Assembly: GCF_003236295.1 (NCBI RefSeq)
Contig: NZ_POTW01000013.1
Coordinates: forward strand, 1 to 64,000
Direction: 5' to 3'
From: Jiangella anatolica
GTDB lineage: Bacteria > Actinomycetota > Actinomycetes > Jiangellales > Jiangellaceae
Length of the DNA stretch: 64,000 nucleotides
Part shown: positions 1 through 64,000 of the stretch, piece after piece
Layout of the letters: the number at the start of each line of letters is the position of its first letter
Numbering within the stretch: position 1 is the first letter of the stretch
Program-made: the position numbers and the translations under genes
The notes under the pieces: generated by a model
What the model was told of the DNA's origin: nothing
Seen by the model: the letters and a program-made list of their open reading frames with translations, nothing else
Databases searched by the model: none

Positions 1-1
1 C

Positions 2-1747
2 ACCCACCCCGCGCCGCTGCGCGGCCTGCTGCCCTACCTGCTCGCCGACAGGCTCCGCTTCGCGCGCGTGGTGCTCTCCGGCATCCTGTTCGCCGGGCTC
101 GGCATCACCGCGGCGAGCCTCGGCGCCTGGCTGGCCGGCTCCGTGCTCGCCGGTGACTCCTGGTCCGGCCTGGCCGGCGTCTTCGGCTGGTTCGTCGCCG
201 CCTCGGCCGGCGCCGCGCTCGCGGCTTGGTGGCAGAGCGACGTCGGGCACGACTGGGCGTTCGCGCTGATGCGGGACCTGAGGGTGCGCGTCTACGACGG
301 CCTCGAGCGGGCGACGCCGCGGACGCTGCTCGGCCGTCGCACCGGCGACCTCACCAGCACCGCGATCGGCGACGTCAACGCCACCGAGCTGTTCTTCGCC
401 CACACCGCCGGCGACTACCTCGGCGCAGTGCTCGTGTCGGTGTCGTCCGTGGTTGTCATCGGCGTGGTCGACGTCCCGGTCGCGGTGGTCACCGCCGTCG
501 TGATGGCGCTGGTGGCGATCATCCCGTTCGCGCTGGCGAAGCGGGCGGGCGCGCAGGGCCGGCGGCTGCGGGAGCAGCTGGGCACGCTCGGTGCGGACAC
601 CTTGGACGGCATCCAGGGCCTGCGTGAGCTGACGGTGTTCGGCGCGACGCGCACCCACCGCGACCGGCTGCTGCGGCGGATGCGGTCGTTCCAGGCGGCG
701 GGGCGCAGCTACGCCGTTCGCTCGGCGGCCGAACAGGTCGCCACCGACCTGCTGCTGGCGCTCGGCGCCGCCGCGACCGTGCTGGTCGCCGTCGTCCGCT
801 TCCACGACGGGCACCTCGCACCGGCCTGGCTGCCGACGGTGGTCGTGCTGGCGGTGGCGGCGGTGGCGCCGATCGCCGTCGTGTCGGCGACCGCCCGCAC
901 CCTGGGCGACGTCCGGGCCGCCGCGGCCCGGGTGCTGACCATCGTCGGCTACCCCGACCAGGTCCCGGACACGGGTTCGGCGCCGGCGCCGCGGGGCGTG
1001 CCCGGCGTCCGCTTCGACGACGTGCGGTTCCGCTACGCCGACGACGGCCCCGAGGTGTTGCGCGGGCTGAGCTTCGAGATCCGGCCCGGCGAGACCGTCG
1101 CCCTGGTGGGCCGGTCCGGCGCGGGCAAGAGCACGTGCGCGAGCCTGCTGCTGCGATTCTGGGACGTGACCGGCGGCACGGTCGCGGTCGGCGGCACCGA
1201 CGTGCGCTCGTACGGCGTGGACACGCTGCGCCGGCTGGTCACGCTGGTGCCGCAGGACGCATACCTGTTCAACGTCTCCGTCCGGGAGAACATCCGGCTG
1301 GCCCGCCCGGACGCCACCGACGCCGACGTCGAGCGTGCCGCCCGGCAGGCCGCGGCGCACGAGTTCATCGCCCAACTGCCCGACGGCTACGACACGCCGT
1401 GCGGCGAGCACGGCGCACAGCTGTCCGGCGGGCAGCGGCAGCGGATCGCGATCGCTCGCGCGCTGGTCAAGGACGCGCCCGTCGTTGTGCTGGACGAGGC
1501 GGTGTCCAGCCTGGACGCGGAGAACGAGCGGATCGTGCAGCAGGCCGTGGCCGCCGCCAGCACGGGCCGCACCGTGCTCGCGATCGCCCACCGGCTCTCC
1601 ACGATCCGCGCCGCCGACCGGGTCGTCCTCCTCGACGGCGGGCGCGTGACCGACACCGGGACGCACGAGGAGCTGCTCGCCCGCAGCGCGGACTACCGCG
1701 ACCTCCTCGCCGCCCGCGACGGCGACGGGACGCGGATTGCGGACTAG
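2..1747 (+). CDS. ABC exporter, fused membrane and ATPase domains (5' end outside window)
   Basis: The frame is open to the left edge, so the true start lies upstream; a GTG at 68 is only an internal option, because sensible hydrophobic sequence precedes it. About 581 residues are visible. The first 300 or so form the membrane domain with several hydrophobic segments. The rest is the ATPase: Walker A GRSGAGKST near residue 370, signature LSGGQRQR near 473, Walker B VVVLDEA near 494 and the H-loop histidine of AIAHRLST near 527. This is the layout of a half-size exporter of the CydC/CydD or multidrug type; a partner half may lie upstream. The substrate cannot be told. It is convergent with the next gene and their stop codons overlap by 4 bp. 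Confidence 0.9.
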   Translation, partial: THPAPLRGLLPYLLADRLRFARVVLSGILFAGLGITAASLGAWLAGSVLAGDSWSGLAGVFGWFVAASAGAALAAWWQSDVGHDWAFALMRDLRVRVYDGLERATPRTLLGRRTGDLTSTAIGDVNATELFFAHTAGDYLGAVLVSVSSVVVIGVVDVPVAVVTAVVMALVAIIPFALAKRAGAQGRRLREQLGTLGADTLDGIQGLRELTVFGATRTHRDRLLRRMRSFQAAGRSYAVRSAAEQVATDLLLALGAAATVLVAVVRFHDGHLAPAWLPTVVVLAVAAVAPIAVVSATARTLGDVRAAAARVLTIVGYPDQVPDTGSAPAPRGVPGVRFDDVRFRYADDGPEVLRGLSFEIRPGETVALVGRSGAGKSTCASLLLRFWDVTGGTVAVGGTDVRSYGVDTLRRLVTLVPQDAYLFNVSVRENIRLARPDATDADVERAARQAAAHEFIAQLPDGYDTPCGEHGAQLSGGQRQRIAIARALVKDAPVVVLDEAVSSLDAENERIVQQAVAAASTGRTVLAIAHRLSTIRAADRVVLLDGGRVTDTGTHEELLARSADYRDLLAARDGDGTRIAD

Positions 1748-2724
1748 GTCCAGGCCGTGGCGTCCGGCCGGGCGCGCCCGCGCTCGACGGCGTCGCGGAG
1801 GTCGTGGAGCACCGCCTCGTACCACTGGGCCTCGGCCGGGTCGAACCGCCAGTTCTCAACCGGCTCGCGCATGGCGTCCTCCAGGCGACTCGCCTCGCCC
1901 AACGCGGTTTCGGCCGCGAGCTCGCGGCCGAGGCCGGCCAGGTCGGCCGACGCCGGCACCGAAGCCGGCGCCGCCGTCGTCCGCCGGTGCAGGAGCCAGT
2001 CCGCGAACCGCGTGGGCGCCAGCCACGCCTCGTCGCCGGGCAGGAGCGACCGCTCGCTCAGCACGGCGCCGAAGAGGCGTGCTCGCTCGTCGGTGACGAC
2101 CGTGCGGGGATCGTCGCGAGCGGACAGTTCGTCCCAGACGAGGGAGTCGAACCGCAGCCGCTCCGGACCGGCGATCTCGACGACGGCGTTCGCCGCCGGG
2201 TCCACCGCGATCCGGCCGAGCACGTCGGCGACGTCGTCGGCCGCGATGGGCTGGACGAGCACGGGAGCGAGCCGGGCGGCGTCCCCGTCGGTGGCGGCGT
2301 CGGCGATGCGCATGAGGAACTCGTAGAACTGCGTGGCCCGGACCAGGGTGAACGGGATCGGCGAGCGTGCGACGAGGTTCTCCTGCACCAGCTTGGCGCG
2401 GAAGTAGCCGAGGTCGGGCAGGCGGTCCGCTCCCACCACCGAGAGGGCGACGTGGTGTCTGACGCCCGCGCCGGCCTCCGCGTCGAGCAGGTGCCGTGTG
2501 GAGGTCTCGAAGAAGCGCAGGGCGATGTCGTCCTCGACGGACGGGGAGTCCGAGACGTCGACCACGACCGAGGTGCCGGTGAGCGCCTCGGACAGGCCCC
2601 GCCGGGTGAGCGTGTCGACTCCGGTCGTCGGCGACGCCGGGACGACCTCATGGCCGTGCCGGCGCAGCCCGCGGACGACCGCCGAGCCGATCAGGCCGGT
2701 GCCACCGACCACCACGATCTTCAT
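1744..2724 (-). CDS. NAD(P)-binding epimerase/NmrA-like oxidoreductase
   Basis: The 326-residue protein begins MKIVVVGGTGLIGS, a Rossmann nucleotide-binding loop (GGTGLIG, residues 7-13) of the atypical short-chain dehydrogenase (NmrA or epimerase) group. The ATG at 2724 overlaps the stop of the upstream hydrolase gene (ATGA), so the two are translationally coupled. It is a clear paralogue of the product of 8862-9620 over about 250 residues, and adds an extra C-terminal tail of about 75 residues rich in Ala, Glu and Arg that the paralogue lacks. Epimerase-like genes beside ECF41 sigma factors are a known association. The substrate is unknown. Confidence 0.85.
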   Translation of the reverse strand: MKIVVVGGTGLIGSAVVRGLRRHGHEVVPASPTTGVDTLTRRGLSEALTGTSVVVDVSDSPSVEDDIALRFFETSTRHLLDAEAGAGVRHHVALSVVGADRLPDLGYFRAKLVQENLVARSPIPFTLVRATQFYEFLMRIADAATDGDAARLAPVLVQPIAADDVADVLGRIAVDPAANAVVEIAGPERLRFDSLVWDELSARDDPRTVVTDERARLFGAVLSERSLLPGDEAWLAPTRFADWLLHRRTTAAPASVPASADLAGLGRELAAETALGEASRLEDAMREPVENWRFDPAEAQWYEAVLHDLRDAVERGRARPDATAWT

Positions 2725-3446
2725 GACGCCGCGACCGCGTCGACGGCCTCGAGGATCGTCGCCGCGACGGCGTCGGGCTGGGAGACGCTGAGGGCATGGG
2801 AGGCACCCGCCATCTCGCGGATGGTCTTGGCCCCGGCCCGCTCGGCCATGTAGCGGTGGAGAGCGACCGGGATGTTGAGGTCCTGGTCGCTGAAGACGAA
2901 CCACGACGGGATGGTGCGCCAGGCCGGCATGTCCGTCGGCAGTCCGGTGGTGAGGGCGAGCTCGGTGACCGGCCGCTGGGTCGCGCTCATGATCGCGGCC
3001 TGGGCGGGGGAGACGTCCGCGGCGAACTGGTGGTGGAAGACGTCGGGCCGGATGGTGAGCTCGTTGCCGCCAGTCGAGACCGGGTGACCCGCGATCGCCT
3101 CGCCGAGCGTGCTGCCGGGGAACTTGGTGGACAGTCCGAAGGCGTTCTCGCCGTGGTCCGGCGCGAAGGCGCAGACGTAGACGAGGGCGCTGACCGCTCG
3201 GTGCCCGGCGGCGGCCTCGGTGATCACCATGCCGCCGTAGGAGTGGCCGACGAGCACCACCGGCCCGTTGACGCCGTCGATCACGTCACGGACGTAGGTG
3301 GCGTCGCCGTGCAGGCTGCGCAGCGGGTTCGCGGCCGCGACGACGTCGAGCCCGCGCTCCTGCAGGCTCTCCACGACGCCGGCCCAGCTCGCGGACTCGG
3401 CGAACGCGCCGTGGACGAGGACGACGGTCACTCTCTTCCCGGTCAT
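2721..3446 (-). CDS. alpha/beta hydrolase (esterase-like)
   Basis: The 241-residue protein shows the alpha/beta hydrolase pattern: the HGAF strand-loop near residue 10, the nucleophile elbow GHSYGG near residue 72, a candidate acidic residue in FSDQD and a C-terminal histidine in GASHALS. No signal peptide is present, so it is cytoplasmic. The ATG at 3446 is chosen because an AAAGGGA ribosome site lies 6-8 bases upstream; an earlier start would add 12 residues not seen in relatives. It is the first gene of a two-gene operon with the epimerase and follows an ECF-type promoter at 3489-3516. It is related to the secreted hydrolase at 9938-10780. Confidence 0.85.
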   Translation of the reverse strand: MTGKRVTVVLVHGAFAESASWAGVVESLQERGLDVVAAANPLRSLHGDATYVRDVIDGVNGPVVLVGHSYGGMVITEAAAGHRAVSALVYVCAFAPDHGENAFGLSTKFPGSTLGEAIAGHPVSTGGNELTIRPDVFHHQFAADVSPAQAAIMSATQRPVTELALTTGLPTDMPAWRTIPSWFVFSDQDLNIPVALHRYMAERAGAKTIREMAGASHALSVSQPDAVAATILEAVDAVAAS

Positions 3447-3478
3447 CGGACTTCCCTTTCTCGTAGCGGTCACACTGG

Positions 3479-4201
3479 TCACGGGATAGACCGGGTAGCC
3501 GGCGCCGGACGTGACAACCGGCGCCAGAGAGCCGGTCGGTCCACCAGGTCCGCGCCCAGGAGGTCTTCGATGTCGGCGAGGTTGGCGCTGCGGGCGGCGG
3601 CGCGGAACGCTCGCGCGATGGGCCGGAACCCCATGGGCCGGGCCCGCCGGCGCGGCCAGTCGTCCCTACGTGTGCGGGCCGGCCGGCCGGGGTCACCGAG
3701 AGCGATCGCGCCCGAGCGCAGGATCCTCCGCAGCCCGCCCGCGGGACAGGCGAACGCCTTGCGGGCGACGAAGACCAGCTGCGCGGCCGGCGTCAGTTGT
3801 GCGCGAAGGACGAGGACGGCGAGCTCGGCGGCCTGCGTGCGTTCGGTCTCGCTCGCGGAGCCGGCGCCGGGCTCGGCCGTACGGCCGGCGCGTTCACGGG
3901 CCGGGTGCTCGGTGCGTCGGTGGGCGGCCGCGATGATCTCGACGGCGATCCGGTCACCGGCGTTCGCGAACCGTCCCGGCAGGCCGGACCGCGTCGAGTC
4001 CGCGTCGACCGACCACCGCCGCCAGGCGTCGCGGATGATGCGCTCGCTGTCGGCGCGGGTGCCGTCGGCGAGCCGGCCGGCGATGGCGCTCAGGTGTGGC
4101 CACGCACTCGCCAGTACCGTCGTGGCCCCGGTGTCGATGCGCTGATCGAGCTGCGTCGGCCGCATCTGCGTCCCGCTCTCAGGACGGGTGGTCAGCTCCA
4201 T
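3479..4201 (-). CDS. degenerate ECF sigma factor-like protein (second of tandem pair)
   Basis: A protein of about 240 residues if the ATG at 4201 is used; this start overlaps the upstream sigma gene by 10 bp. It can be aligned by eye with that neighbour along its whole length: RIIRDAWRRW matches the region 2 motif DVVQDAWFRW, LTPAAQLVFVARKAF matches LTPHERATYLLREGF, and ARAFRAAARSANLADIEDLL matches LEAFLAAARTGDLAGLERLL. The region 4 helix-turn-helix is poorly kept, so DNA binding is doubtful. It looks like a duplicated and diverged copy that may modulate or titrate the first. A second possible start is the ATG at 4165. The C-terminal SnoaL-like domain usual in ECF41 is cut short. Confidence 0.6.
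   Translation of the reverse strand: MELTTRPESGTQMRPTQLDQRIDTGATTVLASAWPHLSAIAGRLADGTRADSERIIRDAWRRWSVDADSTRSGLPGRFANAGDRIAVEIIAAAHRRTEHPARERAGRTAEPGAGSASETERTQAAELAVLVLRAQLTPAAQLVFVARKAFACPAGGLRRILRSGAIALGDPGRPARTRRDDWPRRRARPMGFRPIARAFRAAARSANLADIEDLLGADLVDRPALWRRLSRPAPATRSIP
3489..3516 (-). promoter_or_regulatory. ECF41/SigJ-type promoter of the hydrolase-epimerase operon
   Basis: Read on the minus strand, TGTCACG (3516-3510) is followed after 16 bases by CGGTC (3493-3489). The start of transcription would be near 3482, giving a leader of about 36 bases to the ATG at 3446. The -35 matches the ECF41 consensus TGTCACA; the published ECF41 -10 is CGTC, here CGGTC. The site lies inside the 3' end of the sigma-like gene 3479-4201. 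Confidence 0.65.
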
Positions 4202-4824
4202 GGGTGCGGCTCCGTCCGTGCGAGCAGCCGCTCCAGGCCGGCGAGGTCGCCGGTCCGGGCGGCCGCGAGGAACGCCTCGAGCAGGCGGCGCCGCGCGGCC
4301 GCGTCCACGGGCACGCGGCGGTCCGACGCCAGCCGTTGCTGTGCTCGCCGCGCGAGCTGGCGGGTGTGCGCGACCTGCAGGCGAAGAACCTCGGCGATGC
4401 GCCGGTACGGGTAGCCGAACCCTTCGCGCAGCAGGTAGGTGGCGCGCTCGTGCGGCGTGAGCCGCTCCATGAGCAGCGTGATCGCCGCCTCGACGGCGTC
4501 GCGGTACACCGTCTGGGCCTCGGGCCCGGGACCGCCGTCGACCGGCTCGGCGAACCGGCTCGTCGCCGGGGCTTCGTGCCGCCGGCGGGCACACTGGGCG
4601 GCGTTGAGCGCGAGCCGGACGGTCGTGGTGGCGAGGAAGGCACGCGGGTCGTTGACCGCCGACCGGTCGGTGCGCCGCCACCGGAACCAGGCGTCCTGCA
4701 CGACGTCCTCGGCCTCTCCCTCGTCGTGGAGGATCCGATTGGCGATGGCCAGGAGCTGGGGCCGGGCCGTTGCGAAGATCGATGTGGCCTGGTCCAGCGG
4801 GGGGTCCAGCAGATCCGTGTTCAT
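4192..4824 (-). CDS. RNA polymerase sigma factor, ECF41-like, truncated C-terminus
   Basis: The 210-residue protein has sigma region 2 (DEGEAEDVVQDAWFRWRR, residues about 33-50) and region 4 (LTPHERATYLLREGFGYPYR onwards, about 115-160). It should direct RNA polymerase to a small set of promoters. The ATG at 4824 follows GGAGG by six bases. After region 4 it runs into LEAFLAAARTGDLAGLERLL, which resembles the start of the SnoaL-like domain fused to ECF41 sigma factors, and then stops, so that domain is essentially missing. The likely targets are four TGTCAC...CGGTC promoters within 5 kb. None is seen in front of this gene itself. A classical anti-sigma gene is absent, as is usual for ECF41. 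Confidence 0.8.
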   Translation of the reverse strand: MNTDLLDPPLDQATSIFATARPQLLAIANRILHDEGEAEDVVQDAWFRWRRTDRSAVNDPRAFLATTTVRLALNAAQCARRRHEAPATSRFAEPVDGGPGPEAQTVYRDAVEAAITLLMERLTPHERATYLLREGFGYPYRRIAEVLRLQVAHTRQLARRAQQRLASDRRVPVDAAARRRLLEAFLAAARTGDLAGLERLLARTEPHPWS

Positions 4825-4954
4825 GACCGCCTCCACGGTTCGACGGATCCATGCGCCGGCGGCGCCGGTGGCATCACCCTCGCGTTCGCAGGGCGACATC
4901 GCGCCGATGAGAGTCCGTGGCCAGGTCCGTGGTCGAGTCCGTGGCGACGCGGGC

Positions 4955-4982
4955 TGTCACAACGGAGGCCGCCTGTCCGGTC
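4955..4982 (+). promoter_or_regulatory. ECF41/SigJ-type promoter of the esterase gene
   Basis: TGTCACA (4955-4961) is followed after 16 bases by CGGTC (4978-4982). Transcription would start near 4989, giving a leader of about 25 bases to the ATG at 5014. The same pattern occurs at three other places in the first 10 kb. Confidence 0.65.
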
Positions 4983-5013
4983 CAGGTGACGTAGCCCTCA
5001 GACAGGAGCCCAG

Positions 5014-6007
5014 CATGAACACTCACGTTCTTGAGCCGGCGGCGCAGGCCCTCGCGGAGGCGACGGCGCGCCCGCCGTTCCTGTACGAGCTCGGCCCGGC
5101 AGGCGCCCGCAAGGTGCTCGACGACCTCCAGGCCGAGCCGATCGAAAAGCCCGACGTCGACGACCACTGGATCACTGTCCCCGCACAGGTCGGCGACGTG
5201 CGCGTGCGCATCGTCAGACATCGCGCGCTCGGCGCGCCGCTGCCCGTGATCCTGTACCTCCACGGCGGCGGCTGGATCCTCGGCAACGCCGGCACGCACG
5301 ACCGCCTGGTCCGCGAGCTGGCCGTCGGCGCGAACGCCGCCGTCGCGTTCGTCGAGTACGACCGCTCACCGGAGGCCCGCTACCCCGTGGCGATCGAGCA
5401 GGCGTACGCGACGGCCAGGTGGATCGTCCAGCACGGGAGGTCGCACGGCCTGGACGTGGATCGGCTCGCGGTCGCGGGGGACTCGGTCGGCGGCAACATG
5501 GCCGCGGCGCTGACGATCCTCGCCAAGCGGCGCGGAGACGTGACGTTCGTGCACCAGTCGTTGTACTACCCGGTGACCGACGCCGGGCAGGACACCGGCT
5601 CCTACCGCGAGTTCGCCGACGGCCCCTTCCTCACCGCGAAGGGCATGGCCTGGTTCTGGGACGCGTATCTGCCCGACGAGACCAAGCGCGGCGAGAGCAC
5701 CGTCTCGCCACTGCGGGCCGGCCTCGACGAGCTCGCCGGGCTGCCGGAGGCGTTCGTCGTCGTCGGCGAGAACGACGTGCTCCGCGACGAGGGCGAGGCG
5801 TACGCGCGCCGGCTGATCGAGGCGGGGGTGCGCACCACCACCGTCCGCTACAACGGCATCCTGCACGACTTCATGATGCTCGACCCCGTTCGGGAGACCG
5901 CCGCCGCGACCGCCGCGATCGAGCAGGCCGTGCACGTGCTCCGCAAGGCGTTCGAGGTCAGCCGGCCGGCCGCCGCAGGGCATCGCGCAGCTGACGCCGG
6001 CTGGTGA
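5014..6007 (+). CDS. HSL-family alpha/beta hydrolase (acetyl-esterase type)
   Basis: The 330-residue protein carries the oxyanion-hole motif HGGGW (residues about 84-88), the nucleophile motif GDSVGGN (about 156-162), a candidate acid in VVGENDVL and the histidine of GILHDFMML. These are the hallmarks of the hormone-sensitive-lipase family that hydrolyses short acyl esters. No signal peptide is seen. The ATG at 5014 follows CAGGAG by six bases. It is divergent from the sigma factor gene and has its own ECF-type promoter. Its last 50 bp overlap the 3' end of the LuxR-type gene on the other strand. Confidence 0.88.
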
Positions 6008-8753
6008 TGTCCAGCTTCGCGAACACCTTCCGCAGATGCCATTCCACCGTGTGGCGGCTGAGGTAGAGCTCCGCGCCGATCTCCGGATTGGTGCGGCCCT
6101 CGGCCGCCAGCCGGGCGATGTGCAGCTCCTGAGCGGTGAGCTCCTTGCGCGTCTCCGGTGCGCGCCTGCGCACCGTCTCGCCGGTGGCGGCCAGCTCCCG
6201 GCGGGCGCGTTCGGCGAAGGCCTGGACGCCCATGGCCGCCAGCGAGGTGTGCGCGGGCCGCAGGAACGACCGCGCGTCGTTGCGGCGGCCCGACCGGCGC
6301 AGCCACTCGCCGTGCAGCAGCTGCGCCCGCGCCAGGTCCACCCGGGCGCCGTCGCGCTCGAGCCGGTCGATCGCCTCGCGGTAGAGACCTTCGGCGCGGC
6401 GCTCGTCGAGCTGGGCTGCGCACCGTGCCGACACGCCGAGCGCCCAGTCCGTGCCGCTGGCCGCGGCCACCTCGGCGAGCCGCTCGGCCGCGGCGGACGC
6501 CGTCGCGGGATCGTCGCAGCGGATGGCCGCCTCGACCAGCTCGGCCAGCGCCCAGGTGCTCGGCTGGATCCCCGTGGGCGGCAGCGACACCCGTCCGTCG
6601 TGGTCGGCCGGCTCGAGCAGTGCGCGACAGTGGGCGAGCGCGGCCGGGTAGTCGCCGTTGCCGTTGCACAGCACCGCTTCGGCCCAGTGGGTGAGCGCCA
6701 CCACCATCTTCTCGCCGCGGGCGAGGGCGTCCGATCTCGCCACGGCGATCAGCGGGCCCGCATGGTCCTGGTCGCCGCGGAACGCCGCCAGGGCGATCGC
6801 GCCGTACGGATGGCTGGTGACGCCGGCGACCTCGGCCAGCGCCGTGGCCTCGTCGAGCAGCGCCGCGGCGGTGGTGAGATCGCCGGCGAAGACCTTGGTG
6901 TAGATGACGCTGTTCAGAGCGAGCTGCAGCGCGCTCAAGGCGCCGGACTCGCGGGCGAGCCCGATGTGGCGCTGGCACAGCGACGCCCACCGTCGCAGGT
7001 CCCACAGGTCGACGGCGATCTCGCTCGCGAACGCCAGCGACCGCAGCGCCTCGTCGACGGCGGTGTCGTCGGTGTCGAACGCGTTGACGACGCGCTGCAT
7101 CAGTGGCACCGCCGCGACGAAGCCGTCCTCCTGGAGCACGGCGATCGCCTGGAGGAACAGATCGCCCCGGCGCTCGCGGAGCGGCAGCGGCGCGGCCCGA
7201 GCCGCCTGTGCCACCTCGACGGCGGCCGGCTCGCCCAGCCGCAGCCCTGCGAACAGCGTGGCCTCGAGCGCGCTGACGTAGGTGTCGCGCGCCAGCTCCA
7301 GGTCGAGCGGCTCCAGCCGGCGGGCGGCGGCCAGCAGCAGGCGTACGGCCTCATGGCCACGGCTGGAGGCGAAGGCGATGTGGGCACGGAGCACCTCGGC
7401 GCGTGCACGCTGCAGCTCGGTCAGGCTCCGGTGATCGAGCAGCCCGAGCAGGCGCAGCGTGTCCTCGACGGCCCCGGCGTGGAGCATGGTCTGGGCGGCC
7501 TTGAGCTCGCGCTCGACCCGGCCGGCCTCGTCGGGGGTGAGCCGGGCCGCCCGTTCGAGCAGCGCGGCGCCGGCGGCCAGCCCGCCGTGGGCCAGGGCAC
7601 GGTCGGCGGACGCCTCCAGCTCCGCGGCCACGTCCTCGTCCGGGCCGGTGGCGGCGTGCGCGCGGTGCCAGGCCCGCCGGTCCGGGTCACGGTCGTGGTC
7701 GGTGACGTCGGCGAGCACACGGTGCGCCGCCCGGCGGTCGGGCGAGGCCGCGGACCGGTAGACGGCGGAGCGTACGAGGGGGTGCCGGAACCGCACGGTG
7801 TCCCACACCTCGATCAGTCCGGCGCCCTCGGCCGCGGCGGCGGAGTCCATGCCGATGCCGAGGCGCTCGGCCGCGTGCCGGAGCAGGCCGACGTCGCCCA
7901 ATGGCTCGGTCGCCGCGATCAGCAGCAGCCTGCGGGTGTCGTCGGGCAGGGTGTCCAGCCGGCGGCGGAAACCGTCCTCGATGCGGCTGGTCACCGTCCC
8001 GGCGGCCGGCGGTCCCGGGCCGAACGTCAGCTCGGCCGGCGACATCCACCGCGGCAGCTCCAGCAACGCCAGCGGGTTGCCGCGCGTCTCGGCCAGGATC
8101 CGGTCGCGCACGCGCGTGTCCAGCGGCGAGGTGACCACGGACTCCAGCACGGCCGCGGCGTCGGGCTCGCGCAGTCCGCGCACCGTCAGGCGCTGCAGGC
8201 CGGCCCAGGCGTGGTCGTCGTCGGTCGTGCGGGCGGCGAACACCATGGCGATCGCGTCCGCGGCCAGCCGGCGGGCGACGAACGCCAGCACCTCGGCCGA
8301 CGCCCGGTCCAGCCACTGCGCGTCGTCGATCAGGCAGATCAGGGGCCGGTCGTCGGCATGCTCCGACAGGAGCGTCAGGACGGCGAGCCCGACGAGGAAG
8401 CGGTCCGGCGGCCGGCCGCTCCGCAGCCCGAACGCCGTGCCCAGCGCCTCGGCCTGCGGCGGCGGCAGCCGGTCCAGCCCGCCGAACTCGTCCAGGAGTG
8501 GACGGCACAACTGATGGAGACCGGCGTGGGCCAGCTCGATCTCGGACTCGACACCGGCGGCTCGCAGCACCCGGCACTCCGACGCGGCGTCGACGAGATA
8601 GTCCAGCAGGGCGGTCTTGCCGATGCCGGCCTCGCCCTGCACCATGAGCACGCCGCTGTGACCCGAACGGGCCGCGCGCACCAGCTCGATGAGTTCCCGG
8701 CACTCCTGGTCGCGCCCTCGAAGCCATCGCGGCGGGAGCGACCCTGGTTCCAC
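5958..8753 (-). CDS. LuxR-family (LAL type) ATP-binding transcriptional regulator
   Basis: This 931-residue protein has the layout of large ATP-binding LuxR regulators (MalT-like). A P-loop ATPase lies at the N-terminus (GEAGIGKTALL near residues 40-50; Walker B ICLIDDAQWLD near 140), a long helical repeat region fills the middle, and a LuxR helix-turn-helix ends the protein (LTAQELHIARLAAEGRTNPE, ending with VEWHLRKVFAKL, residues about 868-925). The GTG start at 8753 is fixed by AGGAGG five bases upstream. The inducer is unknown. It lies between the two hydrolase/epimerase groups but is transcribed separately from them. Confidence 0.92.
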   Translation of the reverse strand: MEPGSLPPRWLRGRDQECRELIELVRAARSGHSGVLMVQGEAGIGKTALLDYLVDAASECRVLRAAGVESEIELAHAGLHQLCRPLLDEFGGLDRLPPPQAEALGTAFGLRSGRPPDRFLVGLAVLTLLSEHADDRPLICLIDDAQWLDRASAEVLAFVARRLAADAIAMVFAARTTDDDHAWAGLQRLTVRGLREPDAAAVLESVVTSPLDTRVRDRILAETRGNPLALLELPRWMSPAELTFGPGPPAAGTVTSRIEDGFRRRLDTLPDDTRRLLLIAATEPLGDVGLLRHAAERLGIGMDSAAAAEGAGLIEVWDTVRFRHPLVRSAVYRSAASPDRRAAHRVLADVTDHDRDPDRRAWHRAHAATGPDEDVAAELEASADRALAHGGLAAGAALLERAARLTPDEAGRVERELKAAQTMLHAGAVEDTLRLLGLLDHRSLTELQRARAEVLRAHIAFASSRGHEAVRLLLAAARRLEPLDLELARDTYVSALEATLFAGLRLGEPAAVEVAQAARAAPLPLRERRGDLFLQAIAVLQEDGFVAAVPLMQRVVNAFDTDDTAVDEALRSLAFASEIAVDLWDLRRWASLCQRHIGLARESGALSALQLALNSVIYTKVFAGDLTTAAALLDEATALAEVAGVTSHPYGAIALAAFRGDQDHAGPLIAVARSDALARGEKMVVALTHWAEAVLCNGNGDYPAALAHCRALLEPADHDGRVSLPPTGIQPSTWALAELVEAAIRCDDPATASAAAERLAEVAAASGTDWALGVSARCAAQLDERRAEGLYREAIDRLERDGARVDLARAQLLHGEWLRRSGRRNDARSFLRPAHTSLAAMGVQAFAERARRELAATGETVRRRAPETRKELTAQELHIARLAAEGRTNPEIGAELYLSRHTVEWHLRKVFAKLDITSRRQLRDALRRPAG

Positions 8754-8861
8754 GACGTCCTCCTGCGGCCGAAGAACCCGGCCGGAAGGGCGCGCGGGCC
8801 CGGCCGGAGTCGATGCCTCAGGATCGCACTCACGATCGCCCCGGGCAAGACCCCGGGCGCG

Positions 8862-9620
8862 TCACCGCGCGGGCGCCGTCGTCATGCCCACCCAGTCGGC
8901 GAACCGGGTCCCGCCGAGCGTTGCGCCGGCATCGGGGACGAGCGATCGCTCATCGAGCTCGGTGCCGAAGTAGCGGGCGTGCGGATCGGTGACCACCGTG
9001 CGGGGATCACTCCGCGCGGCCAGGCCGTCGCGGACGAAGTCGTCGAACCGGAACCGCTCCGGCCCGCCGATCTCGATCCGCCCGTTCAACGGCTCGCCCA
9101 CGGCCGTGCGGCCGACGACCCCGGCGGCGTCGGCGGCGGCGATCGGCTGGAACAGCACGTGCGGCACCCGCACCGTGGTCTCGACGGTGAAGCCGTCGAC
9201 GATGCTCTTCACGAACTCGAAGAACTGCGTGGAGCGCACGATCGAGTACGGGATCGGCCCGGCCTCGATGAGCGACTCCTGCGCCACCTTGGCCCGCAGA
9301 TAGCCGCTGTCGGGCAACTCGCCGGCGCCGACGATCGACAGCGCGACGTGGTGCCCCACCCGCGCCTCGGCCTCGGCGGCCAGCAGGTTCCGCGTCGACG
9401 TCTGGAAGAACCGCAGCACCGCGTCGTCCTCGAACGACGGTGAGTTGGACACGTCGACCACCACCGCCGCGCCGGTCAGCACCTCGGCCAACCCCTGTCC
9501 GGTGAGGGTGTCGACGCCGGTGTTCGGCGACGCGGGAACGGCCTCGTGGCCGTGCTCACGCAGGCGAGCGACGACGGTCGAGCCGATCAGCCCGCTGCCA
9601 CCGATGACGACGATCTTCAT
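8862..9620 (-). CDS. NAD(P)-binding epimerase/NmrA-like oxidoreductase (paralogue)
   Basis: The 252-residue protein begins MKIVVIGGSGLIGS, a Rossmann loop, and shares long identical stretches with the product of 1744-2724 (for example GVDTLTGQGLAEVLTG compared with GVDTLTRRGLSEALTG). It lacks the C-terminal tail of that paralogue. The ATG at 9620 follows GGAGG. An ECF-type promoter on the same strand lies at 9674-9701. Function beyond a reductase or epimerase of an unknown small molecule cannot be given. Confidence 0.85.
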   Translation of the reverse strand: MKIVVIGGSGLIGSTVVARLREHGHEAVPASPNTGVDTLTGQGLAEVLTGAAVVVDVSNSPSFEDDAVLRFFQTSTRNLLAAEAEARVGHHVALSIVGAGELPDSGYLRAKVAQESLIEAGPIPYSIVRSTQFFEFVKSIVDGFTVETTVRVPHVLFQPIAAADAAGVVGRTAVGEPLNGRIEIGGPERFRFDDFVRDGLAARSDPRTVVTDPHARYFGTELDERSLVPDAGATLGGTRFADWVGMTTAPAR

Positions 9621-9673
9621 CTCGCACCTCCAGTGCAGCCGGAGGGCGACGCTCGCCGTCCGGTCACTCCTCA

Positions 9674-9701
9674 GACCGGACGGCCCGCCCGAAGCGTGAC
9701 A
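9674..9701 (-). promoter_or_regulatory. ECF41/SigJ-type promoter of the epimerase gene
   Basis: On the minus strand TGTCACG (9701-9695) is followed after 16 bases by CGGTC (9678-9674). The leader to the ATG at 9620 would be about 47 bases. Confidence 0.65.
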
Positions 9702-9718
9702 GCGCGGGCCGCCTCGGC

Positions 9719-9745
9719 TGTCACATTCGGCACGCCTGTCCGGTC
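9719..9745 (+). promoter_or_regulatory. ECF41/SigJ-type promoter of the secreted hydrolase gene
   Basis: TGTCACA (9719-9725) is followed after 15 bases by CGGTC (9741-9745), one base shorter than the other three copies. The leader to the ATG at 9938 would be about 185 bases. Confidence 0.6.
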
Positions 9746-9937
9746 TCATCGGTGAGCGGGACGACGTTCCGGTCCGCTCGATCCGTCCGCGTGGGCACTG
9801 GCCGAGCCGCGAGGTAAGAGCTGGGAGACCGGGTTTCAGACGGCTCCTCCGGGGGTTGCGTCAAGCAGACCGCGGCTGGTCCCACCCGCCGCCAGTACCC
9901 ACGGCCGACGCGACAACCACTCCGATCGGAGGCTTCG

Positions 9938-10780
9938 ATGTCCAACCACGAATCGGCGCCGCGCCGCCGGCGCGCGCTCCTGATCACGCCCGTTCTCGCC
10001 CTCGTCGCGATGCTCTCGCTCGGCGCCGGCGGGCATGCGGGCACCAACGTGCGGGCCGGCGGAGATCCCCGGCCGACGATCGTGCTCGTGCACGGCGACT
10101 GGGCCGACGGCTCGTCGTGGACCGGCGTGATCGAGCGGCTGCGGGACAGGGGCTTCACCGCCGTCGCTCCACCCAACCTGTTGCGCGGACCGGCCGCCGA
10201 CGCGGCGTATCTCGCCGGTTACCTCGAGACGATCCCGGGCCCGATCGTGCTCGTCGCGCACTCGTATGGAGGTTTCGTCACCACGAACGCCGCGGTGGGC
10301 AACACGAACGTCAAGGCGCTCGTCTACATCGACAGCTTCATGCCCGACGAGGGCGAGGTCCTCGGCGCGCTGGCGGCGAGCTCGGGTTCCTGCATCGACG
10401 AGAGCGCTCTCAACCCCGTGCCCTACGACGGCGGGGTCGAGCTGTACCTGCGCTGGGAGGCGAACCCGCCCTATCCGGGCTTCACTCGATGCTTCGCCAA
10501 CGGTGTCAGGCCGAGTGAGGCCGCCGTCCTCGCCGCCACCCAGCGACCCGCGGCGGCCGCCCAGTTCGCCGAGCCCTCCGGGCCAGCGGCGTGGAGGACG
10601 ATCCCGTCGTGGTCGCTCATCGGGACGTCGGACAAGGTGATCCCGCTCGCGCTGCAGGAGAAGATGTCCAGCCGGGCCGGGGCTCATGTGACCAGGGTCA
10701 GCGGCGGACACCTGACGCCCATCACGCATCCCGGCGACGTCACCCGGGTGATCCTCGCCGCGGCCGCCTCGACGACGTGA
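9938..10780 (+). CDS. secreted alpha/beta hydrolase
   Basis: The 280-residue protein has an N-terminal signal: Arg-rich RRRRALL, a hydrophobic stretch to about residue 30, then a small-residue cleavage zone. It therefore probably acts outside the membrane. The hydrolase core follows: VLVHGDW near residue 50, nucleophile elbow AHSYGG near 108, acid in GTSDK and histidine in SGGHLTPITHP. It is a paralogue of the cytoplasmic hydrolase at 2721-3446, with the same order of blocks including VLAATQRP and AWRTIPSW. A GGAGG site precedes the ATG. It ends four bases before the convergent beta-propeller gene. Confidence 0.85.
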   Translation: MSNHESAPRRRRALLITPVLALVAMLSLGAGGHAGTNVRAGGDPRPTIVLVHGDWADGSSWTGVIERLRDRGFTAVAPPNLLRGPAADAAYLAGYLETIPGPIVLVAHSYGGFVTTNAAVGNTNVKALVYIDSFMPDEGEVLGALAASSGSCIDESALNPVPYDGGVELYLRWEANPPYPGFTRCFANGVRPSEAAVLAATQRPAAAAQFAEPSGPAAWRTIPSWSLIGTSDKVIPLALQEKMSSRAGAHVTRVSGGHLTPITHPGDVTRVILAAAASTT

Positions 10781-10784
10781 CCGA

Positions 10785-11924
10785 CTACGACGCGGACCCG
10801 GTCCACCGTCCGGTGATCGACCAGAGGTCGTAGGAGTACAGCGAGTCGCAGGTGGCCTGGCTCCAGTCGGGGTCGTCGATGGTGGGCAGGCTGGAGCAGG
10901 AGCTCGTGAAGACCACCTCGACGCCGCTGGGGTCGGCGAGCCGGCCGTGCCAGGTGCGCGCCAGCCCGGCGTTGTGGTTGCGGGTGAACCCGGTGAGCGC
11001 GTGGTCGATTTCGCCCAGGGGCTGCCACCGGCCGGCGCCGGCGAGCAGGTCCCGCAGACTGATCCGTGCGACCTGCACCGACGGGCCGATCCACCACGGG
11101 TTGTCGATGGGGTAGGGGTGCTGCTCGCGGACGACCACGACGTCGCGTCCGGTGCGGTCGAGCGCGAGGTCGAACCCGTTGAGGTAGTCCGGCGCTCCGT
11201 CGGCGCCGACGAGTCCGTCCGCGGGCAGCAGGACGGGCGGGCTCACCCGCAGCCGCTCCGCCTGCGTGAGGTCGACGACGCTGGCGTAGGCGCGGGTCGA
11301 CGTGTCGCCGCGGGTGTAGGCGAGCAGCACCCGGCCGGAGTCGCCGGCGAGCGAGACGGCCGTCGGCTGGCCGGCGCCCCACTGGTCGACGCGGTCCGAC
11401 GTGACGATCGGCTCGGGGTACTTGACCCAGGGCCCGGCCGGATCGGTCGCGAACGCGACGCCGACCTGGTTGTGCGCGCTGGCGTCGACGTCGTTGCCCA
11501 GGTAGAACATCGCGTAGGAGTAGCGGACCCCGCCGTAGTGGAACCGCCCGGCGACGACGCTCGGGTCGCAGGTGTGGAAGCTGTCCCAGGCCGGCGCCGG
11601 CGAGGCGTGCAGGACCGACCGCGTCTGCGTGACGACGCCGTCGACGCGCGTGGTGAGGTAGATGTGGTCCTCGATCACGCGGGACTCGTCGTTGTGGCAG
11701 GACCAGATCCACTCGGTGTCCCCGTCGCGCACGACTGACGGCGCGTAGGAGTAGAACCCCGGCGCGGGCTGGTACACCGAGGCCAGCGATCCCGGGTCCC
11801 AGGTGAGCCGGTCGCGGGCCGGCCGCGGACTCGCGTCGTCCTGCGCCGCCGCCGTGCCCAGCGGCGTGAGCAGGACGCCGGCGCCCAGCAGGGCCGCCAG
11901 CCTGAGTGTGCCGAAACGTGTCAT
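10785..11924 (-). CDS. secreted beta-propeller-like protein, possible glycoside hydrolase
   Basis: The 379-residue protein starts with a Sec signal peptide (hydrophobic residues 8-25, likely cleavage near AAAQDD). The mature part has repeated blade-like blocks with the motifs YSYAPSVVRDGDTEWIWSC, FHTCDPSVV and GQPTAVSL, which recall five-bladed GH43/GH117-type propellers, but I cannot assign catalytic residues with confidence. The ATG at 11924 follows GGAGG. It is divergent from the nucleoside hydrolase operon, and the shared intergenic region holds two LacI-type operators, so it probably belongs to that regulon and releases or cleaves a riboside or glycoside outside the cell. Confidence 0.55.
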   Translation of the reverse strand: MTRFGTLRLAALLGAGVLLTPLGTAAAQDDASPRPARDRLTWDPGSLASVYQPAPGFYSYAPSVVRDGDTEWIWSCHNDESRVIEDHIYLTTRVDGVVTQTRSVLHASPAPAWDSFHTCDPSVVAGRFHYGGVRYSYAMFYLGNDVDASAHNQVGVAFATDPAGPWVKYPEPIVTSDRVDQWGAGQPTAVSLAGDSGRVLLAYTRGDTSTRAYASVVDLTQAERLRVSPPVLLPADGLVGADGAPDYLNGFDLALDRTGRDVVVVREQHPYPIDNPWWIGPSVQVARISLRDLLAGAGRWQPLGEIDHALTGFTRNHNAGLARTWHGRLADPSGVEVVFTSSCSSLPTIDDPDWSQATCDSLYSYDLWSITGRWTGSAS

Positions 11925-11971
11925 GGATGACCTCCATCGTCCGTCGTCACAGGTCATCTACTCGCGCTGCG

Positions 11972-11986
11972 CTATTCGAGTAGATT
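11972..11986 (+). promoter_or_regulatory. LacI operator 1 overlapping a rightward -10 box
   Basis: The 12-base near-palindrome CTATTCGAGTAG (11972-11983) has the central CG of LacI-family operators. TAGATT (11981-11986) fits a -10 box for rightward transcription toward the nucleoside hydrolase operon, with a start near 11993. Confidence 0.7.
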
Positions 11987-12002
11987 CGTGCTTGCGGCGG
12001 CG

Positions 12003-12017
12003 AGTCTACTCGAATAG
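12003..12017 (-). promoter_or_regulatory. LacI operator 2 overlapping a leftward -10 box
   Basis: The same sequence occurs in the opposite orientation (12006-12017). On the minus strand TAGACT (12008-12003) fits a -10 box for the leftward beta-propeller gene. The centres of operators 1 and 2 are 34 bases apart, about three helical turns, which would suit cooperative binding. Confidence 0.7.
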
Positions 12018-12086
12018 CATGCGTCGACGACAGGCCCACGACGACCGCTCGTGACCACACGACGCGCGACCGACAGACGGGAACCC

Positions 12087-12977
12087 ATGACCTACGACAG
12101 CTCGGCGGCTCGCTCCACCTTCGCCCTCGACACCGACATCGGCACCGACGTCGACGACCTGCTCGCCCTCGCGATGGCGCTGGGCTCGCCCGAGCTGGAG
12201 GTCGCCGCGGTGACGACGGTGTACGGCGACGTGGAGCTGCGTGCCCGGATCGTCGCGAAGGTGTTCGCCGCGGCGGGGCGGGCGGCGCCGCCGATCGCGC
12301 CGGGCGAGCCGGAGACGCTGTCCGGGCGGCCGGTGTGGTGGCCGGGGCACGAGGGCTCGACCATCGCCGACCTCGGCGAGCAGGTCTATGCGGGCGGCCG
12401 GGACGCCGCCGGCGAGCTCGCGGCCAGTGCGACCGTCGTCGCGATCGGGCCGCTCACGAACGTCGCCGTCGCGCTGCGCCGGCCGGACCGCGAGACCGAG
12501 CGCGTCGTCATGATGGGCGGGGAGTTCCGGGCCGGCGTCGTCGAGCACAACGTCCGCTGCGACGTCACCGCGGCCGCCGAGGTCTTCGCGTCCGGCCTGG
12601 ACCTGCTCGCCGTCGGCCTGGACCAGACCCAGCGCGTCCGCCTCGGCCGGGCCGAGCTCGACGCCATCTCCGCGCGCGGGGCGTTCGGCGGGCTGATCGG
12701 CGCGGAGATGCGCCGCTTCTGGGCCTTCGCCGGCCAGGACCACAACGTGCCGCACGACCCCATCGCCGTGCTCACCCTCGCGCGGCCCGACCTCTTCGCG
12801 ACCGAGCGCGGCACGATCACGGTCGAGACCGACGGCGACGGCGCGGGCACGACCCGGTTCGCCTCCGACCCGGCGGGGCCGCACGAGGTGGTCGTCGACC
12901 TGGACGTGCCGCGCGTCACCGAGGAGATCGTGCACCGCATCCTCGCCGCGGCCCGGCCCGCCGCCACGACCGCCTGA
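12087..12977 (+). CDS. nucleoside hydrolase (IUNH family)
   Basis: The 296-residue protein has the calcium-binding aspartate cluster DTDIGTDVDD (residues 13-22) typical of inosine-uridine-preferring nucleoside hydrolases, which cut ribonucleosides into base and ribose. Further family marks are AIGPLTNVA near residue 120, VVMMGG near 140, and the conserved histidine and aspartate of HNVPHDPIAVL. The ATG at 12087 is preferred; a GTG at 12051 would add 12 residues. It opens the operon that continues with a sugar ABC transporter and a ribokinase, which fits uptake of ribosides and phosphorylation of the released ribose. Confidence 0.9.
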   Translation: MTYDSSAARSTFALDTDIGTDVDDLLALAMALGSPELEVAAVTTVYGDVELRARIVAKVFAAAGRAAPPIAPGEPETLSGRPVWWPGHEGSTIADLGEQVYAGGRDAAGELAASATVVAIGPLTNVAVALRRPDRETERVVMMGGEFRAGVVEHNVRCDVTAAAEVFASGLDLLAVGLDQTQRVRLGRAELDAISARGAFGGLIGAEMRRFWAFAGQDHNVPHDPIAVLTLARPDLFATERGTITVETDGDGAGTTRFASDPAGPHEVVVDLDVPRVTEEIVHRILAAARPAATTA

Positions 12978-13013
12978 CCTCCATCCCTGCATCGCTCGAA
13001 GAGGAGAAACGCC

Positions 13014-14315
13014 ATGGGAACGATCCGGATCCTCCCGTTCGCGGCGGCGATCGGCGCCGGCGTGCTGGCGCTGGCCGGCTGCGGCGGGTCATCGACGGAC
13101 GACTCGGGCGGCGGCGACGGCGGGGAGATCACCCTGACCTTCGCGAACGCCGACCCGGCCGAGACCTGGGCCAGGGTGATCGAGGGGTTCGAGGAGCTGC
13201 ACCCGGACATCACCGTCAAGCAGCTCAACATCCCCTACGCGCAGTACACGAGCACCATCAACCAGCGGATGGGCGCCGGCGGCGACGGGATCGACCTCAT
13301 GGTCGTCGACGCCGGCGGGGCCGCGCTGGACTGGAACAACCGGGGCTTCCTCGCCGACATCAGCGACCTGCGCGAGGACGCGATCGCCGCCGCCGTCAGC
13401 GAGAGCATGGTCACCGCGCGCGAGGTGGACGGGAAGCTGCTCGCGCTCGCGCCCTGGACCACCTCGCAGTTCCTCTACTACAACACCGACGTCCTCGCCG
13501 CGGCCGGTGTCGAGCCGCCGTCCGGCGATCCCGCCGCGCCGTGGACGTACGAGCAGCTGACCGAGGCGGCGCGGGCCGTGCAGAGCGCCGGCGCGGCCGA
13601 GTACCCGCTGCTGTTCGACCAGTGGGACACCTACTACCAGCTGCAGATGATGGGCGTTTCCGCCGGCGGCGGCGACGGCATCGACGCCGACGGCGTGGTG
13701 GACTTCTCCGGCGACGGCTGGCAGCGCGCCCTGACCTGGTACTACGGCCTCTTCGAGGACGGGCTCTCGCCGCGCGGCATCACCAACGACAAGAACGGCG
13801 CGCTGTTCCAGGAGGGCAAGGCCGCCTTCATCATCTCCGGCCCGTGGGGCGTGAGCGTGGCCAACGCCGGCGGCATCAACTACGGCGTCGCGCCGGCGCC
13901 CTACTTCGAGGGCGGTGAGCCGGCGACGTCCACGGATTCGTGGGCGGTGGGCATCTCGTCGAAGTCCGAGCACCTCGAGGCCGCCAAGGAGTTCCTGCGC
14001 TACATGACGATCGACCCGACCGGCAACGCCCAGTCGGCCGAGGTGGCCGGCATCACGCCCACGAACACGGAGGCCTTCGCGACCTACGTCGAGGGCGTCG
14101 AGGCGTCGGCGGGCGCGGCGACGGCCGGGTTCGGGGCGATCCTGCAGTACCAGCTGGAGAACAACGCCGTGCACCGCCCGGCCGTCGTCGGCTACAGCGT
14201 GTTCGAGCCGGGCGCCGGGCAGTTGTTCTCCGACATCCGCAACGGCGCCGATCCGGCCGAGCGCGCCGCGCAGGCCGACGAGGAGATCGGCGCGCAGATC
14301 GAGCGCCTGCGGTGA
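13014..14315 (+). CDS. sugar ABC transporter substrate-binding lipoprotein
   Basis: The 433-residue protein starts with a lipoprotein signal whose lipobox LAGC places the lipidated cysteine at residue 23. The rest has the form of a family-1 extracellular solute-binding protein (for example DINPYAQYTSTINQRM-like block NIPYAQYTSTINQRM near residue 77 and YNTDVLAAAGV near 156). It binds its sugar or nucleoside outside the membrane and hands it to the two permeases downstream. A GAGGAGAAA ribosome site precedes the ATG. Its stop overlaps the start of the first permease. No ATPase gene is present in the operon, so a shared MsiK-type ATPase encoded elsewhere is likely. Confidence 0.88.
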   Translation: MGTIRILPFAAAIGAGVLALAGCGGSSTDDSGGGDGGEITLTFANADPAETWARVIEGFEELHPDITVKQLNIPYAQYTSTINQRMGAGGDGIDLMVVDAGGAALDWNNRGFLADISDLREDAIAAAVSESMVTAREVDGKLLALAPWTTSQFLYYNTDVLAAAGVEPPSGDPAAPWTYEQLTEAARAVQSAGAAEYPLLFDQWDTYYQLQMMGVSAGGGDGIDADGVVDFSGDGWQRALTWYYGLFEDGLSPRGITNDKNGALFQEGKAAFIISGPWGVSVANAGGINYGVAPAPYFEGGEPATSTDSWAVGISSKSEHLEAAKEFLRYMTIDPTGNAQSAEVAGITPTNTEAFATYVEGVEASAGAATAGFGAILQYQLENNAVHRPAVVGYSVFEPGAGQLFSDIRNGADPAERAAQADEEIGAQIERLR

Positions 14316-15202
14316 TGTACCGGGCGACGGCGACGCGGCGAAAGGCGCGCTCCACCCTCGTCGCCGTCGCCATGCTCAGCCCCGCGCTCATCGCGCTGGT
14401 GCTGATGCGGGTGGTGCCGATGATCAGCGCGGTGAGCCAGAGCTTCCGGCACGTCTCGCTGGCGACCGGTGCGTCGGAGTTCGACGGACTGGCGAACTAC
14501 ACGTACCTGCTCACCGACCCCGGGTTCCACTCCGTGCTGGTGGTCACGCTGGTCTTCAACCTCGTCCTCAACCCCGCGATCGTGGTGCTGTCGACGGCGC
14601 TGGCGCTGATCACGGCGCAGCGGCTGCCGCTGGTCGGCCTCTGGCGCTCGATGATCTTCGTCCCGGCCGCCGTGCCGGGTGCGGTGGTCGCGCTCATCTG
14701 GAGCACGGCGCTGCAGCCGGACGGCCTGGTCAACGCGCTGCTGGCGGTCGTGGGCCTGCCGCCGCAGCCGTTCCTGACCTCGGCGAGCCAAGCGGCGTTC
14801 TCGATCGGCATCATGGTCACCTGGGGCGCCCTCGGCTACTGGATGATCTTCGTGATCGCGGGGCTGAAGGACATCCCCGACGCCCTGTACGAGGCGGCGG
14901 CGATCGACGGCGCGGGGTGGTGGCGCCGGCTGTTCTCGATCACGCTCCCGCTGCTCAAGCGGCCGATGGCGTTCGTCCTGATCGCATGCACGGTCGGGTC
15001 GTTCCTGCTGTTCGCGCCCGTGCAGATCCTGACGAAGGGCGGCCCGAACGGGTCGACGAACCTGATCATGTTCGACATCTACAACCGGACCTACCTGCTC
15101 GGCGACGTGGGCGTCGGCCAGGCGGAGGTCGTCATCCTCATGCTGCTGCTCGCCGTCATCGTGGCCGTCCAGTTCCGGCTGCTCAGGGAGGATCGGTCAT
15201 GA
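14315..15202 (+). CDS. sugar ABC transporter permease, MalF-like
   Basis: The 295-residue membrane protein has about six hydrophobic segments. The cytoplasmic loop EAAAIDGAGWWRRLFSITLPLL (first 20 residues from about 191) contains the EAA motif that contacts the ATPase. The ATG at 14315 overlaps the stop of the binding-protein gene; a GTG one codon earlier is equally possible. It pairs with the next permease to form the channel. Confidence 0.9.
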   Translation: MYRATATRRKARSTLVAVAMLSPALIALVLMRVVPMISAVSQSFRHVSLATGASEFDGLANYTYLLTDPGFHSVLVVTLVFNLVLNPAIVVLSTALALITAQRLPLVGLWRSMIFVPAAVPGAVVALIWSTALQPDGLVNALLAVVGLPPQPFLTSASQAAFSIGIMVTWGALGYWMIFVIAGLKDIPDALYEAAAIDGAGWWRRLFSITLPLLKRPMAFVLIACTVGSFLLFAPVQILTKGGPNGSTNLIMFDIYNRTYLLGDVGVGQAEVVILMLLLAVIVAVQFRLLREDRS

Positions 15203-16035
15203 GGCGCTCGCGCGGCGGGACCGCCGTCCTCACGACCGCGGCGGTCCTCGCCGCCCTCGCGGTCTTCCTGCCGGTGTGGTGGGTGTTCGTCTCGTCCACC
15301 CGGCCGGGCAACAGCTACGTCGACCACATGACGCCGTTGTCGTGGCTGGCGTTCGTGCCGGTGGGCGGCGACCTCACGAACTACTCCGGGCTGCTGTCCG
15401 GGCCGTTCCTCACCGGCCTGTTCAACAGCTTCCTGGTGGCCGGCCTCACCATCGCCCTCGGCCTGGCCATCGCGGTGCCGGCGGCGTACGCCTTGGCCAC
15501 GATCGACTTCCCCGGCCGAGGCGCCGTGTTCACCTTCATCGTCCTGGTGGCGATGATCCCGTTCGACGCCATCGCGATCCCGCTGTCGGGCCTGTTCCAG
15601 GACTGGAACCTGAGCGACTCCTACGCCGGCCTGGTGCTGCCCGCGCTGGCCAACGGCTTCGCGATCTTCGTGCTGCGGCAGTTCTTCCTGGGCATACCGG
15701 CGGAGCTGCTCGAGGCCGCCGAGGTCGACGGGCTCGGCCGCCTGGCGACCCTGTGGCGCATCGTCCTGCCGCTGTCGAAGCCCGCGCTCATCGGCGCCGG
15801 CATGATGCTGTTCCTGTCGCAGTGGCAGGCCTACCTCTGGCCGCTGCTCATCGGGACCTCGCCGGAACGCCAGCTCGCGCCGATCGCGCTGGCCAACCTC
15901 AGCACGCTGTTCACCGTCGACCTCGGCCAGATCCTCGCCGGCTCGTTCGTGCTGACGATCATCCCGATGGTCCTGCTGCTGTTCTTCCAGAAGCAGTACA
16001 CCGAGTCGCTGTCGACGACGGGGCTGAAGGGATGA
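15199..16035 (+). CDS. sugar ABC transporter permease, MalG-like
   Basis: The 278-residue membrane protein has about six hydrophobic segments and the EAA loop ELLEAAEVDGLGRLATLWRI near residue 171. The ATG at 15199 overlaps the previous stop by four bases (ATGA) and follows GGGAGG. It completes the membrane part of the riboside or sugar importer. Confidence 0.9.
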   Translation: MRRSRGGTAVLTTAAVLAALAVFLPVWWVFVSSTRPGNSYVDHMTPLSWLAFVPVGGDLTNYSGLLSGPFLTGLFNSFLVAGLTIALGLAIAVPAAYALATIDFPGRGAVFTFIVLVAMIPFDAIAIPLSGLFQDWNLSDSYAGLVLPALANGFAIFVLRQFFLGIPAELLEAAEVDGLGRLATLWRIVLPLSKPALIGAGMMLFLSQWQAYLWPLLIGTSPERQLAPIALANLSTLFTVDLGQILAGSFVLTIIPMVLLLFFQKQYTESLSTTGLKG

Positions 16036-16898
16036 CCGCGCGGGTCGTCGTCGTGGGCTCGCTCAACGTGGACCGCACGTTCCGGGTGGATCGGCTGCCC
16101 GCGGCGGGGCACACGATCCACGCGCACGGCCGGTCGACCGCGGCGGGTGGCAAGGGCGCCAACCAGGCCGTCGCCGCGGCGCTGCTCGGCGCGGACGTCG
16201 CGCTCGTGGGCGCCGTGGGCGGCGACCAGGGCGGCGCCGACCTGGTGGCGTCGGTCGCCGCGGCCGGGGTCGACGTGACGGGCGTCGCGCGGGTCGACGC
16301 GCCTTCAGGTGAGGCGGTGGTCCTCGTCGACGCGGACGCGGAGAACCTCATCGTCGTCAGCGGCGGGGCGAACCTGTGCCTCGACGCGGCGGCGGTGACC
16401 GCGGCGGTGCGCGACGCGCGGTTCGTCGTCACCGGCTTCGAGGTCCCGGACGACGCCGTGCTCGCCGCCGCGGCCCGGGCCCGGGAGCTGGGCGCGCGCT
16501 TCGTCCTCAACCCGTCGCCGATGCGACGGCTGCCCGACGGCCTGCTCGGTCCCGGCGTGCTGGTCGTGGTGAACGAACACGAGTCGGCGATGCTGGCCGG
16601 CGGCACCGATAGCTGCGACGTCGTGGTGACGCTGGGCGCGCGCGGTGCGCTGCTGCACGAGGCGGCGAGCGGGCGGACGACTGAGATCGTCGCGCCGCGG
16701 GTGGAGGCGGTGGACACCACCGGGTGCGGCGACGCGTTCATGGGCGCCCTCGTGGCCGGGCTCGCGGCGGGCCTGGACCTGGCCGGCGCGGCGACGCTGG
16801 CCGTCGAGGCCGGCGCGTTCGTGGCGACGCGGCCCGGAGCGCAGGGCTCCTACCCGACGTCGGCGGAGCTCGACCGGTGGCGTCGCGCCCGTCAGTGA
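16032..16898 (+). CDS. PfkB-family sugar kinase, ribokinase
   Basis: The 288-residue protein has both PfkB signatures: GGKGANQAVAAA (residues 39-50) and DTTGCGDAF near residue 228, where the catalytic aspartate follows GCG (GAG in most relatives). It phosphorylates a pentose, most likely ribose from the nucleoside hydrolase reaction. The ATG overlaps the upstream permease stop (ATGA), and the last seven bases overlap the convergent lacI-type gene. Confidence 0.88.
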   Translation: MTARVVVVGSLNVDRTFRVDRLPAAGHTIHAHGRSTAAGGKGANQAVAAALLGADVALVGAVGGDQGGADLVASVAAAGVDVTGVARVDAPSGEAVVLVDADAENLIVVSGGANLCLDAAAVTAAVRDARFVVTGFEVPDDAVLAAAARARELGARFVLNPSPMRRLPDGLLGPGVLVVVNEHESAMLAGGTDSCDVVVTLGARGALLHEAASGRTTEIVAPRVEAVDTTGCGDAFMGALVAGLAAGLDLAGAATLAVEAGAFVATRPGAQGSYPTSAELDRWRRARQ

Positions 16899-17899
16899 CC
16901 CGGCGGGCAGCCGCACGAGGCGCGCACCACCAGGCGGACGGGGACGAGGCCGGCCGCGGCGGGCGTCGCCTGGCCCAGCACCGCCTGCAGCGCCGCCTCC
17001 GCGATGGCCGGGATCGGCTGCTCGACGGCGGTGAGCGGCGGGTCGCTGAACACGGCGTCGTCGGTGCCGTCGAACGACACGACGGCGAGGTCGTGCGGCA
17101 CCGAGATGCCCAGCTCGCGGGCGGCGGCCAGCAGGCCGAGCGCCTGGACGTCGGAGGCCACGAACACGGCGTCGGGCCGCGGCGTGCGCGTCAGCAGCTC
17201 GACCGCCGCCTCGTGACCGGCGATCCGGCTGTACTCCGCCTGCACGATCAGTGCGGGCTCGGCTTCCAGGCCGGTCGCCGCCAGTTCGGCCGCCCAGCCG
17301 GCGCGTCGCTCGTCGGCGCCGGGCGCCCCCTCGCGTCCGCCCAGATGCGCGATGCGGCGCAGCCCGTGCCCGGCCAGGTGGGCCACGGCCAGCCGCGCGC
17401 CGCCCTCGTTGTCGACGATGAGCGACAGCTGGCCGGGCTGGCTGCGCTGGTTGAGGTACACCGTCGGCGTGCCGTTGACCTCGGCCACCGAGTCCGGCGC
17501 GAGGCTGACGATGATCAGGCCGTCGATCTGGTGGCTCACCAGCGACTCGATCTGGGCCTGCTCGCGGTCGGGATCGTCGTCGGAGTCGCCGAGCAGCAGG
17601 GCGTAGCCGGCCGTGAACGCCTGGTTCGACAGCTCGCGCGCCAGCGCGCCGAAGTAGGTGTTGCTGACGTCGGGGACGACCAGGCCGACGGCCTGGGCGC
17701 GTTGCAGGCGCAGCGCACGGGCGACCGCGTTGGGCCGGTAGTCCAGCTCGCGCATCGCCGCCAGCACCTTCTCGCGGGTGGCGGCGGCCACCGGGCGCGG
17801 GCCGTCGTTGGTGACGTAGCTGACGACGGCCGTGCTCACCCCGGCCAGCCGGGCGACGTCGGTCCGCGTGGGTGCGCGCCGGCGCTGCGTGTCGTTCAT
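16892..17899 (-). CDS. LacI-family transcriptional repressor of the nucleoside locus
   Basis: The 335-residue protein has a LacI helix-turn-helix at the N-terminus (TRTDVARLAGVSTAVVSYVT, residues about 11-30), the hinge region, and a periplasmic-binding-protein-like effector domain (VGLVVPDVSNTYFGALAREL from about 68). The ATG at 17899 follows AGGGGAT. It lies between two transcription units that both carry the same operator, so it is the obvious repressor of the operon, the second hydrolase and the beta-propeller gene. A candidate -10 box TATACT (17934-17929, minus strand) and the operator at 17947-17958 suggest autoregulation. Confidence 0.9.
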   Translation of the reverse strand: MNDTQRRRAPTRTDVARLAGVSTAVVSYVTNDGPRPVAAATREKVLAAMRELDYRPNAVARALRLQRAQAVGLVVPDVSNTYFGALARELSNQAFTAGYALLLGDSDDDPDREQAQIESLVSHQIDGLIIVSLAPDSVAEVNGTPTVYLNQRSQPGQLSLIVDNEGGARLAVAHLAGHGLRRIAHLGGREGAPGADERRAGWAAELAATGLEAEPALIVQAEYSRIAGHEAAVELLTRTPRPDAVFVASDVQALGLLAAARELGISVPHDLAVVSFDGTDDAVFSDPPLTAVEQPIPAIAEAALQAVLGQATPAAAGLVPVRLVVRASCGCPPGH

Positions 17900-17946
17900 C
17901 GATCCCCTGCGCCTTTCGTCGTGCGACGAGTATAGGAGCACCATAT

Positions 17947-17961
17947 CTATTCGAGTAGAGT
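17947..17961 (+). promoter_or_regulatory. LacI operator 3 overlapping the -10 box of a leaderless gene
   Basis: The operator CTATTCGAGTAG is at 17947-17958 and overlaps TAGAGT (17956-17961), a -10 box. The ATG of the next gene begins only six bases after this hexamer, where transcription itself should start. Confidence 0.7.
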
Positions 17962-17967
17962 CGAGCC

Positions 17968-19095
17968 ATGCCCACGCCCGTGATCGTGGTCACCGACCTC
18001 TATCAGCCGCCCGAGGACCCCGGTGACAACTTCGACCTGCTGCTGCCGTTCGGGCTGGACCGCGTCGACCTGCGGGCGATCGTCCTGGACGTGTCGATCG
18101 AGAAGCGCGAGTCGGTGAGCGAGGGCGTGCCCGGCTACCCGGGGCCGCGGGAACCGGGCGTCATCCCGGTCACGCAGCTGAACGCGCTGTTCGGCCGGCA
18201 GGTGCCGTACGGGATCTCGCCGTTCGCCCGCATGCGCACCGTCGAGGACCAGCTGCGCGACGTGCCGCCGTTCCAGCAGACGGGGCCGGAGCTGCTGCTG
18301 GACACGCTGCGGGCGTCGGACACGCCGGTGCACGTCATGTCGTTCGGATCGGCGCGCCCGATCGCCGTCGCGTTCAACCGCGACCCGGCGCTGTTCCGCG
18401 AGAAGGTCGCCCGCATCCACCTCAGCGCCGGCTCGACGTCGCTGGACTATCTGGAGTGGAACGTCTATCTCGACCCGCTGGCGGTCATCCGGCTGGTCGA
18501 CGCCGGCCTGCCGCTCGCGCTGTACCCGTGCGCCACCGAGGTCGACTGCTTCTCCTACGGCGTGCACAACACGCTCTGGTGGTTCGAGGACCTGCGCTGG
18601 ATCGACGGCCTGCACCCGGCGCTGCGGCGCTACCTGCTCTACGGGCTCGGCGTGTCGACGCGGATCGACTTCCTGCGCGCGCTCGACGAGGACCCGCCGG
18701 CCGACGTCGCCGAGCGCGTCTACGGCCGGCGGCACGCGGTGTGGGAGACCGCCGCCTGGATCGAGGTGTCCGGCTCGGCGCTCGTGCGGCACCCGGACGG
18801 CACGCACGAGATCGTCGCCGCCGCCGGCGTCGCCCCGTCCGATGTCGTGGTGCGCAACGAGCTGGTCCCGTGCCGCGCCGCGTCCCATCCGACCGGCCTC
18901 TACACGTTCGCGCTGACCGACCAGAACCCGAACGCGCTGGTATTCGCCCGCGACGACCCGCGCGAGTACGAACGCGCCCTGCGCGAGGCGTTGCCGCGGC
19001 TCTACGCCTCGTTCGCACCGGCCGGCTGGCTCGGCTCGACCCTCGGCCCGCTGACCGACGCCGAACCCCGTCAGTACGCCGGCCCCTTGGGTTAG
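17968..19095 (+). CDS. nucleoside-hydrolase-like protein, probably leaderless mRNA
   Basis: The 375-residue protein opens with a strand and an acidic cluster (VTDLYQPPEDPGDNFDLLLPF, of which D10, D17, D20 and D23 are the acidic positions). This resembles the metal site of nucleoside hydrolases but has a short insertion. Blocks such as VHVMSFGSARPIAVAF near residue 115 fit that fold. No ribosome site is seen, and the -10 box sits six bases before the ATG. The shared operator shows it is in the same regulon as 12087-12977, perhaps for another riboside. Family assignment is moderate. Confidence 0.55.
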   Translation: MPTPVIVVTDLYQPPEDPGDNFDLLLPFGLDRVDLRAIVLDVSIEKRESVSEGVPGYPGPREPGVIPVTQLNALFGRQVPYGISPFARMRTVEDQLRDVPPFQQTGPELLLDTLRASDTPVHVMSFGSARPIAVAFNRDPALFREKVARIHLSAGSTSLDYLEWNVYLDPLAVIRLVDAGLPLALYPCATEVDCFSYGVHNTLWWFEDLRWIDGLHPALRRYLLYGLGVSTRIDFLRALDEDPPADVAERVYGRRHAVWETAAWIEVSGSALVRHPDGTHEIVAAAGVAPSDVVVRNELVPCRAASHPTGLYTFALTDQNPNALVFARDDPREYERALREALPRLYASFAPAGWLGSTLGPLTDAEPRQYAGPLG

Positions 19096-19251
19096 CCGAT
19101 CCGCGATACGTGTGCGGCATCAAACGATGCTCTGACGGGCTTGGACGGGTGAATACCGGCAGCCCTACGCTCGCCCTACTCATGAGGGCACCGGTGCAGT
19201 GAGCTCAAGCGCGACAGGATCGTGTCTCATTCCGTACAAAGGAGCATGAGT

Positions 19252-20822
19252 ATGGGCACGCGTATCGATCGTCGCTCACTCCTGCGAGCCGGGGCGCTAC
19301 TCGCCGGCAGCGGTGCGGTGACGATCGCCGGCGGCGCGACCGCCGGCGCCCACACCGAGCCGAGGACCGACCCGGCCGGACGTGGCAGCAGAACCGAGGT
19401 CTCGGTGGGGCTCGTCGTCGGCGTTCCCACCATCACGAACGACGGCGCGCGGATCAGGGTCGCGGTCCCCATCCTCACCCGGGGGCGCGCCACCACGATC
19501 ACCACTCAGCCGGTGAGTGTGGCCGCTGCCGAGGTCATCGGGGCACGGTGGCCCAAGGGGCCTTGGTCGACTTCTTGGCCTCCGGACCAGAGGTCGTCCT
19601 CGCGGCCCGCGGCGCCCGGGTCATCGACGCAGCTCGCATGATCGCCATGCCCGGGTTCGTCGAGACGCACCACCACATGTGGAGCGCGTTGGGACGGAAC
19701 TTCGTCTCCACCGGATTCGAGTACTTCGCCGCGAAGTCGGCCACGGTCGCCGCGTACCAGCCGGATGACTTCTATGACAGCGTGCTGCTCGGTCTGGTCG
19801 AGTGCGCCGGCGCCGGCGTGACGACGGTCAACAACTGGGCGCACAACGTGCGTGGCCCGGAGTACGCGGACGCCGAGTTGCAGGCTCACGCGGACGGGCT
19901 GGTGCGAGCGCGGTAGTCGTACGGGCACCGCGACGGTCAGCCGGCGACGCAGCCGATCGACTTCGCCGACATCGACCGTGTGCGGTCGGCCTGGTTCGGC
20001 CCGACGTCGCCCTTCGGCGGTCTGGTGCACCTGGGTGTCAACCTGCGCGGACCGGGCCAGCTGGACAACTTCCGCACCGAGATGGCGGAGACCCGGGAGC
20101 GCGGGTTGCCGATCTCGGTCCACGCGGGGCAGGGACCGACCACCGCGGTACGTGCCGCGGACCTGGAGCGGATGGGCTTCCTCGGCCCGGACTTCCTGCT
20201 CTGCCACGCGTTGCCGTTCGACGAGGCGGACCGGCAGGCGATGGTGCGCACGAACGCTCCGGTGAGCTTCGCCGTCCACTCCGAGCTCCGTCTGGGCGCC
20301 GCCGGCGGTTTTCATGGCCAGCTGCTGCGGATGCTGGCCGCCGGGATCACGATCTCGCTGTCGTTCGATGCCTCGTCACTCGCCCCGATCAACATGTTCG
20401 AGTCGATGAACGTGGCGTGGAACCTGGGCATCCCGTACGTGGGCACCGACACCGCGCAGCTCCCAGCGGTCGTGTTCGGCCAGGTGATCGAGATGGCCAC
20501 GATCAACGGAGCGCGGGCGCTCGGGCTCGACGCGGTGACCGGCTCCATCACGCCGGGCAAGAGGGCGGACATCATCCTGATCCGGGCCGACGACGTCAAC
20601 ATCGCGCCGCTCGGTGACCTGGAGTCCACCGTCGTCCGGTCGGCGACACCGGCGAACATCGACACGGTCCTGATCGACGGGCGGATCGTCAAGCAGGACC
20701 GGGAGATCGTCAGTCACGACGTCCGCTCGGTCGTGCGGAACGCCGCCGCCGCGGCGCACGCCGTGCGGACCCGGGCCGGTGGGATCCTGACGCCGTCGTC
20801 GCCCACCGCACCACGGTTCTGA
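19252..20822 (+). pseudogene. broken Tat-exported amidohydrolase
   Basis: The start at 19252 (AAAGGAG seven bases upstream) encodes a twin-arginine signal, RRSLLRAG. This frame is lost between about 19490 and 19560. The amidohydrolase core continues in another frame from about 19545, with the metal-binding motif GFVETHHHMW near 19660. An in-frame TAG at 19914-19916 then interrupts it, after which the same frame runs on to 20822 through HAGQGP, LLCHALPFDE and LGLDAVTGSITPGKRADIIL. Relatives usually have an aromatic residue where the TAG stands, so TAC to TAG is a likely change. With one frameshift and one nonsense codon it is probably inactive. Confidence 0.8.
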
Positions 20823-20833
20823 CGTCCGCTGTC

Positions 20834-22177
20834 TCAGGACGATTCGAGCAGGCCGGCGATGCCGACGGCCGGCGCCGACGCGCCGTCGCCGTTGGCGGCG
20901 AGGGTGTGCTCGTGCTGCAGTTGCGCCACCGTCAGCTCGAGGATGAGCCGGTCGCGGCGCTCCATGACCTCCGCCGTCAGCAGGGCCAGCTCGCCGGCGG
21001 TGAGCCGTGGGCCGGCCAGCAGCCGCTGCTGGATCGGCGCCCAGGCCGCCTGGGCCATCGGGGTCAGCAGCACGGGCCCGCGGTCGGTGACGTACTGGAG
21101 CTCACGCATCGCCCACCAGGCGGAGTCGTGCGCGGGATGCTCGCCGCCGGTCTCGAGGGCCGGCGGGAGCGGATGCCCGACCGTGATCGGCAGGAAGATG
21201 CCGGTGCACGGCGTGGCCATGCTCGCCCAGGCGACCGGCGGCAGCCCGTCGCCGGTCAGCTCGACGACCATGCTCGCGGCCGTCGACCCCTGCGCGATGC
21301 CGGGGTGCAGGCAGACGGTGCGCTGCAGGGGCGCCCCGTCGGGCGGCGGGGCGTTGACGGTGCCCGACGCGAAGTGGTCGCGCAGGTAGCGCATCAGTCC
21401 GGGCACGCTGAACTCGTCGTTGTCCGCCAGCAGCCGGCAGCCGACGCCGTAGCGGGGCTCGGTCCAGGGGCGCGACTCGCGGTCCTCGTAGGCGGCGCGG
21501 AAGTCCAGCTTCGTCGCGGCGGGCGCGGTCCAGTAGCCCATCTCGCGGGCGTGCTCCTCGAGGCCGTCGGAGCACTCGTCCCAGTCGTCCTCGATGGTCA
21601 GCAGGTTCGCGATGACGGCGCCGCGGGTGGTCCGGCGGGCGACCCAGTGCCGCCGCGAGGTCTCGATGACCCAGGCCTCGGTGGCGTCGGCGACGATGAA
21701 GCTGTTGTGGTAGCCGCGGTTGGCGCCGTACGCGCCGGAGCCGCCCTGTCCGTGCCGTTCGAGCAGGTCGGTGATGACGCGCTTGGCCTCGGCCGCGGTG
21801 GCGCCGCGCTCCAGGCCGAGGCGGACGAGGTCCATGCCGAGCAGCCCGGTCTCGGGCACGGGGTCGTGGGTGTAGATGGCCTCGTTGCCGATCGCCACGC
21901 CGGCCTCGTTGACGCCGTGCTCGAAGCCCCACAGCCACCAGGGCCTGCTGCCGAGGACCGCGAGCGTTCGCGGCGCCTGCGGGATGGTGAGGTACTGGCA
22001 GCGCACCGTGGACCCGGGGTCGTGCGCGGCGGCCGGCACGTGCGTGAGCGGCTGGCACTCCAGGCCCGGCCGGTCGCTGTTCTTGGCGAAGATCGCGCGG
22101 CGTTCGCCGGGCGGCCCGGTGAAGGCCACCATGGTGTCGCACGACGGGGGATAGCGGTCTGGCTCGGCGAGGGTCAC
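20834..22177 (-). CDS. C69/secernin-like peptidase or amidase
   Basis: The 447-residue protein contains CDTMVAF at residue 13, the N-terminal nucleophile motif of peptidase family C69 and secernins, so maturation would remove the first 12 residues and expose Cys13. Other family blocks follow: FAKNSDRP near 30, GNEAI near 90 and FIVADATEAWVIE near 150. The GTG at 22177 is chosen because GAGGAGG lies seven bases upstream; a TTG at 22213 would add 12 residues. It would hydrolyse a dipeptide or amide in the cytoplasm. It is 32 bp downstream of the GntR regulator and probably co-transcribed with it. Confidence 0.8.
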   Translation of the reverse strand: MTLAEPDRYPPSCDTMVAFTGPPGERRAIFAKNSDRPGLECQPLTHVPAAAHDPGSTVRCQYLTIPQAPRTLAVLGSRPWWLWGFEHGVNEAGVAIGNEAIYTHDPVPETGLLGMDLVRLGLERGATAAEAKRVITDLLERHGQGGSGAYGANRGYHNSFIVADATEAWVIETSRRHWVARRTTRGAVIANLLTIEDDWDECSDGLEEHAREMGYWTAPAATKLDFRAAYEDRESRPWTEPRYGVGCRLLADNDEFSVPGLMRYLRDHFASGTVNAPPPDGAPLQRTVCLHPGIAQGSTAASMVVELTGDGLPPVAWASMATPCTGIFLPITVGHPLPPALETGGEHPAHDSAWWAMRELQYVTDRGPVLLTPMAQAAWAPIQQRLLAGPRLTAGELALLTAEVMERRDRLILELTVAQLQHEHTLAANGDGASAPAVGIAGLLESS

Positions 22178-22209
22178 GGCGCGTCCTCCTCGGATGCGGG
22201 GGTCGGGGG

Positions 22210-23088
22210 TCAAGGGGTCGTGCTCGGCTCGACCGGCGGATGCTGCCGGGCCTGCCGGGTGAGTCCGGGCTCGAAGACATCGGTGAGGGCCGGGCCGGCC
22301 GGCGCGGCGTCGAGGTAGAACGCGTTCTTGTCCGCCGCGCCCCAGACGTTCGTGCTCTGCACCGACTCGGTGGCCGACAGCAGCCCCAGCAGCCCGGCCT
22401 CCGTCTCGCGCCAGCTGCTCTCCGTCGCCTTCCGGGCCGCGGCCGCGTCGCCGGCGGTGACGGCGGTGAGCAGGTCGTCGTGCTGGTGGGCGAGCAGGTG
22501 CCCGGGCACGCCGAGCTTCAGGGCGAGGTACCGGAAGCGCAGGACCAGCTGGTTGAGCCGGGTCATGACGTCGGCCTGCAGCTGGTTGTCCTGGCCGCGG
22601 GCCAGCCCGACGTGGAACTGCCAGTCGCCGCGGACCCAGCCGTCGGTGGTCTCGGCGGAACGGTCGGTCTTCGCGCCGTAAGCCACCTGGCCCTGTAATG
22701 GTTCCAGCCGCGCTTGCGCCATCGGGTCGGCGGCGGCCTGCTCGGCGACCTGTGCCTCGAGGTAGCCGAGCAGCCGGCAGGTGTCGCGGACGTCCTTGAG
22801 CGTCACCGGCGCGACCCGGTAGCCCGACCGCGCCTGGACGGCCACGAGGTTCTCGAGCTTGAGCCGCAGGAGTGCCTCGCGGATCGGTGTCTTGCCCAGC
22901 CCGACGCGCTTGACCAACTCGTTCTCGGTGAACGCGGTGCCCGGCGGCATCTCGACGGTCACGATCGACCGGCGGATCGCCTGGTAGGCGTCGTCGGCGT
23001 TGGAACGGGCGATCCGGTCGGGCTCCATGCGTCGCCAGTGTAGGCCAGAATCTGGGGTGGTGACACGCTGGCTCATGGTGGTTAACAT
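22210..23088 (-). CDS. GntR-family (FCD type) transcriptional regulator
   Basis: The 292-residue protein has a winged helix-turn-helix near residues 30-95 (for example VKRVGLGKTPIREALLRLKL) and a helical ligand-binding FCD-like domain with DWQFHVGLARGQDN near 155. The ATG at 23088 is preceded by GAGGA; a shorter start at 23028 lacks a ribosome site. It faces the peptide importer operon across a 39-bp gap and probably controls both that operon and the C69 gene. Confidence 0.85.
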   Translation of the reverse strand: MLTTMSQRVTTPDSGLHWRRMEPDRIARSNADDAYQAIRRSIVTVEMPPGTAFTENELVKRVGLGKTPIREALLRLKLENLVAVQARSGYRVAPVTLKDVRDTCRLLGYLEAQVAEQAAADPMAQARLEPLQGQVAYGAKTDRSAETTDGWVRGDWQFHVGLARGQDNQLQADVMTRLNQLVLRFRYLALKLGVPGHLLAHQHDDLLTAVTAGDAAAARKATESSWRETEAGLLGLLSATESVQSTNVWGAADKNAFYLDAAPAGPALTDVFEPGLTRQARQHPPVEPSTTP

Positions 23089-23101
23089 ATCAGTCCTCGT
23101 A

Positions 23102-23115
23102 TCTGGTGTATCAGA
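23102..23115 (+). promoter_or_regulatory. candidate GntR operator before the peptide importer
   Basis: The imperfect palindrome TCTGGTGTATCAGA (10 of 14 positions symmetric) lies in the 39-bp gap between the divergent GntR gene and the importer operon, just before the ribosome site of the latter. Confidence 0.45.
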
Positions 23116-23127
23116 GTGGAGGACATC

Positions 23128-24681
23128 GTGCGTCGCGTCATGAAGCTCGTGGTCTCAGCGCTCCTCGTGGGCCTGGTCGCCGCCTGCAACGCCGGCGGCA
23201 CGTCGCCGGCGGGCGGGGAGGACGGGCCGTTCACGCTCGTCTGGGGCAAGGAGACCGATCCGGCCGGCATCAACCCGCTCAAGGCCGGCGACATCCACGC
23301 CTTCGAGATCTTCAGCCTGGTCTACGAACCGCTCACCCAGCCGACGGAGGACCTCGAGGTGGGTCCCGGGCTGGCGGAGACCTGGGAGGAGACGTCGCCG
23401 ACGACGTGGCGGTTCACGCTGCGCGACGACGTCGCGTTCTCCAACGGACGAGCGCTCACGTCGGCCGACGTCGTCGGGACCTGGGAGGCGCTGAAGGAGC
23501 TCGACGTGCGCACCGGGTCGTTCCCGAACGTCGACACGATGACGGTCGTCGACCCGCTCACGTTCGACGTCCAGCTCGCCGCTCCGATGCCGGACCTGCC
23601 CGCCCGCATGGAGCTGTTCTGGGTGCTGCCGGCCGAGGAGCTGGCCGCCGGGACGTTCAACCCCGACGAGGACCTGCTGGGCACCGGCCCGTTCGTCGCC
23701 GGCGAGCACGTGTCCGGCGTGTCGTGGACGTTCGAGCCCAACCCGCACTACTGGCGCGACGACGTGCGCGAGGTCGAGGAGCTGGAGATCAAGTTCATCC
23801 CCGACGACGCCTCGCGGCTGGCGGCGCTGCGCACCGGCGAGATCGACTTCACCATGTCGTCGAACCCGGACATCCGCACGATCCTCGAGGGCGACCCGTC
23901 GCTGGAGGTCACGGTGCAGGACACGACGGACCTCTACTACCTGTCGCTGAACTCGACGTGGACCGGCTCGCCGTTCGTCGACCAGCGGATCCGTCAGGCG
24001 GTCGCCCTGACCATCGACCGGCAGCAGATCATCGACACCGCGCTGGGCGGCATCGGCGAGCTGACCGCGATCACGCCGAGCGCGTTCGCCGACGCCTGCG
24101 ACCCGGCCGGCGTGCTGGGTGCCGAAGGTCGTGACGTCGACGCGGCCAAGGAGCTGCTCGCCGAGGCCGGCGTGAGCGAGCTGGACTTCCAGCTCACGGT
24201 GGTGCCCGCGTTCGGCGCCCTGCGCGGCCCGCAGATCGCCCAGGTGATCCAGCAGAACCTGCAGGAGATCGGCCTGCACGCGGAGGTCGGCGTCATGGAC
24301 GGCGGCGCGTGGCTGGAGGAGACGTTCACCAACGGCACCTTCCAGGCCACGCTCAACTGGTTCACCGGCGGCGGCTCCAGCTCGCACCTGCTCTCCTACA
24401 TGGACCCCGAGCGCGCGCCGATCCTCGCCCACCTCGTCGGCGACGACCCGGCCACGCTGGGACTGGTCCGCGAGGCGCTGGCGCTGCCGCCCGGCGAGGA
24501 GCGCGCCGACGCCGTCGCGGCGGCCTGCGAGAGCCTCAACGAGCAGGCCTTCTTCATCCCGCTCGCGACGAAGCCGACGGTGATCGTCTACCGGTCGGAC
24601 CGGGTGGAGCCGGTGCTGAACCCGATCGAGCCGGTTCAGATGACGTTCCGGCGGCTGGCCGAGTTCGGTCCGGCGTCGTGA
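23128..24681 (+). CDS. peptide ABC transporter substrate-binding lipoprotein (family 5)
   Basis: The 517-residue protein has a lipobox LVAAC with the lipidated cysteine at residue 20, and family-5 binding-protein blocks: WGKETDPAGINPLKAGD, NGRALTSADVVGTWEALKE and RQAVALTIDRQQIIDTALGG. It captures peptides or related amines outside the membrane. The GTG at 23128 follows GGAGG by five bases; GTG 23116 and ATG 23140 are alternatives. It is the only one of six such proteins in this window that is followed by permease and ATPase genes. Confidence 0.9.
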   Translation: MRRVMKLVVSALLVGLVAACNAGGTSPAGGEDGPFTLVWGKETDPAGINPLKAGDIHAFEIFSLVYEPLTQPTEDLEVGPGLAETWEETSPTTWRFTLRDDVAFSNGRALTSADVVGTWEALKELDVRTGSFPNVDTMTVVDPLTFDVQLAAPMPDLPARMELFWVLPAEELAAGTFNPDEDLLGTGPFVAGEHVSGVSWTFEPNPHYWRDDVREVEELEIKFIPDDASRLAALRTGEIDFTMSSNPDIRTILEGDPSLEVTVQDTTDLYYLSLNSTWTGSPFVDQRIRQAVALTIDRQQIIDTALGGIGELTAITPSAFADACDPAGVLGAEGRDVDAAKELLAEAGVSELDFQLTVVPAFGALRGPQIAQVIQQNLQEIGLHAEVGVMDGGAWLEETFTNGTFQATLNWFTGGGSSSHLLSYMDPERAPILAHLVGDDPATLGLVREALALPPGEERADAVAAACESLNEQAFFIPLATKPTVIVYRSDRVEPVLNPIEPVQMTFRRLAEFGPAS

Positions 24682-25649
24682 GCGGGCCGATCGGGCGCAC
24701 CGCGGTCGTCCTGGCGCGGGCCGCCGCGACCATGGTCGCCGTCACGATGCTCGTCTTCATCGCGTTGCACGCCGTGCCGGGCGGGTTCGAGTCGGTGTAC
24801 CTGGGCACCAGCGCCAGCGAGACCAGCCACGCCACGGTCCGGGCCATGCTGGGGCTGGACCGGCCGCTGCCCGAGCAGTACCTGAGCTGGGTGGGCGGCA
24901 TCGTCACCGGCGACCTCGGCACGTCGCTGCTCAGCTCGCGGCCGATCGTCGACGAGCTGGCGGTGCGGCTGCCCGCCACCGCCCAGCTCGCCGTCCTGGC
25001 CACCGTCATCTCCGTGCCGGCCGGCGCCGCCCTCGGCATCGCGGCCGGCGTCGCCAACCTGCGCGGACGGGCCAGCGGGCTGGGCCGGGTGGCCGGCGCG
25101 CTGTCGGCCAGCGTCCCCGACTTCGTGGTCGCGACGGTGCTCGTGTTCGTCGCGTCGCAGGCCGGCTGGCGCATCGTCGGCGCGTCATACGTCCCGTTCG
25201 CCGAGGACCCGCTCGGCAGCACCGCCCGGATGCTGCTGCCGGCGCTCTCGCTGAGCTTCTTCGCCACCGGCATCGTCGCCCGCACCACGCGCGACGCCGT
25301 GCTGGCCGTCCGGGCGGAGCCGTTCATGACGATGGCGATCGCGCGGGGCGAGTCGACGTGGCAGATCGTGCGCCGGCACGTGCTGCGCAACGTGGCCAAC
25401 CCGATCGTCACGATCGGCGCGGTGAACGTCGGCGCCCTGCTCGGCGGCGCGCTGATCATCGAGCGGGTGTTCGCCATCCCCGGCGTCGGCGAGTACGCCG
25501 TCAACGCCGTCAACGCGCGGGACTACCCGGTGGTCATGGCGACGGTGGTGCTCGGCGCGGCCGCGTTCGTCGTCGCCAACGCGCTCGCCGACCTCGCCGG
25601 CGGCTACATCGACCCGCGGCTCGGCGCCCGGCGGAGGGTCGCGCGATGA
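24678..25649 (+). CDS. peptide ABC transporter permease, DppB-like
   Basis: The 323-residue membrane protein has the DppB pattern: a first membrane helix, HAVPGGFESVYLG, the external loop GLDRPLPEQYLSWVGGIVTG, and the cytoplasmic loop MTMAIARGESTWQIVRRHVL near residue 217. The GTG at 24678 overlaps the stop of the binding-protein gene (GTGA). Confidence 0.92.
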   Translation: MSGPIGRTAVVLARAAATMVAVTMLVFIALHAVPGGFESVYLGTSASETSHATVRAMLGLDRPLPEQYLSWVGGIVTGDLGTSLLSSRPIVDELAVRLPATAQLAVLATVISVPAGAALGIAAGVANLRGRASGLGRVAGALSASVPDFVVATVLVFVASQAGWRIVGASYVPFAEDPLGSTARMLLPALSLSFFATGIVARTTRDAVLAVRAEPFMTMAIARGESTWQIVRRHVLRNVANPIVTIGAVNVGALLGGALIIERVFAIPGVGEYAVNAVNARDYPVVMATVVLGAAAFVVANALADLAGGYIDPRLGARRRVAR

Positions 25650-26464
25650 GGCTGCGGGCCGACGGTGTCACCGTCGTCGCCGTGGTCGTGCTGACGGTGC
25701 TGGTCGTGGCCGGGCTGGCCGGGCGGCTCGGTGCGTTCGGCGACCCGGCGGCGCTGGGGGAGCGGCTGGCCGCGCCGTCGCCGGGCGCCCCGTTCGGCAC
25801 CGACGACCTCGGCCGGTCGATGCTGCCGCGCGTGGCGGAGGCCATCGGCAACACGCTGCTGCTGGCGCTGCTCGCGGTGGCGCTGTCCACGGTGGCCGCC
25901 ACGGTGCTCGCCGTCACCGCCGCCTACCTGAAGGGTGCGGCCGACCGGGTGATCGTCGCGCTGGCCGACGTCCTGTTCTCGTTCCCCGGCCTGCTGTTCG
26001 CGATCATGGTGGCCGCCGTCCTCGGCCCGGGCCGGCCCGCGGCGGTGGCGGCGATCGTGCTGGTGACGCTGCCGCTGATGGTGCGGGTGTTCCGGCAGGC
26101 GGCGATGACGGTGGCCGAGCGCGACTTCGTCGTCGGCGCCGAGGTCAGCGGCGTCCCCGCCTGGCGGATCATGGCCGTGCACGTCGTGCCGAACATCGCC
26201 GGCCCGATCGTCGTGCAGGCCACGTTCGCGCTGTCGGTCGCGATGCTGGTCGAGAGCGCGCTGAGCTTCCTCGGCCTGGGCGTGCAGCCGCCGGCCGCCT
26301 CGCTGGGCTCGCTGGTGTCCGGCGGGCTCAACGCGCTGTCGATCGCGCCCTGGCTGGTGTTCGTGCCGGGTGCGGTGCTGGTCGCGGCGATCACCGCCAC
26401 CAACCTCGTGGGCGACGGCCTGCGCGACCGCCTCGATCCCAGAGAAGTGAGGGCACTGCGATGA
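25646..26464 (+). CDS. peptide ABC transporter permease, DppC-like
   Basis: The 272-residue membrane protein carries FGTDDLGRSMLPRV near residue 50, a DppC mark, and the ATPase-contact loop FVVGAEVSGVPAWRIMAVHV near 165. The ATG overlaps the previous stop (ATGA). It pairs with the DppB-like permease. Confidence 0.92.
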   Translation: MRLRADGVTVVAVVVLTVLVVAGLAGRLGAFGDPAALGERLAAPSPGAPFGTDDLGRSMLPRVAEAIGNTLLLALLAVALSTVAATVLAVTAAYLKGAADRVIVALADVLFSFPGLLFAIMVAAVLGPGRPAAVAAIVLVTLPLMVRVFRQAAMTVAERDFVVGAEVSGVPAWRIMAVHVVPNIAGPIVVQATFALSVAMLVESALSFLGLGVQPPAASLGSLVSGGLNALSIAPWLVFVPGAVLVAAITATNLVGDGLRDRLDPREVRALR

Positions 26465-27441
26465 CCCTGCTCGACGTGCGCGACCTGGCCGTGCGCTACG
26501 ACACGCCGCACGGCGTCAGCCAGGCGCTCGACGGAGCCTCGCTCACCGTCGCCGCGGGCGAGCTCGTCGCGGTCGTCGGCGAGTCCGGGTCCGGCAAGAG
26601 CACGCTCGGCATGGCGGCGCTGGGGCTGCTCCCGGCCAGCGCGCAGCGGCTGACCGGCGACCTGCTGGTCGACGGCGAGAGCGTGTTCGGCCTGGACCCG
26701 CCGCGGCTGCGCCGCCTGCGCCGCACCCGGCTCGGCCTGGTGCTCCAGGACGCGGCCGGCTCGCTCGACCCGACCCGGCGCGTCGGCCGTCAGCTCGCCG
26801 AGCACCTGGACCGGCCCGGCCGGGCGGACGTGCTGAGCCGCCTGGAGCAGGTGCGGCTGCCCGACGTGGAACGCGTCGCGCGCAGCTACCCGCACCAGCT
26901 CTCCGGCGGGATGGCGCAACGCGTCGCCATCGCGATCGCGCTGGCCCGCTCGCCCGGGCTGCTCGTGGCCGACGAGCCCACCGCCGCGCTCGACACCGAG
27001 ATCAAGCACGACGTGCTGCGGCTGCTGGCCGACTCCTGCCGGGAGCGGGGCACGGCGCTGCTCGTCCTGACCCACGACCTCACCGGGATCGCGGCCTACT
27101 GCACGCGGCTGGTCGTCATGTACGGCGGCCGGGTGGTCGAGACCGGACCGCCCGACGACGTCCTGGAACGGCCGCGGCATCCGTACACCCGTGGGCTGCT
27201 GCATGCCGTTCCGGGACAGGAGACCGTGGGCGGCACGCTGCGCTCGATCGCCGGATCGCCGCCGGTGCTGACCGGGCCGTCGGCCGGCTGCGCGTTCGCA
27301 CCGCGGTGCGAGTTCCGCGTCGACCGGTGCGACGCGCGGCGGCCCGAGCCGTCCGCCGACGCGGCCCGCGTGCTCTGCCACCGCGACGGCGAGCTCGACG
27401 CCGTCGTGACGCTGGACGAGGTTCCGGAGGTGAGCCGATGA
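26461..27441 (+). CDS. peptide ABC transporter ATPase, DppD-like
   Basis: The 326-residue ATPase has Walker A GESGSGKST near residue 40, signature LSGGMAQRVAIAIAL near 146, and Walker B LLVADEPTAALD. At the C-terminus is an oligopeptide-transporter domain with four cysteines spaced as CAFAPRC, then RCD and LCH (residues about 278-307). In actinobacterial OppD this cysteine set binds a [4Fe-4S] cluster. The ATG at 26461 overlaps the permease stop. Confidence 0.93.
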   Translation: MTLLDVRDLAVRYDTPHGVSQALDGASLTVAAGELVAVVGESGSGKSTLGMAALGLLPASAQRLTGDLLVDGESVFGLDPPRLRRLRRTRLGLVLQDAAGSLDPTRRVGRQLAEHLDRPGRADVLSRLEQVRLPDVERVARSYPHQLSGGMAQRVAIAIALARSPGLLVADEPTAALDTEIKHDVLRLLADSCRERGTALLVLTHDLTGIAAYCTRLVVMYGGRVVETGPPDDVLERPRHPYTRGLLHAVPGQETVGGTLRSIAGSPPVLTGPSAGCAFAPRCEFRVDRCDARRPEPSADAARVLCHRDGELDAVVTLDEVPEVSR

Positions 27442-28223
27442 CCACGCCCGTTCCCACCGCGGAGCTGCGCGGCGTCGACCTGGACTACGGGTCCGGGCCA
27501 CCGTGGGCGCGGCGGCACCAGCGCGCCGTCAGCGCCGTGAGCCTGACGATCGCGCCCGGCGAGACTGTCGGCCTGGTCGGGCAGTCCGGCTCGGGCAAGA
27601 CCAGCGTCGGCCGGCTGCTCCTCGGCCTGGCGCGGCCGACCGCCGGCTCGGTGCTGTTCGAGGGCCGCCCCCTCGGCGAGGACCGCCGCCGGCACCGCGG
27701 CCGCCTGCAGGCGGTGCTGCAGAACCCTGCGTGGTCGCTGGACCCGCGGCTGCGCTGCGGCACCTCCGTCGCAGAGCCGCTCACCGTCGCCGGTGCGCTC
27801 CCGGCAGACGAACGGCGCCGGCGGGTCGCGCACATGCTCAAGCAGGTGGGCCTGGACCCGGGCGTCGCGGACCGGTTCCCGCACCAGCTCTCGGGCGGGC
27901 AGCAGCAGCGGGTGGCCATCGCCCGGGCGCTGGTCTCGCACCCGTCCCTGGTGGTGTTCGACGAGGCGGTGAGCGCGCTCGACGTCTCCGTCCAGGCGCA
28001 GATCCTCAACCTGATCCGGCGGCTGCAGGACGAGGTCGGCTTCGCGGCGCTGTTCATCTCGCACGACCTCGCCGCCGCCCGCTACGTCTCGCATCGCGTC
28101 GCCGTCATGTGGCGGTCGGAGATCGTCGAGGTGGCCGACGCGGCCGCGCTCTACCACCACGCGGACCATCCGTACACCCGGTCGCTGTTCGGGCTCGAGC
28201 CCGGCGCCGCGGGCCGTCGCTGA
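27438..28223 (+). CDS. peptide ABC transporter ATPase, DppF-like (short)
   Basis: The 261-residue ATPase has Walker A GQSGSGKTS near residue 47, signature LSGGQQQRVAIARAL near 150, Walker B LVVFDEAVSALD and H-loop ISHDL. It ends at HPYTRSLFGLEPGA and so lacks the cysteine-bearing C-terminal domain of its partner. The ATG overlaps the partner's stop (ATGA). Confidence 0.93.
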   Translation: MTTPVPTAELRGVDLDYGSGPPWARRHQRAVSAVSLTIAPGETVGLVGQSGSGKTSVGRLLLGLARPTAGSVLFEGRPLGEDRRRHRGRLQAVLQNPAWSLDPRLRCGTSVAEPLTVAGALPADERRRRVAHMLKQVGLDPGVADRFPHQLSGGQQQRVAIARALVSHPSLVVFDEAVSALDVSVQAQILNLIRRLQDEVGFAALFISHDLAAARYVSHRVAVMWRSEIVEVADAAALYHHADHPYTRSLFGLEPGAAGRR

Positions 28224-28237
28224 AAGGGGAGACAACC

Positions 28238-29047
28238 ATGCCGGAGATCGAACGGGACGGCACCCGGATCCACTACCAGGACGTCGGCGGCGGCGAGCCG
28301 CTGCTGCTCATGCACGGCGGGCTGGCCAGCGGCGACTACTGGCGCCTGGCCGGCTACGCCGACGCCTTGGCGGGCCACCGGCTGCTGCTGCCGGACTTCC
28401 GCGGTCACGGGCGCAGCTCGCTGTTCCGCGACCCGTCGAGGTACGGGATCCCGTCCGACGTCGAGGACGTGCTGGCCGTGCTGGACGCCGCCGGGGTCGA
28501 CCGGGTGACGGCGTGCGGCTGGTCGTGGGGCGGCACCGTGGGACTGGCGCTGGCCGCGCTGCATCCGGACCGTGTCCGGGGCGTCGTGGCGATCGGCTCG
28601 TCCGGCCGGCACGGACGGTTCACCGACCTGCCCGCCGGCTACGGCCGGTTCGCCGAGACCGCGGCCCGGATCCGCGCCGAGGGACTGGCGCCCGCGGCAC
28701 GCGACGTGTCAAGACTGGGCGGTGGGCGGGACTGGCTGCGGGAGACCTTCCTGGCCAACGAGCCGGCGACGGCCCACTCCTGGTACCTGGGCCAGCTGAC
28801 GGCGCCGCCGCTCGGCCGGGCGCTGGCCGACGTGTGGCAGCCGGTCCGGTTCATCGCCGGCGAGGACGAGGTGCAGCTCCTCGACTTCCCCGACCCGCTG
28901 CTGCCGCCGCAGGCCGAGCTGCGGGTGCTGGAGGGCGAGAACCACGTGTCCGCCTTCCTCCGCGTCGACGTCGTCGCACCCGTCCTCGAGCAGCTGGCCG
29001 GATCGTCGGTGGCGACGACACAGGGCGCCGACGTCCGTTCGCGATGA
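28238..29047 (+). CDS. alpha/beta hydrolase, possible proline iminopeptidase-like
   Basis: The 269-residue protein has LLLMHGGLASGDYW near residue 22, DFRGHGRSS near 50, the nucleophile elbow GWSWGG near 91, and a C-terminal GENHVSAF with the likely catalytic histidine. GWSWGG is also seen in proline iminopeptidases, but the group is broad. An AAAGGGGAGA ribosome site precedes the ATG. It is 14 bp downstream of the importer ATPase, so it probably acts on the imported compound. Confidence 0.8.
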   Translation: MPEIERDGTRIHYQDVGGGEPLLLMHGGLASGDYWRLAGYADALAGHRLLLPDFRGHGRSSLFRDPSRYGIPSDVEDVLAVLDAAGVDRVTACGWSWGGTVGLALAALHPDRVRGVVAIGSSGRHGRFTDLPAGYGRFAETAARIRAEGLAPAARDVSRLGGGRDWLRETFLANEPATAHSWYLGQLTAPPLGRALADVWQPVRFIAGEDEVQLLDFPDPLLPPQAELRVLEGENHVSAFLRVDVVAPVLEQLAGSSVATTQGADVRSR

Positions 29048-29111
29048 CGACGACCACGGCCGGCGCCGATGTGACACTGGGACCCGGACGCGACCGGGAC
29101 GGGTGAGGCGC

Positions 29112-30524
29112 ATGGGTGACAGCGAGTCGACGGCCGGGGCGAACGAGCCGCCGGTCCCGGCGGCGCTCGAGGCGTTCATGGCGACCGGATGGGCCGACCA
29201 CGACGAGCCGGGGGAGCCGGCGCCGGTCGCGGCGTGGGCGGCGAAGCGCCGCGCCGCGCTGGCCGAGCGGTTCCCCGGCGGGCGACTGGTCGTCCCGGCC
29301 GGTGGGTTGAGGACGCGCAACAACGACGTCGACCACCGGTTCCGCGCCGGCAGCGCGCACGTGCACCTCACCGGCAACCAGGCCAGCGACGCCGTCGTGG
29401 TGCTGGAGGACGGCGCGGCGACGCTGTACCTGCGGCCGCGGGCGCCGCGGACGGAGCAGGAGTTCTGGCGCGATCGCCGCTACGGCGAGTTCTGGGCCGG
29501 CCGCCGCCCGAGCCTGGCCGAGACCGAGCACCGGCTCGGGCTGGACTGCCGGCATCTCGACGAGCTGCCGGCGGTGTTCGCGTCCGGCCCGCCGGCCCGG
29601 CTGCTGCGCGGCGTCGATCCGCGGGTCGACGCCCTGGCCGGAACGCCGGACGGCGCGCCGGAACGCGACGCCGAACTGGCCGCGGCCGTGTCGGAGCTGC
29701 GGCTGGTCAAGGACCCGTGGGAGATCGAGCAGCTGCGCGCCGCCTGCGCCGCCACCGCGCGCGGCTTCGAGGAGTGCCTGCGGGAGTGGCCGCGGGTGCT
29801 CGAGCACGGGGAGCGCTGGATCGAGGGCACGTTCTGGCGCCGCGCCAGGGCCGAGGGCAACGACGTCGGCTACACCTCGATCGTGGCCTGCGGGCCGCAT
29901 GCGACCACCCTGCACTGGATCGACGACGACGGGCCGGTACGACCCGGGCAGCTGCTCCTGCTGGACATGGGCGTGGAGACCCGGTCGCTGTACACCGCGG
30001 ACATCAGCCGCACGCTGCCGGTGTCGGGCCGCTTCACCGGCCTGCAGCGCGACCTCTACACGCTCGTGCTGCGGGCGCAGGACGCCGGCATCGCGGCCGT
30101 ACGGCCGGGCGCGCGGTTCCGCGCCTACCACGAGGCGGCGATGGAGGTCATGGCGCACGGCCTGGCCGACCTCGGCCTGCTGCCCGTCAGCGCCGAGCAG
30201 GCGCTGGACCCGGAGTCGACGCTCTACCGGCGCTGGACGCTGCACGGCAGCGGCCACATGCTCGGCCTCGACGTGCACGACTGCACAGCGGCGCCCGCGG
30301 CCGCGTACGCCGACGGGACGCTCGCGCCCGGCCACGTGCTGACCGTCGAGCCGGGGCTCTACCTGCAGGCCGACGACCTGCTCGTGCCCGAGGAGCTGCG
30401 CGGCATCGGCATCCGCATCGAGGACGATCTCCTCGTCACCGACGCGGGCGCGGAGAACCTGTCCGCCGCCCTGCCGCGCGAGCCCGGCGCAGTCGAGACC
30501 TGGATGGCCGGACTACTGCCCTGA
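29112..30524 (+). CDS. Xaa-Pro aminopeptidase-like metallopeptidase (M24B)
   Basis: The 470-residue protein has an aminopeptidase-P N-terminal domain (residues about 40-140) and a pita-bread M24 catalytic domain. All five metal ligands are visible: aspartates in LLDMGVETRS and TADISRTLP, the histidine of HGSGHMLGLDVHD, and glutamates in TVEPGLYL and IRIEDDLLV. It removes N-terminal residues before proline. The ATG at 29112 is used; a GTG at 29103 is possible. It is the last gene of the importer operon, which suggests that proline-containing peptides are imported. Its stop overlaps the convergent S9 gene by 12 bp. Confidence 0.9.
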   Translation: MGDSESTAGANEPPVPAALEAFMATGWADHDEPGEPAPVAAWAAKRRAALAERFPGGRLVVPAGGLRTRNNDVDHRFRAGSAHVHLTGNQASDAVVVLEDGAATLYLRPRAPRTEQEFWRDRRYGEFWAGRRPSLAETEHRLGLDCRHLDELPAVFASGPPARLLRGVDPRVDALAGTPDGAPERDAELAAAVSELRLVKDPWEIEQLRAACAATARGFEECLREWPRVLEHGERWIEGTFWRRARAEGNDVGYTSIVACGPHATTLHWIDDDGPVRPGQLLLLDMGVETRSLYTADISRTLPVSGRFTGLQRDLYTLVLRAQDAGIAAVRPGARFRAYHEAAMEVMAHGLADLGLLPVSAEQALDPESTLYRRWTLHGSGHMLGLDVHDCTAAPAAAYADGTLAPGHVLTVEPGLYLQADDLLVPEELRGIGIRIEDDLLVTDAGAENLSAALPREPGAVETWMAGLLP

Positions 30525-32444
30525 CAGGTGGGTGTCGAACCAGTCGATCACCCGGTACAGCAGGTCGGCCTGGTGATCCCGTTCGACGACGGCGTGCGCC
30601 TCGCGCGGGTACAGCACCAGCCGGGTCTCGACGCCTCGGGCGCGCAGCCCCTGGTGCAGCTCGTGGCCCTGGCTCGGTGGCACGCGGGCGTCCTGCTCGC
30701 CGTACAGGATGAGCGTCGGCGTCGTCGCCGCCTTGACGTAACGGATGGGGGAGTGCAACCAGTGCGTCTCCGGGTCCTCGTCGACGACGCCGAAGTAGCG
30801 GTCGAACGCCGACCGGCAGTCGGCGGTGCCCTGGAAGCTCACCCAGTTGGCGATGCCGGCGCCGGAGACCGCCGCCTTGAACCGGTCGGTGTGCGTGATG
30901 GTCCAGTTGGTGAGGTAGCCGCCGCCGGACCAGCCGCCCACCACGAGCCGCTCCGGGTCGGCGACGCCCAGGTCCACGGCCGCGTCGACGCCGCTCATGA
31001 GGTCCTCGAAGTCCGGTTCGCCATAGTTCCCGGCGATGCCGGACAGGAACGCCGTGCCGCGGCCGGACGAGCCGCGCGGGTTCGGCAGCAGGACGGCGTA
31101 CCCGCGCCGGGCGAGGAACTGGGACCAGTCCAGGCACGGGTAGCGGCGCAGCTCGTGCAGCCAGGCGCCCATCGGGCCGCCGTGGATCTGCAGCAGCAGC
31201 GGGTAGCGCCGCCCCTTCTGGTAGCCGACCGGCAGGACCAGCAGGCCCTGGAGCTCCAGCCCGTCGAACGAGGTCCAGGACAGTTCGCGGACCTCGCCGT
31301 AGTCCTGCTCGCGGGTCCACGGGTTGAGGTCGGTGAGCCGCCGGGCGGGCGTGTCCGAGCCGAGGTCGGCCACGTACACCTCGCCGTACGAGGTGTCGTC
31401 GGCGCGGACGAACGCGACCCGCCGGCCGTCGGCGGAGACGCTGAACGCGGTCACGCAGCCGGGCCGGTCGAACGGCGCGATGGCGTCCCGGACCGGCCCG
31501 CCCGCCGGGTCGACGACGGCGAGCCGCTGCTGCTGGCCCTCCTGGAGGATCGCCAGGATCTCGCCGCCGGGCAGCCACGAGAAGCCGAAGAACGAGCCGG
31601 GATGACCCGGCGCGAGGAGTTGCGCCGACCCGCCGCCGGCAGGGACGGTCTGCAGCGTGAACAGCGCCGGCAGCGCGCCGTCGGCGGCGTTGACGGCGAC
31701 GGTGGCGCCGTCCGGGCCGAACCGCGGCATGGCGGAGAACGTCTCGACCGTGCCCAGGCCACGCACCCCGCCCTGCAGGTCGATGGTCACCAGTTCGGCG
31801 GGTAGCTGGTCGGTGAAGACGGGCGACGCGGTGAACGTGGCGACGAGCGCGTCACCGGACGGCGCCCAGCCGAACGTCGCCGGGCCGTAGTCCAGGATGC
31901 CGCCGACGTGCCGGTCGGCCGGCGACAGGCGGTGCTGGTCCGGCAGCGCGCCGCCGGCCGCGGCGTCGTCCGGGACGGTGAGCAGCCACAGGCTCGCCTT
32001 GCCGACGTCCTCGCCGGCGACGGTCTCGTCGTGGTCCTCGCGCGGCTCGTCTCCGGCCGCCGCCACGAGAAGCGCCAGCCGCGCGCCGTCGGGCGACCAC
32101 TCCAGCGCGAGCACGCCGCCGTCATGCCCGGTGAGCCGCACCGCCTCGCCGCCGTGGCGCAGGTCGAGCAGGTACGCCTGCGCGCTGCCGCGCTTCTCCC
32201 GGTCGGAGAGAAAGGCGACCCGCCGGCCGTCCGGCGACCAGCGCGGCCAGCGGTCGCCGGCCGATCCCGACGTGAGCCGCCGCGGCGTCCCTCCCGCGGC
32301 GTCGACCAGCCCGAGCGTCCCCGCGGGTGGCGTGTCCTTCTCCGTCGCGACGGAGCTGGTGACGTAGAGCACCCGTTCCCCGTCCGGTGACACCTGCACG
32401 TCGGCGACCACGGTCGCGGCGAGCGCCGCCTCGATGTCGTTCAT
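30513..32444 (-). CDS. S9-family prolyl oligopeptidase-like peptidase
   Basis: The 643-residue protein has an N-terminal beta-propeller with WSPDG repeats (residues about 20-370) and a C-terminal hydrolase domain. The triad is serine in GGWSGGGY, aspartate in GEQDARVPP and histidine in PREAHAVV. There is no signal peptide. The ATG at 32444 overlaps the upstream S9 stop (ATGA) and follows AGGAGG. It is the last gene of the operon starting at 40479. Such enzymes cleave short peptides, often after proline or as acyl-aminoacyl peptidases. Confidence 0.9.
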   Translation of the reverse strand: MNDIEAALAATVVADVQVSPDGERVLYVTSSVATEKDTPPAGTLGLVDAAGGTPRRLTSGSAGDRWPRWSPDGRRVAFLSDREKRGSAQAYLLDLRHGGEAVRLTGHDGGVLALEWSPDGARLALLVAAAGDEPREDHDETVAGEDVGKASLWLLTVPDDAAAGGALPDQHRLSPADRHVGGILDYGPATFGWAPSGDALVATFTASPVFTDQLPAELVTIDLQGGVRGLGTVETFSAMPRFGPDGATVAVNAADGALPALFTLQTVPAGGGSAQLLAPGHPGSFFGFSWLPGGEILAILQEGQQQRLAVVDPAGGPVRDAIAPFDRPGCVTAFSVSADGRRVAFVRADDTSYGEVYVADLGSDTPARRLTDLNPWTREQDYGEVRELSWTSFDGLELQGLLVLPVGYQKGRRYPLLLQIHGGPMGAWLHELRRYPCLDWSQFLARRGYAVLLPNPRGSSGRGTAFLSGIAGNYGEPDFEDLMSGVDAAVDLGVADPERLVVGGWSGGGYLTNWTITHTDRFKAAVSGAGIANWVSFQGTADCRSAFDRYFGVVDEDPETHWLHSPIRYVKAATTPTLILYGEQDARVPPSQGHELHQGLRARGVETRLVLYPREAHAVVERDHQADLLYRVIDWFDTHLSGQ

Positions 32445-34429
32445 GCCGTTCCTCCTGACTGGACGGACAGGTGCCGCTCGAACCAGCCGAGCATGCGGGT
32501 GGCGACGTCGATGCGGGCGGGCAGCCGGCGCACGCCGTGGCCCTCCTCGGGGTACACGACGAGCTCGGTCTCGACCCCGTGGTCGCGCAGGGCGGTGTGG
32601 AACTCCGCGGCCTGGGTGGGCGGGGTGCACCGGTCGCGGGCGCCGGCGACCAGCAGCGTCGGCGTGCGGACGGCGCGGGCGTGCATGACGGGGCTGCGCC
32701 CGTGGTAGCGGCCGCCGGCGGCGTAGGGGTCGTCGTCGAGGAAGAGGGCGTCGAAGTGGCCGATGTTCGACGTCAGGTGCTGGCTGTACCAGTCGGTCAC
32801 CGGGGCGACGGGCACGGCGGCGGCGAAGCGGCGGTCCTGGGTGACCAGCCAGCACGACATGAAGCCGCCGTAGCTGCCGCCGGTCACACCCAGCCGGGCC
32901 GGGTCGGCGATGCCGCGTGCCACCAGGTCGTCGATGCCGGACAGGATGTCGTGGGTGTCGGCGCCGCCCATGTCGCCGTAGACCGCGCCGGCGAACTCCT
33001 GGCCGCGTCCGGACGACCCGCGCGGGTTCGGATGCAGGACGGCGAAGCCGCGGCTGACCAGCAGCGGGGTGTAGTCGTGGCCCATCCGCCAGCGGTTGCG
33101 GTACGCCGACACCGGCCCGCCGTGCACCAGCACGACCAGCGGGAACGGGCCGTCGCCCGCGGGACGGCACAGCACGCCCTCGATCCGCAGCCCGTCCGGT
33201 GCGGTCCAGCTCACCGGCGCCGCGGTTCCGGCCACGGACGCCAGCCACCGCGCGCCCGGATCGGTCAGGGCGACCAGCTCGGTGGTGGCGCCGCCGGGTG
33301 CGACGAGGGTGACGGCGGGCGGCCGGTCGTAGCGCTCGAGCAGGAGCGCCGCGGTGCCGTCGGGCGCGAACGCGGCGTCAGGGTAGCGCGCGCCCGACGA
33401 CGCGTCGGTGGCGAGCAGTTCGGCGCACGTGCCCGTCGACACGTCGTAGACGCCGGCGACGGTGTCCAGGCCGCGCACGCCCACGTAGCCCAGCCGCCGG
33501 TCGTCGAGCCACTGCAGCCCGGTGACGTCGACGCCGCCGGTGTCGGCCGCCACGACGACTCCGGACGCCGGGTCGACCAGCCTCAGGTCGCCGGCCACGA
33601 TCCACCGGTCGCTCGACAGCGCCTCGACGACGGCGATCCGGCGCCCGCCCGGCGAGCCGGCCGGCCAGCCGAGCTGGGACTGCGGCTTGTACACGGCCTC
33701 GGCGCCGCCGCTGGTCACGTCGACGGCCACGAGCGCCGCGGTGTACCAGGCGCCCTCGCCGGGGTCGCCCTCGGACGCGACGGCGACGACGCGGTCCGGG
33801 CCCAGCCAGGCCGCCTCCCACACGTTCAGCCCGTCCGGCGACACCCGCCGCACCGTGCCGGCCGCGACGTCGTAGACCCAGGCGCTGCGCCAGGCCGACT
33901 CCTCGCCGCCCTCGACGGCGGGCAGCCAGCCCGGGCCGTCGTCGGACCGGCCGGAGTTCGTTCCGGAGCCCTGGCCGCCGGCGAGGTCCGCGCCCAGCCC
34001 CGCGACGCCGAGCAGGATCCGCTCGCCGTCGGGCGACCAGGCGCAGTACTCCACCGTGCCGTCGACCCGTGGCGCCGCGATCGCCTCACCGAGCCCGTCG
34101 CGCAGCAGATAGAGGCCGAACACGCCCTCGTCGGCCCGGTCGGACAGGAACGCCAGCGTGCTCCCGTCCGGCGACCAGCGGGGGCAGCGGTCGTTGCCGG
34201 GCCCGCCCGTCAGCACGCGCAGGCCGTCGCCGTCGGCCACCGCGATGCGGGTCGACCCCAGGCCCTCCAGCTTCTCCAGGATGGTGCCGGTGACGGCGAC
34301 GGCGCGCCCGTCGGGTCGCAGCGAGGGGTCGGCCACCCCGGTGACGCGGCCGAACCCGGGCTCCAGCCAGCGCCGGTAGAAGTCCTCGACGCCACGGTAG
34401 GCGTCGCTGTCGCGGATGTCACGGTCCAT
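32441..34429 (-). CDS. S9-family prolyl oligopeptidase-like peptidase
   Basis: The 662-residue protein has propeller repeats such as CPRWSPDGSTLAFLSDRADE and a hydrolase domain with serine in GGSYGGFMSCW, aspartate in GARDRCTPP and histidine in PEEGHGV. The family mark PNPRGSSGRGQEF is present. There is no signal peptide. The ATG at 34429 is two bases after the amidohydrolase stop and follows GGAG. With its neighbour it forms a tandem but diverged pair, suggesting different peptide preferences. Confidence 0.9.
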   Translation of the reverse strand: MDRDIRDSDAYRGVEDFYRRWLEPGFGRVTGVADPSLRPDGRAVAVTGTILEKLEGLGSTRIAVADGDGLRVLTGGPGNDRCPRWSPDGSTLAFLSDRADEGVFGLYLLRDGLGEAIAAPRVDGTVEYCAWSPDGERILLGVAGLGADLAGGQGSGTNSGRSDDGPGWLPAVEGGEESAWRSAWVYDVAAGTVRRVSPDGLNVWEAAWLGPDRVVAVASEGDPGEGAWYTAALVAVDVTSGGAEAVYKPQSQLGWPAGSPGGRRIAVVEALSSDRWIVAGDLRLVDPASGVVVAADTGGVDVTGLQWLDDRRLGYVGVRGLDTVAGVYDVSTGTCAELLATDASSGARYPDAAFAPDGTAALLLERYDRPPAVTLVAPGGATTELVALTDPGARWLASVAGTAAPVSWTAPDGLRIEGVLCRPAGDGPFPLVVLVHGGPVSAYRNRWRMGHDYTPLLVSRGFAVLHPNPRGSSGRGQEFAGAVYGDMGGADTHDILSGIDDLVARGIADPARLGVTGGSYGGFMSCWLVTQDRRFAAAVPVAPVTDWYSQHLTSNIGHFDALFLDDDPYAAGGRYHGRSPVMHARAVRTPTLLVAGARDRCTPPTQAAEFHTALRDHGVETELVVYPEEGHGVRRLPARIDVATRMLGWFERHLSVQSGGTA

Positions 34430-34431
34430 GC

Positions 34432-35769
34432 TCACTCCGGTGCCGAGATGATCGGGCTCACGGGCAGCGCGTCGCGGTCGACGACGACGCCGTCCTTCAT
34501 GACGTCGACGATGCGGCGGTAGTTCCGCACGTCGTCGAGCGGGTCGCCGTCGAGGATGAGCAGGTCGGCCCGCTTGCCGGGTTCCAGCGTGCCCAGCTCG
34601 TCGGCGACGTGGTACGCCTCCGCGGGGTAGCGGGTGGCCGACAGCAGCGCCTCCATCGGCGCCATCCCGAGCTCGGTCACCGCCTCGAGCCAGTAGAAGT
34701 GGCCCTCGCCGAAGTGCTGCGAGTGGTCGACGACGTCGCGCAGCCGGGCCAGCGCCGGGTGCTTTCGCAGCCGCGGGCCCATCAGCGCGCCGTCGACGGT
34801 GAGCAACAGGCGGGCGCCCGCGTCGATCAGCCGGCGGTCGTTCTCGGCGGCGGCCGGGTTGAGGCCGACCGTCCGCCACCACTCGGGGCCGTGCTCGTGG
34901 ACCCAGGCCCGGTACCGCTTCGTCGGCACGATCGCGGCGACCGGAATGCCGCGACCGGCGATGGCCGCGACGAGGTCGTCGGGCATCGGCTCCTTGCCGG
35001 TGATGTTGCCGTGCTGGAGCAGGTCGGCGCCCGCCTCGATCTCCATCCGCAGGCTCTCGACGGTGATGGTGTGGGCCTGGACGGTGATGCCGGCCCGGTG
35101 CCCCTCCTCGACGATGGCCCGCTGCGCCGTCTCGGAGAACAACAGCACGGGGGTCGAGTGGCCGCAGGCGCCGTACTTGATGAAGTCGACGTCCGAGCGC
35201 TCGATGTACTCCCGGACCCGCCGGCGGATGCCGTCGGCGGTCAGCCACATCAGGTCCTGGCCGACGCCCTGCTCCCACTCGTGGTTGACCCGGTCGACGA
35301 TCTCGGGGCCGAGGAAGTCGCCGGGCGACTGGAAGTCCGACGAGAACGGCCCGCCGAAGCCGATGATGTTGCCGGCGACGAACATCCGGCTGCCGACGAC
35401 CTCGCCGCGGTTGATCCGGTCGCGGACGGTGGTCAGCGGCCGGAGCGGGCCCCACGTGTCGAACACCGTCGTGATGCCGGCCTTCAGCGCGACCTGCGCC
35501 GCCTCCAGGACCAGCTCGTCGTAGCGGCCATCGTGCTCGAGGATGACGTCCGGGAACGCGGAGAACAGGTGCGCGTTCGCGTCCATCAGGCCGGGGACGA
35601 CGTGTCTCCCGGTGGCGTCGATCATCGTCGCCGAGCCCGGGACGACCGTCTCCCGGGCCGGTGTCACTGACACGATCCGCTCGCCGTCGATCAGCACGAC
35701 GGCGTCGCGCAGCGGCGGGCGCCCGGTGCCGTCGACGACCGTGGCGCCGGCGATCGCCGTCAGTGTCAT
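34432..35769 (-). CDS. metal-dependent amidohydrolase (prolidase/imidazolonepropionase group)
   Basis: The 445-residue protein opens with a composite-domain strand (IAGATVVDGTG), and GLMDANAHLF at about 60 stands where most relatives have GLxDxHxH. The first metal-binding histidine is therefore replaced by asparagine. Other ligands are present: the lysine of DFIKYGACGH, the histidine of VQAHTITVES, HGN, and the aspartate of LLTVDGAL. The end, LEPGKRADLLILDGDPLDD, is typical. Related enzymes hydrolyse Xaa-Pro dipeptides or cyclic amides. It follows AGGAGG. Its close paralogue is at 48200-49549. Confidence 0.85.
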   Translation of the reverse strand: MTLTAIAGATVVDGTGRPPLRDAVVLIDGERIVSVTPARETVVPGSATMIDATGRHVVPGLMDANAHLFSAFPDVILEHDGRYDELVLEAAQVALKAGITTVFDTWGPLRPLTTVRDRINRGEVVGSRMFVAGNIIGFGGPFSSDFQSPGDFLGPEIVDRVNHEWEQGVGQDLMWLTADGIRRRVREYIERSDVDFIKYGACGHSTPVLLFSETAQRAIVEEGHRAGITVQAHTITVESLRMEIEAGADLLQHGNITGKEPMPDDLVAAIAGRGIPVAAIVPTKRYRAWVHEHGPEWWRTVGLNPAAAENDRRLIDAGARLLLTVDGALMGPRLRKHPALARLRDVVDHSQHFGEGHFYWLEAVTELGMAPMEALLSATRYPAEAYHVADELGTLEPGKRADLLILDGDPLDDVRNYRRIVDVMKDGVVVDRDALPVSPIISAPE

Positions 35770-35791
35770 GAGAGCCTCCTGTCGTTCGCCG

Positions 35792-37399
35792 TCACTGCTC
35801 GAGCACCCGCAGGCTGGTCGCCACGGGGCCGCGGTACTGGATCTCCGCCTCCGCGCCGCGGAGGAACCAGGGCTCGCTGGCGTTGGACACCGGCACCAGG
35901 TCGAGCTCGCCGATGACCGCCCGTTCCGCCTCGTTCCAGGACGCGCAGGCCTCGGGCGGCGTCATCGTGATCGCCTCGGCGGCGAGCCGCTCGTACTCCG
36001 GGTTGTCCAGGTGCATGATGTTGAGGCCGTCCGGCGGCACGGGTCCGGACAGGTAGGGGACCATCTGGCTGGGCAGGATGAACTCCCAGCCGGAGAGGTA
36101 CACATCCCAGTTGCTCGTCTGGTAGAGCACCTCGGTGGCCGCCGTGGAGCTGTAGCCGGGCAGCTCGACCTGCACGCCGATGGCCTCCCACTGCTGGGCG
36201 AGGTACTCGGCGGTGGGCCGCTGGTACTCCGAGGTGACGGTGAAGTACACCAGGTCGATGGCCAGCGGGCGGCCATCCTTGGCCCGCGTGCCGTCGGCGC
36301 CGCGGACCCAGCCGGCCTCGTCGAGCAGCGCCTCGGCCGCCGCCACGTCGTGCTCGGGCAGCAGGCCGTCGGCGGTGTCGGCCGCGCAGACCGAGAAGTC
36401 GAACGGCAGCAGTCCGGTCGAGGCGCTGCCGTGGCCGCCGGTGCTGACCTTGATCACCTCGGCGAGGTCGACCGCGCTCACCAGCGCCTCCCGGACGCGC
36501 CGGTCGGCGAGGATCCGCTCAGCGGAGTGGTTGAACGAGAGCCACGAGCCGCTGGTCTCCCAGTCGACGCGCTCCAGCGGCGCCGCGTCGAGCCGGTCCA
36601 CGTCGGGGCCGGTGATCTGGGCGAGGTTCAGCTCGCCCGCGAGCAGCAGGTTGGCCGTCGTGGTCGCGCTCTCGATGAACCGCACCACCACGGTCTTCGG
36701 CACCCCGGGCTCCGCCGTCGTGGCGCCCTCCGGTCCCCAGGCGTAGTCGTCGCGCCGCGTGAACGTGGCGCTCTGACCGGGCACGACCTCGGTGAGCACG
36801 AACGGGCCGGTGCCGTCGGAGCCCGCCGTCAGCAGCTCGCGGTCGCGCATGCCGTTGGCGCAGACGATGGGCAGCCGGCCGATGGTCTCCAGCAGGAACC
36901 CGTACGGCTCCTCCGTCGTGACCTCCACCGTCCCGGCCGCGTCGTCGCCGGTCGCCGTCACCGGGACCGTCGGCGTGTGGAAGCCGTACATGGCCGACTG
37001 GTTCGCCGGGTCGCTGACGTAGGCGATCGCGTCGGCGACCTGGCTCGCGGTCAGCGGGGAGCCGTCGGAGCAGGTGACGTCGTCGCGCAGGGTGAACGTG
37101 GCCGACGACGGGTCGACCGACCACTGCTCGGCCAGGCCGGTCACGAACTCGCCGTTGGAGCGCTGGTTCACCAGCGAGTCGTAGATGAGGTAGTTCAGCG
37201 CGGTGATCCCGGCGCCGGTGGCGGGGTAGGGGTCCCAGCTGCCCGGCGCGTAGTTGAACGCGATGGTCAGAGTGCCGTCGGTGGCGTAGCTCGCCTCGCC
37301 GGGGGAGGCGGACGAGCCCGACGGGCCGGACGACGCGCCGCACGCGGCGACGAGCACGGTCGTCAGCAGGGCGAGGGGCGGCAGTGGCGATCGCGGCAT
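35792..37399 (-). CDS. orphan peptide-binding lipoprotein (family 5)
   Basis: The 535-residue protein has a lipobox LVAAC with the cysteine at residue 20. It carries blocks shared with four other binding proteins in the window: LRDDVTCSDGSPLTASQVAD, GRLPIVCANGM, DYAWGPEG and TPPEACASWNEAE. Family 5 captures peptides, opines or amines for ABC importers, but no permease gene is in this operon. An AAGGAGG site precedes the ATG. It is flanked by a dipeptidase gene and an amidohydrolase gene on the same strand. Confidence 0.88.
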   Translation of the reverse strand: MPRSPLPPLALLTTVLVAACGASSGPSGSSASPGEASYATDGTLTIAFNYAPGSWDPYPATGAGITALNYLIYDSLVNQRSNGEFVTGLAEQWSVDPSSATFTLRDDVTCSDGSPLTASQVADAIAYVSDPANQSAMYGFHTPTVPVTATGDDAAGTVEVTTEEPYGFLLETIGRLPIVCANGMRDRELLTAGSDGTGPFVLTEVVPGQSATFTRRDDYAWGPEGATTAEPGVPKTVVVRFIESATTTANLLLAGELNLAQITGPDVDRLDAAPLERVDWETSGSWLSFNHSAERILADRRVREALVSAVDLAEVIKVSTGGHGSASTGLLPFDFSVCAADTADGLLPEHDVAAAEALLDEAGWVRGADGTRAKDGRPLAIDLVYFTVTSEYQRPTAEYLAQQWEAIGVQVELPGYSSTAATEVLYQTSNWDVYLSGWEFILPSQMVPYLSGPVPPDGLNIMHLDNPEYERLAAEAITMTPPEACASWNEAERAVIGELDLVPVSNASEPWFLRGAEAEIQYRGPVATSLRVLEQ

Positions 37400-37529
37400 G
37401 GCGATCCTCCTTCGGCAGCGTGGCTGGCCCCGACTGTAGGGACGGCGACGGCGCCCGGATATGCTCTGCGGCCGCAAAGACGGCGGCCCGTTTCGCGCGA
37501 TCGGCGAACCGGTGGCCGGGTCCGGCGGA

Positions 37530-38564
37530 TCAGCCGGCCGGGACGCCCATCACGTCGCGCAGCACCCGCAGCGTGTTGCCGCCCAGCACCTTGCGCACGT
37601 CGTCCTCGGCGAAGCCGCGCCGCAGCATCGCCTCGGTGACCTTCGGCAGGTCCGACGGCCGGGCGACCTCGGCCGACGCCGTGTCGCTGGGGAAGCCCGG
37701 CGGCAGGATCCAGCCGCCGAACACCTGCTGGTAGTAGTCGTCGATGAAGTCCGGCCCGAGGCCGACGTGGTCGATGCCGGCGGTCTCGGCGACGTGCTCG
37801 ATATGGTCGACGACGCGGTCGGCCGTCGGCGTCGTCGCGTCGATGAAGAACGGGATGGCCGCCGCGATGCCGACGACGCCGCCGAGCTCGGCGATCCGCT
37901 TGACCTGGGCGTCGCCGAGGTTGCGATGGCTGTCGGTGAGCGCGAGGCAGGCCGAGTGGGTGGCCAGCAGCGGCCGGGTGGCGCGGTCGAGCACGTCCTC
38001 GACGCCGGCCAGGCCGAGGTGGCTGATGTCGAAGACGACGCCCAGCCGCTCCATCGCGGTGAAGACCTCGACGCCCTCGGGCGTGAGCCCGCCGCGCGAG
38101 GTGTCGTCCAGCCCGCTGCCGTCGGCGAGGAACGTCCGGCCGAAGTGCGCCAGCGAGACCACCCGCACGCCGACCCGGGCCAGCGTGTGCAGCAGCGCCG
38201 GGTCCTGCCCGATCGCATGCGCCCCCTCCAGCGCGATGACCAGCGCGATCCGTCCGCTCGCCACCGCCGCGTCGACGTCGGCCCCGGTCAGGCACAGCGC
38301 TACGTCGCCGGCATGCTCGTCGGCGAGCCGGTGGATCCGCTCGATCAGCAGCAGGGTCCGGCGCAGCGCGCCCTCGGACTGGAACTGCTCCTCGATGCAG
38401 ATGGGCAGCACCTGCACGTCGACGCCGCCGGCCCGCAGCTCCGGCAGCCAGAACCGGGCGAAGTGGTCGGTCTGCCCGCGCCGGTCGTAGTGGTCGACCA
38501 GCAGGATGAGGTCGTTGTGGGTGTCGACGACGACGGCGTCGCGGTGCAGGTCGGCTGCGTCCAT
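37530..38564 (-). CDS. membrane dipeptidase-type peptidase (M19)
   Basis: The 344-residue protein keeps the M19 zinc site: DTHND near residue 14 (the His and Asp), the bridging glutamate in IALEGAH near 110, and histidines in DISHLG and ATHSAC. It should cleave dipeptides, including ones with a D-residue. There is no signal peptide, so it is cytoplasmic despite the family name. GGAGG lies 11 bases before the ATG at 38564. It lies between the CocE-like gene and the orphan binding protein. Confidence 0.9.
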   Translation of the reverse strand: MDAADLHRDAVVVDTHNDLILLVDHYDRRGQTDHFARFWLPELRAGGVDVQVLPICIEEQFQSEGALRRTLLLIERIHRLADEHAGDVALCLTGADVDAAVASGRIALVIALEGAHAIGQDPALLHTLARVGVRVVSLAHFGRTFLADGSGLDDTSRGGLTPEGVEVFTAMERLGVVFDISHLGLAGVEDVLDRATRPLLATHSACLALTDSHRNLGDAQVKRIAELGGVVGIAAAIPFFIDATTPTADRVVDHIEHVAETAGIDHVGLGPDFIDDYYQQVFGGWILPPGFPSDTASAEVARPSDLPKVTEAMLRRGFAEDDVRKVLGGNTLRVLRDVMGVPAG

Positions 38565-38583
38565 CGCTGGGTGGTCCTCCGGG

Positions 38584-40479
38584 TCAGAGCCGGCCGGCGA
38601 CGACCGGCAGCAGCAGGTGGGACGGGTACTCGGGGTCGTGGTGCACCAGTTGCTCGGCCGGGACCGGCGGGCCGGGCTCGCCGCCGCGGTTGGCGTTGCG
38701 GTCGTACTTCGGGAAGTCGGCGGAGGAGATGTCGAGGCGGATGCGGTGACCGGCGGCGAACCGGTTGGCCGTGGCGCACATGTCGATCTCCAGACGGTAC
38801 ACGCGGCCCGGCTCCAGCAGCTCCGGCTCGCCGTCGAGGTCACGGTAGCGGGCCCGCAGCAGGCCGCTCTGCAGCTGGATCGCGCGGCCGTCGGGGAACA
38901 CGTCGGAGAGGCGGGCGACGAAGTCGGTGTCGACCGCGCTCGAGGCGGCGTACAGCACCAGCCGCAGCGGGCCGACCACGTCGACGTCGTCGGGCAGCAC
39001 GTCGGTGGTGTAGGTGAGCACGTCGGCGCGGCGCTGCACGGCGCTGACGTCGACACTGCCGGGCGGGTAGCGATAGGACACGATGCTGCCGCCGACGGTC
39101 GGCGTGGGGTCGTCGGGGTCGTAGACGTACCGGTCCGGGCCGGTGGCCGCGCCGGGCGCGCCGGTCGTCAGCGTGCCCCGCGGGCCGAGGTGGAGCGCCA
39201 CCGTCCGCGCGCCCGGTACGGGCCACGCGTCGGCGCTGCGCCACTCGTTCGCGCCCATCAGGTAGTAGACGACCGCCGGCCACTCGTCGGTGCGGCCCTC
39301 GCGGACGGCGTCGTACCAGCGCAGCAGCGTCTCGGCGTTCGTCGGCGTGCCGTAGGCGTGGTGCAGCTCCGGGTGCTCGGCCATGCCCTCGTGGTAGCCG
39401 GGCTGGTTGTGCGCGCTGGGCGCGACGAACAGCCGGCTGCCCGAGCGCACCGGCTCCGGCGCCGCGCGCATCAGCAGGTCCCAGGTCGCGAGGGCGTCGT
39501 TGAGCCCCCAGTCGTACCAGCCGGTGCGCAGCAGCACCGGCGCGTGGAAGGACCGGGCCAGCTCGGCCGGGTCCGGGTGCGGCAGCGTGTGCGCGTCGTG
39601 GGAGATGCGCTGCCCGAACACCGACGGCAGCGACTCGACGTCGACGGTGGTGACGGCCGGCGATCCGGTGGCCAGGCGCACGAAGGCGGCCCGCTCGGCG
39701 CCGCTCATCGCGCAGTACAGGTCCCACAGCCGCCGCTGGCGCTCGCCGGGGGAGAGGTCCCGCAGCTGCGGGTAGCGCCGCAGCAGCGGCTCCGGCACCG
39801 GCTGGTACAGCGGCTCGTTGAAGTACCCGCCGGCCAGCGTCTCCGCGGCGACGTGGTCCTCCATCTCGGTGAGGTGCAGGGCGACCTTGCCCTCGCCCTT
39901 GCCGACGACCCGCGCGTAGGCGTCGAGGAACAGGTAGAGGTGCGCGGTGTTGACGGCGACGCCCAGGCCGCTCACCTCCGGCACGATGGTGGACATCGCC
40001 GGATGCAGGGCCATCTGCCACTGCGTCTGGCCCACGTACGACCCGCCGCACGCGCCGACGAACCCGTCGCACCAGTCCTGCCGGACGATCCACTCGACGA
40101 GGTCGTAGCCGTCGTCGGGCTCGTACATGTAGTAGTCCCATGTGTCCGGCTCGCTGTCGCCGGTGCCACGTACGTCCTGGGAGACGACGGCGTAGCCGCG
40201 GCGGGCGAAGGACAGGAAGGCGCCGGCGATCGGGTCGGCGCCGCGACCATACGGCGTCCGCATGGCGACGACCGGCGCCGGCAGCTGCGGCGGCAGCCAC
40301 ACGTCGGTGGCCAGCCGGACGCCGTCGCGCATCGTCACCAGCTCGGTCCGCACGTCGATCTGCGCGACGGCGAACCGCGGCGGCGTCAGCAGGGCGCTGC
40401 GCCGCAGCACCCGGGCCAGCTCCGGCGCGGTCTCGGCGAGAAGGGGCGACAGACTCCCGGCGACGGTGTCGGTGCTCAT
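38584..40479 (-). CDS. CocE/NonD (S15-type) alpha/beta hydrolase
   Basis: The 631-residue protein resembles the CocE/X-Pro dipeptidyl-peptidase family. It has a hydrolase domain (VAMRTPYGRG near 70, SQDVRGTGDS near 100, nucleophile serine in GACGGSYVG near 143) and a C-terminal jelly-roll (RIRLDISSADFPKYDRNANR near the end). Substrates in the family are esters or Xaa-Pro peptides. It is the first gene of a six-gene leftward operon. GGAGG directly touches the ATG at 40479, an unusually short spacing, so translation may start by another route or the start may be misassigned. Confidence 0.85.
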   Translation of the reverse strand: MSTDTVAGSLSPLLAETAPELARVLRRSALLTPPRFAVAQIDVRTELVTMRDGVRLATDVWLPPQLPAPVVAMRTPYGRGADPIAGAFLSFARRGYAVVSQDVRGTGDSEPDTWDYYMYEPDDGYDLVEWIVRQDWCDGFVGACGGSYVGQTQWQMALHPAMSTIVPEVSGLGVAVNTAHLYLFLDAYARVVGKGEGKVALHLTEMEDHVAAETLAGGYFNEPLYQPVPEPLLRRYPQLRDLSPGERQRRLWDLYCAMSGAERAAFVRLATGSPAVTTVDVESLPSVFGQRISHDAHTLPHPDPAELARSFHAPVLLRTGWYDWGLNDALATWDLLMRAAPEPVRSGSRLFVAPSAHNQPGYHEGMAEHPELHHAYGTPTNAETLLRWYDAVREGRTDEWPAVVYYLMGANEWRSADAWPVPGARTVALHLGPRGTLTTGAPGAATGPDRYVYDPDDPTPTVGGSIVSYRYPPGSVDVSAVQRRADVLTYTTDVLPDDVDVVGPLRLVLYAASSAVDTDFVARLSDVFPDGRAIQLQSGLLRARYRDLDGEPELLEPGRVYRLEIDMCATANRFAAGHRIRLDISSADFPKYDRNANRGGEPGPPVPAEQLVHHDPEYPSHLLLPVVAGRL

Positions 40480-40609
40480 CCTCCGATGGTGCCGCGGCGG
40501 GCGATCGCGGTCGTCGTCGCCGGTGCAGAGCCTGGGCCGGTCTGTTCGTGGTGGGCGACGAACCCGCGCCTCACCCGGCTGGCGGGCGCCTGAGGTCGTT
40601 CGCGACCGG

Positions 40610-41086
40610 TCAGCGCGTCGTTGCCTCGTCGGAGGACGGCGGAATGGTCGGTCGCGTCACTGGCACAACGGTGAGAAGACTGGTGAGCCCGGTGAAGTCA
40701 TCGGGATCCGTCGTGAACAGTGGCAACTCCTCGGCGATCGCGGTGGCGGCGATCATCAGGTCGGCCACGCGACGTCTCGGTTTGCGACCGGCGCCGATGA
40801 CAGCCGCACAGACCCGCCCGTAGATGCGAGCCGTCTCTGCGTCGAACGGAATCGGATCGAACTCATTCTCGGCACGCTGGAGAACGTCGAGCCTTCGGGC
40901 GCGCTCCGCGTATTCGTCGTACTCGCCCTGCGCGTCGTTCCTGCGGACTTCATGGGGGCCTGCCGAGAGTTCGGCCAGGGTGATGGAACTGATCGCCATC
41001 GCGGACGGAAGCTCCTCAGGGTCCACCCACCTGCGCAAGATCATGATGTTGGTGTCCAGCAGGCCCTGGTCGTACTCAACGCGCAT
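40610..41086 (-). CDS. PIN-domain toxin (VapC-like)
   Basis: The 158-residue protein has the four acidic PIN positions: LLDTNIMI, the glutamate of TLAELSAG, the aspartate of RRVADLMIAATA, and FTTDPDDF. It is expected to be a magnesium-dependent RNase toxin. It starts inside the 3' end of the antitoxin gene (11-bp overlap), the usual order. Base use looks a little less GC-biased than in its neighbours, which would fit acquisition with a mobile gene cassette. Confidence 0.85.
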   Translation of the reverse strand: MRVEYDQGLLDTNIMILRRWVDPEELPSAMAISSITLAELSAGPHEVRRNDAQGEYDEYAERARRLDVLQRAENEFDPIPFDAETARIYGRVCAAVIGAGRKPRRRVADLMIAATAIAEELPLFTTDPDDFTGLTSLLTVVPVTRPTIPPSSDEATTR

Positions 41087-41345
41087 AGGGATCGTGCATT
41101 TCCTGGTCGGCCGCAGCCTCCTGGTCGGCCCGGAACGCCTCGAGGGAGATACCCGGAGCGCTTCGGGACATGGCAGCGAACTCCTGCCGCGTGACGAACC
41201 GCCGGCGCCGGCGCAGGGGAATCAGCTCACCGATCTGATGCCCATCGCGTGTGACGGTGAACGCCTGGCCTCTCTGAACGGCGTCCATGATCTCTTTGGA
41301 CCTGTTGCGTAGATCGCGCTGCGTGATCTCGGGTTGTGCCGCCAT
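41076..41345 (-). CDS. Phd/YefM-type antitoxin
   Basis: The 89-residue protein has the Phd/YefM pattern (EITQRDLRNRSKEIMDAVQR, then FTVTRDGHQIGELIPL) followed by an acidic, flexible C-terminus that would block the toxin. The ATG at 41345 is chosen; a GTG at 41372 would add nine residues. It should bind its own promoter. Confidence 0.82.
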   Translation of the reverse strand: MAAQPEITQRDLRNRSKEIMDAVQRGQAFTVTRDGHQIGELIPLRRRRRFVTRQEFAAMSRSAPGISLEAFRADQEAAADQEMHDPYAR

Positions 41346-41426
41346 GGGTACCAGGATACGTCGGTGTGGCACCCGGTGCTACCGGGTGGCAGCAGCTTGT
41401 CGTCACCGCCGCTCGCAGCGTTCGTA

Positions 41427-42050
41427 TCAACTCGTTTCGCCCGGCCCGTCGAGCATGAGCGCGAGCCCGTCGGCCAGCGTCTCGGTCAGGTCGAGGTCGA
41501 GGTCGTACGTCGCCGTGGCGGCGATGCCGTTGATCAGGCACTGGGTCAGCGTCACCATGCGCTCGAGCGGCAGGGCGGGGACGGGCCGGCCGGCCATGCT
41601 GGCCACCAGGATGTCGCGCACGATGTCGCGGGCCTCGTCGTTGAGCTCGACCAGCCGCGGCCCGAGCGAGTCGTCGCGCATGGCCTCGGCGACGAACTCG
41701 TAGCCGGCGATCGTCCACGCCTTCTCCGGCTGCAGTTCGGCCCAGATGATCTCGGCGACCGTCGTGACCGGAATCCGGTCCTGGACGCCGCGCAGGGCCT
41801 CCTCGAGCCGCCGCCCGCGGGCCAGCATGCGCCGCTCGGTGACCGCCATGAACAGCTGCGCCTTGCTGGCGAAGTTCGAGTAGAGGGCGCCGATCGTGTA
41901 GCCGGCCTCCGCCGCGATCTCGTTGATGGAGGCGCCGCGGTAGCCCTTGGCCGCGAACACCTCTTCCGCCGCGACCAGCACGTTCTCGCGGGTGATCGCC
42001 CGGACGCGTTTCGGAGCGGCGCCGGTGCCGCTTCGGGTGCGGGTGCTCAT
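41427..42050 (-). CDS. TetR-family transcriptional regulator
   Basis: The 207-residue protein has an N-terminal TetR helix-turn-helix (RENVLVAAEEVFAAKGYRGA, then GYTIGALYSNF, residues about 21-60) and a helical ligand domain. It is divergent from the PucR-like gene, and the 123-bp space between them holds two palindromes that are natural operator candidates. Confidence 0.9.
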   Translation of the reverse strand: MSTRTRSGTGAAPKRVRAITRENVLVAAEEVFAAKGYRGASINEIAAEAGYTIGALYSNFASKAQLFMAVTERRMLARGRRLEEALRGVQDRIPVTTVAEIIWAELQPEKAWTIAGYEFVAEAMRDDSLGPRLVELNDEARDIVRDILVASMAGRPVPALPLERMVTLTQCLINGIAATATYDLDLDLTETLADGLALMLDGPGETS

Positions 42051-42070
42051 CCGCTCGGCGCGCCTCCTCG

Positions 42071-42124
42071 TTGACAGACTGTTCGGTCCGGGTGGATAGT
42101 GCCGCTATTTAGTAGCGCCACTAT
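42071..42124 (+). promoter_or_regulatory. promoter of the PucR-like gene with overlapping TetR operator
   Basis: TTGACA (42071-42076) and GATAGT (42095-42100) are spaced by 18 bases. The -10 box overlaps an inverted repeat with 12-base arms (ATAGTGCCGCTA at 42096-42107 and TAGCGCCACTAT at 42113-42124; one mismatch). Confidence 0.65.
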
Positions 42125-42141
42125 ATCGCGCCGTCGCGATA
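42124..42141 (+). promoter_or_regulatory. second palindrome, candidate operator
   Basis: The sequence TATCGCG, four bases, CGCGATA is a perfect 7-base inverted repeat directly following the first operator. It resembles the TATCG half-sites repeated before the second TetR gene at 43912-43960. Confidence 0.5.
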
Positions 42142-42173
42142 GATCAACCACTCGAGTGGGAGGTGATCCCGCG

Positions 42174-43820
42174 GTGACCACTGGCGTCGCGCGCGCCGCC
42201 GAGCCCGGCGGCCCGAGTCCCGACCGTTCGCTCACCAGCCTGGCCCGGGTGCTCGACCAGCTCGGGACGACGCTGCTCAACCTCGTCGTGGGGGAGGGCC
42301 GGCTGTCCTCGTCGGTCGGCGGGGTGGGCATCCACGACCCCCACGACGACTCGCCGCTGCCACCCGCGTCGCTGGTCCTCGGCGTCGGCGTGCACGAGCC
42401 GCACGAGGTGGCGGCGCTGCTGCTGCAACTGGGCAAGGCCGACGCCGTCGGGCTCGTCGTCCGCACGCCGCTGGTGATCGACGAGACCATCCGGACCGCG
42501 TCCGACGTCTCCGGTGTCGCCCTGCTGGCGTTGGCGCGCGGTGCCTCCTGGACGCAGGTGGCGGCGCTGCTGCGCTCGGTCCTCGCCGAGACCGAGGTCG
42601 GCGGCGGCCGCGCGGACTCCGTCATCGAGATGCCGGCCGGCGACCTGTTCACCCTGGCCAACGCGGTCAGCGCGCTGGTCGACGCGCCCATCACCATCGA
42701 GGACCTGGACTCGCGGCTCATCGCGTTCTCCAGCGGTCAGGACGACCTCGATCCGCTGCGGTTCGAGACCATCCTCGGCCGGCGCTGCCCGGCGCGATTC
42801 CGGACCATGCTCGAGGACCGCGGCGTGTTCACCGCCATCTACCGCAGCGCGGAGCCGATCCGGGTCGAGATGCCCGACGTGCTGCCCCGCATCGCCGTCG
42901 CGATCCGCGCGGGCGACGAGGTGCTCGGCTCGATGTGGGCGGTGACGCAGGCGCTGACCGACCAACGGCGGACGGCGTTCACCGAGGCCGCCGGGCTGGT
43001 GGCGCTGCACATGCTGCGCCAGCGCGCCGGCGCGGACGTGCACCGCCGGCTGCGCACCGACCTGGTCGCGACGGTGCTCGGCGGCGGCGCCAGCGCGGGC
43101 GAAGCGGCCCGCCAGCTGGACCTCGCCGCCGGCCCGGCGGTCGTCCTGGCGCTGTGCACCCTGCCCGCCGACCCGCCCGTGCCGGCCGCCCGTGCCGAGG
43201 CGGACCTGCAGCGCAGCTCCGACGCGTTCGCCCTGCACCTGGCCACCGTCCACCCGGGCTCGGCCTGCGGCCTGGTCCGCGGCGTCGTCTACGGCATCCT
43301 TCCCGTCCCCGCCGACACCGACGACGGCGAGGAGCGCGCCGTCCGCATCGCACACGCGTTCCTCCAGCGGACCGGCGAGCGGATCGCCTTCGGCATCGGC
43401 ATCGGCCGGACGGTGCGCACCGTCGCCGACCTCGCCCAGTCCCGCCTCGACGCCGACCGCGCCCTGCGCGTCGTCCGGTCCGGGCGGGCCGCGGGGCCGG
43501 TCGTGCGCATCTCCGACGTCTACGCGGCGGCGCTGCTGCTGGAGCTGTCCGACCTCGTCGCCCTGGACATCGGGCTGCCCGACGGGCCGATCCGCCGGCT
43601 CATCGAGTACGACGCGGAGCACCACTCGCACCTGGCGCTGAGCCTGCGCGCCTGGCTCGACGCCTTCGGCGACGTCAACGCCGCGGCGACCGCCGTGCAC
43701 GTGCACCCGAGCACGTTCCGCTACCGCCTGCGCCGGCTCACCGAGGTCGGCGGCCTCAACCTCGACGACGGTGACCAGCGGTTCACCGCCATGCTCCAGC
43801 TCCGCCTCCTCGACATCTGA
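42174..43820 (+). CDS. PucR-type transcriptional regulator
   Basis: The 548-residue protein has an N-terminal PucR-like sensor part (GVGVHEPHEVAALLLQLGKA near 75), a central GGDEF-related region and a C-terminal helix-turn-helix of the PucR/CdaR type (DVNAAATAVHVHPSTFRYRL, residues about 503-522). Such regulators activate genes for purine, amine or amino-acid use. The GTG at 42174 follows GGGAGG. It is expected to control the flanking peptide operons, but that is inference from position. Confidence 0.82.
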   Translation: MTTGVARAAEPGGPSPDRSLTSLARVLDQLGTTLLNLVVGEGRLSSSVGGVGIHDPHDDSPLPPASLVLGVGVHEPHEVAALLLQLGKADAVGLVVRTPLVIDETIRTASDVSGVALLALARGASWTQVAALLRSVLAETEVGGGRADSVIEMPAGDLFTLANAVSALVDAPITIEDLDSRLIAFSSGQDDLDPLRFETILGRRCPARFRTMLEDRGVFTAIYRSAEPIRVEMPDVLPRIAVAIRAGDEVLGSMWAVTQALTDQRRTAFTEAAGLVALHMLRQRAGADVHRRLRTDLVATVLGGGASAGEAARQLDLAAGPAVVLALCTLPADPPVPAARAEADLQRSSDAFALHLATVHPGSACGLVRGVVYGILPVPADTDDGEERAVRIAHAFLQRTGERIAFGIGIGRTVRTVADLAQSRLDADRALRVVRSGRAAGPVVRISDVYAAALLLELSDLVALDIGLPDGPIRRLIEYDAEHHSHLALSLRAWLDAFGDVNAAATAVHVHPSTFRYRLRRLTEVGGLNLDDGDQRFTAMLQLRLLDI

Positions 43821-43838
43821 CGCGCCCGGCGCGACCCG

Positions 43839-43888
43839 TGATCATCAACCTTTTGCGTCGTCCTGACAGCTCAGAAGGTTGATGATCA
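43839..43888. terminator. perfect 14-base inverted repeat, terminator or palindromic repeat
   Basis: TGATCATCAACCTT (43839-43852) and AAGGTTGATGATCA (43875-43888) are exact reverse complements separated by 22 bases. It lies just after the PucR-type gene. The arms are AT-richer than the surroundings and no T-run follows, so it may be a factor-independent terminator of unusual form or a dispersed palindromic repeat. Confidence 0.5.
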
Positions 43889-43911
43889 TGGTCGTGGGTG
43901 TGCCCTCTTGC

Positions 43912-43960
43912 GATAACGCCATTATCGGATAACATCACTATCGCAATAACGACGCTATCG
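43912..43960 (+). promoter_or_regulatory. three tandem 16-base operators before a TetR gene
   Basis: Three head-to-tail copies of (G/A)ATAACNNNNNTATCG lie at 43912-43927, 43928-43943 and 43945-43960; only one base separates copies 2 and 3. Copy 1 is itself palindromic (CGATAA...TTATCG). The block ends 15 bases before the TetR start. Confidence 0.7.
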
Positions 43961-43975
43961 GACGATGGAGCATCG

Positions 43976-44557
43976 ATGGGCACCGATCTGGCGAAGGGCA
44001 AGGGCCGGCGGCGGGCGCTGACGCGGGAGCAGGTGCTCAACTCGGCCGAGACCGGGTTCCTGGAGCGCGGCTTCCACGGCGCCTCGGTGGAGTGGCTGGC
44101 GTCCCGGGCGGGATACACGACCGGCGCCATCTACTCCAGCTTCCGCGACAAGGCGGGCCTGTTCCTCGCGGTGCTCGAGCGGCGGTACCGCTCACAGATC
44201 GAGATGTGGCGCGCCGCTGCCGCGGCCGACGACGCCGAGCAGGCCGTCGTCGCGCTCGTCAAGGGCCAGCTCGAGGACCCGTTGTACCTGGGGTGGTTCA
44301 GCGCGTACCACGAGTTCCTGGCGTCATCCGTGCGCGACCCCGAGCTCAGGGCGGCGCTGCGTACGCAGTTCCGCCACTTCGCGCACGAGTTCGAGGTGGC
44401 CATGCAGCCGCTGGCCAGCCGCAGCTCGCTGCCGGCCAAGGACTTCGCCGAGCTCGTCCGGGCGGCCTCGAACGGGCTGGCCCTGTTCGAGGTCATCGAA
44501 CAGACCGACGACCGCGCGGACCTGATGACGGCGCTGCTGGCCCGGCTCACCCGCTGA
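43976..44557 (+). CDS. TetR-family transcriptional regulator
   Basis: The 193-residue protein has the TetR helix-turn-helix (REQVLNSAETGFLERGFHGA, then GYTTGAIYSSF, residues about 17-56), similar to the other TetR in this region. The ATG at 43976 follows GGAG. The triple operator directly upstream points to strong autorepression. The next gene, a binding protein, follows after 56 bp with no obvious promoter, so this repressor probably controls the whole rightward operon to 52862. Confidence 0.9.
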   Translation: MGTDLAKGKGRRRALTREQVLNSAETGFLERGFHGASVEWLASRAGYTTGAIYSSFRDKAGLFLAVLERRYRSQIEMWRAAAAADDAEQAVVALVKGQLEDPLYLGWFSAYHEFLASSVRDPELRAALRTQFRHFAHEFEVAMQPLASRSSLPAKDFAELVRAASNGLALFEVIEQTDDRADLMTALLARLTR

Positions 44558-44613
44558 ACTCACTCAGAACGTCGCTCGACCAGGTTCGATCCGCTACGTG
44601 GAGAGGAGCCACC

Positions 44614-46143
44614 ATGAAGCTCGCGCGCGCCATCCCAGGGGTGTGCGTCACCCTGCCGATCGCCCTGGTCGCGGCCTGCGGCAGCACCGGCGAACCGGCG
44701 GCGAGCGACGGCGGCACGTTCGTGCTCGCCGTCACCGACGACACCCAGAACCTCGATCCGCACGGTCCGGCCAGCTCGGTCGGCCTGGTCATCCAGATGT
44801 CCCGGCTGCTGTACGACCCGCTGGTCAACGTGGCGGCCGACGGCGCCGTCCTCCCCGGGATCGCGCAGACGTGGACGGAGTCCGGCTCGGCCGTCACGTT
44901 CACGCTGCGCGACGACGTCACCTGCGGCGACGGCACGCCGCTGACCGCGGCGATCGTCAAGGAGAACTTCGACTACGTCCTCGACCCGGCGAACGAGTCG
45001 GCGGTGCGGGGGATCCGGGTCCCGGTCGATGCGGTGGTGTCCGCCGACGACGCCGCGCACACGGTGATGGTGTCGACGTCGACGCCGCCGGAGTTCCTGC
45101 TCGCGCAGCTGTCCAGCCTCGGGATCGTCTGTCCCGGTGGGCTGGGGGATCGCGCGACGCTCGTCCGGGGCGCCGACGGCACCGGTCCCTACACGATGAG
45201 CGAGGCGGTGCCCGGCAGCGAGTACCGCCTCACCCGCAGGGACGGCTACGCGTGGGGCCCGGACGGCGAGCCCGGCGGCCCGTTGCCGGAGTCGCTGGTG
45301 GTGCGCATCGTCGAGAACGAGTCGACGACGGCGAACCTGCTGCTCGACGGCGAGGTCGACGCCGCGGAGATCCGCGGGCCGGACCGCGAGCGGCTGACCG
45401 GGGCCGGCCTGACGCCGATCGCGTTCCGCGAGCCCGTGGGCCAGATCTGGTTCAACCAGCGGGCCGGCCGGCTCTTCGAGGACGAGGCGCTCCGGACCGC
45501 CGTCCTGCAGAGCATGGACCTCGACGAGGCGGCCCGGGTGGCGACCCGTGGGACGGGCGTGACGTCGCAGGGCCTGCTGTCCGAGCCGCTGGTCTGCGGC
45601 GGCGTCGACCCGTCCGCCGCCCTGCCCGGCCACGACCCGGCGGCCGCTGCGACCGCCCTCGCCGGTCGCCCGCTCGCGGTGACGCTCATGTACCCGACGT
45701 CGCTGGGAGCGGATGTGAAGGCCGCGATCGAGCTGGTGGCCGCGGGCCTCGGCGACGCCGGGATCGCGACGACGCTCAAGCCGGTCACCGACGCGCAGCT
45801 GGGCCCGACGCTGTTCGAGACGGGGGACTGGGACATCTTCTGGGGCAAGACCGACGTCCAGATCCCCACGCAGCTGCTGCCCTACGTCTCCGGCGCCGAA
45901 CCGCCGGACGGCTCCAACTTCGCCGGCGTCGACAACGCCACGATGGACGCCTTCGCCGAGTCGATGGGCTCCGGCGACGACACCTGTGCCGTGTGGAACG
46001 AGGCGGAGCTGGCGCTGTACGACGCCGCGTCCGTCGTCCCGCTCGCCGACGTCGAGGTGCCGATCTTCGCCGCCGACGCGACCTTCGAGGTGATCGGCAC
46101 GCAGGGCGGGCTGATCGTGCCGACGTCGATCCGAGTGGAGTGA
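44614..46143 (+). CDS. orphan peptide-binding lipoprotein (family 5)
   Basis: The 509-residue protein has the lipobox LVAAC with the cysteine at residue 22, and the shared blocks LRDDVTCGDGTPLTA, LGIVCPGG, GYAWGPDG, IVENESTTANLLLDGEV and CAVWNEAEL. It is the most divergent of the five orphan binding proteins. GAGAGGAG precedes the ATG. No permease follows; the next gene is an S9 peptidase. Confidence 0.88.
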   Translation: MKLARAIPGVCVTLPIALVAACGSTGEPAASDGGTFVLAVTDDTQNLDPHGPASSVGLVIQMSRLLYDPLVNVAADGAVLPGIAQTWTESGSAVTFTLRDDVTCGDGTPLTAAIVKENFDYVLDPANESAVRGIRVPVDAVVSADDAAHTVMVSTSTPPEFLLAQLSSLGIVCPGGLGDRATLVRGADGTGPYTMSEAVPGSEYRLTRRDGYAWGPDGEPGGPLPESLVVRIVENESTTANLLLDGEVDAAEIRGPDRERLTGAGLTPIAFREPVGQIWFNQRAGRLFEDEALRTAVLQSMDLDEAARVATRGTGVTSQGLLSEPLVCGGVDPSAALPGHDPAAAATALAGRPLAVTLMYPTSLGADVKAAIELVAAGLGDAGIATTLKPVTDAQLGPTLFETGDWDIFWGKTDVQIPTQLLPYVSGAEPPDGSNFAGVDNATMDAFAESMGSGDDTCAVWNEAELALYDAASVVPLADVEVPIFAADATFEVIGTQGGLIVPTSIRVE

Positions 46144-46151
46144 GCGGACGC

Positions 46152-48062
46152 ATGGACGGGATGACGCCGGCCGACGCCCTGGACCTGGTACTCGTCAACG
46201 ACGCGGGGCTGGTCCCGGGCCGCGACCTCGGCTTCTGCTGCGTGGTGCGGACGACCCGCGACCTGGACGAGATCCGCAGCCTCTGGCTGTTCGGCCGCGA
46301 CGGCTCGGACCGCCGCCGGGTCGCACCCGAGCTCGTCGACCCCCGCTACGCCGCGGCGTCGCCGGACGGGCGGTTCCTCGCCGTCCTGGCATCGGCCGAC
46401 GGCCGCGACCAGATCTGCCTGGTTCCGATCGACGGCGGACCGGCCCGGCCGCTGACCGCCCTGCCGCAGGGGGTGTCGGGGCGGCCGGTCTGGTCGCCGG
46501 ACGCGCGGTCGGTCGCGTTCGCGGCCGGCCCGGCCGAGCGTCCCAGCCGGCTGCCGTACCGGGTCGAGCGCGCGACGTTCCGCTTCGACGGCCTGGGCTA
46601 TCTGGACGACGTCGTCACCGATCTCCACGTGGTCGACGTCGCGGACGCCACGGTGCGCCGGCTCACCGACGACCGCTGCATGAACGGCGACCCTCGCTGG
46701 TCGCCGGACGGGAAGCAGCTGTGCTACATCGCGTCGTTCCCGCCGGACCGGGTCTGGACCGGCCTGCCCGAGCTGCGGGTGGTGTCCGTGGACGACGGTG
46801 TGACGCGGACCCTGACCGGCGACTGGGGCGGCGTCCTCGCGGCGGAGTGGTGCCCGGACGGGCGGCGCATCGCGTTCGTCGGCTGCCCGGACGGCTACTT
46901 CCTCACCCAGCGGCTGGATCTGTGGACGCTCGACGTCGCGACGGGCGCGATCGAGTGCCGGACGGCGGGTGTGCCGGCCGGCATCGGGCTGCGGGTCCAG
47001 GCCGACCTGCCGGTGTGGGCGGACCTCTCCGCGCCGCGGATCCGGATCCGCGGCGGCGACGCCTGCCTCTCCGGCCAGGACGGCGGCGACGTCCTCGTGG
47101 TCCGGGTGGCGCTGGACGGCCCCGAGTCCGTCGTGCCGCTCACCTCACCCGGAGGCTCGGCCTACCTGCTGGACGTCTCCGACGACGGCGAGGTGCTCCA
47201 CGCCGCGACGTCGTTCCTCCGGCCGCCGGAGCTCGTGCTCGGCGCCACCCGGATCACCAGCGACAACGACGACCTCGTCGCCCGTCTGGTGACCCCGGGG
47301 CTGCGGCACCTCACGGCGACGGCCGCCGACGGCGTGCGGACCGACGTGTGGGCGCTGACGCCGCCCGGCGACGGTCCGTGGCCCACCGTCCTCTACATCC
47401 ACGGCGGTCCGTACGGCGCGTTCGGCAGCACCTACATGATCGACTTCCAGCTCCTGGTCGGCGCCGGGTTCGCCGTCGTGGCACACAACTTCCGCGGCTC
47501 GCACGGCTACGGCGCCGAGTTCTCCGAGCTGATCCGCGGCGAGTGGGGGCCGGCCGGCGCGCTGGACCACCACGCGGCGGTCGACGAGGCGATCCGCGCC
47601 GGCATCGCCGACCCGGACCGGCTCGGCGTCTGCGGGTACTCCCACGGCGGCTTCGCGACCTGCTGGCTGGCCGGCACTTCGGACCGGTTCAAGGCCGCGG
47701 TCGCGGAGAACCCGGTGACCAGCTGGACCACCAGCTACGGCACCAACGACTGGAACTGGTTCGTCGCCGAGGAGATGGGCGGCGCGCCGAGCGAGCTGGC
47801 GCAGCGCTACGCGGAACAGTCGCCGCTGACGTACGCGCCGGCGTGCACGACGCCGCTGCTGTTCGTCGTCGGCGAGAACGACCTGCGCTGCCCACCGACG
47901 GAGTCCGAGCAGTACTTCCACGAGCTGCGGCGCCGAGGCGTCCCCACCGCGATGCTCCGGCTGCCGCACTGCTCCCACCTGGGCGCCTGGGACGGGCCGG
48001 TGCCCGCGCGCGTGGCACAGAACGAGGCGCTCGTCGACTGGTTCACCCGCCACCTCTCCTGA
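46152..48062 (+). CDS. S9-family oligopeptidase-like hydrolase
   Basis: The 636-residue protein has an N-terminal propeller (repeats with WSPDG and ASPDGRF) and a hydrolase domain: YIHGGPYGAFGS, the nucleophile serine in CGYSHGGFATCW, aspartate in GENDLRCPP and histidine in LPHCSHLG. There is no signal peptide. The ATG at 46152 begins eight bases after the binding-protein stop, with only a weak ribosome site, which suggests coupling. Confidence 0.88.
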   Translation: MDGMTPADALDLVLVNDAGLVPGRDLGFCCVVRTTRDLDEIRSLWLFGRDGSDRRRVAPELVDPRYAAASPDGRFLAVLASADGRDQICLVPIDGGPARPLTALPQGVSGRPVWSPDARSVAFAAGPAERPSRLPYRVERATFRFDGLGYLDDVVTDLHVVDVADATVRRLTDDRCMNGDPRWSPDGKQLCYIASFPPDRVWTGLPELRVVSVDDGVTRTLTGDWGGVLAAEWCPDGRRIAFVGCPDGYFLTQRLDLWTLDVATGAIECRTAGVPAGIGLRVQADLPVWADLSAPRIRIRGGDACLSGQDGGDVLVVRVALDGPESVVPLTSPGGSAYLLDVSDDGEVLHAATSFLRPPELVLGATRITSDNDDLVARLVTPGLRHLTATAADGVRTDVWALTPPGDGPWPTVLYIHGGPYGAFGSTYMIDFQLLVGAGFAVVAHNFRGSHGYGAEFSELIRGEWGPAGALDHHAAVDEAIRAGIADPDRLGVCGYSHGGFATCWLAGTSDRFKAAVAENPVTSWTTSYGTNDWNWFVAEEMGGAPSELAQRYAEQSPLTYAPACTTPLLFVVGENDLRCPPTESEQYFHELRRRGVPTAMLRLPHCSHLGAWDGPVPARVAQNEALVDWFTRHLS

Positions 48063-48199
48063 CGGCCGCGTTCGTCGGCGGCACGCATGGCCGTGCCACC
48101 GGTTCCCTCTGCCTGACGACGACTTCCCGGCGCCCGGCCGACACCATCGAGTGCACCGGCCCAGCGCCGGCGTACTTCCGGGCGACAGGGGAGAGGATC

Positions 48200-49549
48200 A
48201 TGAGTCTCAAGGCCATTGTGGGCGCGACGGTCATCGACGGCACCGGCGGTGAGCCGGTCCCCGACGCGGTCGTCCTCATCGAGAACGACCGCGTCCGCTC
48301 GGTGTCGCGGGCCGCGGACACCGTCGTACCGGAGCAGGCCGAGGTCATCGACGCCGCCGGGCGGTACGTCATCCCCGGGTTGATGGACGCCAACGTGCAC
48401 CTGTTCGCCGGGACCGTCCCCGACGTGCTGATCGAGTACGCGGGCCGATACGCCGAGTTCGTCGAGGAGGCGGCGCAGGTCACGTTGCGCGCCGGCGTCA
48501 CGACGGTGTTCGACACGTGGGGTCCGCTGCAGCCGACGCTGACGGTGCGCGACGCGATCAACCGCGGCGAGACCGTCGGCAGCCGCATCTACGCCGGCGG
48601 GAACATCATCGGGCTCGGCGGCCCGCTGTCGGCGGACTTCTTCTCGCCCGGCGACGTGCTGGCGAAGGAGACCGTCGACCGCATCAACCAGCAGTGGGAG
48701 GAGGGCGTCGGCGACGACCTGCTGTGGCTGACGCCCGAGCAGGTCCGGCTGCGGGTGCGCGACTACATCGAGCGCTCGGGCGTCGACTTCATCAAGTACG
48801 CCGGCAGCGGGCACAAGGAGATGCAGTTCATCGCGTTCTCCGAGCCGGCGCAGCGGGCCATCGTCGAGGAGGGGCACCGGGCCGGCATCACCGTCCAGGC
48901 GCACACGACGACGGTGGAGAGCCTGCGGATGGAGATCGAGGCCGGCGCCGACCTGCTCCAGCACGGCGACGTGACCGGGCGCGAGGCGATGCCGGAGGAG
49001 ACGCTGAAGACGATCGTCGACCGCGTCCTCCCGGTCGCGGCGCTGGTCTGCACCGAGCGCTACCAGGCGTGGGTGAAGGAGAACGGCGGCGAGATCCTGA
49101 GCATCGTCCACGAGAAGAAGGACGACAACGACCGCCGGCTCATCGCGGCCGGGGCCCGGCTGCTGCTCACCACCGACGCGTTCGCCTGGGGGCCGCGCGT
49201 GCTCAACCACCCGCTGCTCTCCAAGCTGCTGAAGAGCCCGGACACGCCGACCCAGCTCGGCGAGTCGCACGTGTACTGGCTGCAGGGCGCGCTCGAGCGC
49301 GGCATGGCGCCGATGGAGGCGCTGCTGTCGGCCACCCGCTACATCGCCGAGGCGTACCACGTCGCCGACGAGGTCGGCACCCTCGAGCCCGGCAAGCGGG
49401 CCGACCTGGTGATCCTCGAGGCCGACCCGCTGGCCGACGTGCAGAACTACACCCGCATCGTCGACGTGATCAAGGACGGCGCCGTCGTCGACCGCGACGC
49501 CCTGCCACTGCACCCCGTCCTCGTCGAACCCGGCACCACCGCCGCCTAG
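48200..49549 (+). CDS. metal-dependent amidohydrolase (paralogue)
   Basis: The 449-residue protein is closely related to the product of 34432-35769, sharing for example GHRAGITVQAHT and TTVFDTWGPL. It has the same unusual GLMDANVHLF, with Asn in place of the first metal-binding His. The lysine of DFIKYAGSGH, the later histidines and the aspartate of LLTTDAFAWG are kept. The ATG at 48200 follows GGGAGAGG after a 137-bp gap that holds no gene. Confidence 0.85.
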   Translation: MSLKAIVGATVIDGTGGEPVPDAVVLIENDRVRSVSRAADTVVPEQAEVIDAAGRYVIPGLMDANVHLFAGTVPDVLIEYAGRYAEFVEEAAQVTLRAGVTTVFDTWGPLQPTLTVRDAINRGETVGSRIYAGGNIIGLGGPLSADFFSPGDVLAKETVDRINQQWEEGVGDDLLWLTPEQVRLRVRDYIERSGVDFIKYAGSGHKEMQFIAFSEPAQRAIVEEGHRAGITVQAHTTTVESLRMEIEAGADLLQHGDVTGREAMPEETLKTIVDRVLPVAALVCTERYQAWVKENGGEILSIVHEKKDDNDRRLIAAGARLLLTTDAFAWGPRVLNHPLLSKLLKSPDTPTQLGESHVYWLQGALERGMAPMEALLSATRYIAEAYHVADEVGTLEPGKRADLVILEADPLADVQNYTRIVDVIKDGAVVDRDALPLHPVLVEPGTTAA

Positions 49550-49558
49550 GAGAACCCC

Positions 49559-51157
49559 ATGCGCTGGCTCCTCCTCCCGCTCGCCGCGGTGAGCCTGATC
49601 GCCGCCGGCTGCGGCGCGTCGTCGGACCCGCCGTCGTCCAGCGGCGACTCCGGCGGCTCGGTGACCTACGCCGACGGCGGCACGTTCACCATGGTCCGCA
49701 ACGCCGACCCCGGCGGCTTCGATCCGTACCGGACGCGCCAGATCCTCGGCCTGTCGCAGCTGGCCTACGACTCGCTGGTGTACCAGCGGCTCGACGGCGA
49801 CTTCGTGTCCAACCTCGCTGAGGAGTGGACGGTCGACGCGCAGCGGGCGACGTTCACGCTGCGCGACGACGTCACCTGTTCCGACGGCACGCCGATGACG
49901 GCGAGCCAGGTCGCCGCCGGGATCACGTTCGCCAGCGATCCGGCGAACCAGTCGCCTCAGTACGGCGTCAACACGCCGGCGGTGGCCGTGACCGCGACCC
50001 CCGACGACGCCGCGGGCACCGTCGAGGTCGTGGCGGCCGAGCCGTTCGGGTTCCTGCTGCACACGATCGGCCAGCTGCCCATCGTGTGCGCGGCCGGCAT
50101 GGACGATCCCGACCAGCTGGCGACGTCGTCGGCCGGGACCGGGCCGTTCGTCCTCAGCTCGGTCGTGCCGGGCCAGAGCTACACCTTCACCAGGCGCGAG
50201 GGCTACGCGTGGGGCCCGGACGGCGCCGGCACCGACGCGCCGGGCACGCCGGACACCGTCGTGATCCGGATCGTCGAGAACGAGACCACGGCGGCGAACC
50301 TGCTGCTCTCGGGTGAGGTCAACGTCGCCCGCGTCACGGGCCCGGACCAGCAGCGGCTGCAGGCGCAGGACCTGGCGACCGCCGAGTGGAAGGTGCCCGG
50401 CGTCTGGCTCTCGTTCAACCACCTCGACACCCGGCCGACCGCGGATCCGGCGGTCCGCCGGGCGCTGGTGCACGCGCTGGACCTGGAGGAGCTGATCCGC
50501 GTCAACACCGGCGGCACCGGGACCGCCGCCACCAGCTTCACCGCGCTGGACCCCAAGGGCTGCCCTGACAACACCATCGAGGAACTGCTGCCGGAGCACG
50601 ACGTCGCGGCGGCCGAGGAGCTGCTCGACGAGGCCGGCTGGATCGCCGGGCCGGACGGGATCCGCGTCAAGGACGGCACCCCGCTCACCGTGGAGATCAC
50701 CTACATCACCGGGTTCTACCCGCTGGACAAGCCCACGGCCGAGCTGCTGGCGGAGAAGTGGCACGCCATCGGCGTGCGGGCCAACATCCGGGCCGAGGCG
50801 GTCGCGGCCGCGACGACGACGCTCTACCAGACCAGCAATTGGGACGTCTACCTCGGCGGCTACAGCTTCAACCTGCCGAGCCAGATGGTGCCCTACCTGT
50901 CCGGGACCACCCCGCCCAACGGCAACAACATCGGGCACCTGCGCAACGCCGAGTACGATCGGCTCGCCGCCCAGGCGGTCGCGCTGACGCCGCCGGAGGC
51001 CTGTACGTACTGGGACCAGGCCGAGCAGGCGATCCTGCGCGAGGTCGACGTGGTGCCGATCGCCGACAAGATCGAGTACTGGTACCTCAACGGCGCGGAG
51101 GTGGAGATGACCCGGTACGACACGCCGATCCCGACGACGATCCGGATGCTGGGGTGA
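49559..51157 (+). CDS. orphan peptide-binding lipoprotein (family 5)
   Basis: The 532-residue protein has a lipobox IAAGC with the cysteine at residue 18. It is most like the 35792-37399 protein: LRDDVTCSDGTPMTASQVAA, QLPIVCAAGM, YAWGPDG and TPPEACTYWDQAEQ. TAGGAGA precedes the ATG, nine bases after the amidohydrolase stop. The pairing of amidohydrolase and binding protein is thus found twice, here and at 34.4-37.4 kb. Confidence 0.88.
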   Translation: MRWLLLPLAAVSLIAAGCGASSDPPSSSGDSGGSVTYADGGTFTMVRNADPGGFDPYRTRQILGLSQLAYDSLVYQRLDGDFVSNLAEEWTVDAQRATFTLRDDVTCSDGTPMTASQVAAGITFASDPANQSPQYGVNTPAVAVTATPDDAAGTVEVVAAEPFGFLLHTIGQLPIVCAAGMDDPDQLATSSAGTGPFVLSSVVPGQSYTFTRREGYAWGPDGAGTDAPGTPDTVVIRIVENETTAANLLLSGEVNVARVTGPDQQRLQAQDLATAEWKVPGVWLSFNHLDTRPTADPAVRRALVHALDLEELIRVNTGGTGTAATSFTALDPKGCPDNTIEELLPEHDVAAAEELLDEAGWIAGPDGIRVKDGTPLTVEITYITGFYPLDKPTAELLAEKWHAIGVRANIRAEAVAAATTTLYQTSNWDVYLGGYSFNLPSQMVPYLSGTTPPNGNNIGHLRNAEYDRLAAQAVALTPPEACTYWDQAEQAILREVDVVPIADKIEYWYLNGAEVEMTRYDTPIPTTIRMLG

Positions 51158-51158
51158 C

Positions 51159-52862
51159 ATGCCCGCCCTGGACGACCCGCTGACCGCCGTCGCCGACGAG
51201 TACTTCGACCTGCAGATGCGGGCCGACCCGCTCACGGCGACGGCGTTCGGCGTCGCCGGGTACGACGCCGAGGTGCCCGACCCGAGCCGCGAGGCCGACC
51301 AGCGGCGGCTGGACCGGCTGACCGCGCTGGCCGACCGGCTGGCCGGCATCGACCCGGCGGGGCTGGACGAGCAGGACCGGGTCACGCACGCGATGCTCGA
51401 CCGGCTGCTGCGCGACGGGCGCGCCGTCCTGGCCGCCGGACTGGGCGCCGACGCGTTCGAGGTGGCGGTGACGGGCAGCATCGCGGGGGCACAGTCGATC
51501 GTGCTCTCGACGGTGCCGGCCGTCCGGCTCACCGATGGCGCTGCCGTCGACGCCTACCTGCACCGTTTGAGCGGCCTGGCCGGCTACTTCGACGCGCTGG
51601 TCGAGCGGTACCTGGAGGCGGCGGCGTCCGGCCGGGTCCCGACGGCCCTCGGCGTGCGGCAGGCCGTCGGCCAGGTCGACGCCCACCTCGGGCTGAGCCT
51701 GGACGACGACCCGCTGCTGCGCCCGGCCGGCCCGGCCGGCGCCGAGGTCGCCGGCCGGGTGCGGGAGATGGTGGCGCGCACGGTGCGCCCGGCGCTGGTC
51801 CGCTTCCGCGACGCCCTCGCCGACGAGCTGCTGGCGGCGGGCCGCGGCGACGCCCGGGCCGGGCTGCGGCACGTCCCGGGCGGCGAGGACGCCTACCTGG
51901 CACTCGTCCGCGCCCACACGACGACCGACCTGACGCCGGCGCTGATCCACGAGACCGGTCTGGAACGGCTGGCCGCGGTCCATGCGGAGCTGGCCGAGCT
52001 GGGCGCGCGCGCGTTCGGCACCGCCGACGCCGCCGCCGTGTTGACCCGCCTGCGCGACGACCCGTCGCTGCGGTTCGGCAGGGGCGAGGAGATCCTGGAC
52101 TGCGTCCGGTCGGCGCTGGACCGGGCGGTCGCGGAGCTGCCGCGCTGGTTCGGTCCCTACGACCTCGCGCCGTGCGTCGTCGAGGAGATGCACCCGGTCG
52201 AGGCGCGAGGGGCGACGCTGGCGTACTACCGGCCGCCCGCGGCCGACGGCTCCCGCCCGGGCGCGCACGTGGTCAACACGCTGCTGCCCGCGACCCGGCC
52301 GCGGCACGAGTACGAGGCGCTGGCCTTCCACGAGAGCGTCCCCGGCCATCACCTGCAGCTCGCGCTGGCGCAGACGATCGGCGAGCTACCGGACTTCCGC
52401 CGGTTCGGCTACGTCGCGGCGCACGCCGAGGGCTGGGGCCTCTACACCGAGCGGCTGGCCGACGAGATGGGCCTCTACTCCAGCGACCTCACGCGCATGG
52501 GGATGCTGTCGTTCGAGGCCTGGCGGGCCTGCCGGCTGGTGGTCGACACCGGCCTGCACCACCTGGGCTGGTCGCGGTCGCGGGCGGTCGCGTTCCTGCG
52601 CGACAACTCCGCGACCTCGCCGAGCAACGTCGTCAACGAGATCGACCGCTACATCGCCTGGCCCGGCCAGGCCCTGGCCTACCTGATCGGCCGGCTGCGC
52701 ATCGGCGCGCTGCGCGCCGAGTCCGAGCGCCGGCTGGGCGAGCGGTTCGACGTCCGCGACTTCCACCACCAGGTGCTGGCCAGCGGCTCGGTCCCGCTCG
52801 ACGTCCTCGACGGCATCGTCGCCCGCTGGATCGCCTCGGCAGCCGAGACCAGCCCGGTGTGA
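51159..52862 (+). CDS. DUF885 family putative metallopeptidase
   Basis: The 567-residue protein has the family motif FHESVPGHHLQ near residue 390 (an HExxxxH-like zinc site) and GWGLYTERLADEMG near 426. DUF885 proteins are thought to be peptidases. It starts one base after the stop of the orphan binding protein and ends the rightward operon. No signal peptide is seen. Confidence 0.85.
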   Translation: MPALDDPLTAVADEYFDLQMRADPLTATAFGVAGYDAEVPDPSREADQRRLDRLTALADRLAGIDPAGLDEQDRVTHAMLDRLLRDGRAVLAAGLGADAFEVAVTGSIAGAQSIVLSTVPAVRLTDGAAVDAYLHRLSGLAGYFDALVERYLEAAASGRVPTALGVRQAVGQVDAHLGLSLDDDPLLRPAGPAGAEVAGRVREMVARTVRPALVRFRDALADELLAAGRGDARAGLRHVPGGEDAYLALVRAHTTTDLTPALIHETGLERLAAVHAELAELGARAFGTADAAAVLTRLRDDPSLRFGRGEEILDCVRSALDRAVAELPRWFGPYDLAPCVVEEMHPVEARGATLAYYRPPAADGSRPGAHVVNTLLPATRPRHEYEALAFHESVPGHHLQLALAQTIGELPDFRRFGYVAAHAEGWGLYTERLADEMGLYSSDLTRMGMLSFEAWRACRLVVDTGLHHLGWSRSRAVAFLRDNSATSPSNVVNEIDRYIAWPGQALAYLIGRLRIGALRAESERRLGERFDVRDFHHQVLASGSVPLDVLDGIVARWIASAAETSPV

Positions 52863-52873
52863 GACGGGGTGCG

Positions 52874-53266
52874 TCAGCTCGGTGCGGTGACCGGAACGCC
52901 GTTGCTCCGGGCCGCCTCCGCCAGGCGGTCGTCGTAGGTGACGATCGTGTCGAGATCGTCGCCTAGCTCCAGTGCCGCGGCGAGATGCACGGCGTCGAGG
53001 GTCCGTAGGAGAGTGGGGTCGAGCCGACCGGCCTCCTCGAAGGTCCTGGTGTCGAGGCTCAGCAACGTGATCGAGTCCAGGACGGCGCGCGCCTGGACGA
53101 CTCGGTCGGGAGCGGTGCGACGAACCGCGCGCATGAGTTCGGCCCTGGCGAGATCGCACGACACGGGGACTCGGTCGGCCTCGTCCAGCCACGCGCGCAG
53201 CGCCGTAGACTCCTTCTCCGCCACGACCAACTTCACCAGTGCCGACGTGTCGAGGTAGTGCGCCAC
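52874..53266 (-). CDS. PIN-domain toxin (VapC-like)
   Basis: The 130-residue protein has the acidic PIN residues in YLDTSALVK, LARAELMRA, LDAVHLAAALEL and VTYDDRLAEAA. The GTG at 53266 begins one base after the antitoxin stop. It is expected to be an RNase toxin. Confidence 0.87.
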   Translation of the reverse strand: MAHYLDTSALVKLVVAEKESTALRAWLDEADRVPVSCDLARAELMRAVRRTAPDRVVQARAVLDSITLLSLDTRTFEEAGRLDPTLLRTLDAVHLAAALELGDDLDTIVTYDDRLAEAARSNGVPVTAPS

Positions 53267-53267
53267 G

Positions 53268-53531
53268 TCAGTACCGCTCCGCCGCCCGCATCGCCGCGAG
53301 TTCTTCGGAGAGGGACGGGCCGCTCGTGGGTGGCGGCAGCTCGTTCAGGCTGCGGCGCGGGGACCGGGCACGGCCCGAGGCGAGTAGACGCTCCAGTGGC
53401 GACGACGGGATCGCGGACAGCTGGGCGACGGGCCGCCCCCGATCGGTGATCTGGATCGTCTCACCGGCGGCAGCGCTGGCCACCACCGCCGACGCGTTCT
53501 GCTTCAGCGCTCGGATCCCGACCTCAGTCAT
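53268..53531 (-). CDS. Phd/YefM-type antitoxin
   Basis: The 87-residue protein has the Phd-type N-terminus (VGIRALKQNASAVVASAAAG, then ITDRGRPVAQL) and a Pro/Ser-rich, then acidic C-terminus. It precedes the PIN toxin gene. A palindrome in its upstream region is a likely autoregulatory site. Confidence 0.85.
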   Translation of the reverse strand: MTEVGIRALKQNASAVVASAAAGETIQITDRGRPVAQLSAIPSSPLERLLASGRARSPRRSLNELPPPTSGPSLSEELAAMRAAERY

Positions 53532-53534
53532 GTT

Positions 53535-53545
53535 CTACATAGTAG
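53535..53545. promoter_or_regulatory. palindrome at the antitoxin start, candidate operator
   Basis: CTACATAGTAG, an inverted repeat with 4-base arms, lies four bases before the antitoxin ATG in a locally AT-rich stretch, as is common for toxin-antitoxin autoregulation. Confidence 0.4.
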
Positions 53546-53578
53546 TACATCGAGCGCTCGCGCTCTACTGCCGACCGG

Positions 53579-55177
53579 TCAGTCGAGCAGGCGGATGCTG
53601 GTGGGGATCGGGTTGACGTAGCCGGCGGCCTCCGCCTCGGCTCGACGCAGATAGAAGACGTCGATCCGGTCGGAGATCGGCACGATGTCGAGGTCGCGGT
53701 AGAGCGCCTGCTCCGCCCGGTTCCAGTAGTCGCACGCCTCGGGCGGCGTCATGGTGGCGGCCTGCGCGACCAGTTCCTCGTAGTCCTCGTTGACGCCCCC
53801 GAGGTTCGTGCCCTCCGGCGGCAGCGGCCCGGACAGGAACGGCACCCAGGCGCTGGGAAGGTAGGCGGTGCCCAGCTGCATGACGGCGTCCCAGTTCCGG
53901 TGCTCGAACAGGACGTCGCTGTAGCCGACGGTGGTGTCGGCGGTGAGGGTGACCTGCGCGCCCAGCGCCTCCCACTTCTGGGCGATCAGCTCCACGGTGG
54001 GCTTCTCGTAGCTCGACGACGACGGCAGGTAGTGCAGGTCGAGCATGAGCGGCGTGCCGTCCTTGACACGGACGCCGTCGGGCCCGCGGACCCAGCCCGC
54101 CTGGTCGAGCAGCGCCTCCGCGGCCCCCGGGTCGTGCTCGGGCAGGTGTCCGCTGACGTTGTCGCCGGCGCAGGCCCTCGGCTCGACCTGCACCAGGCTG
54201 GTGGCCGCCCGGCCGGTTCCGCCGGTCGACACCTGGATCACTTCCTCGAGGTCGAGCGCCTGGACCAGCGCCTGGCGGACCCGTTGGTCCGCGCCCACGC
54301 GGCCGTCGGCCTCGTTCTGGTTGAACCGCAGCCCCGCGCCGGGCGCGGCCACCTCGAGGGTGTCGAAGGACTGTTCCGCGAGCCGCTGCTGGTCCTGTCC
54401 GGAGATCTTGGCGTAGTTCACCTCGCCGGAGAGCAGCAGGTTGGCCGCCGTCGTCTCGTTGGGGACGATCCTGACGACGATGGTGGCCGGGGTTCCCGGC
54501 TCGCTCGTGCCGGCGCCGCCGGGCCCCCACGTGTAGCCGTCGCGGCGAGTGAACGTGTAGCTCTGTCCGGGCACGATGTCGGTAACCACGAACGGCCCGG
54601 TCCCGGCCGACGCCGTCGCCAGCAGGTCCGGGTCCTCCATGCCCGCGCGGCACACGATCGGCAACAGGCCGATCGTGTTCAGCAGGAAGGCGAACGGCTG
54701 CTCGAGGGCGACCGTCACGGTCCTGGTGGCGTCGTCACCCGTGGCGGTCAGCGGGACCGTCGGCGTGTTGATGCCGTACTGGCCCGACCCGTTCTCGGGG
54801 TCGCTGACGTAGCTGATGGCGGCGGCGACGTCGCTCGCGGTCAGGGGAGTGCCGTCGGAGCAGGTGATGTCGTCGCGGAGGACGAACCTGGCCGACAGGG
54901 CGTCCGCGGTCCACTCCTCGGCCAGCCCCGAGACGAACCGCCCGTCCGGTTGGAGGTTCACGAGGGAGTCGTAGGCCAGCCGGTCCACCCGGAAGGCCGT
55001 GCCGCGATAGGGATCGAGCGACCCCAGGTCCTCCAGGAGCGCCATCGTGAACGTGCCGTCCTCGGCGTACGGCACCTCATCTCCCCGACCACCGGACGGG
55101 TCGGACGAGGCGCCGCACCCGGCGGCGACCAGACCTGCGGCGACGAACGCGACGACCAACCCAGACGACCGGCCCAC
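53579..55177 (-). CDS. orphan peptide-binding lipoprotein (family 5)
   Basis: The 532-residue protein has a lipobox VAAGC with the cysteine at residue 21, and the shared blocks LRDDITCSDGTPLTASDVAA, GLLPIVCRAGM, DGYTWGPGG and TPPEACDYWNRAEQ. The GTG at 55177 follows GAGAGGAG. It is the last gene of the leftward operon from 63460 and has no permease neighbour. Confidence 0.88.
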   Translation of the reverse strand: MGRSSGLVVAFVAAGLVAAGCGASSDPSGGRGDEVPYAEDGTFTMALLEDLGSLDPYRGTAFRVDRLAYDSLVNLQPDGRFVSGLAEEWTADALSARFVLRDDITCSDGTPLTASDVAAAISYVSDPENGSGQYGINTPTVPLTATGDDATRTVTVALEQPFAFLLNTIGLLPIVCRAGMEDPDLLATASAGTGPFVVTDIVPGQSYTFTRRDGYTWGPGGAGTSEPGTPATIVVRIVPNETTAANLLLSGEVNYAKISGQDQQRLAEQSFDTLEVAAPGAGLRFNQNEADGRVGADQRVRQALVQALDLEEVIQVSTGGTGRAATSLVQVEPRACAGDNVSGHLPEHDPGAAEALLDQAGWVRGPDGVRVKDGTPLMLDLHYLPSSSSYEKPTVELIAQKWEALGAQVTLTADTTVGYSDVLFEHRNWDAVMQLGTAYLPSAWVPFLSGPLPPEGTNLGGVNEDYEELVAQAATMTPPEACDYWNRAEQALYRDLDIVPISDRIDVFYLRRAEAEAAGYVNPIPTSIRLLD

Positions 55178-55303
55178 GGCAGTGCTCCTCTCGGGTGCCG
55201 ATCACGGTAGGGCGCGCGTCCGCGGCTGCCGTCCTCCATTTCGCGGAAAGGTGGGATGGGTCGTCGTCGCTCCGGACGACCCGAGGCGCCGGTGTGGCGA
55301 CGG

Positions 55304-56707
55304 TCAGCGGCTCACCGCGTCGGTACGCCGGGCCAGCCGCTTGCCCATGTAGACCAGCTGGTAGCCGTCCGGGCCGGGCTCGGAGAAGTGCAGCGCGAAC
55401 GCGGTCTTCGCGTACGCCGGCCCGTGCGAGACCAGCGTGTCCGCCGACGTCGGCACGGCGCGGAACTCCTTCACGTCGGTCATGGTCGGGAACGTCGCGC
55501 CGACGAGGTCGTCGGGCAGCGGGACGAGCCGCACCAGGACGCCGTCGCCGTGGTCGGCGGGACGCACCTCCACGCGCTGGGTCACCCGCTCATAACTGCC
55601 GAGGAACGGGGTGAGGTCGACGTCCGTGCGCGCGGCGCCGATGACCGGCGGTGCCAGCGGCGACGGCCCGGCCGGCAGGACGGCGTCGACGAGATCGGCC
55701 AGCGGCGGCATCCCGGCGATGCTGTTGACGAACGCGGCCAGCGCGAAGTCGTCGTCGGGGGAGATCAGCGCGTAGGCACAGCCGCCCGGAGAGCCGCCGC
55801 CGTGCGAGAACACCCGCCGGCCGTCCTGTTCGTTGTACATCCAGCCCAGGCCGAAGCCGCTGTCCGGGCCGGTGGGATCGGCGCTGGTGGGCGTCCGCAT
55901 CGCGAGCGCCGACGCGGCCGACAGGACGCGCGCGTCGCCGGCGGGGACCAGCCCGTCGGCCAGGTGCATGCGCAGGAACGTCAGCGTGTCGTCGACGGTG
56001 GTGACGATGGTCGTGCCCGGCGCCGCCCACGCGCTGGGGTACATGAACTGCGGCGTCGGCTCGTGCCCGCCGCCGGGCGACGGGAAGCTGCCGATCGCGG
56101 TCCGGTGCAGGATCGCCTCGCGCGGTGAGAACACGGTCCGGCGCAGGCCGAGCGGCTCGATCACCCGCTCCTGGAGCAGCTCGTGGAACGTGCGGCCGGT
56201 CAGGCGGCGCAGCACGATCTCGGCGACGATCCAGCCGATGTTGTTGTACGACGAGACCACGCCGGGCTCGGTGAGCGTCGGCGCCGTCGCGATCCGGGGC
56301 AGGTAGTCCTCGACGCCGTCGGGATACTCGCGCGAGTCGACGAACAGGTCGCTGGTGTCGACGCCGCTGGTGTGGTTCATCAGGTGACGCATCGTGAGCG
56401 ACTTGGCCACCTCGACGTCGGCGCCGAACTGGACGTCCGGGGCGTACGCGACCAGCGGCTGGTCGAGGTCCAGCGTGCCGTCCTCGACGAACGTCATGAG
56501 CAGGGTGGACAGCCAGACCTTGGTGATCGACCCGGTGAGGTAGCCGGTGTCGGCCGCGAACGGCTGCCCGGTGTAGAGGTTCGCGACCCCCGCGGCGGCG
56601 GCCGCGCGCACGCCGTCCTGCCAGGTGGCCACCACCATGCCGGGCACACCGTGCTGCTCGACGATGCTCTCGACGGTGCGCTGCAGTTCGGTCTGGCGAA
56701 GATCCAT
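55304..56707 (-). CDS. beta-lactamase-fold serine hydrolase
   Basis: The 467-residue protein has the active-site SITK (SxxK) near residue 60, the SYNN motif near 153 and HGGG near 307. These are the three motifs of class C beta-lactamase/S12 peptidases. A C-terminal lipocalin-like part follows. No signal peptide is present, so a role in resistance to beta-lactams is unlikely; a cytoplasmic D-aminopeptidase or esterase role fits better. The ATG follows GAGAGGA. Confidence 0.85.
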   Translation of the reverse strand: MDLRQTELQRTVESIVEQHGVPGMVVATWQDGVRAAAAAGVANLYTGQPFAADTGYLTGSITKVWLSTLLMTFVEDGTLDLDQPLVAYAPDVQFGADVEVAKSLTMRHLMNHTSGVDTSDLFVDSREYPDGVEDYLPRIATAPTLTEPGVVSSYNNIGWIVAEIVLRRLTGRTFHELLQERVIEPLGLRRTVFSPREAILHRTAIGSFPSPGGGHEPTPQFMYPSAWAAPGTTIVTTVDDTLTFLRMHLADGLVPAGDARVLSAASALAMRTPTSADPTGPDSGFGLGWMYNEQDGRRVFSHGGGSPGGCAYALISPDDDFALAAFVNSIAGMPPLADLVDAVLPAGPSPLAPPVIGAARTDVDLTPFLGSYERVTQRVEVRPADHGDGVLVRLVPLPDDLVGATFPTMTDVKEFRAVPTSADTLVSHGPAYAKTAFALHFSEPGPDGYQLVYMGKRLARRTDAVSR

Positions 56708-56718
56708 GGTGTGTCCTC

Positions 56719-58140
56719 TCAGGCGGTCTTCGGGTAGTAGCGGAAGCCGGTGTGCAGGCCGGCCCGGCGGGCGCCGTCCGCGGGGACGGCCGCGACCAGG
56801 CCCATGCGGCCGTAGAAGCCGCCCAGCGTCGCCTCGTCGGCCTCGGCGGGCGCGTACTGCCCGGGCGCGACGCCGCGGTAGGGGAGCGGCACGGGATCGG
56901 TCATGCCGGTCGCGTAGGCGAGGCTCTGCGCGGCGTGGTCGTCGTCGTAGGGCTCGCTGTGGCGGGTGAGGACCAGTGCGCCGCCATCCCGCTCGGCCAC
57001 GATCCGGGTCTGGAACGCCCGGTACTCGCCGGCGTCGGCGTCGTCGGCCGGCGTCGGCGTGACGTCGATCGGCGCGATGACGGAGTCGCCGGTGAGCTCC
57101 TCGATCGCGGCCGTGTGCAGCAGGTCGTTCATGACGGCGCGTCCGCCTCCGGTGGCGAAGCTGGCGATGACGGCGTCGTGCTCGGGCAGGATGCCGAAGC
57201 TGGAGACGCCGTTGGGCGATCCGCCGCCGTGCCACGGCGCGGTCGTGCCGGCGATCGGGAACAGCCACCAGCCCAGCCCGATCGGCGGCGCCTGCGGCAG
57301 CCCGATGTCGAACGTCGGCGCCCGCATGGCGTCGACCCACTCCGCCGACAGCACGCGGGTGCCGTTGGGCGCGACGCCGCCGTCCAGGTGCATCCGGCCG
57401 AACGCCATGAGGTCGTCGACGGTGACGATCAGTGTCGAGCCGCCACCGGCCAGCGACTCGCCGAGGGTGAAGCGCGGTGTCGCGCGCAGCGCGCCGGTCT
57501 CGGGGTCGGCGTAGGCGCCGATGGCGGTGCGGCGCAGGAACGCCTGGGTCTGCACGCCGGTGGCACCGGCCATGCCGCACGGCTCGAACAGCTCGCGCTC
57601 GATGGCGAGCTCGAACGGCAGCCCGGTCTGCTCCTCCAGGATCCGCCCGGCCAGCACGAAGCCCGGGTTGGTGTAGTGGATGTAGGTGCCCGGCTCGAAC
57701 AGGACGCTCATGCGCGGCAGGTGCTCGGTGTAGGAACGGCTGGCGTCGCGGCCGCGGACCGGCGTGGGGCACAGGCCGTCGCTGTCGATGCCGTTCGTGT
57801 GGTTGATCAGCATCCGGACGGTGATCGCGGCGGCCGCCTCGGGGTCGGCCAGCGTGAACTCGGGGACGTAGCGCTGCGCCGGCGCGTCGAGGTCGACCGC
57901 GCCTCGCTCCACCAGCCGCAGCAGCGCCGTCGCCACCAGGACCTTCGTCACCGATCCGAGCAGGAAGCCGGTGTCGGTGGTGAACGGCTGACCGGTGTTG
58001 AGGTTCGCGCTCCCGTGCGCGACGGCGACGCGCTCACCGCCGACGGAGACGGCGACGACGGCGCCGGCCACCTTCAGCTCGGCGGAGCGGGTCTCCAGGA
58101 CGTGGGTGAGGCGGTCGCGCAGGGTGCTGAGATCGGCCAT
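56719..58140 (-). CDS. beta-lactamase-fold serine hydrolase
   Basis: The 473-residue protein is a paralogue of the next gene in the operon. It has SVTK near residue 63, an HYTNPGF block in the place of the YxN motif, and HGGGSPNG. It also shares NLNTGQPFTTDTGFLLGS with the NLYTGQPFAADTGYLTGS block of the neighbour. No signal peptide is seen. AGAGGAAG precedes the ATG. Confidence 0.85.
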   Translation of the reverse strand: MADLSTLRDRLTHVLETRSAELKVAGAVVAVSVGGERVAVAHGSANLNTGQPFTTDTGFLLGSVTKVLVATALLRLVERGAVDLDAPAQRYVPEFTLADPEAAAAITVRMLINHTNGIDSDGLCPTPVRGRDASRSYTEHLPRMSVLFEPGTYIHYTNPGFVLAGRILEEQTGLPFELAIERELFEPCGMAGATGVQTQAFLRRTAIGAYADPETGALRATPRFTLGESLAGGGSTLIVTVDDLMAFGRMHLDGGVAPNGTRVLSAEWVDAMRAPTFDIGLPQAPPIGLGWWLFPIAGTTAPWHGGGSPNGVSSFGILPEHDAVIASFATGGGRAVMNDLLHTAAIEELTGDSVIAPIDVTPTPADDADAGEYRAFQTRIVAERDGGALVLTRHSEPYDDDHAAQSLAYATGMTDPVPLPYRGVAPGQYAPAEADEATLGGFYGRMGLVAAVPADGARRAGLHTGFRYYPKTA

Positions 58141-58162
58141 GGCCGGTTCTTCCTCTCTTCTG

Positions 58163-59326
58163 TCAGCCGTTGACGGTCTCGAGGACGCGGAGGAAGTTCT
58201 CGCCGAGGATGCCGGCGATCTGCTCGTCGGTGTAGCCGCGCGCGACCAGGCCGCGGGTGATGTTGACCAGGTCGCGGTAGTCGCGGAATCCCTCCAGGGT
58301 GGCGGTGACGTCGATGTGGTGCTCGGGCCGGAACCCGTTCGCGTTCAGCAGCGGGACGATGAAGCGCTGCTGGAGGTCGTGCGAGTAGCCCAGCGGCCAG
58401 TCGGTGCCGATGCCCGCGTGCTCCCAGCCGACGAGGGCCACGATGTGGTCGATGTGGTCCAGCGTCAGCTCGATGGTCGGCCGCGGGTGGTCGGGCGGCG
58501 CGAGGAACGCCGGCACCGTCACGACACCGATGACGCCGCCGGTCGCGGCGATGGCGCGCAGCTCCTCGTCGCTCTTGGCGCGGTCGTGCCGGTACAGCGC
58601 CTCGGCGCAGGTGTGCGTCGCCAGCACCGGCTGCTCCGACGCGGCACAGGCGTCCAGCGTGGTCTGCCGGCCGGAGTGCGCGGTGTCGACGATGACGCCG
58701 ACGCGGTTGCAGCGCCGGACGAACTCCAGCCCGAAGTGGCTCAGCCCGGCGTCGTACCGTTCGGTGCACCCGGTGCCGACGAAGGTCATCGTGTTGTAGG
58801 CGCAGTCGGCCGTGTGCAGCACGCCGAGCTCGTGTGCGGCGTCGACGAGGTCGAGGTCGCCGAGCCGCAGGCGGTTGAACTGGCACATGCCCCAGAGCGC
58901 GTGCTCGCCGTCGGCGTGCGCCGCGCGGATGTCGTCGGCCCGGCGCACCGCGCGCAGCCAGGGCAGCGCGCGCGTCGTCGCCGTCAGCGAGGCGGCCGCC
59001 TCCAGGATCGCCGCCCGGTCCGAGAGCGTGCAGCCGGTCAGCCCGGCGGTGGCGCCGGAGGCGTCGAACAGCTCGCGGTACTCGGGGAACTCGCCGCGCA
59101 TCGCCTTGCTCACGAGGAAGTCGAAGGCCAGGCCCGCCGCCTGTCCCGGCGCGGCGGCCGCGGCCGCCTCGTACTCCTTGACCAGCTCGTCGGTCCAGAC
59201 GTCGGGCGAGAACGGGCCCTGGTACGTCATGTCGACGATGACGCTGTCGCGGTGCAGGCGGGCGGCGCGGAGCTCCTGCTCGGGGGTGAGCCCGAAGTCG
59301 AAGCTGCCGTACGTGTGCTCCGTCAT
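58163..59326 (-). CDS. M19 dipeptidase-like protein lacking the HxD and Glu metal ligands
   Basis: The 387-residue protein follows the M19 pattern, but the first strand reads VIVDMTYQGPF where active dipeptidases have DxHxD, and the expected bridging glutamate is glutamine in GMCQFNRL. The two later histidines are kept (VDTAHSG and ATHTCAE), as is the end GILGENFLRVLE. Activity as a two-zinc dipeptidase is doubtful; it could be a one-metal enzyme or act on another amide. The ATG follows GAGGAGTGA. Confidence 0.8.
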   Translation of the reverse strand: MTEHTYGSFDFGLTPEQELRAARLHRDSVIVDMTYQGPFSPDVWTDELVKEYEAAAAAAPGQAAGLAFDFLVSKAMRGEFPEYRELFDASGATAGLTGCTLSDRAAILEAAASLTATTRALPWLRAVRRADDIRAAHADGEHALWGMCQFNRLRLGDLDLVDAAHELGVLHTADCAYNTMTFVGTGCTERYDAGLSHFGLEFVRRCNRVGVIVDTAHSGRQTTLDACAASEQPVLATHTCAEALYRHDRAKSDEELRAIAATGGVIGVVTVPAFLAPPDHPRPTIELTLDHIDHIVALVGWEHAGIGTDWPLGYSHDLQQRFIVPLLNANGFRPEHHIDVTATLEGFRDYRDLVNITRGLVARGYTDEQIAGILGENFLRVLETVNG

Positions 59327-59331
59327 GCCCG

Positions 59332-60924
59332 TCACTCCTCGAAGACGCGGATGCTGGTCGGGATCGGGAACGAGAACCCGGACACCTCGGCCTCGGCGCC
59401 ACGCAGGTAGTAGAACGAGGGCCGGAACGCGATCGGGAGCGTGTTGACATCCTGGAACAACGCCTGCTCGGCCTGGTTCCAGTAGGTGCACGACTCCGGG
59501 GCGGTCAGCGTCTGGGCCTGCGCGACCAGCGCCAGGTAGTCCTCGTTCTGGATGCCAGAGACGTTCACCCCGTCCGGCGGCACCGGCCCGGAGGCGTACG
59601 GGATCCACTGGCTGGGCAGGTAGAAGCCGTAGCCGAGCACGAAGACGTCCCAGTTGCCGGCGGCGCCGAGTGCGACCTCGGTGTAGCCGTTGGGCCCGTC
59701 CAGGCTGAGGTCGACGGTCACGCCGAGCTGCTCCCACCGGTCGGCCACCAGCTCGGCCGTCGGCTGGTCGTACCGGTTGGTGGTCGGGATCGCGTGCAGG
59801 TCGATGGTGAGCGGCGTGCCGTCCTTCGCGCGCATGCCGTCGGTGCCGCGCACCCAGCCGGCCTCGTCGAGCAGCGCCTCCGCCGCGGCGACGTCGAACT
59901 CGGGCACCTGGCCGGACACGGTGTCGCCGTCGCACACGTTCGGGTCGAGCGCGACCAGGCCGGTCGCCGCGGTGCCGGTACCGCCGGTGGCGACGGGGAT
60001 GAGCTCGTCGAGGTCCAGGGCCTGGGCGAGCGCGCGCCGGAGGTTCTCGTCCTGCGTCACGCGGCCGTCGCGCTGGTTGAACCACAGCGCCACGCCGGAG
60101 TGGCCCTGGTCCTTGTCCAGACCCTCGGCGTCGAGACGCTGGTGGTCGTCCCCGGTGATCTGGGCGAAGTTCAGCTCGCCCGACAGCAGCAGGTTGGCGG
60201 CCGTCGTCTCGTCGGGGATGACGCGGACGACCACGGTCTTCGGGGTGCCCGGCTCGTCCGTGCCGACGCCGTCGGGGCCCCACGCGTAGTCGTCGCGGCG
60301 GGTGAAGGTGAAGGTCTGCCCGGCCACCACGTCGGTGAGGACGAACGGCCCCGTGCCGTCCGACGCGGCCTGCAGCATCGTCCGGTCCTGCATGCCCTTG
60401 GCGCAGACGATCGGCAGCACCCCGACGGTCTCCAGCAGGAACCCGAACGGCTGCCCGGCGGTCACGGTCACGGTGCGCGTGGCGTCGTCACCGGTCGCGG
60501 TGATCGGGACGGTCGGCGTGTGCAGGCCGTAGAGCACGGCGCCGTTCGCGGGGTCGCTGACATAGGCGATGTCCGCGGCCACCTGCGACGCCGTGAGCGG
60601 CGAGCCGTCGGAGCAGGTCACGTCGTCGCGCAGGGTGAACGTCGCCGTCGTCGCGTCGACCGTCCACTCCTCGGCCAGGCCGGAGACGAAATCGCCGTCC
60701 GGCGTCAGGTTGACCAGCGGGTCGTAGAGCAGGTCGTCGTAGCCGAGCGCGCCGGGGGAGTGGTACGGGTCGAAGGACACCGGGTCGGCCGGCGTCGACC
60801 GGGTGAAGGTGCCGTCGACGGCGTAGCGGGCCTCGTCGTCCTGGCTCGCGGGCGAGTCGGACGAGGCGCCGCAGCCGGCGGCGACGCAGCCGGCGGCGAC
60901 GAGCAGTGCGAACGTTCTACGCAT
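59332..60924 (-). CDS. orphan peptide-binding lipoprotein (family 5)
   Basis: The 530-residue protein has a lipobox VAAGC with the cysteine at residue 18, and the shared blocks LRDDVTCSDGSPLTASQVAA, GVLPIVCAKGM, DYAWGPDG and TAPESCTYWNQAEQ. The ATG at 60924 follows GAGGAGA; an ATG 15 bases earlier has none. It lies between a beta-lactamase-fold hydrolase and an M19-like gene, five bases before the latter. Confidence 0.88.
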   Translation of the reverse strand: MRRTFALLVAAGCVAAGCGASSDSPASQDDEARYAVDGTFTRSTPADPVSFDPYHSPGALGYDDLLYDPLVNLTPDGDFVSGLAEEWTVDATTATFTLRDDVTCSDGSPLTASQVAADIAYVSDPANGAVLYGLHTPTVPITATGDDATRTVTVTAGQPFGFLLETVGVLPIVCAKGMQDRTMLQAASDGTGPFVLTDVVAGQTFTFTRRDDYAWGPDGVGTDEPGTPKTVVVRVIPDETTAANLLLSGELNFAQITGDDHQRLDAEGLDKDQGHSGVALWFNQRDGRVTQDENLRRALAQALDLDELIPVATGGTGTAATGLVALDPNVCDGDTVSGQVPEFDVAAAEALLDEAGWVRGTDGMRAKDGTPLTIDLHAIPTTNRYDQPTAELVADRWEQLGVTVDLSLDGPNGYTEVALGAAGNWDVFVLGYGFYLPSQWIPYASGPVPPDGVNVSGIQNEDYLALVAQAQTLTAPESCTYWNQAEQALFQDVNTLPIAFRPSFYYLRGAEAEVSGFSFPIPTSIRVFEE

Positions 60925-60951
60925 GGGAGCTCTCCTCACTCTTGGGGGCGC

Positions 60952-62469
60952 TCACGACGCGGGCCGGAAGTCGCCGTCGAGGAGGCTCAGCGCCTCGACG
61001 GTCCCGCGCGGCCCCACGGCGAACCGGGCGAACGGGCGCACGTAGGGCACGCCCATCGGCCGGAGCCGGAACACGTCGCCGTGCCAGTGCTCGAGGCGGG
61101 CGGCGAACGCGCCCGCACCGGGGAACGCGAGCAGGAGACCGTCGTCGTCGGCGGTGATCCGGAGGCGTCCGTAGAGACCGTGGTGGTCCTGGTAGTCGCC
61201 GGCGTACCGGGCGGGCGCGAGGGTGGGCCGGGTGCCGGGCAGCCGGGCCGCGCGCAGCGCCGCGGCCTCGTCGTCGTGGGCCCGCTCGGCCGCGCGCCGG
61301 CGGGCGGCCAGCTGGGTGCTCCAGTCCGTCGCCGGCGCGCCGGCGAGGCGGTCGAGCACCCACAGTGAGACGTCGGCGTGGAACGCGAACGGGTCGTAGC
61401 CGTGGGCCGCGCGGTCGAAGCTGGACCGGTCGCCGTTGGCCAGCACGGCCACGCCGATCCGCCGGTCCGGGAGCAGCGAGACCTGGGCGGGGAAGCCGAT
61501 GATGAGCCCGCTGTGCGACACGTGCGGCTCGCCGCGGTACCGCTCGTTGCGCCAGCCGAGCGCGTAGGTCGTGCCCTCGAACGGGAAGCGGGCGGTGTCG
61601 TGCGGGTTCTGCGGGCTGTGCATCTCGCGCAGCGTGTCGCGCCTCAGGATCGGCCGGCCCTCGTTCAGCTGCATGAGCAGCCAGTTCGACAGGTCCGCGG
61701 CGCTGGACACGACGGCCCCGGCCGCCGCCAGCGTGTCGTAGCTCTGCCAGGGCATGCTGCGGGCGGGCCCGTCGCCGAGGCGGTGCGGCATCGCGACGTT
61801 GTCGTCGTGCGCGTCGGTGTGGTGCACCTCGCCGGCCGGCGCGGTGCCGAAGAACGTGGCGGTGACGTGCTTGTCGTCCCAGCGGTCCAGGGCGCTGGTG
61901 CCGCTGCGGGTCATGCCGAGCGGCTCGAGGATCCGGGTCCGGACGAACTCCTGCCAGCTCGTGCCCGAGACCGCCGCGACGACCTGGCCGACGGCGCCGT
62001 ACATGAGGTTGCTGTAGACGTAGGACGCGCGGAACGGCTCGGCCTGGCGCTGGTACCGCATCCGCCGCAGCGCCTCGTCCGGTCCCATGATCTCCATGCC
62101 GGGCGCCCAGACGTCCGGGTGGCCGGTCCGGTGCGCGAGCGCGTCGCGGACGGTGACGGCCTGCGTCAGCCAGGGGTCGTGCAGCCGGAAGCCGGGGAGG
62201 TGGGCGGCCAGCGGGTCGTCCCAGCCCAGCCGCCCCTCGTCGACGAGGATGCCGGCCGCGGCGGCGGTGAACGCCTTGGAGGTGGAGCCGAGCTGGAACA
62301 GCGTGTGCTCGTCGACGCGGTCGCCGCGGCCGGCCTCCTTGACGCCGTGGCCGCCGGCGTGCAGCACGTCGGTCCCGTGGACGACGGTGACGGCGGCGCC
62401 GGGGATGCCCCAGTCGCGCAGGGCCCGCTCGACGTGCTCGTCCAGCCCGGCGATCGTCGTTGTGCCCAT
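60952..62469 (-). CDS. beta-lactamase-fold serine hydrolase with C-terminal DUF3471-like domain
   Basis: The 505-residue protein has GSTSK (SxxK) near residue 62, VYSN near 151 and SHSG near 318. After residue 400 a separate domain follows (ARYAGDYQDHHGLYGRLRIT), like the lipocalin-type DUF3471 domain of S12 peptidases. No signal peptide is seen. It is distinct from the two paralogues at 55.3-58.1 kb. Confidence 0.85.
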   Translation of the reverse strand: MGTTTIAGLDEHVERALRDWGIPGAAVTVVHGTDVLHAGGHGVKEAGRGDRVDEHTLFQLGSTSKAFTAAAAGILVDEGRLGWDDPLAAHLPGFRLHDPWLTQAVTVRDALAHRTGHPDVWAPGMEIMGPDEALRRMRYQRQAEPFRASYVYSNLMYGAVGQVVAAVSGTSWQEFVRTRILEPLGMTRSGTSALDRWDDKHVTATFFGTAPAGEVHHTDAHDDNVAMPHRLGDGPARSMPWQSYDTLAAAGAVVSSAADLSNWLLMQLNEGRPILRRDTLREMHSPQNPHDTARFPFEGTTYALGWRNERYRGEPHVSHSGLIIGFPAQVSLLPDRRIGVAVLANGDRSSFDRAAHGYDPFAFHADVSLWVLDRLAGAPATDWSTQLAARRRAAERAHDDEAAALRAARLPGTRPTLAPARYAGDYQDHHGLYGRLRITADDDGLLLAFPGAGAFAARLEHWHGDVFRLRPMGVPYVRPFARFAVGPRGTVEALSLLDGDFRPAS

Positions 62470-62491
62470 GCGGAGCCCTCGCCTCCCGCCG

Positions 62492-63460
62492 TCAGTGCCA
62501 GACCTGGCCGAAGACGCGCAGCCAGTTCTCGCCGAGGATGCCGCGCACGTCGTCGGCGCCGAACCCGCGCTCGAGCAGCCGCTCGGTCAGGCGCGGCAGG
62601 CCGGAGGCGTCCTCGAGCTCGGCGGGGTAGTGCCAGGGCGGCGGCGGGTAGCTCTCCCGTGACCACACGCCGTCGCGGACCAGCTGTTCGTAGACGTCCA
62701 GCGGCGGGTTCGGCGTCGTGTAGTCCAGGCCGATCCCGACGTGCTCGGCGCCGACCAGGTCGGCGAGGTAGGCGATGTGGTCGATGTAGTCGTCGAGCGT
62801 GGGCTTGGCCGACGGCACCACGAACGCGCCGTAGCCGTTGGCGCCGATGACGCCGCCGCTGGCCGCGAGCGCCCGGATGAGGTCGTCGGTCAGGTTGCGC
62901 CGGCTGTGGTGCACGGCGGCGCAGTTCGAGTGCGACGCGATGACGGGCGCGGTGGAGGCCTCGACGGCGTCCAGGCTGGTCCGCAGGCCGGTGTGCGAGA
63001 CGTCGACGATCATCCCGAGGCGATTCAGCTCGCCGACGACCTGGCGCCCGAACCGGCTGAGCCCCGCGTCGTCCGGCTCCTCGCACCCGTCGCCGACGGG
63101 GCTGCGGACGTTGTAGGTCAGCTGGACCACGCGCACGCCCAGCCGCCAGTACACCTCGACCAGCCCGGCGTCGTACTCGACCGGCTGCGTCCCCTGGAAG
63201 TGCAGGACGACGGCGAGCTTCCCGTCCCGCTTGGCGGCCCGGATGTCGTCGGCCGTGGTGGCGAGGACGAGGTCGTCCCGCTCGCGGAGGAACCGGTACG
63301 TGTCGCCCAGCAGGCCGACGGTGTCGCGGCAGCTCTCCCAGGCGGCGACCGTGACGACGCACGCGGTGGCGCCGCCGGCGATCCAGGCCGGGTACTGCTC
63401 GCGCCACCACACGGCCGGGCAGGTGCCGTCGATCACGATCGCGTCGGAGTGCAGGGTCAT
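62492..63460 (-). CDS. M19 dipeptidase-like protein lacking the HxD and Glu metal ligands
   Basis: The 322-residue protein keeps many M19 blocks (LGVRVVQLTYNVRSPVGDGC near 130, IVDVSHTG, IASHSN). The first strand, however, is AIVIDGTCPAVWW instead of DxHxD, and the bridging-glutamate position is glutamine in LHFQGTQP. The same two changes occur in 58163-59326. It is the first gene of the seven-gene leftward operon; the ATG at 63460 follows GGGAG. Confidence 0.82.
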   Translation of the reverse strand: MTLHSDAIVIDGTCPAVWWREQYPAWIAGGATACVVTVAAWESCRDTVGLLGDTYRFLRERDDLVLATTADDIRAAKRDGKLAVVLHFQGTQPVEYDAGLVEVYWRLGVRVVQLTYNVRSPVGDGCEEPDDAGLSRFGRQVVGELNRLGMIVDVSHTGLRTSLDAVEASTAPVIASHSNCAAVHHSRRNLTDDLIRALAASGGVIGANGYGAFVVPSAKPTLDDYIDHIAYLADLVGAEHVGIGLDYTTPNPPLDVYEQLVRDGVWSRESYPPPPWHYPAELEDASGLPRLTERLLERGFGADDVRGILGENWLRVFGQVWH

Positions 63461-63495
63461 CGCTCGCTCCCGTCGATCCGCCTGGATTGAACATT

Positions 63496-63525
63496 AGGTG
63501 TAATACCTTACGTGTGTGGTGTCAA
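63496..63525 (-). promoter_or_regulatory. promoter of the leftward operon with overlapping GntR-type operator
   Basis: On the minus strand TTGACA (63525-63520) is followed after 17 bases by TACACC (63502-63497). The near-palindrome AGGTGTAATACCT (63496-63508) covers this -10 region. It lies between the divergent M19-like gene and a GntR gene, as expected for a GntR/FCD operator. Confidence 0.6.
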
Positions 63526-63558
63526 GCCTTTCGGTCGCGTCTGTGCGACAATGACCGG

Positions 63559-64000
63559 GTGAGTGAAGCGGAGATCGATCTCGGCCGTGAGCTGGGCGGC
63601 GCGAAGCTGACCGCCTCGAGTCTGCGCGACCAGGCGCTGCGGGTGATCCGGGCACGGATCATCTCCGGCGAGCTGGCGCCGGGACGTCTGTACGCCCTCG
63701 GCGCGGTGGCCGAGCAGCTCGGCGTCTCGGTGACACCGGTGCGCGAGGCCGTCCTCGACCTCGCCCGCGAGGGCCTGGTCGAGCTGGCCCGCAACCGCGG
63801 CTTCCGGGTCCGCGAGATGACCGAGCGCGACCTCGACGAGATCGTCGAGCTGCGGCGCATGATCGAGGTTGCCGCCGTGCGCACCATCGCCGAGCGCGGC
63901 CTGCTCGCCGACGCCGACCGCCTCCGCGAGATCGCCGCCGCCACCGAGAAGTGCGCCGCCGACGGCGACTGGGTCGGCTTCCTCGACCACGATCGCGACC
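63559..64000 (+). CDS. GntR-family (FCD type) regulator, cut by the right edge
   Basis: About 147 residues are visible. The winged helix-turn-helix spans residues about 18-85 (SSLRDQALRVIRARIISGEL, then VAEQLGVSVTPVREAVLDLA), and the helical FCD domain begins with DEIVELRRMIEVAAVRTIAE. The GTG at 63559 has no ribosome site; GACAAT (63547-63552) ends six bases before it, so the mRNA may be leaderless. It should control the divergent peptide-hydrolase operon. Confidence 0.82.
   Translation, partial: MSEAEIDLGRELGGAKLTASSLRDQALRVIRARIISGELAPGRLYALGAVAEQLGVSVTPVREAVLDLAREGLVELARNRGFRVREMTERDLDEIVELRRMIEVAAVRTIAERGLLADADRLREIAAATEKCAADGDWVGFLDHDRD

Follow-up and report, generated by a model that had tools for sequence, protein, structure and literature searches.

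ECF41 sigma factors, represented by Ecf41Bli, Ecf41Rsp and SigJ, carry a C-terminal SnoaL extension of about 100 residues and recognize promoters with a TGTCACA −35 element, a spacing of 16 ± 1 bp and a CGTC −10 element, typically with a carboxymuconolactone decarboxylase, oxidoreductase or epimerase gene nearby. When Ecf41Bli and Ecf41Rsp were artificially truncated to 204 and 206 residues, respectively, activity rose about 20- and 120-fold; these variants are 37 residues longer than the extension-free versions of 167 and 169 residues (PMC3426412). As of a 2012 study, no inducing condition was known for ECF41. Two other types of system are relevant here. Among LAL regulators, which combine an N-terminal AAA ATPase with a C-terminal LuxR helix-turn-helix (HTH), MalT binds direct repeats, and a promoter under TpdR lost its function when one of its two direct repeats carried a deletion (PMC6099782). 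ECF56, exemplified by SigG1-RsfG, is an actinomycete SnoaL-type ECF family with a separate control protein: SigG1 still has its SnoaL domain, and an antagonist protein inhibits it (PMC7730460).

At the locus studied here (Table 1), the sigma factor designated sigma-1 appears, on comparison with its relatives, to have lost the brake that its family carries within the protein; control seems to have passed to a neighboring sensor-regulator gene. The window (the whole 64-kb stretch of DNA analysed) contained exactly four matches to the promoter pattern, all at the predicted coordinates and strands and all within 6.3 kb. Each was oriented toward a hydrolase or epimerase gene (hydA, abh3, epi2 and hyd2), in agreement with the original prediction; the distance to the start codon was greater for hyd2 than for the other three sites. 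As in ECF41 systems, all four sites had the TGTCAC −35 element (followed by A in two and G in two) and the usual ECF41 spacing, and two epimerase-like genes lay at the locus. Unlike in those systems, CGGTC stood in place of CGTC, with GGTC in the same register (N16–N17 after TGTCAC(A/G)), the sigma gene had a LAL neighbor, and several target operons were predicted. The hydA site begins inside sigma-2, at the 3′ end of that gene.

Table 1. Features of the sigma-1 locus, by position in the window.
Feature	Position	Strand	Remark
epi1, NAD(P)-binding epimerase-like	1747..2724	-	downstream of hydA; predicted target
hydA, alpha/beta hydrolase	2724..3446	-	Pfam Abhydrolase_6; predicted target
sigma-2, degenerate tandem copy of sigma-1	3482..4201	-	start overlaps sigma-1 stop
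Predicted ECF41-type promoter of hydA, TGTCAC-N18-GGTC	3489..3516	-	43 nt to ATG
sigma-1, ECF41-derived sigma factor without SnoaL	4195..4824	-	210 aa; start is M26 of longer ORF
Conserved block made up of the repeats, CTCTCATCGGCGCG and GAGGGTG, in that order	4851..4945	-	found ahead of sigma genes that lack SnoaL
Three direct repeats CCACGGAC, period 12	4913..4944	-	upstream of sigma-1; candidate LAL operator
Predicted promoter of abh3	4955..4982	+	divergent from sigma-1; 33 nt to ATG
abh3, Abhydrolase_3, esterase/lipase-like	5015..6004	+	predicted target
LAL-type regulator, AAA_16 ATPase and LuxR HTH	5961..8753	-	931 aa
epi2, NAD(P)-binding epimerase-like	8865..9620	-	predicted target
Predicted promoter of epi2	9674..9701	-	54 nt to ATG; LAL gene downstream, same strand
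Predicted promoter of hyd2	9719..9745	+	193 nt to ATG
hyd2, alpha/beta hydrolase	9938..10777	+	hydrophobic N-terminus, secreted-looking; predicted target

The locus had originally been described as containing a pair of ECF41-like sigma factors of the known type. This description was not supported in that form: sigma-1 lacks both SnoaL and the full WLPEP docking (linker) motif, and sigma-2 is a degenerate copy. The sigma-2/sigma-4 domain core of sigma-1 was most similar to the SigX4 and SigJ models (its best NCBIfam matches, both under the cut-off) and resembled residues 9–200 of SigJ in the 5xe7 structure. The Pfam search detected sigma-70 domains alone, and of the two presumed sigma factors only sigma-1 had them. 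It ends seven residues beyond residue 228 of the longer ORF, whereas full-length relatives continue for about 90–120 residues. Like the truncated Ecf41Bli and Ecf41Rsp, sigma-1 retains residues past the Pfam sigma-4 match, 47 in number; unlike them, it is natural and conserved and also lacks the full docking motif. The phylogenetic analysis placed it among full-length relatives in a nested SnoaL-less clade of 14 sequences (bootstrap 100, SH-aLRT 99), made up of 13 members, to which some counts below refer, and L190_11472. Comparison showed that the full WLPEP motif was absent from all 14 and present in 46 of 48 full-length relatives; partial remnants were found in the clade as WLPE (four members) and ELPEP (one). 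Two further SnoaL-less sequences, L221 and L225_5120, fell outside the clade and gave no match to the upstream block. The mean AlphaFold pLDDT of sigma-1 was 79 (14 sequences), and a tblastn search against plasmids returned only matches below 60% identity.

The original prediction did not include the LAL gene or the direct-repeat block upstream of sigma-1, both of which suggest how the regulon might be controlled. The LAL product has the domain arrangement of MalT and TpdR (AAA_16 at residues 11–165, GerE at 871–922), and the repeats upstream of sigma-1 recall those bound by such regulators, as a candidate operator only; what sets the case apart from described LAL systems is that a sigma factor gene would be the target. 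Comparison showed a LAL gene within 6 kb of 13 of the 14 clade members and of only 2 of 48 full-length relatives, both of which sit at the locus of a clade member; the LAL match was split over frames in L051, L189 and L192. A profile of the block, built on six loci of the order and run over 1.64 Mb, ranked six further clade members next; it missed the clade member L034 of the window genome, and several matches outside the order were weak (E 0.01 to 1). Association with linker loss was then scored in 59 of the 60 top-scoring loci, the 60th (L168) being a place already in the set as L189; places fetched earlier accounted for 4 of 11 linker-lost and 6 of 44 full-length loci. In new loci, the block lay upstream of the sigma gene in 6 of 7 linker-lost, 1 of 4 short-tailed linker-keeping and 0 of 44 full-length cases; one linker-lost sequence (L262/L289) had a 117-residue tail that by eye looked unrelated to SnoaL. 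The recurrence of the LAL gene was weaker: 4 of 7, 2 of 4 and 0 of 9, respectively, the last figure covering the 9 of 44 full-length loci that were fetched with long flanks. A pattern for the repeats, composed after they had been seen, matched 7 of 13 clade members and none of 116 others. The bare repeat pair was rejected as a signal in its own right, with 10 matches in 22 genomes, of which 5 were at these sigma genes, against 8 for the reversed pair; being near chance genome-wide, it leaves the claim resting on the longer block.

Our model, which we consider probable though far from certain, is based on these comparisons. In it, sigma-1, or another sigma factor with the same specificity, would transcribe a local regulon from the four sites as promoters. 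Sigma-1 is an ECF41 derivative without the SnoaL brake and without the full linker motif that holds this brake; control would have shifted from the sigma protein to transcription of the sigma gene. We infer that the LAL, as an ATP-dependent LuxR-type sensor, would perceive a signal, bind the CCACGGAC direct repeats and switch sigma-1 on; the uninhibited sigma factor would then drive the hydrolase and epimerase genes via TGTCAC-N17/18-CGGTC promoters. In the window it would also drive epi2 and the LAL gene, forming a positive loop. The arrangement would resemble SigG1-RsfG in that a derivative of a SnoaL-type family has a proposed separate controller, and differ from it in that SigG1 retains SnoaL, which sigma-1 lacks. 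If a separate LAL protein does relay the signal to this lineage, the sensor would be open to study on its own, and the sigma-1 type would be the natural counterpart of the hyperactive truncation.

It is also possible, though a good deal less probable, that the SnoaL-less sigma factor reads the promoters while the LAL and the repeats have another role and sigma-1 is under the control of sigma-2, proteolysis or another factor. This would fit the clade locus (1 of 14) and the three held-out loci (of 7) at which no LAL gene was detected, the near-chance frequency of the repeat pair, and the overlap of sigma-2 with the sigma-1 stop, with its frame still open in two species. However, the complete block is immediately upstream of the sigma gene, and in new loci it accompanies loss of SnoaL and the linker motif; within the order, sigma-2 orthologues were detected in the window genome and G014 only.

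Several results bear on sigma-2 itself, which together with its G014 copy was excluded from the sigma factor counts. A Pfam search gave no match at E 0.01, and the SigX4/SigJ match was weak. Its dN/dS was 0.54, and the mean AlphaFold pLDDT of 41 (11 sequences) fits degeneracy but is otherwise uninformative. The third match, in G015, overlaps that genome's own sigma-1 orthologue, and a search of genome contigs with sigma-2 as the query found no relative. An extended version of our model, in which an actinomycete ECF41 lineage dropped its own sensor and became a LAL output via the direct-repeat operator, with sigma-2 in the window acting as a co-expressed modulator (e.g., an RNA polymerase decoy or a partner of sigma-1), seems to us improbable.

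The distribution of the sites beyond the window was consistent with promoters of an ECF41-type regulon. The genome-wide scan (7.0 Mb) called for in the original prediction yielded 10 matches, whereas the reversed pattern gave 1; 7 of the 10 lay outside genes and 3 inside, as delimited by a simple codon-usage gene caller. Two belonged to paralogous loci: C190:50980, 83 nt before a hydrolase gene, and C199:21225, where the site precedes by 56 nt an operon of an epimerase-like gene and, behind it, a full-length ECF41 paralogue. Since this full-length relative shares the genome and the site type, sigma-1 is not the sole candidate reader. The promoters may be real and read mainly by full-length relatives encoded elsewhere in the genome, with sigma-1 minor or inactive, which we regard as unlikely. 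Ten full-length relatives in the order formed one well-supported group, and such a site occurred at 9 of them. Against this reading, the sites cluster around sigma-1 orthologues together with their neighbor genes, and the dN/dS of 0.24 points to purifying selection on sigma-1; cross-talk may nevertheless occur. Comparison showed TGTCAC-N17/18-GGTC within 6 kb of 16 of the 17 sigma-1-like genes of the order, sigma-1 included. The nine genomes with such genes had 60 matches against 17 for the reversed pattern, and the other 13 genomes 44 against 29. The claim of a local regulon is further supported by the recurrence of equivalent sites near orthologous sigma genes: that of hydA in G014 (L050 10273 +), that of epi2 in L050, L149 and L051, and that before a hyd2 homologue in G014 (L050 8865 -) and G006 (L102).

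It is very unlikely that the sites, instead of being promoters, are bound by a repressor or activator: a conserved sequence by itself does not demonstrate a promoter, but the −35 element and spacing equal those of the published ECF41 promoter, the sites are consistently oriented, and at 19 chosen loci 23 of 35 sites lay 27–57 nt from a called start codon. Chance matching in GC-rich DNA, to which the 46 reversed-pattern matches against 104 in the 22 genomes and the 3 of 10 intragenic matches might point, can already be rejected for the set of four sites, given their positional conservation in relatives and an expectation of 0.12 matches per 64-kb window (mean of 100 dinucleotide shuffles, none with four).

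To survey the −10 element, each TGTCAC lying within 3 kb of a sigma gene was examined for the 4-mers that follow it. At offset 17, GGTC accounted for 18 of 31 cases near the 17 sigma-1-like genes of the order and 39 of 137 near 47 relatives outside it. Near 64 looser ECF41 paralogues, 17 of 160 cases had TGTC, 16 had CGTC and 2 had GGTC; at offset 18 the control had GGTC in 1 of 7. CGTC and TGTC being commoner in this register near the looser paralogues, CGGTC is a clade-linked −10 element, and the suggestion of a variant was supported as far as the −10 sequence goes: the difference tracks the sigma clade with the register unchanged. Within about 1.9 kb, only 8 of 13 clade members examined had a GGTC site, while 1 had TGTC and 4 had none; outside the order, several loci had only CGTCAC or CTGTC variants. 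The wider clade may also offer a natural −10 switch from CGTC/TGTC to GGTC at a fixed −35 element and spacing, which could help to map the residues responsible for recognition and to design orthogonal promoters. An attempt to locate such residues through the mutual information that sigma columns share with −10 type was rejected as confounded by phylogeny; the run included two mis-extracted rows, and the top columns were scattered over several regions.

An apparent fusion of sigma and abh3 in G008 (L156) was also discarded: the frame is open through both genes, yet they are separated by a CGGTC site some 37 nt ahead of where homology places the hydrolase start.

The pair of ECF41-like sigma factors placed at the centre of a local regulon by the original prediction was borne out in part: sigma-1 contained the Sigma70_r2 and r4 Pfam domains only and no SnoaL domain, while sigma-2 had no Pfam match and retained a weak similarity to SigX4/SigJ. 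The start of sigma-1 was set at 4824, where a plausible ribosome-binding site lies just upstream and is conserved with G014, a genome with an 89% identical orthologue; the start of sigma-2 and the stop of sigma-1 overlap. In a comparison of the window with G014, dN/dS was 0.54 for sigma-2 and 0.13–0.31 for five neighbours; therefore, sigma-2 is a duplicate under relaxed constraint with a frame that is still open. Other products of the locus were two Abhydrolase_6 and one Abhydrolase_3 proteins, two NAD(P)-binding epimerase-like proteins, and a LAL-type regulator of 931 aa (AAA_16/GerE). By eye, the ORF list also showed an ORF resembling a nucleoside hydrolase and a set of sugar-type ABC transporter genes adjoining the regulon (12051–15202), a stretch with no match to the promoter pattern.

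On a tree of 73 sequences, 14 SnoaL-less sigmas, including sigma-1, formed one group (support 100/99) spanning four family groups (f1, f17, f19, and f26). Two further SnoaL-less sequences, L221 and L225:5120-5791, were placed outside the clade and may represent independent SnoaL losses or gene damage. The full WLPEP linker motif, which the SnoaL end motif contacts according to PMC7730460, was absent from 14/14 clade members and present in 46 of the 48 full-length relatives. Linker decay was partial in places, since WLPE was kept in four members and ELPEP in one. According to PMC3426412, an artificial cut of ECF41 at a place comparable to the end of the SnoaL-less sigmas raised activity about 20-fold and 120-fold, and removal of the whole extension abolished it.

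A LAL match (at least 130 bits, within 6 kb of the sigma gene) accompanied 13 of the 14 clade members, 2 of the 48 full-length relatives, both situated at a clade member's locus, and none of 65 looser paralogues. At L051, L189, and L192 this match was broken over two frames, and the epi2 match in G014 (L050:3097-3977) was likewise split, which suggested gene damage or assembly errors.

The block upstream of the sigma gene contains direct repeats CCACGGAC with a period of 11–12. The repeat pair on its own is not a rare sequence: in 22 genomes it gave 10 matches (5 at these sigma genes) versus 8 for the reversed pattern. A block profile built from six loci of the order was searched over 116 loci (1.64 Mb). 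It ranked its source loci first. The next matches, ahead of any other place, lay upstream of clade sigmas in L210 (E 4e-11) and in L202, L189, L194, L222, and L192 (E between 0.013 and 0.73); the L190 match (E 1.0) came after one match elsewhere in L202, and none was obtained at the L034 sigma gene. The survey was extended to 400 genomes of two other families, and 59 of the 60 top-scoring loci were examined. Among these, the block preceded 10/11 linker-lost sigmas (6/7 previously unseen), 1/4 short-tailed linker-keeping sigmas, and 0/44 full-length ones. In 20 of the examined loci, taken with longer flanks, LAL was found in 4/7 linker-lost, 2/4 short-tailed, and 0/9 full-length cases; one of the three linker-lost misses was cut by a contig end. 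The short-tailed sigma L295:6333-7265 (G446), which keeps WLPEP, is preceded by the repeat block, and lies next to a LAL gene, is a possible intermediate.

The four predicted TGTCAC(A/G)-N15/16-CGGTC sites were recovered, with no others in the 64-kb window; shuffled windows gave a mean of 0.12 matches, and 0/100 reached four. The 7.0-Mb genome yielded 10 matches versus one with the reversed pattern, and seven of the ten lay outside genes according to a codon-usage gene caller. Loci of sigma-1 relatives accounted for six (four in the window and one each on contigs C199 and C190); two of the remaining four were within genes and two upstream of other ORFs.

Positions of the window genes, the repeat block, and matches to the promoter pattern
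Feature	Position (strand)	Remark
sigma-2	3482-4201 (-)	
Site	3516-3489 (-)	
sigma-1	4195-4824 (-)	
CCACGGAC repeats	4913-4944	only such triple in 64 kb
Site	4955-4982 (+)	
LAL	5961-8753 (-)	
Site	9701-9674 (-)	
Site	9719-9745 (+)	
C199 match		56 nt upstream of epimerase-like gene, then full-length ECF41 paralogue
C190 match		83 nt upstream of hydrolase gene, near another SnoaL-less sigma
Own-genome match		129 nt upstream of methyltransferase-like gene; groES-like ORF on opposite strand (by eye)
Own-genome match	G000:C199:4462-4488 (-)	intergenic; 143 nt upstream of 231-aa ORF without Pfam match

The published ECF41 consensus, as given in PMC3426412, is TGTCACA-N16-CGTC with a spacer of 16±1. 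We took each TGTCAC lying no more than 3 kb from an ECF41-like sigma gene and counted each 4-mer that followed it; CACTGT served as the control. Near 17 sigma-1-type sigmas of the order, GGTC stood at offset 17 in 18 of 31 cases (control 0/7) and at offset 18 in 4 more (control 1/7); this additional spacer base is present in three of the window's four sites. For 47 relatives outside the order, 137 TGTCAC gave GGTC 39, TGTC 17, and CGTC 4 times (control 0, 0, and 1 of 44), and some of these relatives have CTGTC. For 64 looser paralogues, the counts among 160 were TGTC 17, CGTC 16, and GGTC 2 (control 1 each of 74). On these offset counts, CGGTC and the known CGTC take the same position and the variant tracks the sigma clade, in line with the variant specificity originally proposed. 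A GGTC site was found within 6 kb in 16 of the 17 sigma-1-type loci of the order, and none was found in that range at L162.

Among the 22 genomes of the order searched, the sigma orthologue of G014 was accompanied by four sites in a range of about 10 kb; the count was three in G011, three in G006, and two in G015, and G008 had three close by and one more about 12 kb off. In 19 chosen loci, 28/35 sites were intergenic and 23/35 lay 27–57 nt upstream of a called start codon. The downstream genes encoded hydrolases, epimerases, and also glyoxalase-like proteins, with a cupin gene at one full-length relative; a remote G006 site was 52 nt upstream of a hydrolase 45% identical to hyd2. Sites are less uniform inside the SnoaL-less clade, where 13 members had GGTC (8), TGTC (1), or no site (4) within about 1.9 kb, and CGTCAC variants of the -35 were seen outside the order. 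At L156:13046-14917 (G008), the sigma frame is open into an Abhydrolase_3 frame, and a CGGTC site lies between.

The comparison supports a putative promoter set, a brake-less sigma lineage, and a linked sensor with an operator-like block. LAL would bind the upstream block and switch on sigma-1; MalT and TpdR, as described in PMC6099782, are precedents for the involvement of direct repeats. LAL itself may be a regulon member, since epi2 and LAL share one strand downstream of the 9701-9674 site; at L149 and L051, epi2, LAL, and sigma are consecutive on one strand. Either sigma-1 or the full-length C199 paralogue, which has the same site type, may read the sites in the cell. The whole model, in which a LAL-activated sigma-1 serves CGGTC promoters, is judged somewhat better than even from sequence comparison, slightly below our earlier estimate because of the bare-repeat control, the LAL matches broken over frames, and the patchy occurrence of sites among clade members. 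A literature search, with Casas-Pastor 2021, the SigJ structure paper, and Wu 2019 outside its scope, gave no account of a SnoaL-less ECF41 lineage, its link to LAL, or the CGGTC -10, which does not prove that none exists.

The CATGATCGGTC ending of the C199:4462-4488 match also occurs in G011 and G015 matches. In addition, near-identical unlinked matches TGTCACAATCC...CATCGGTC or ...CACCGGTC were seen at L089 (G012) and L101 (G005) and in G013 and G014, the L089 match lying 32 nt upstream of a 489-aa ORF that looks membrane-bound.
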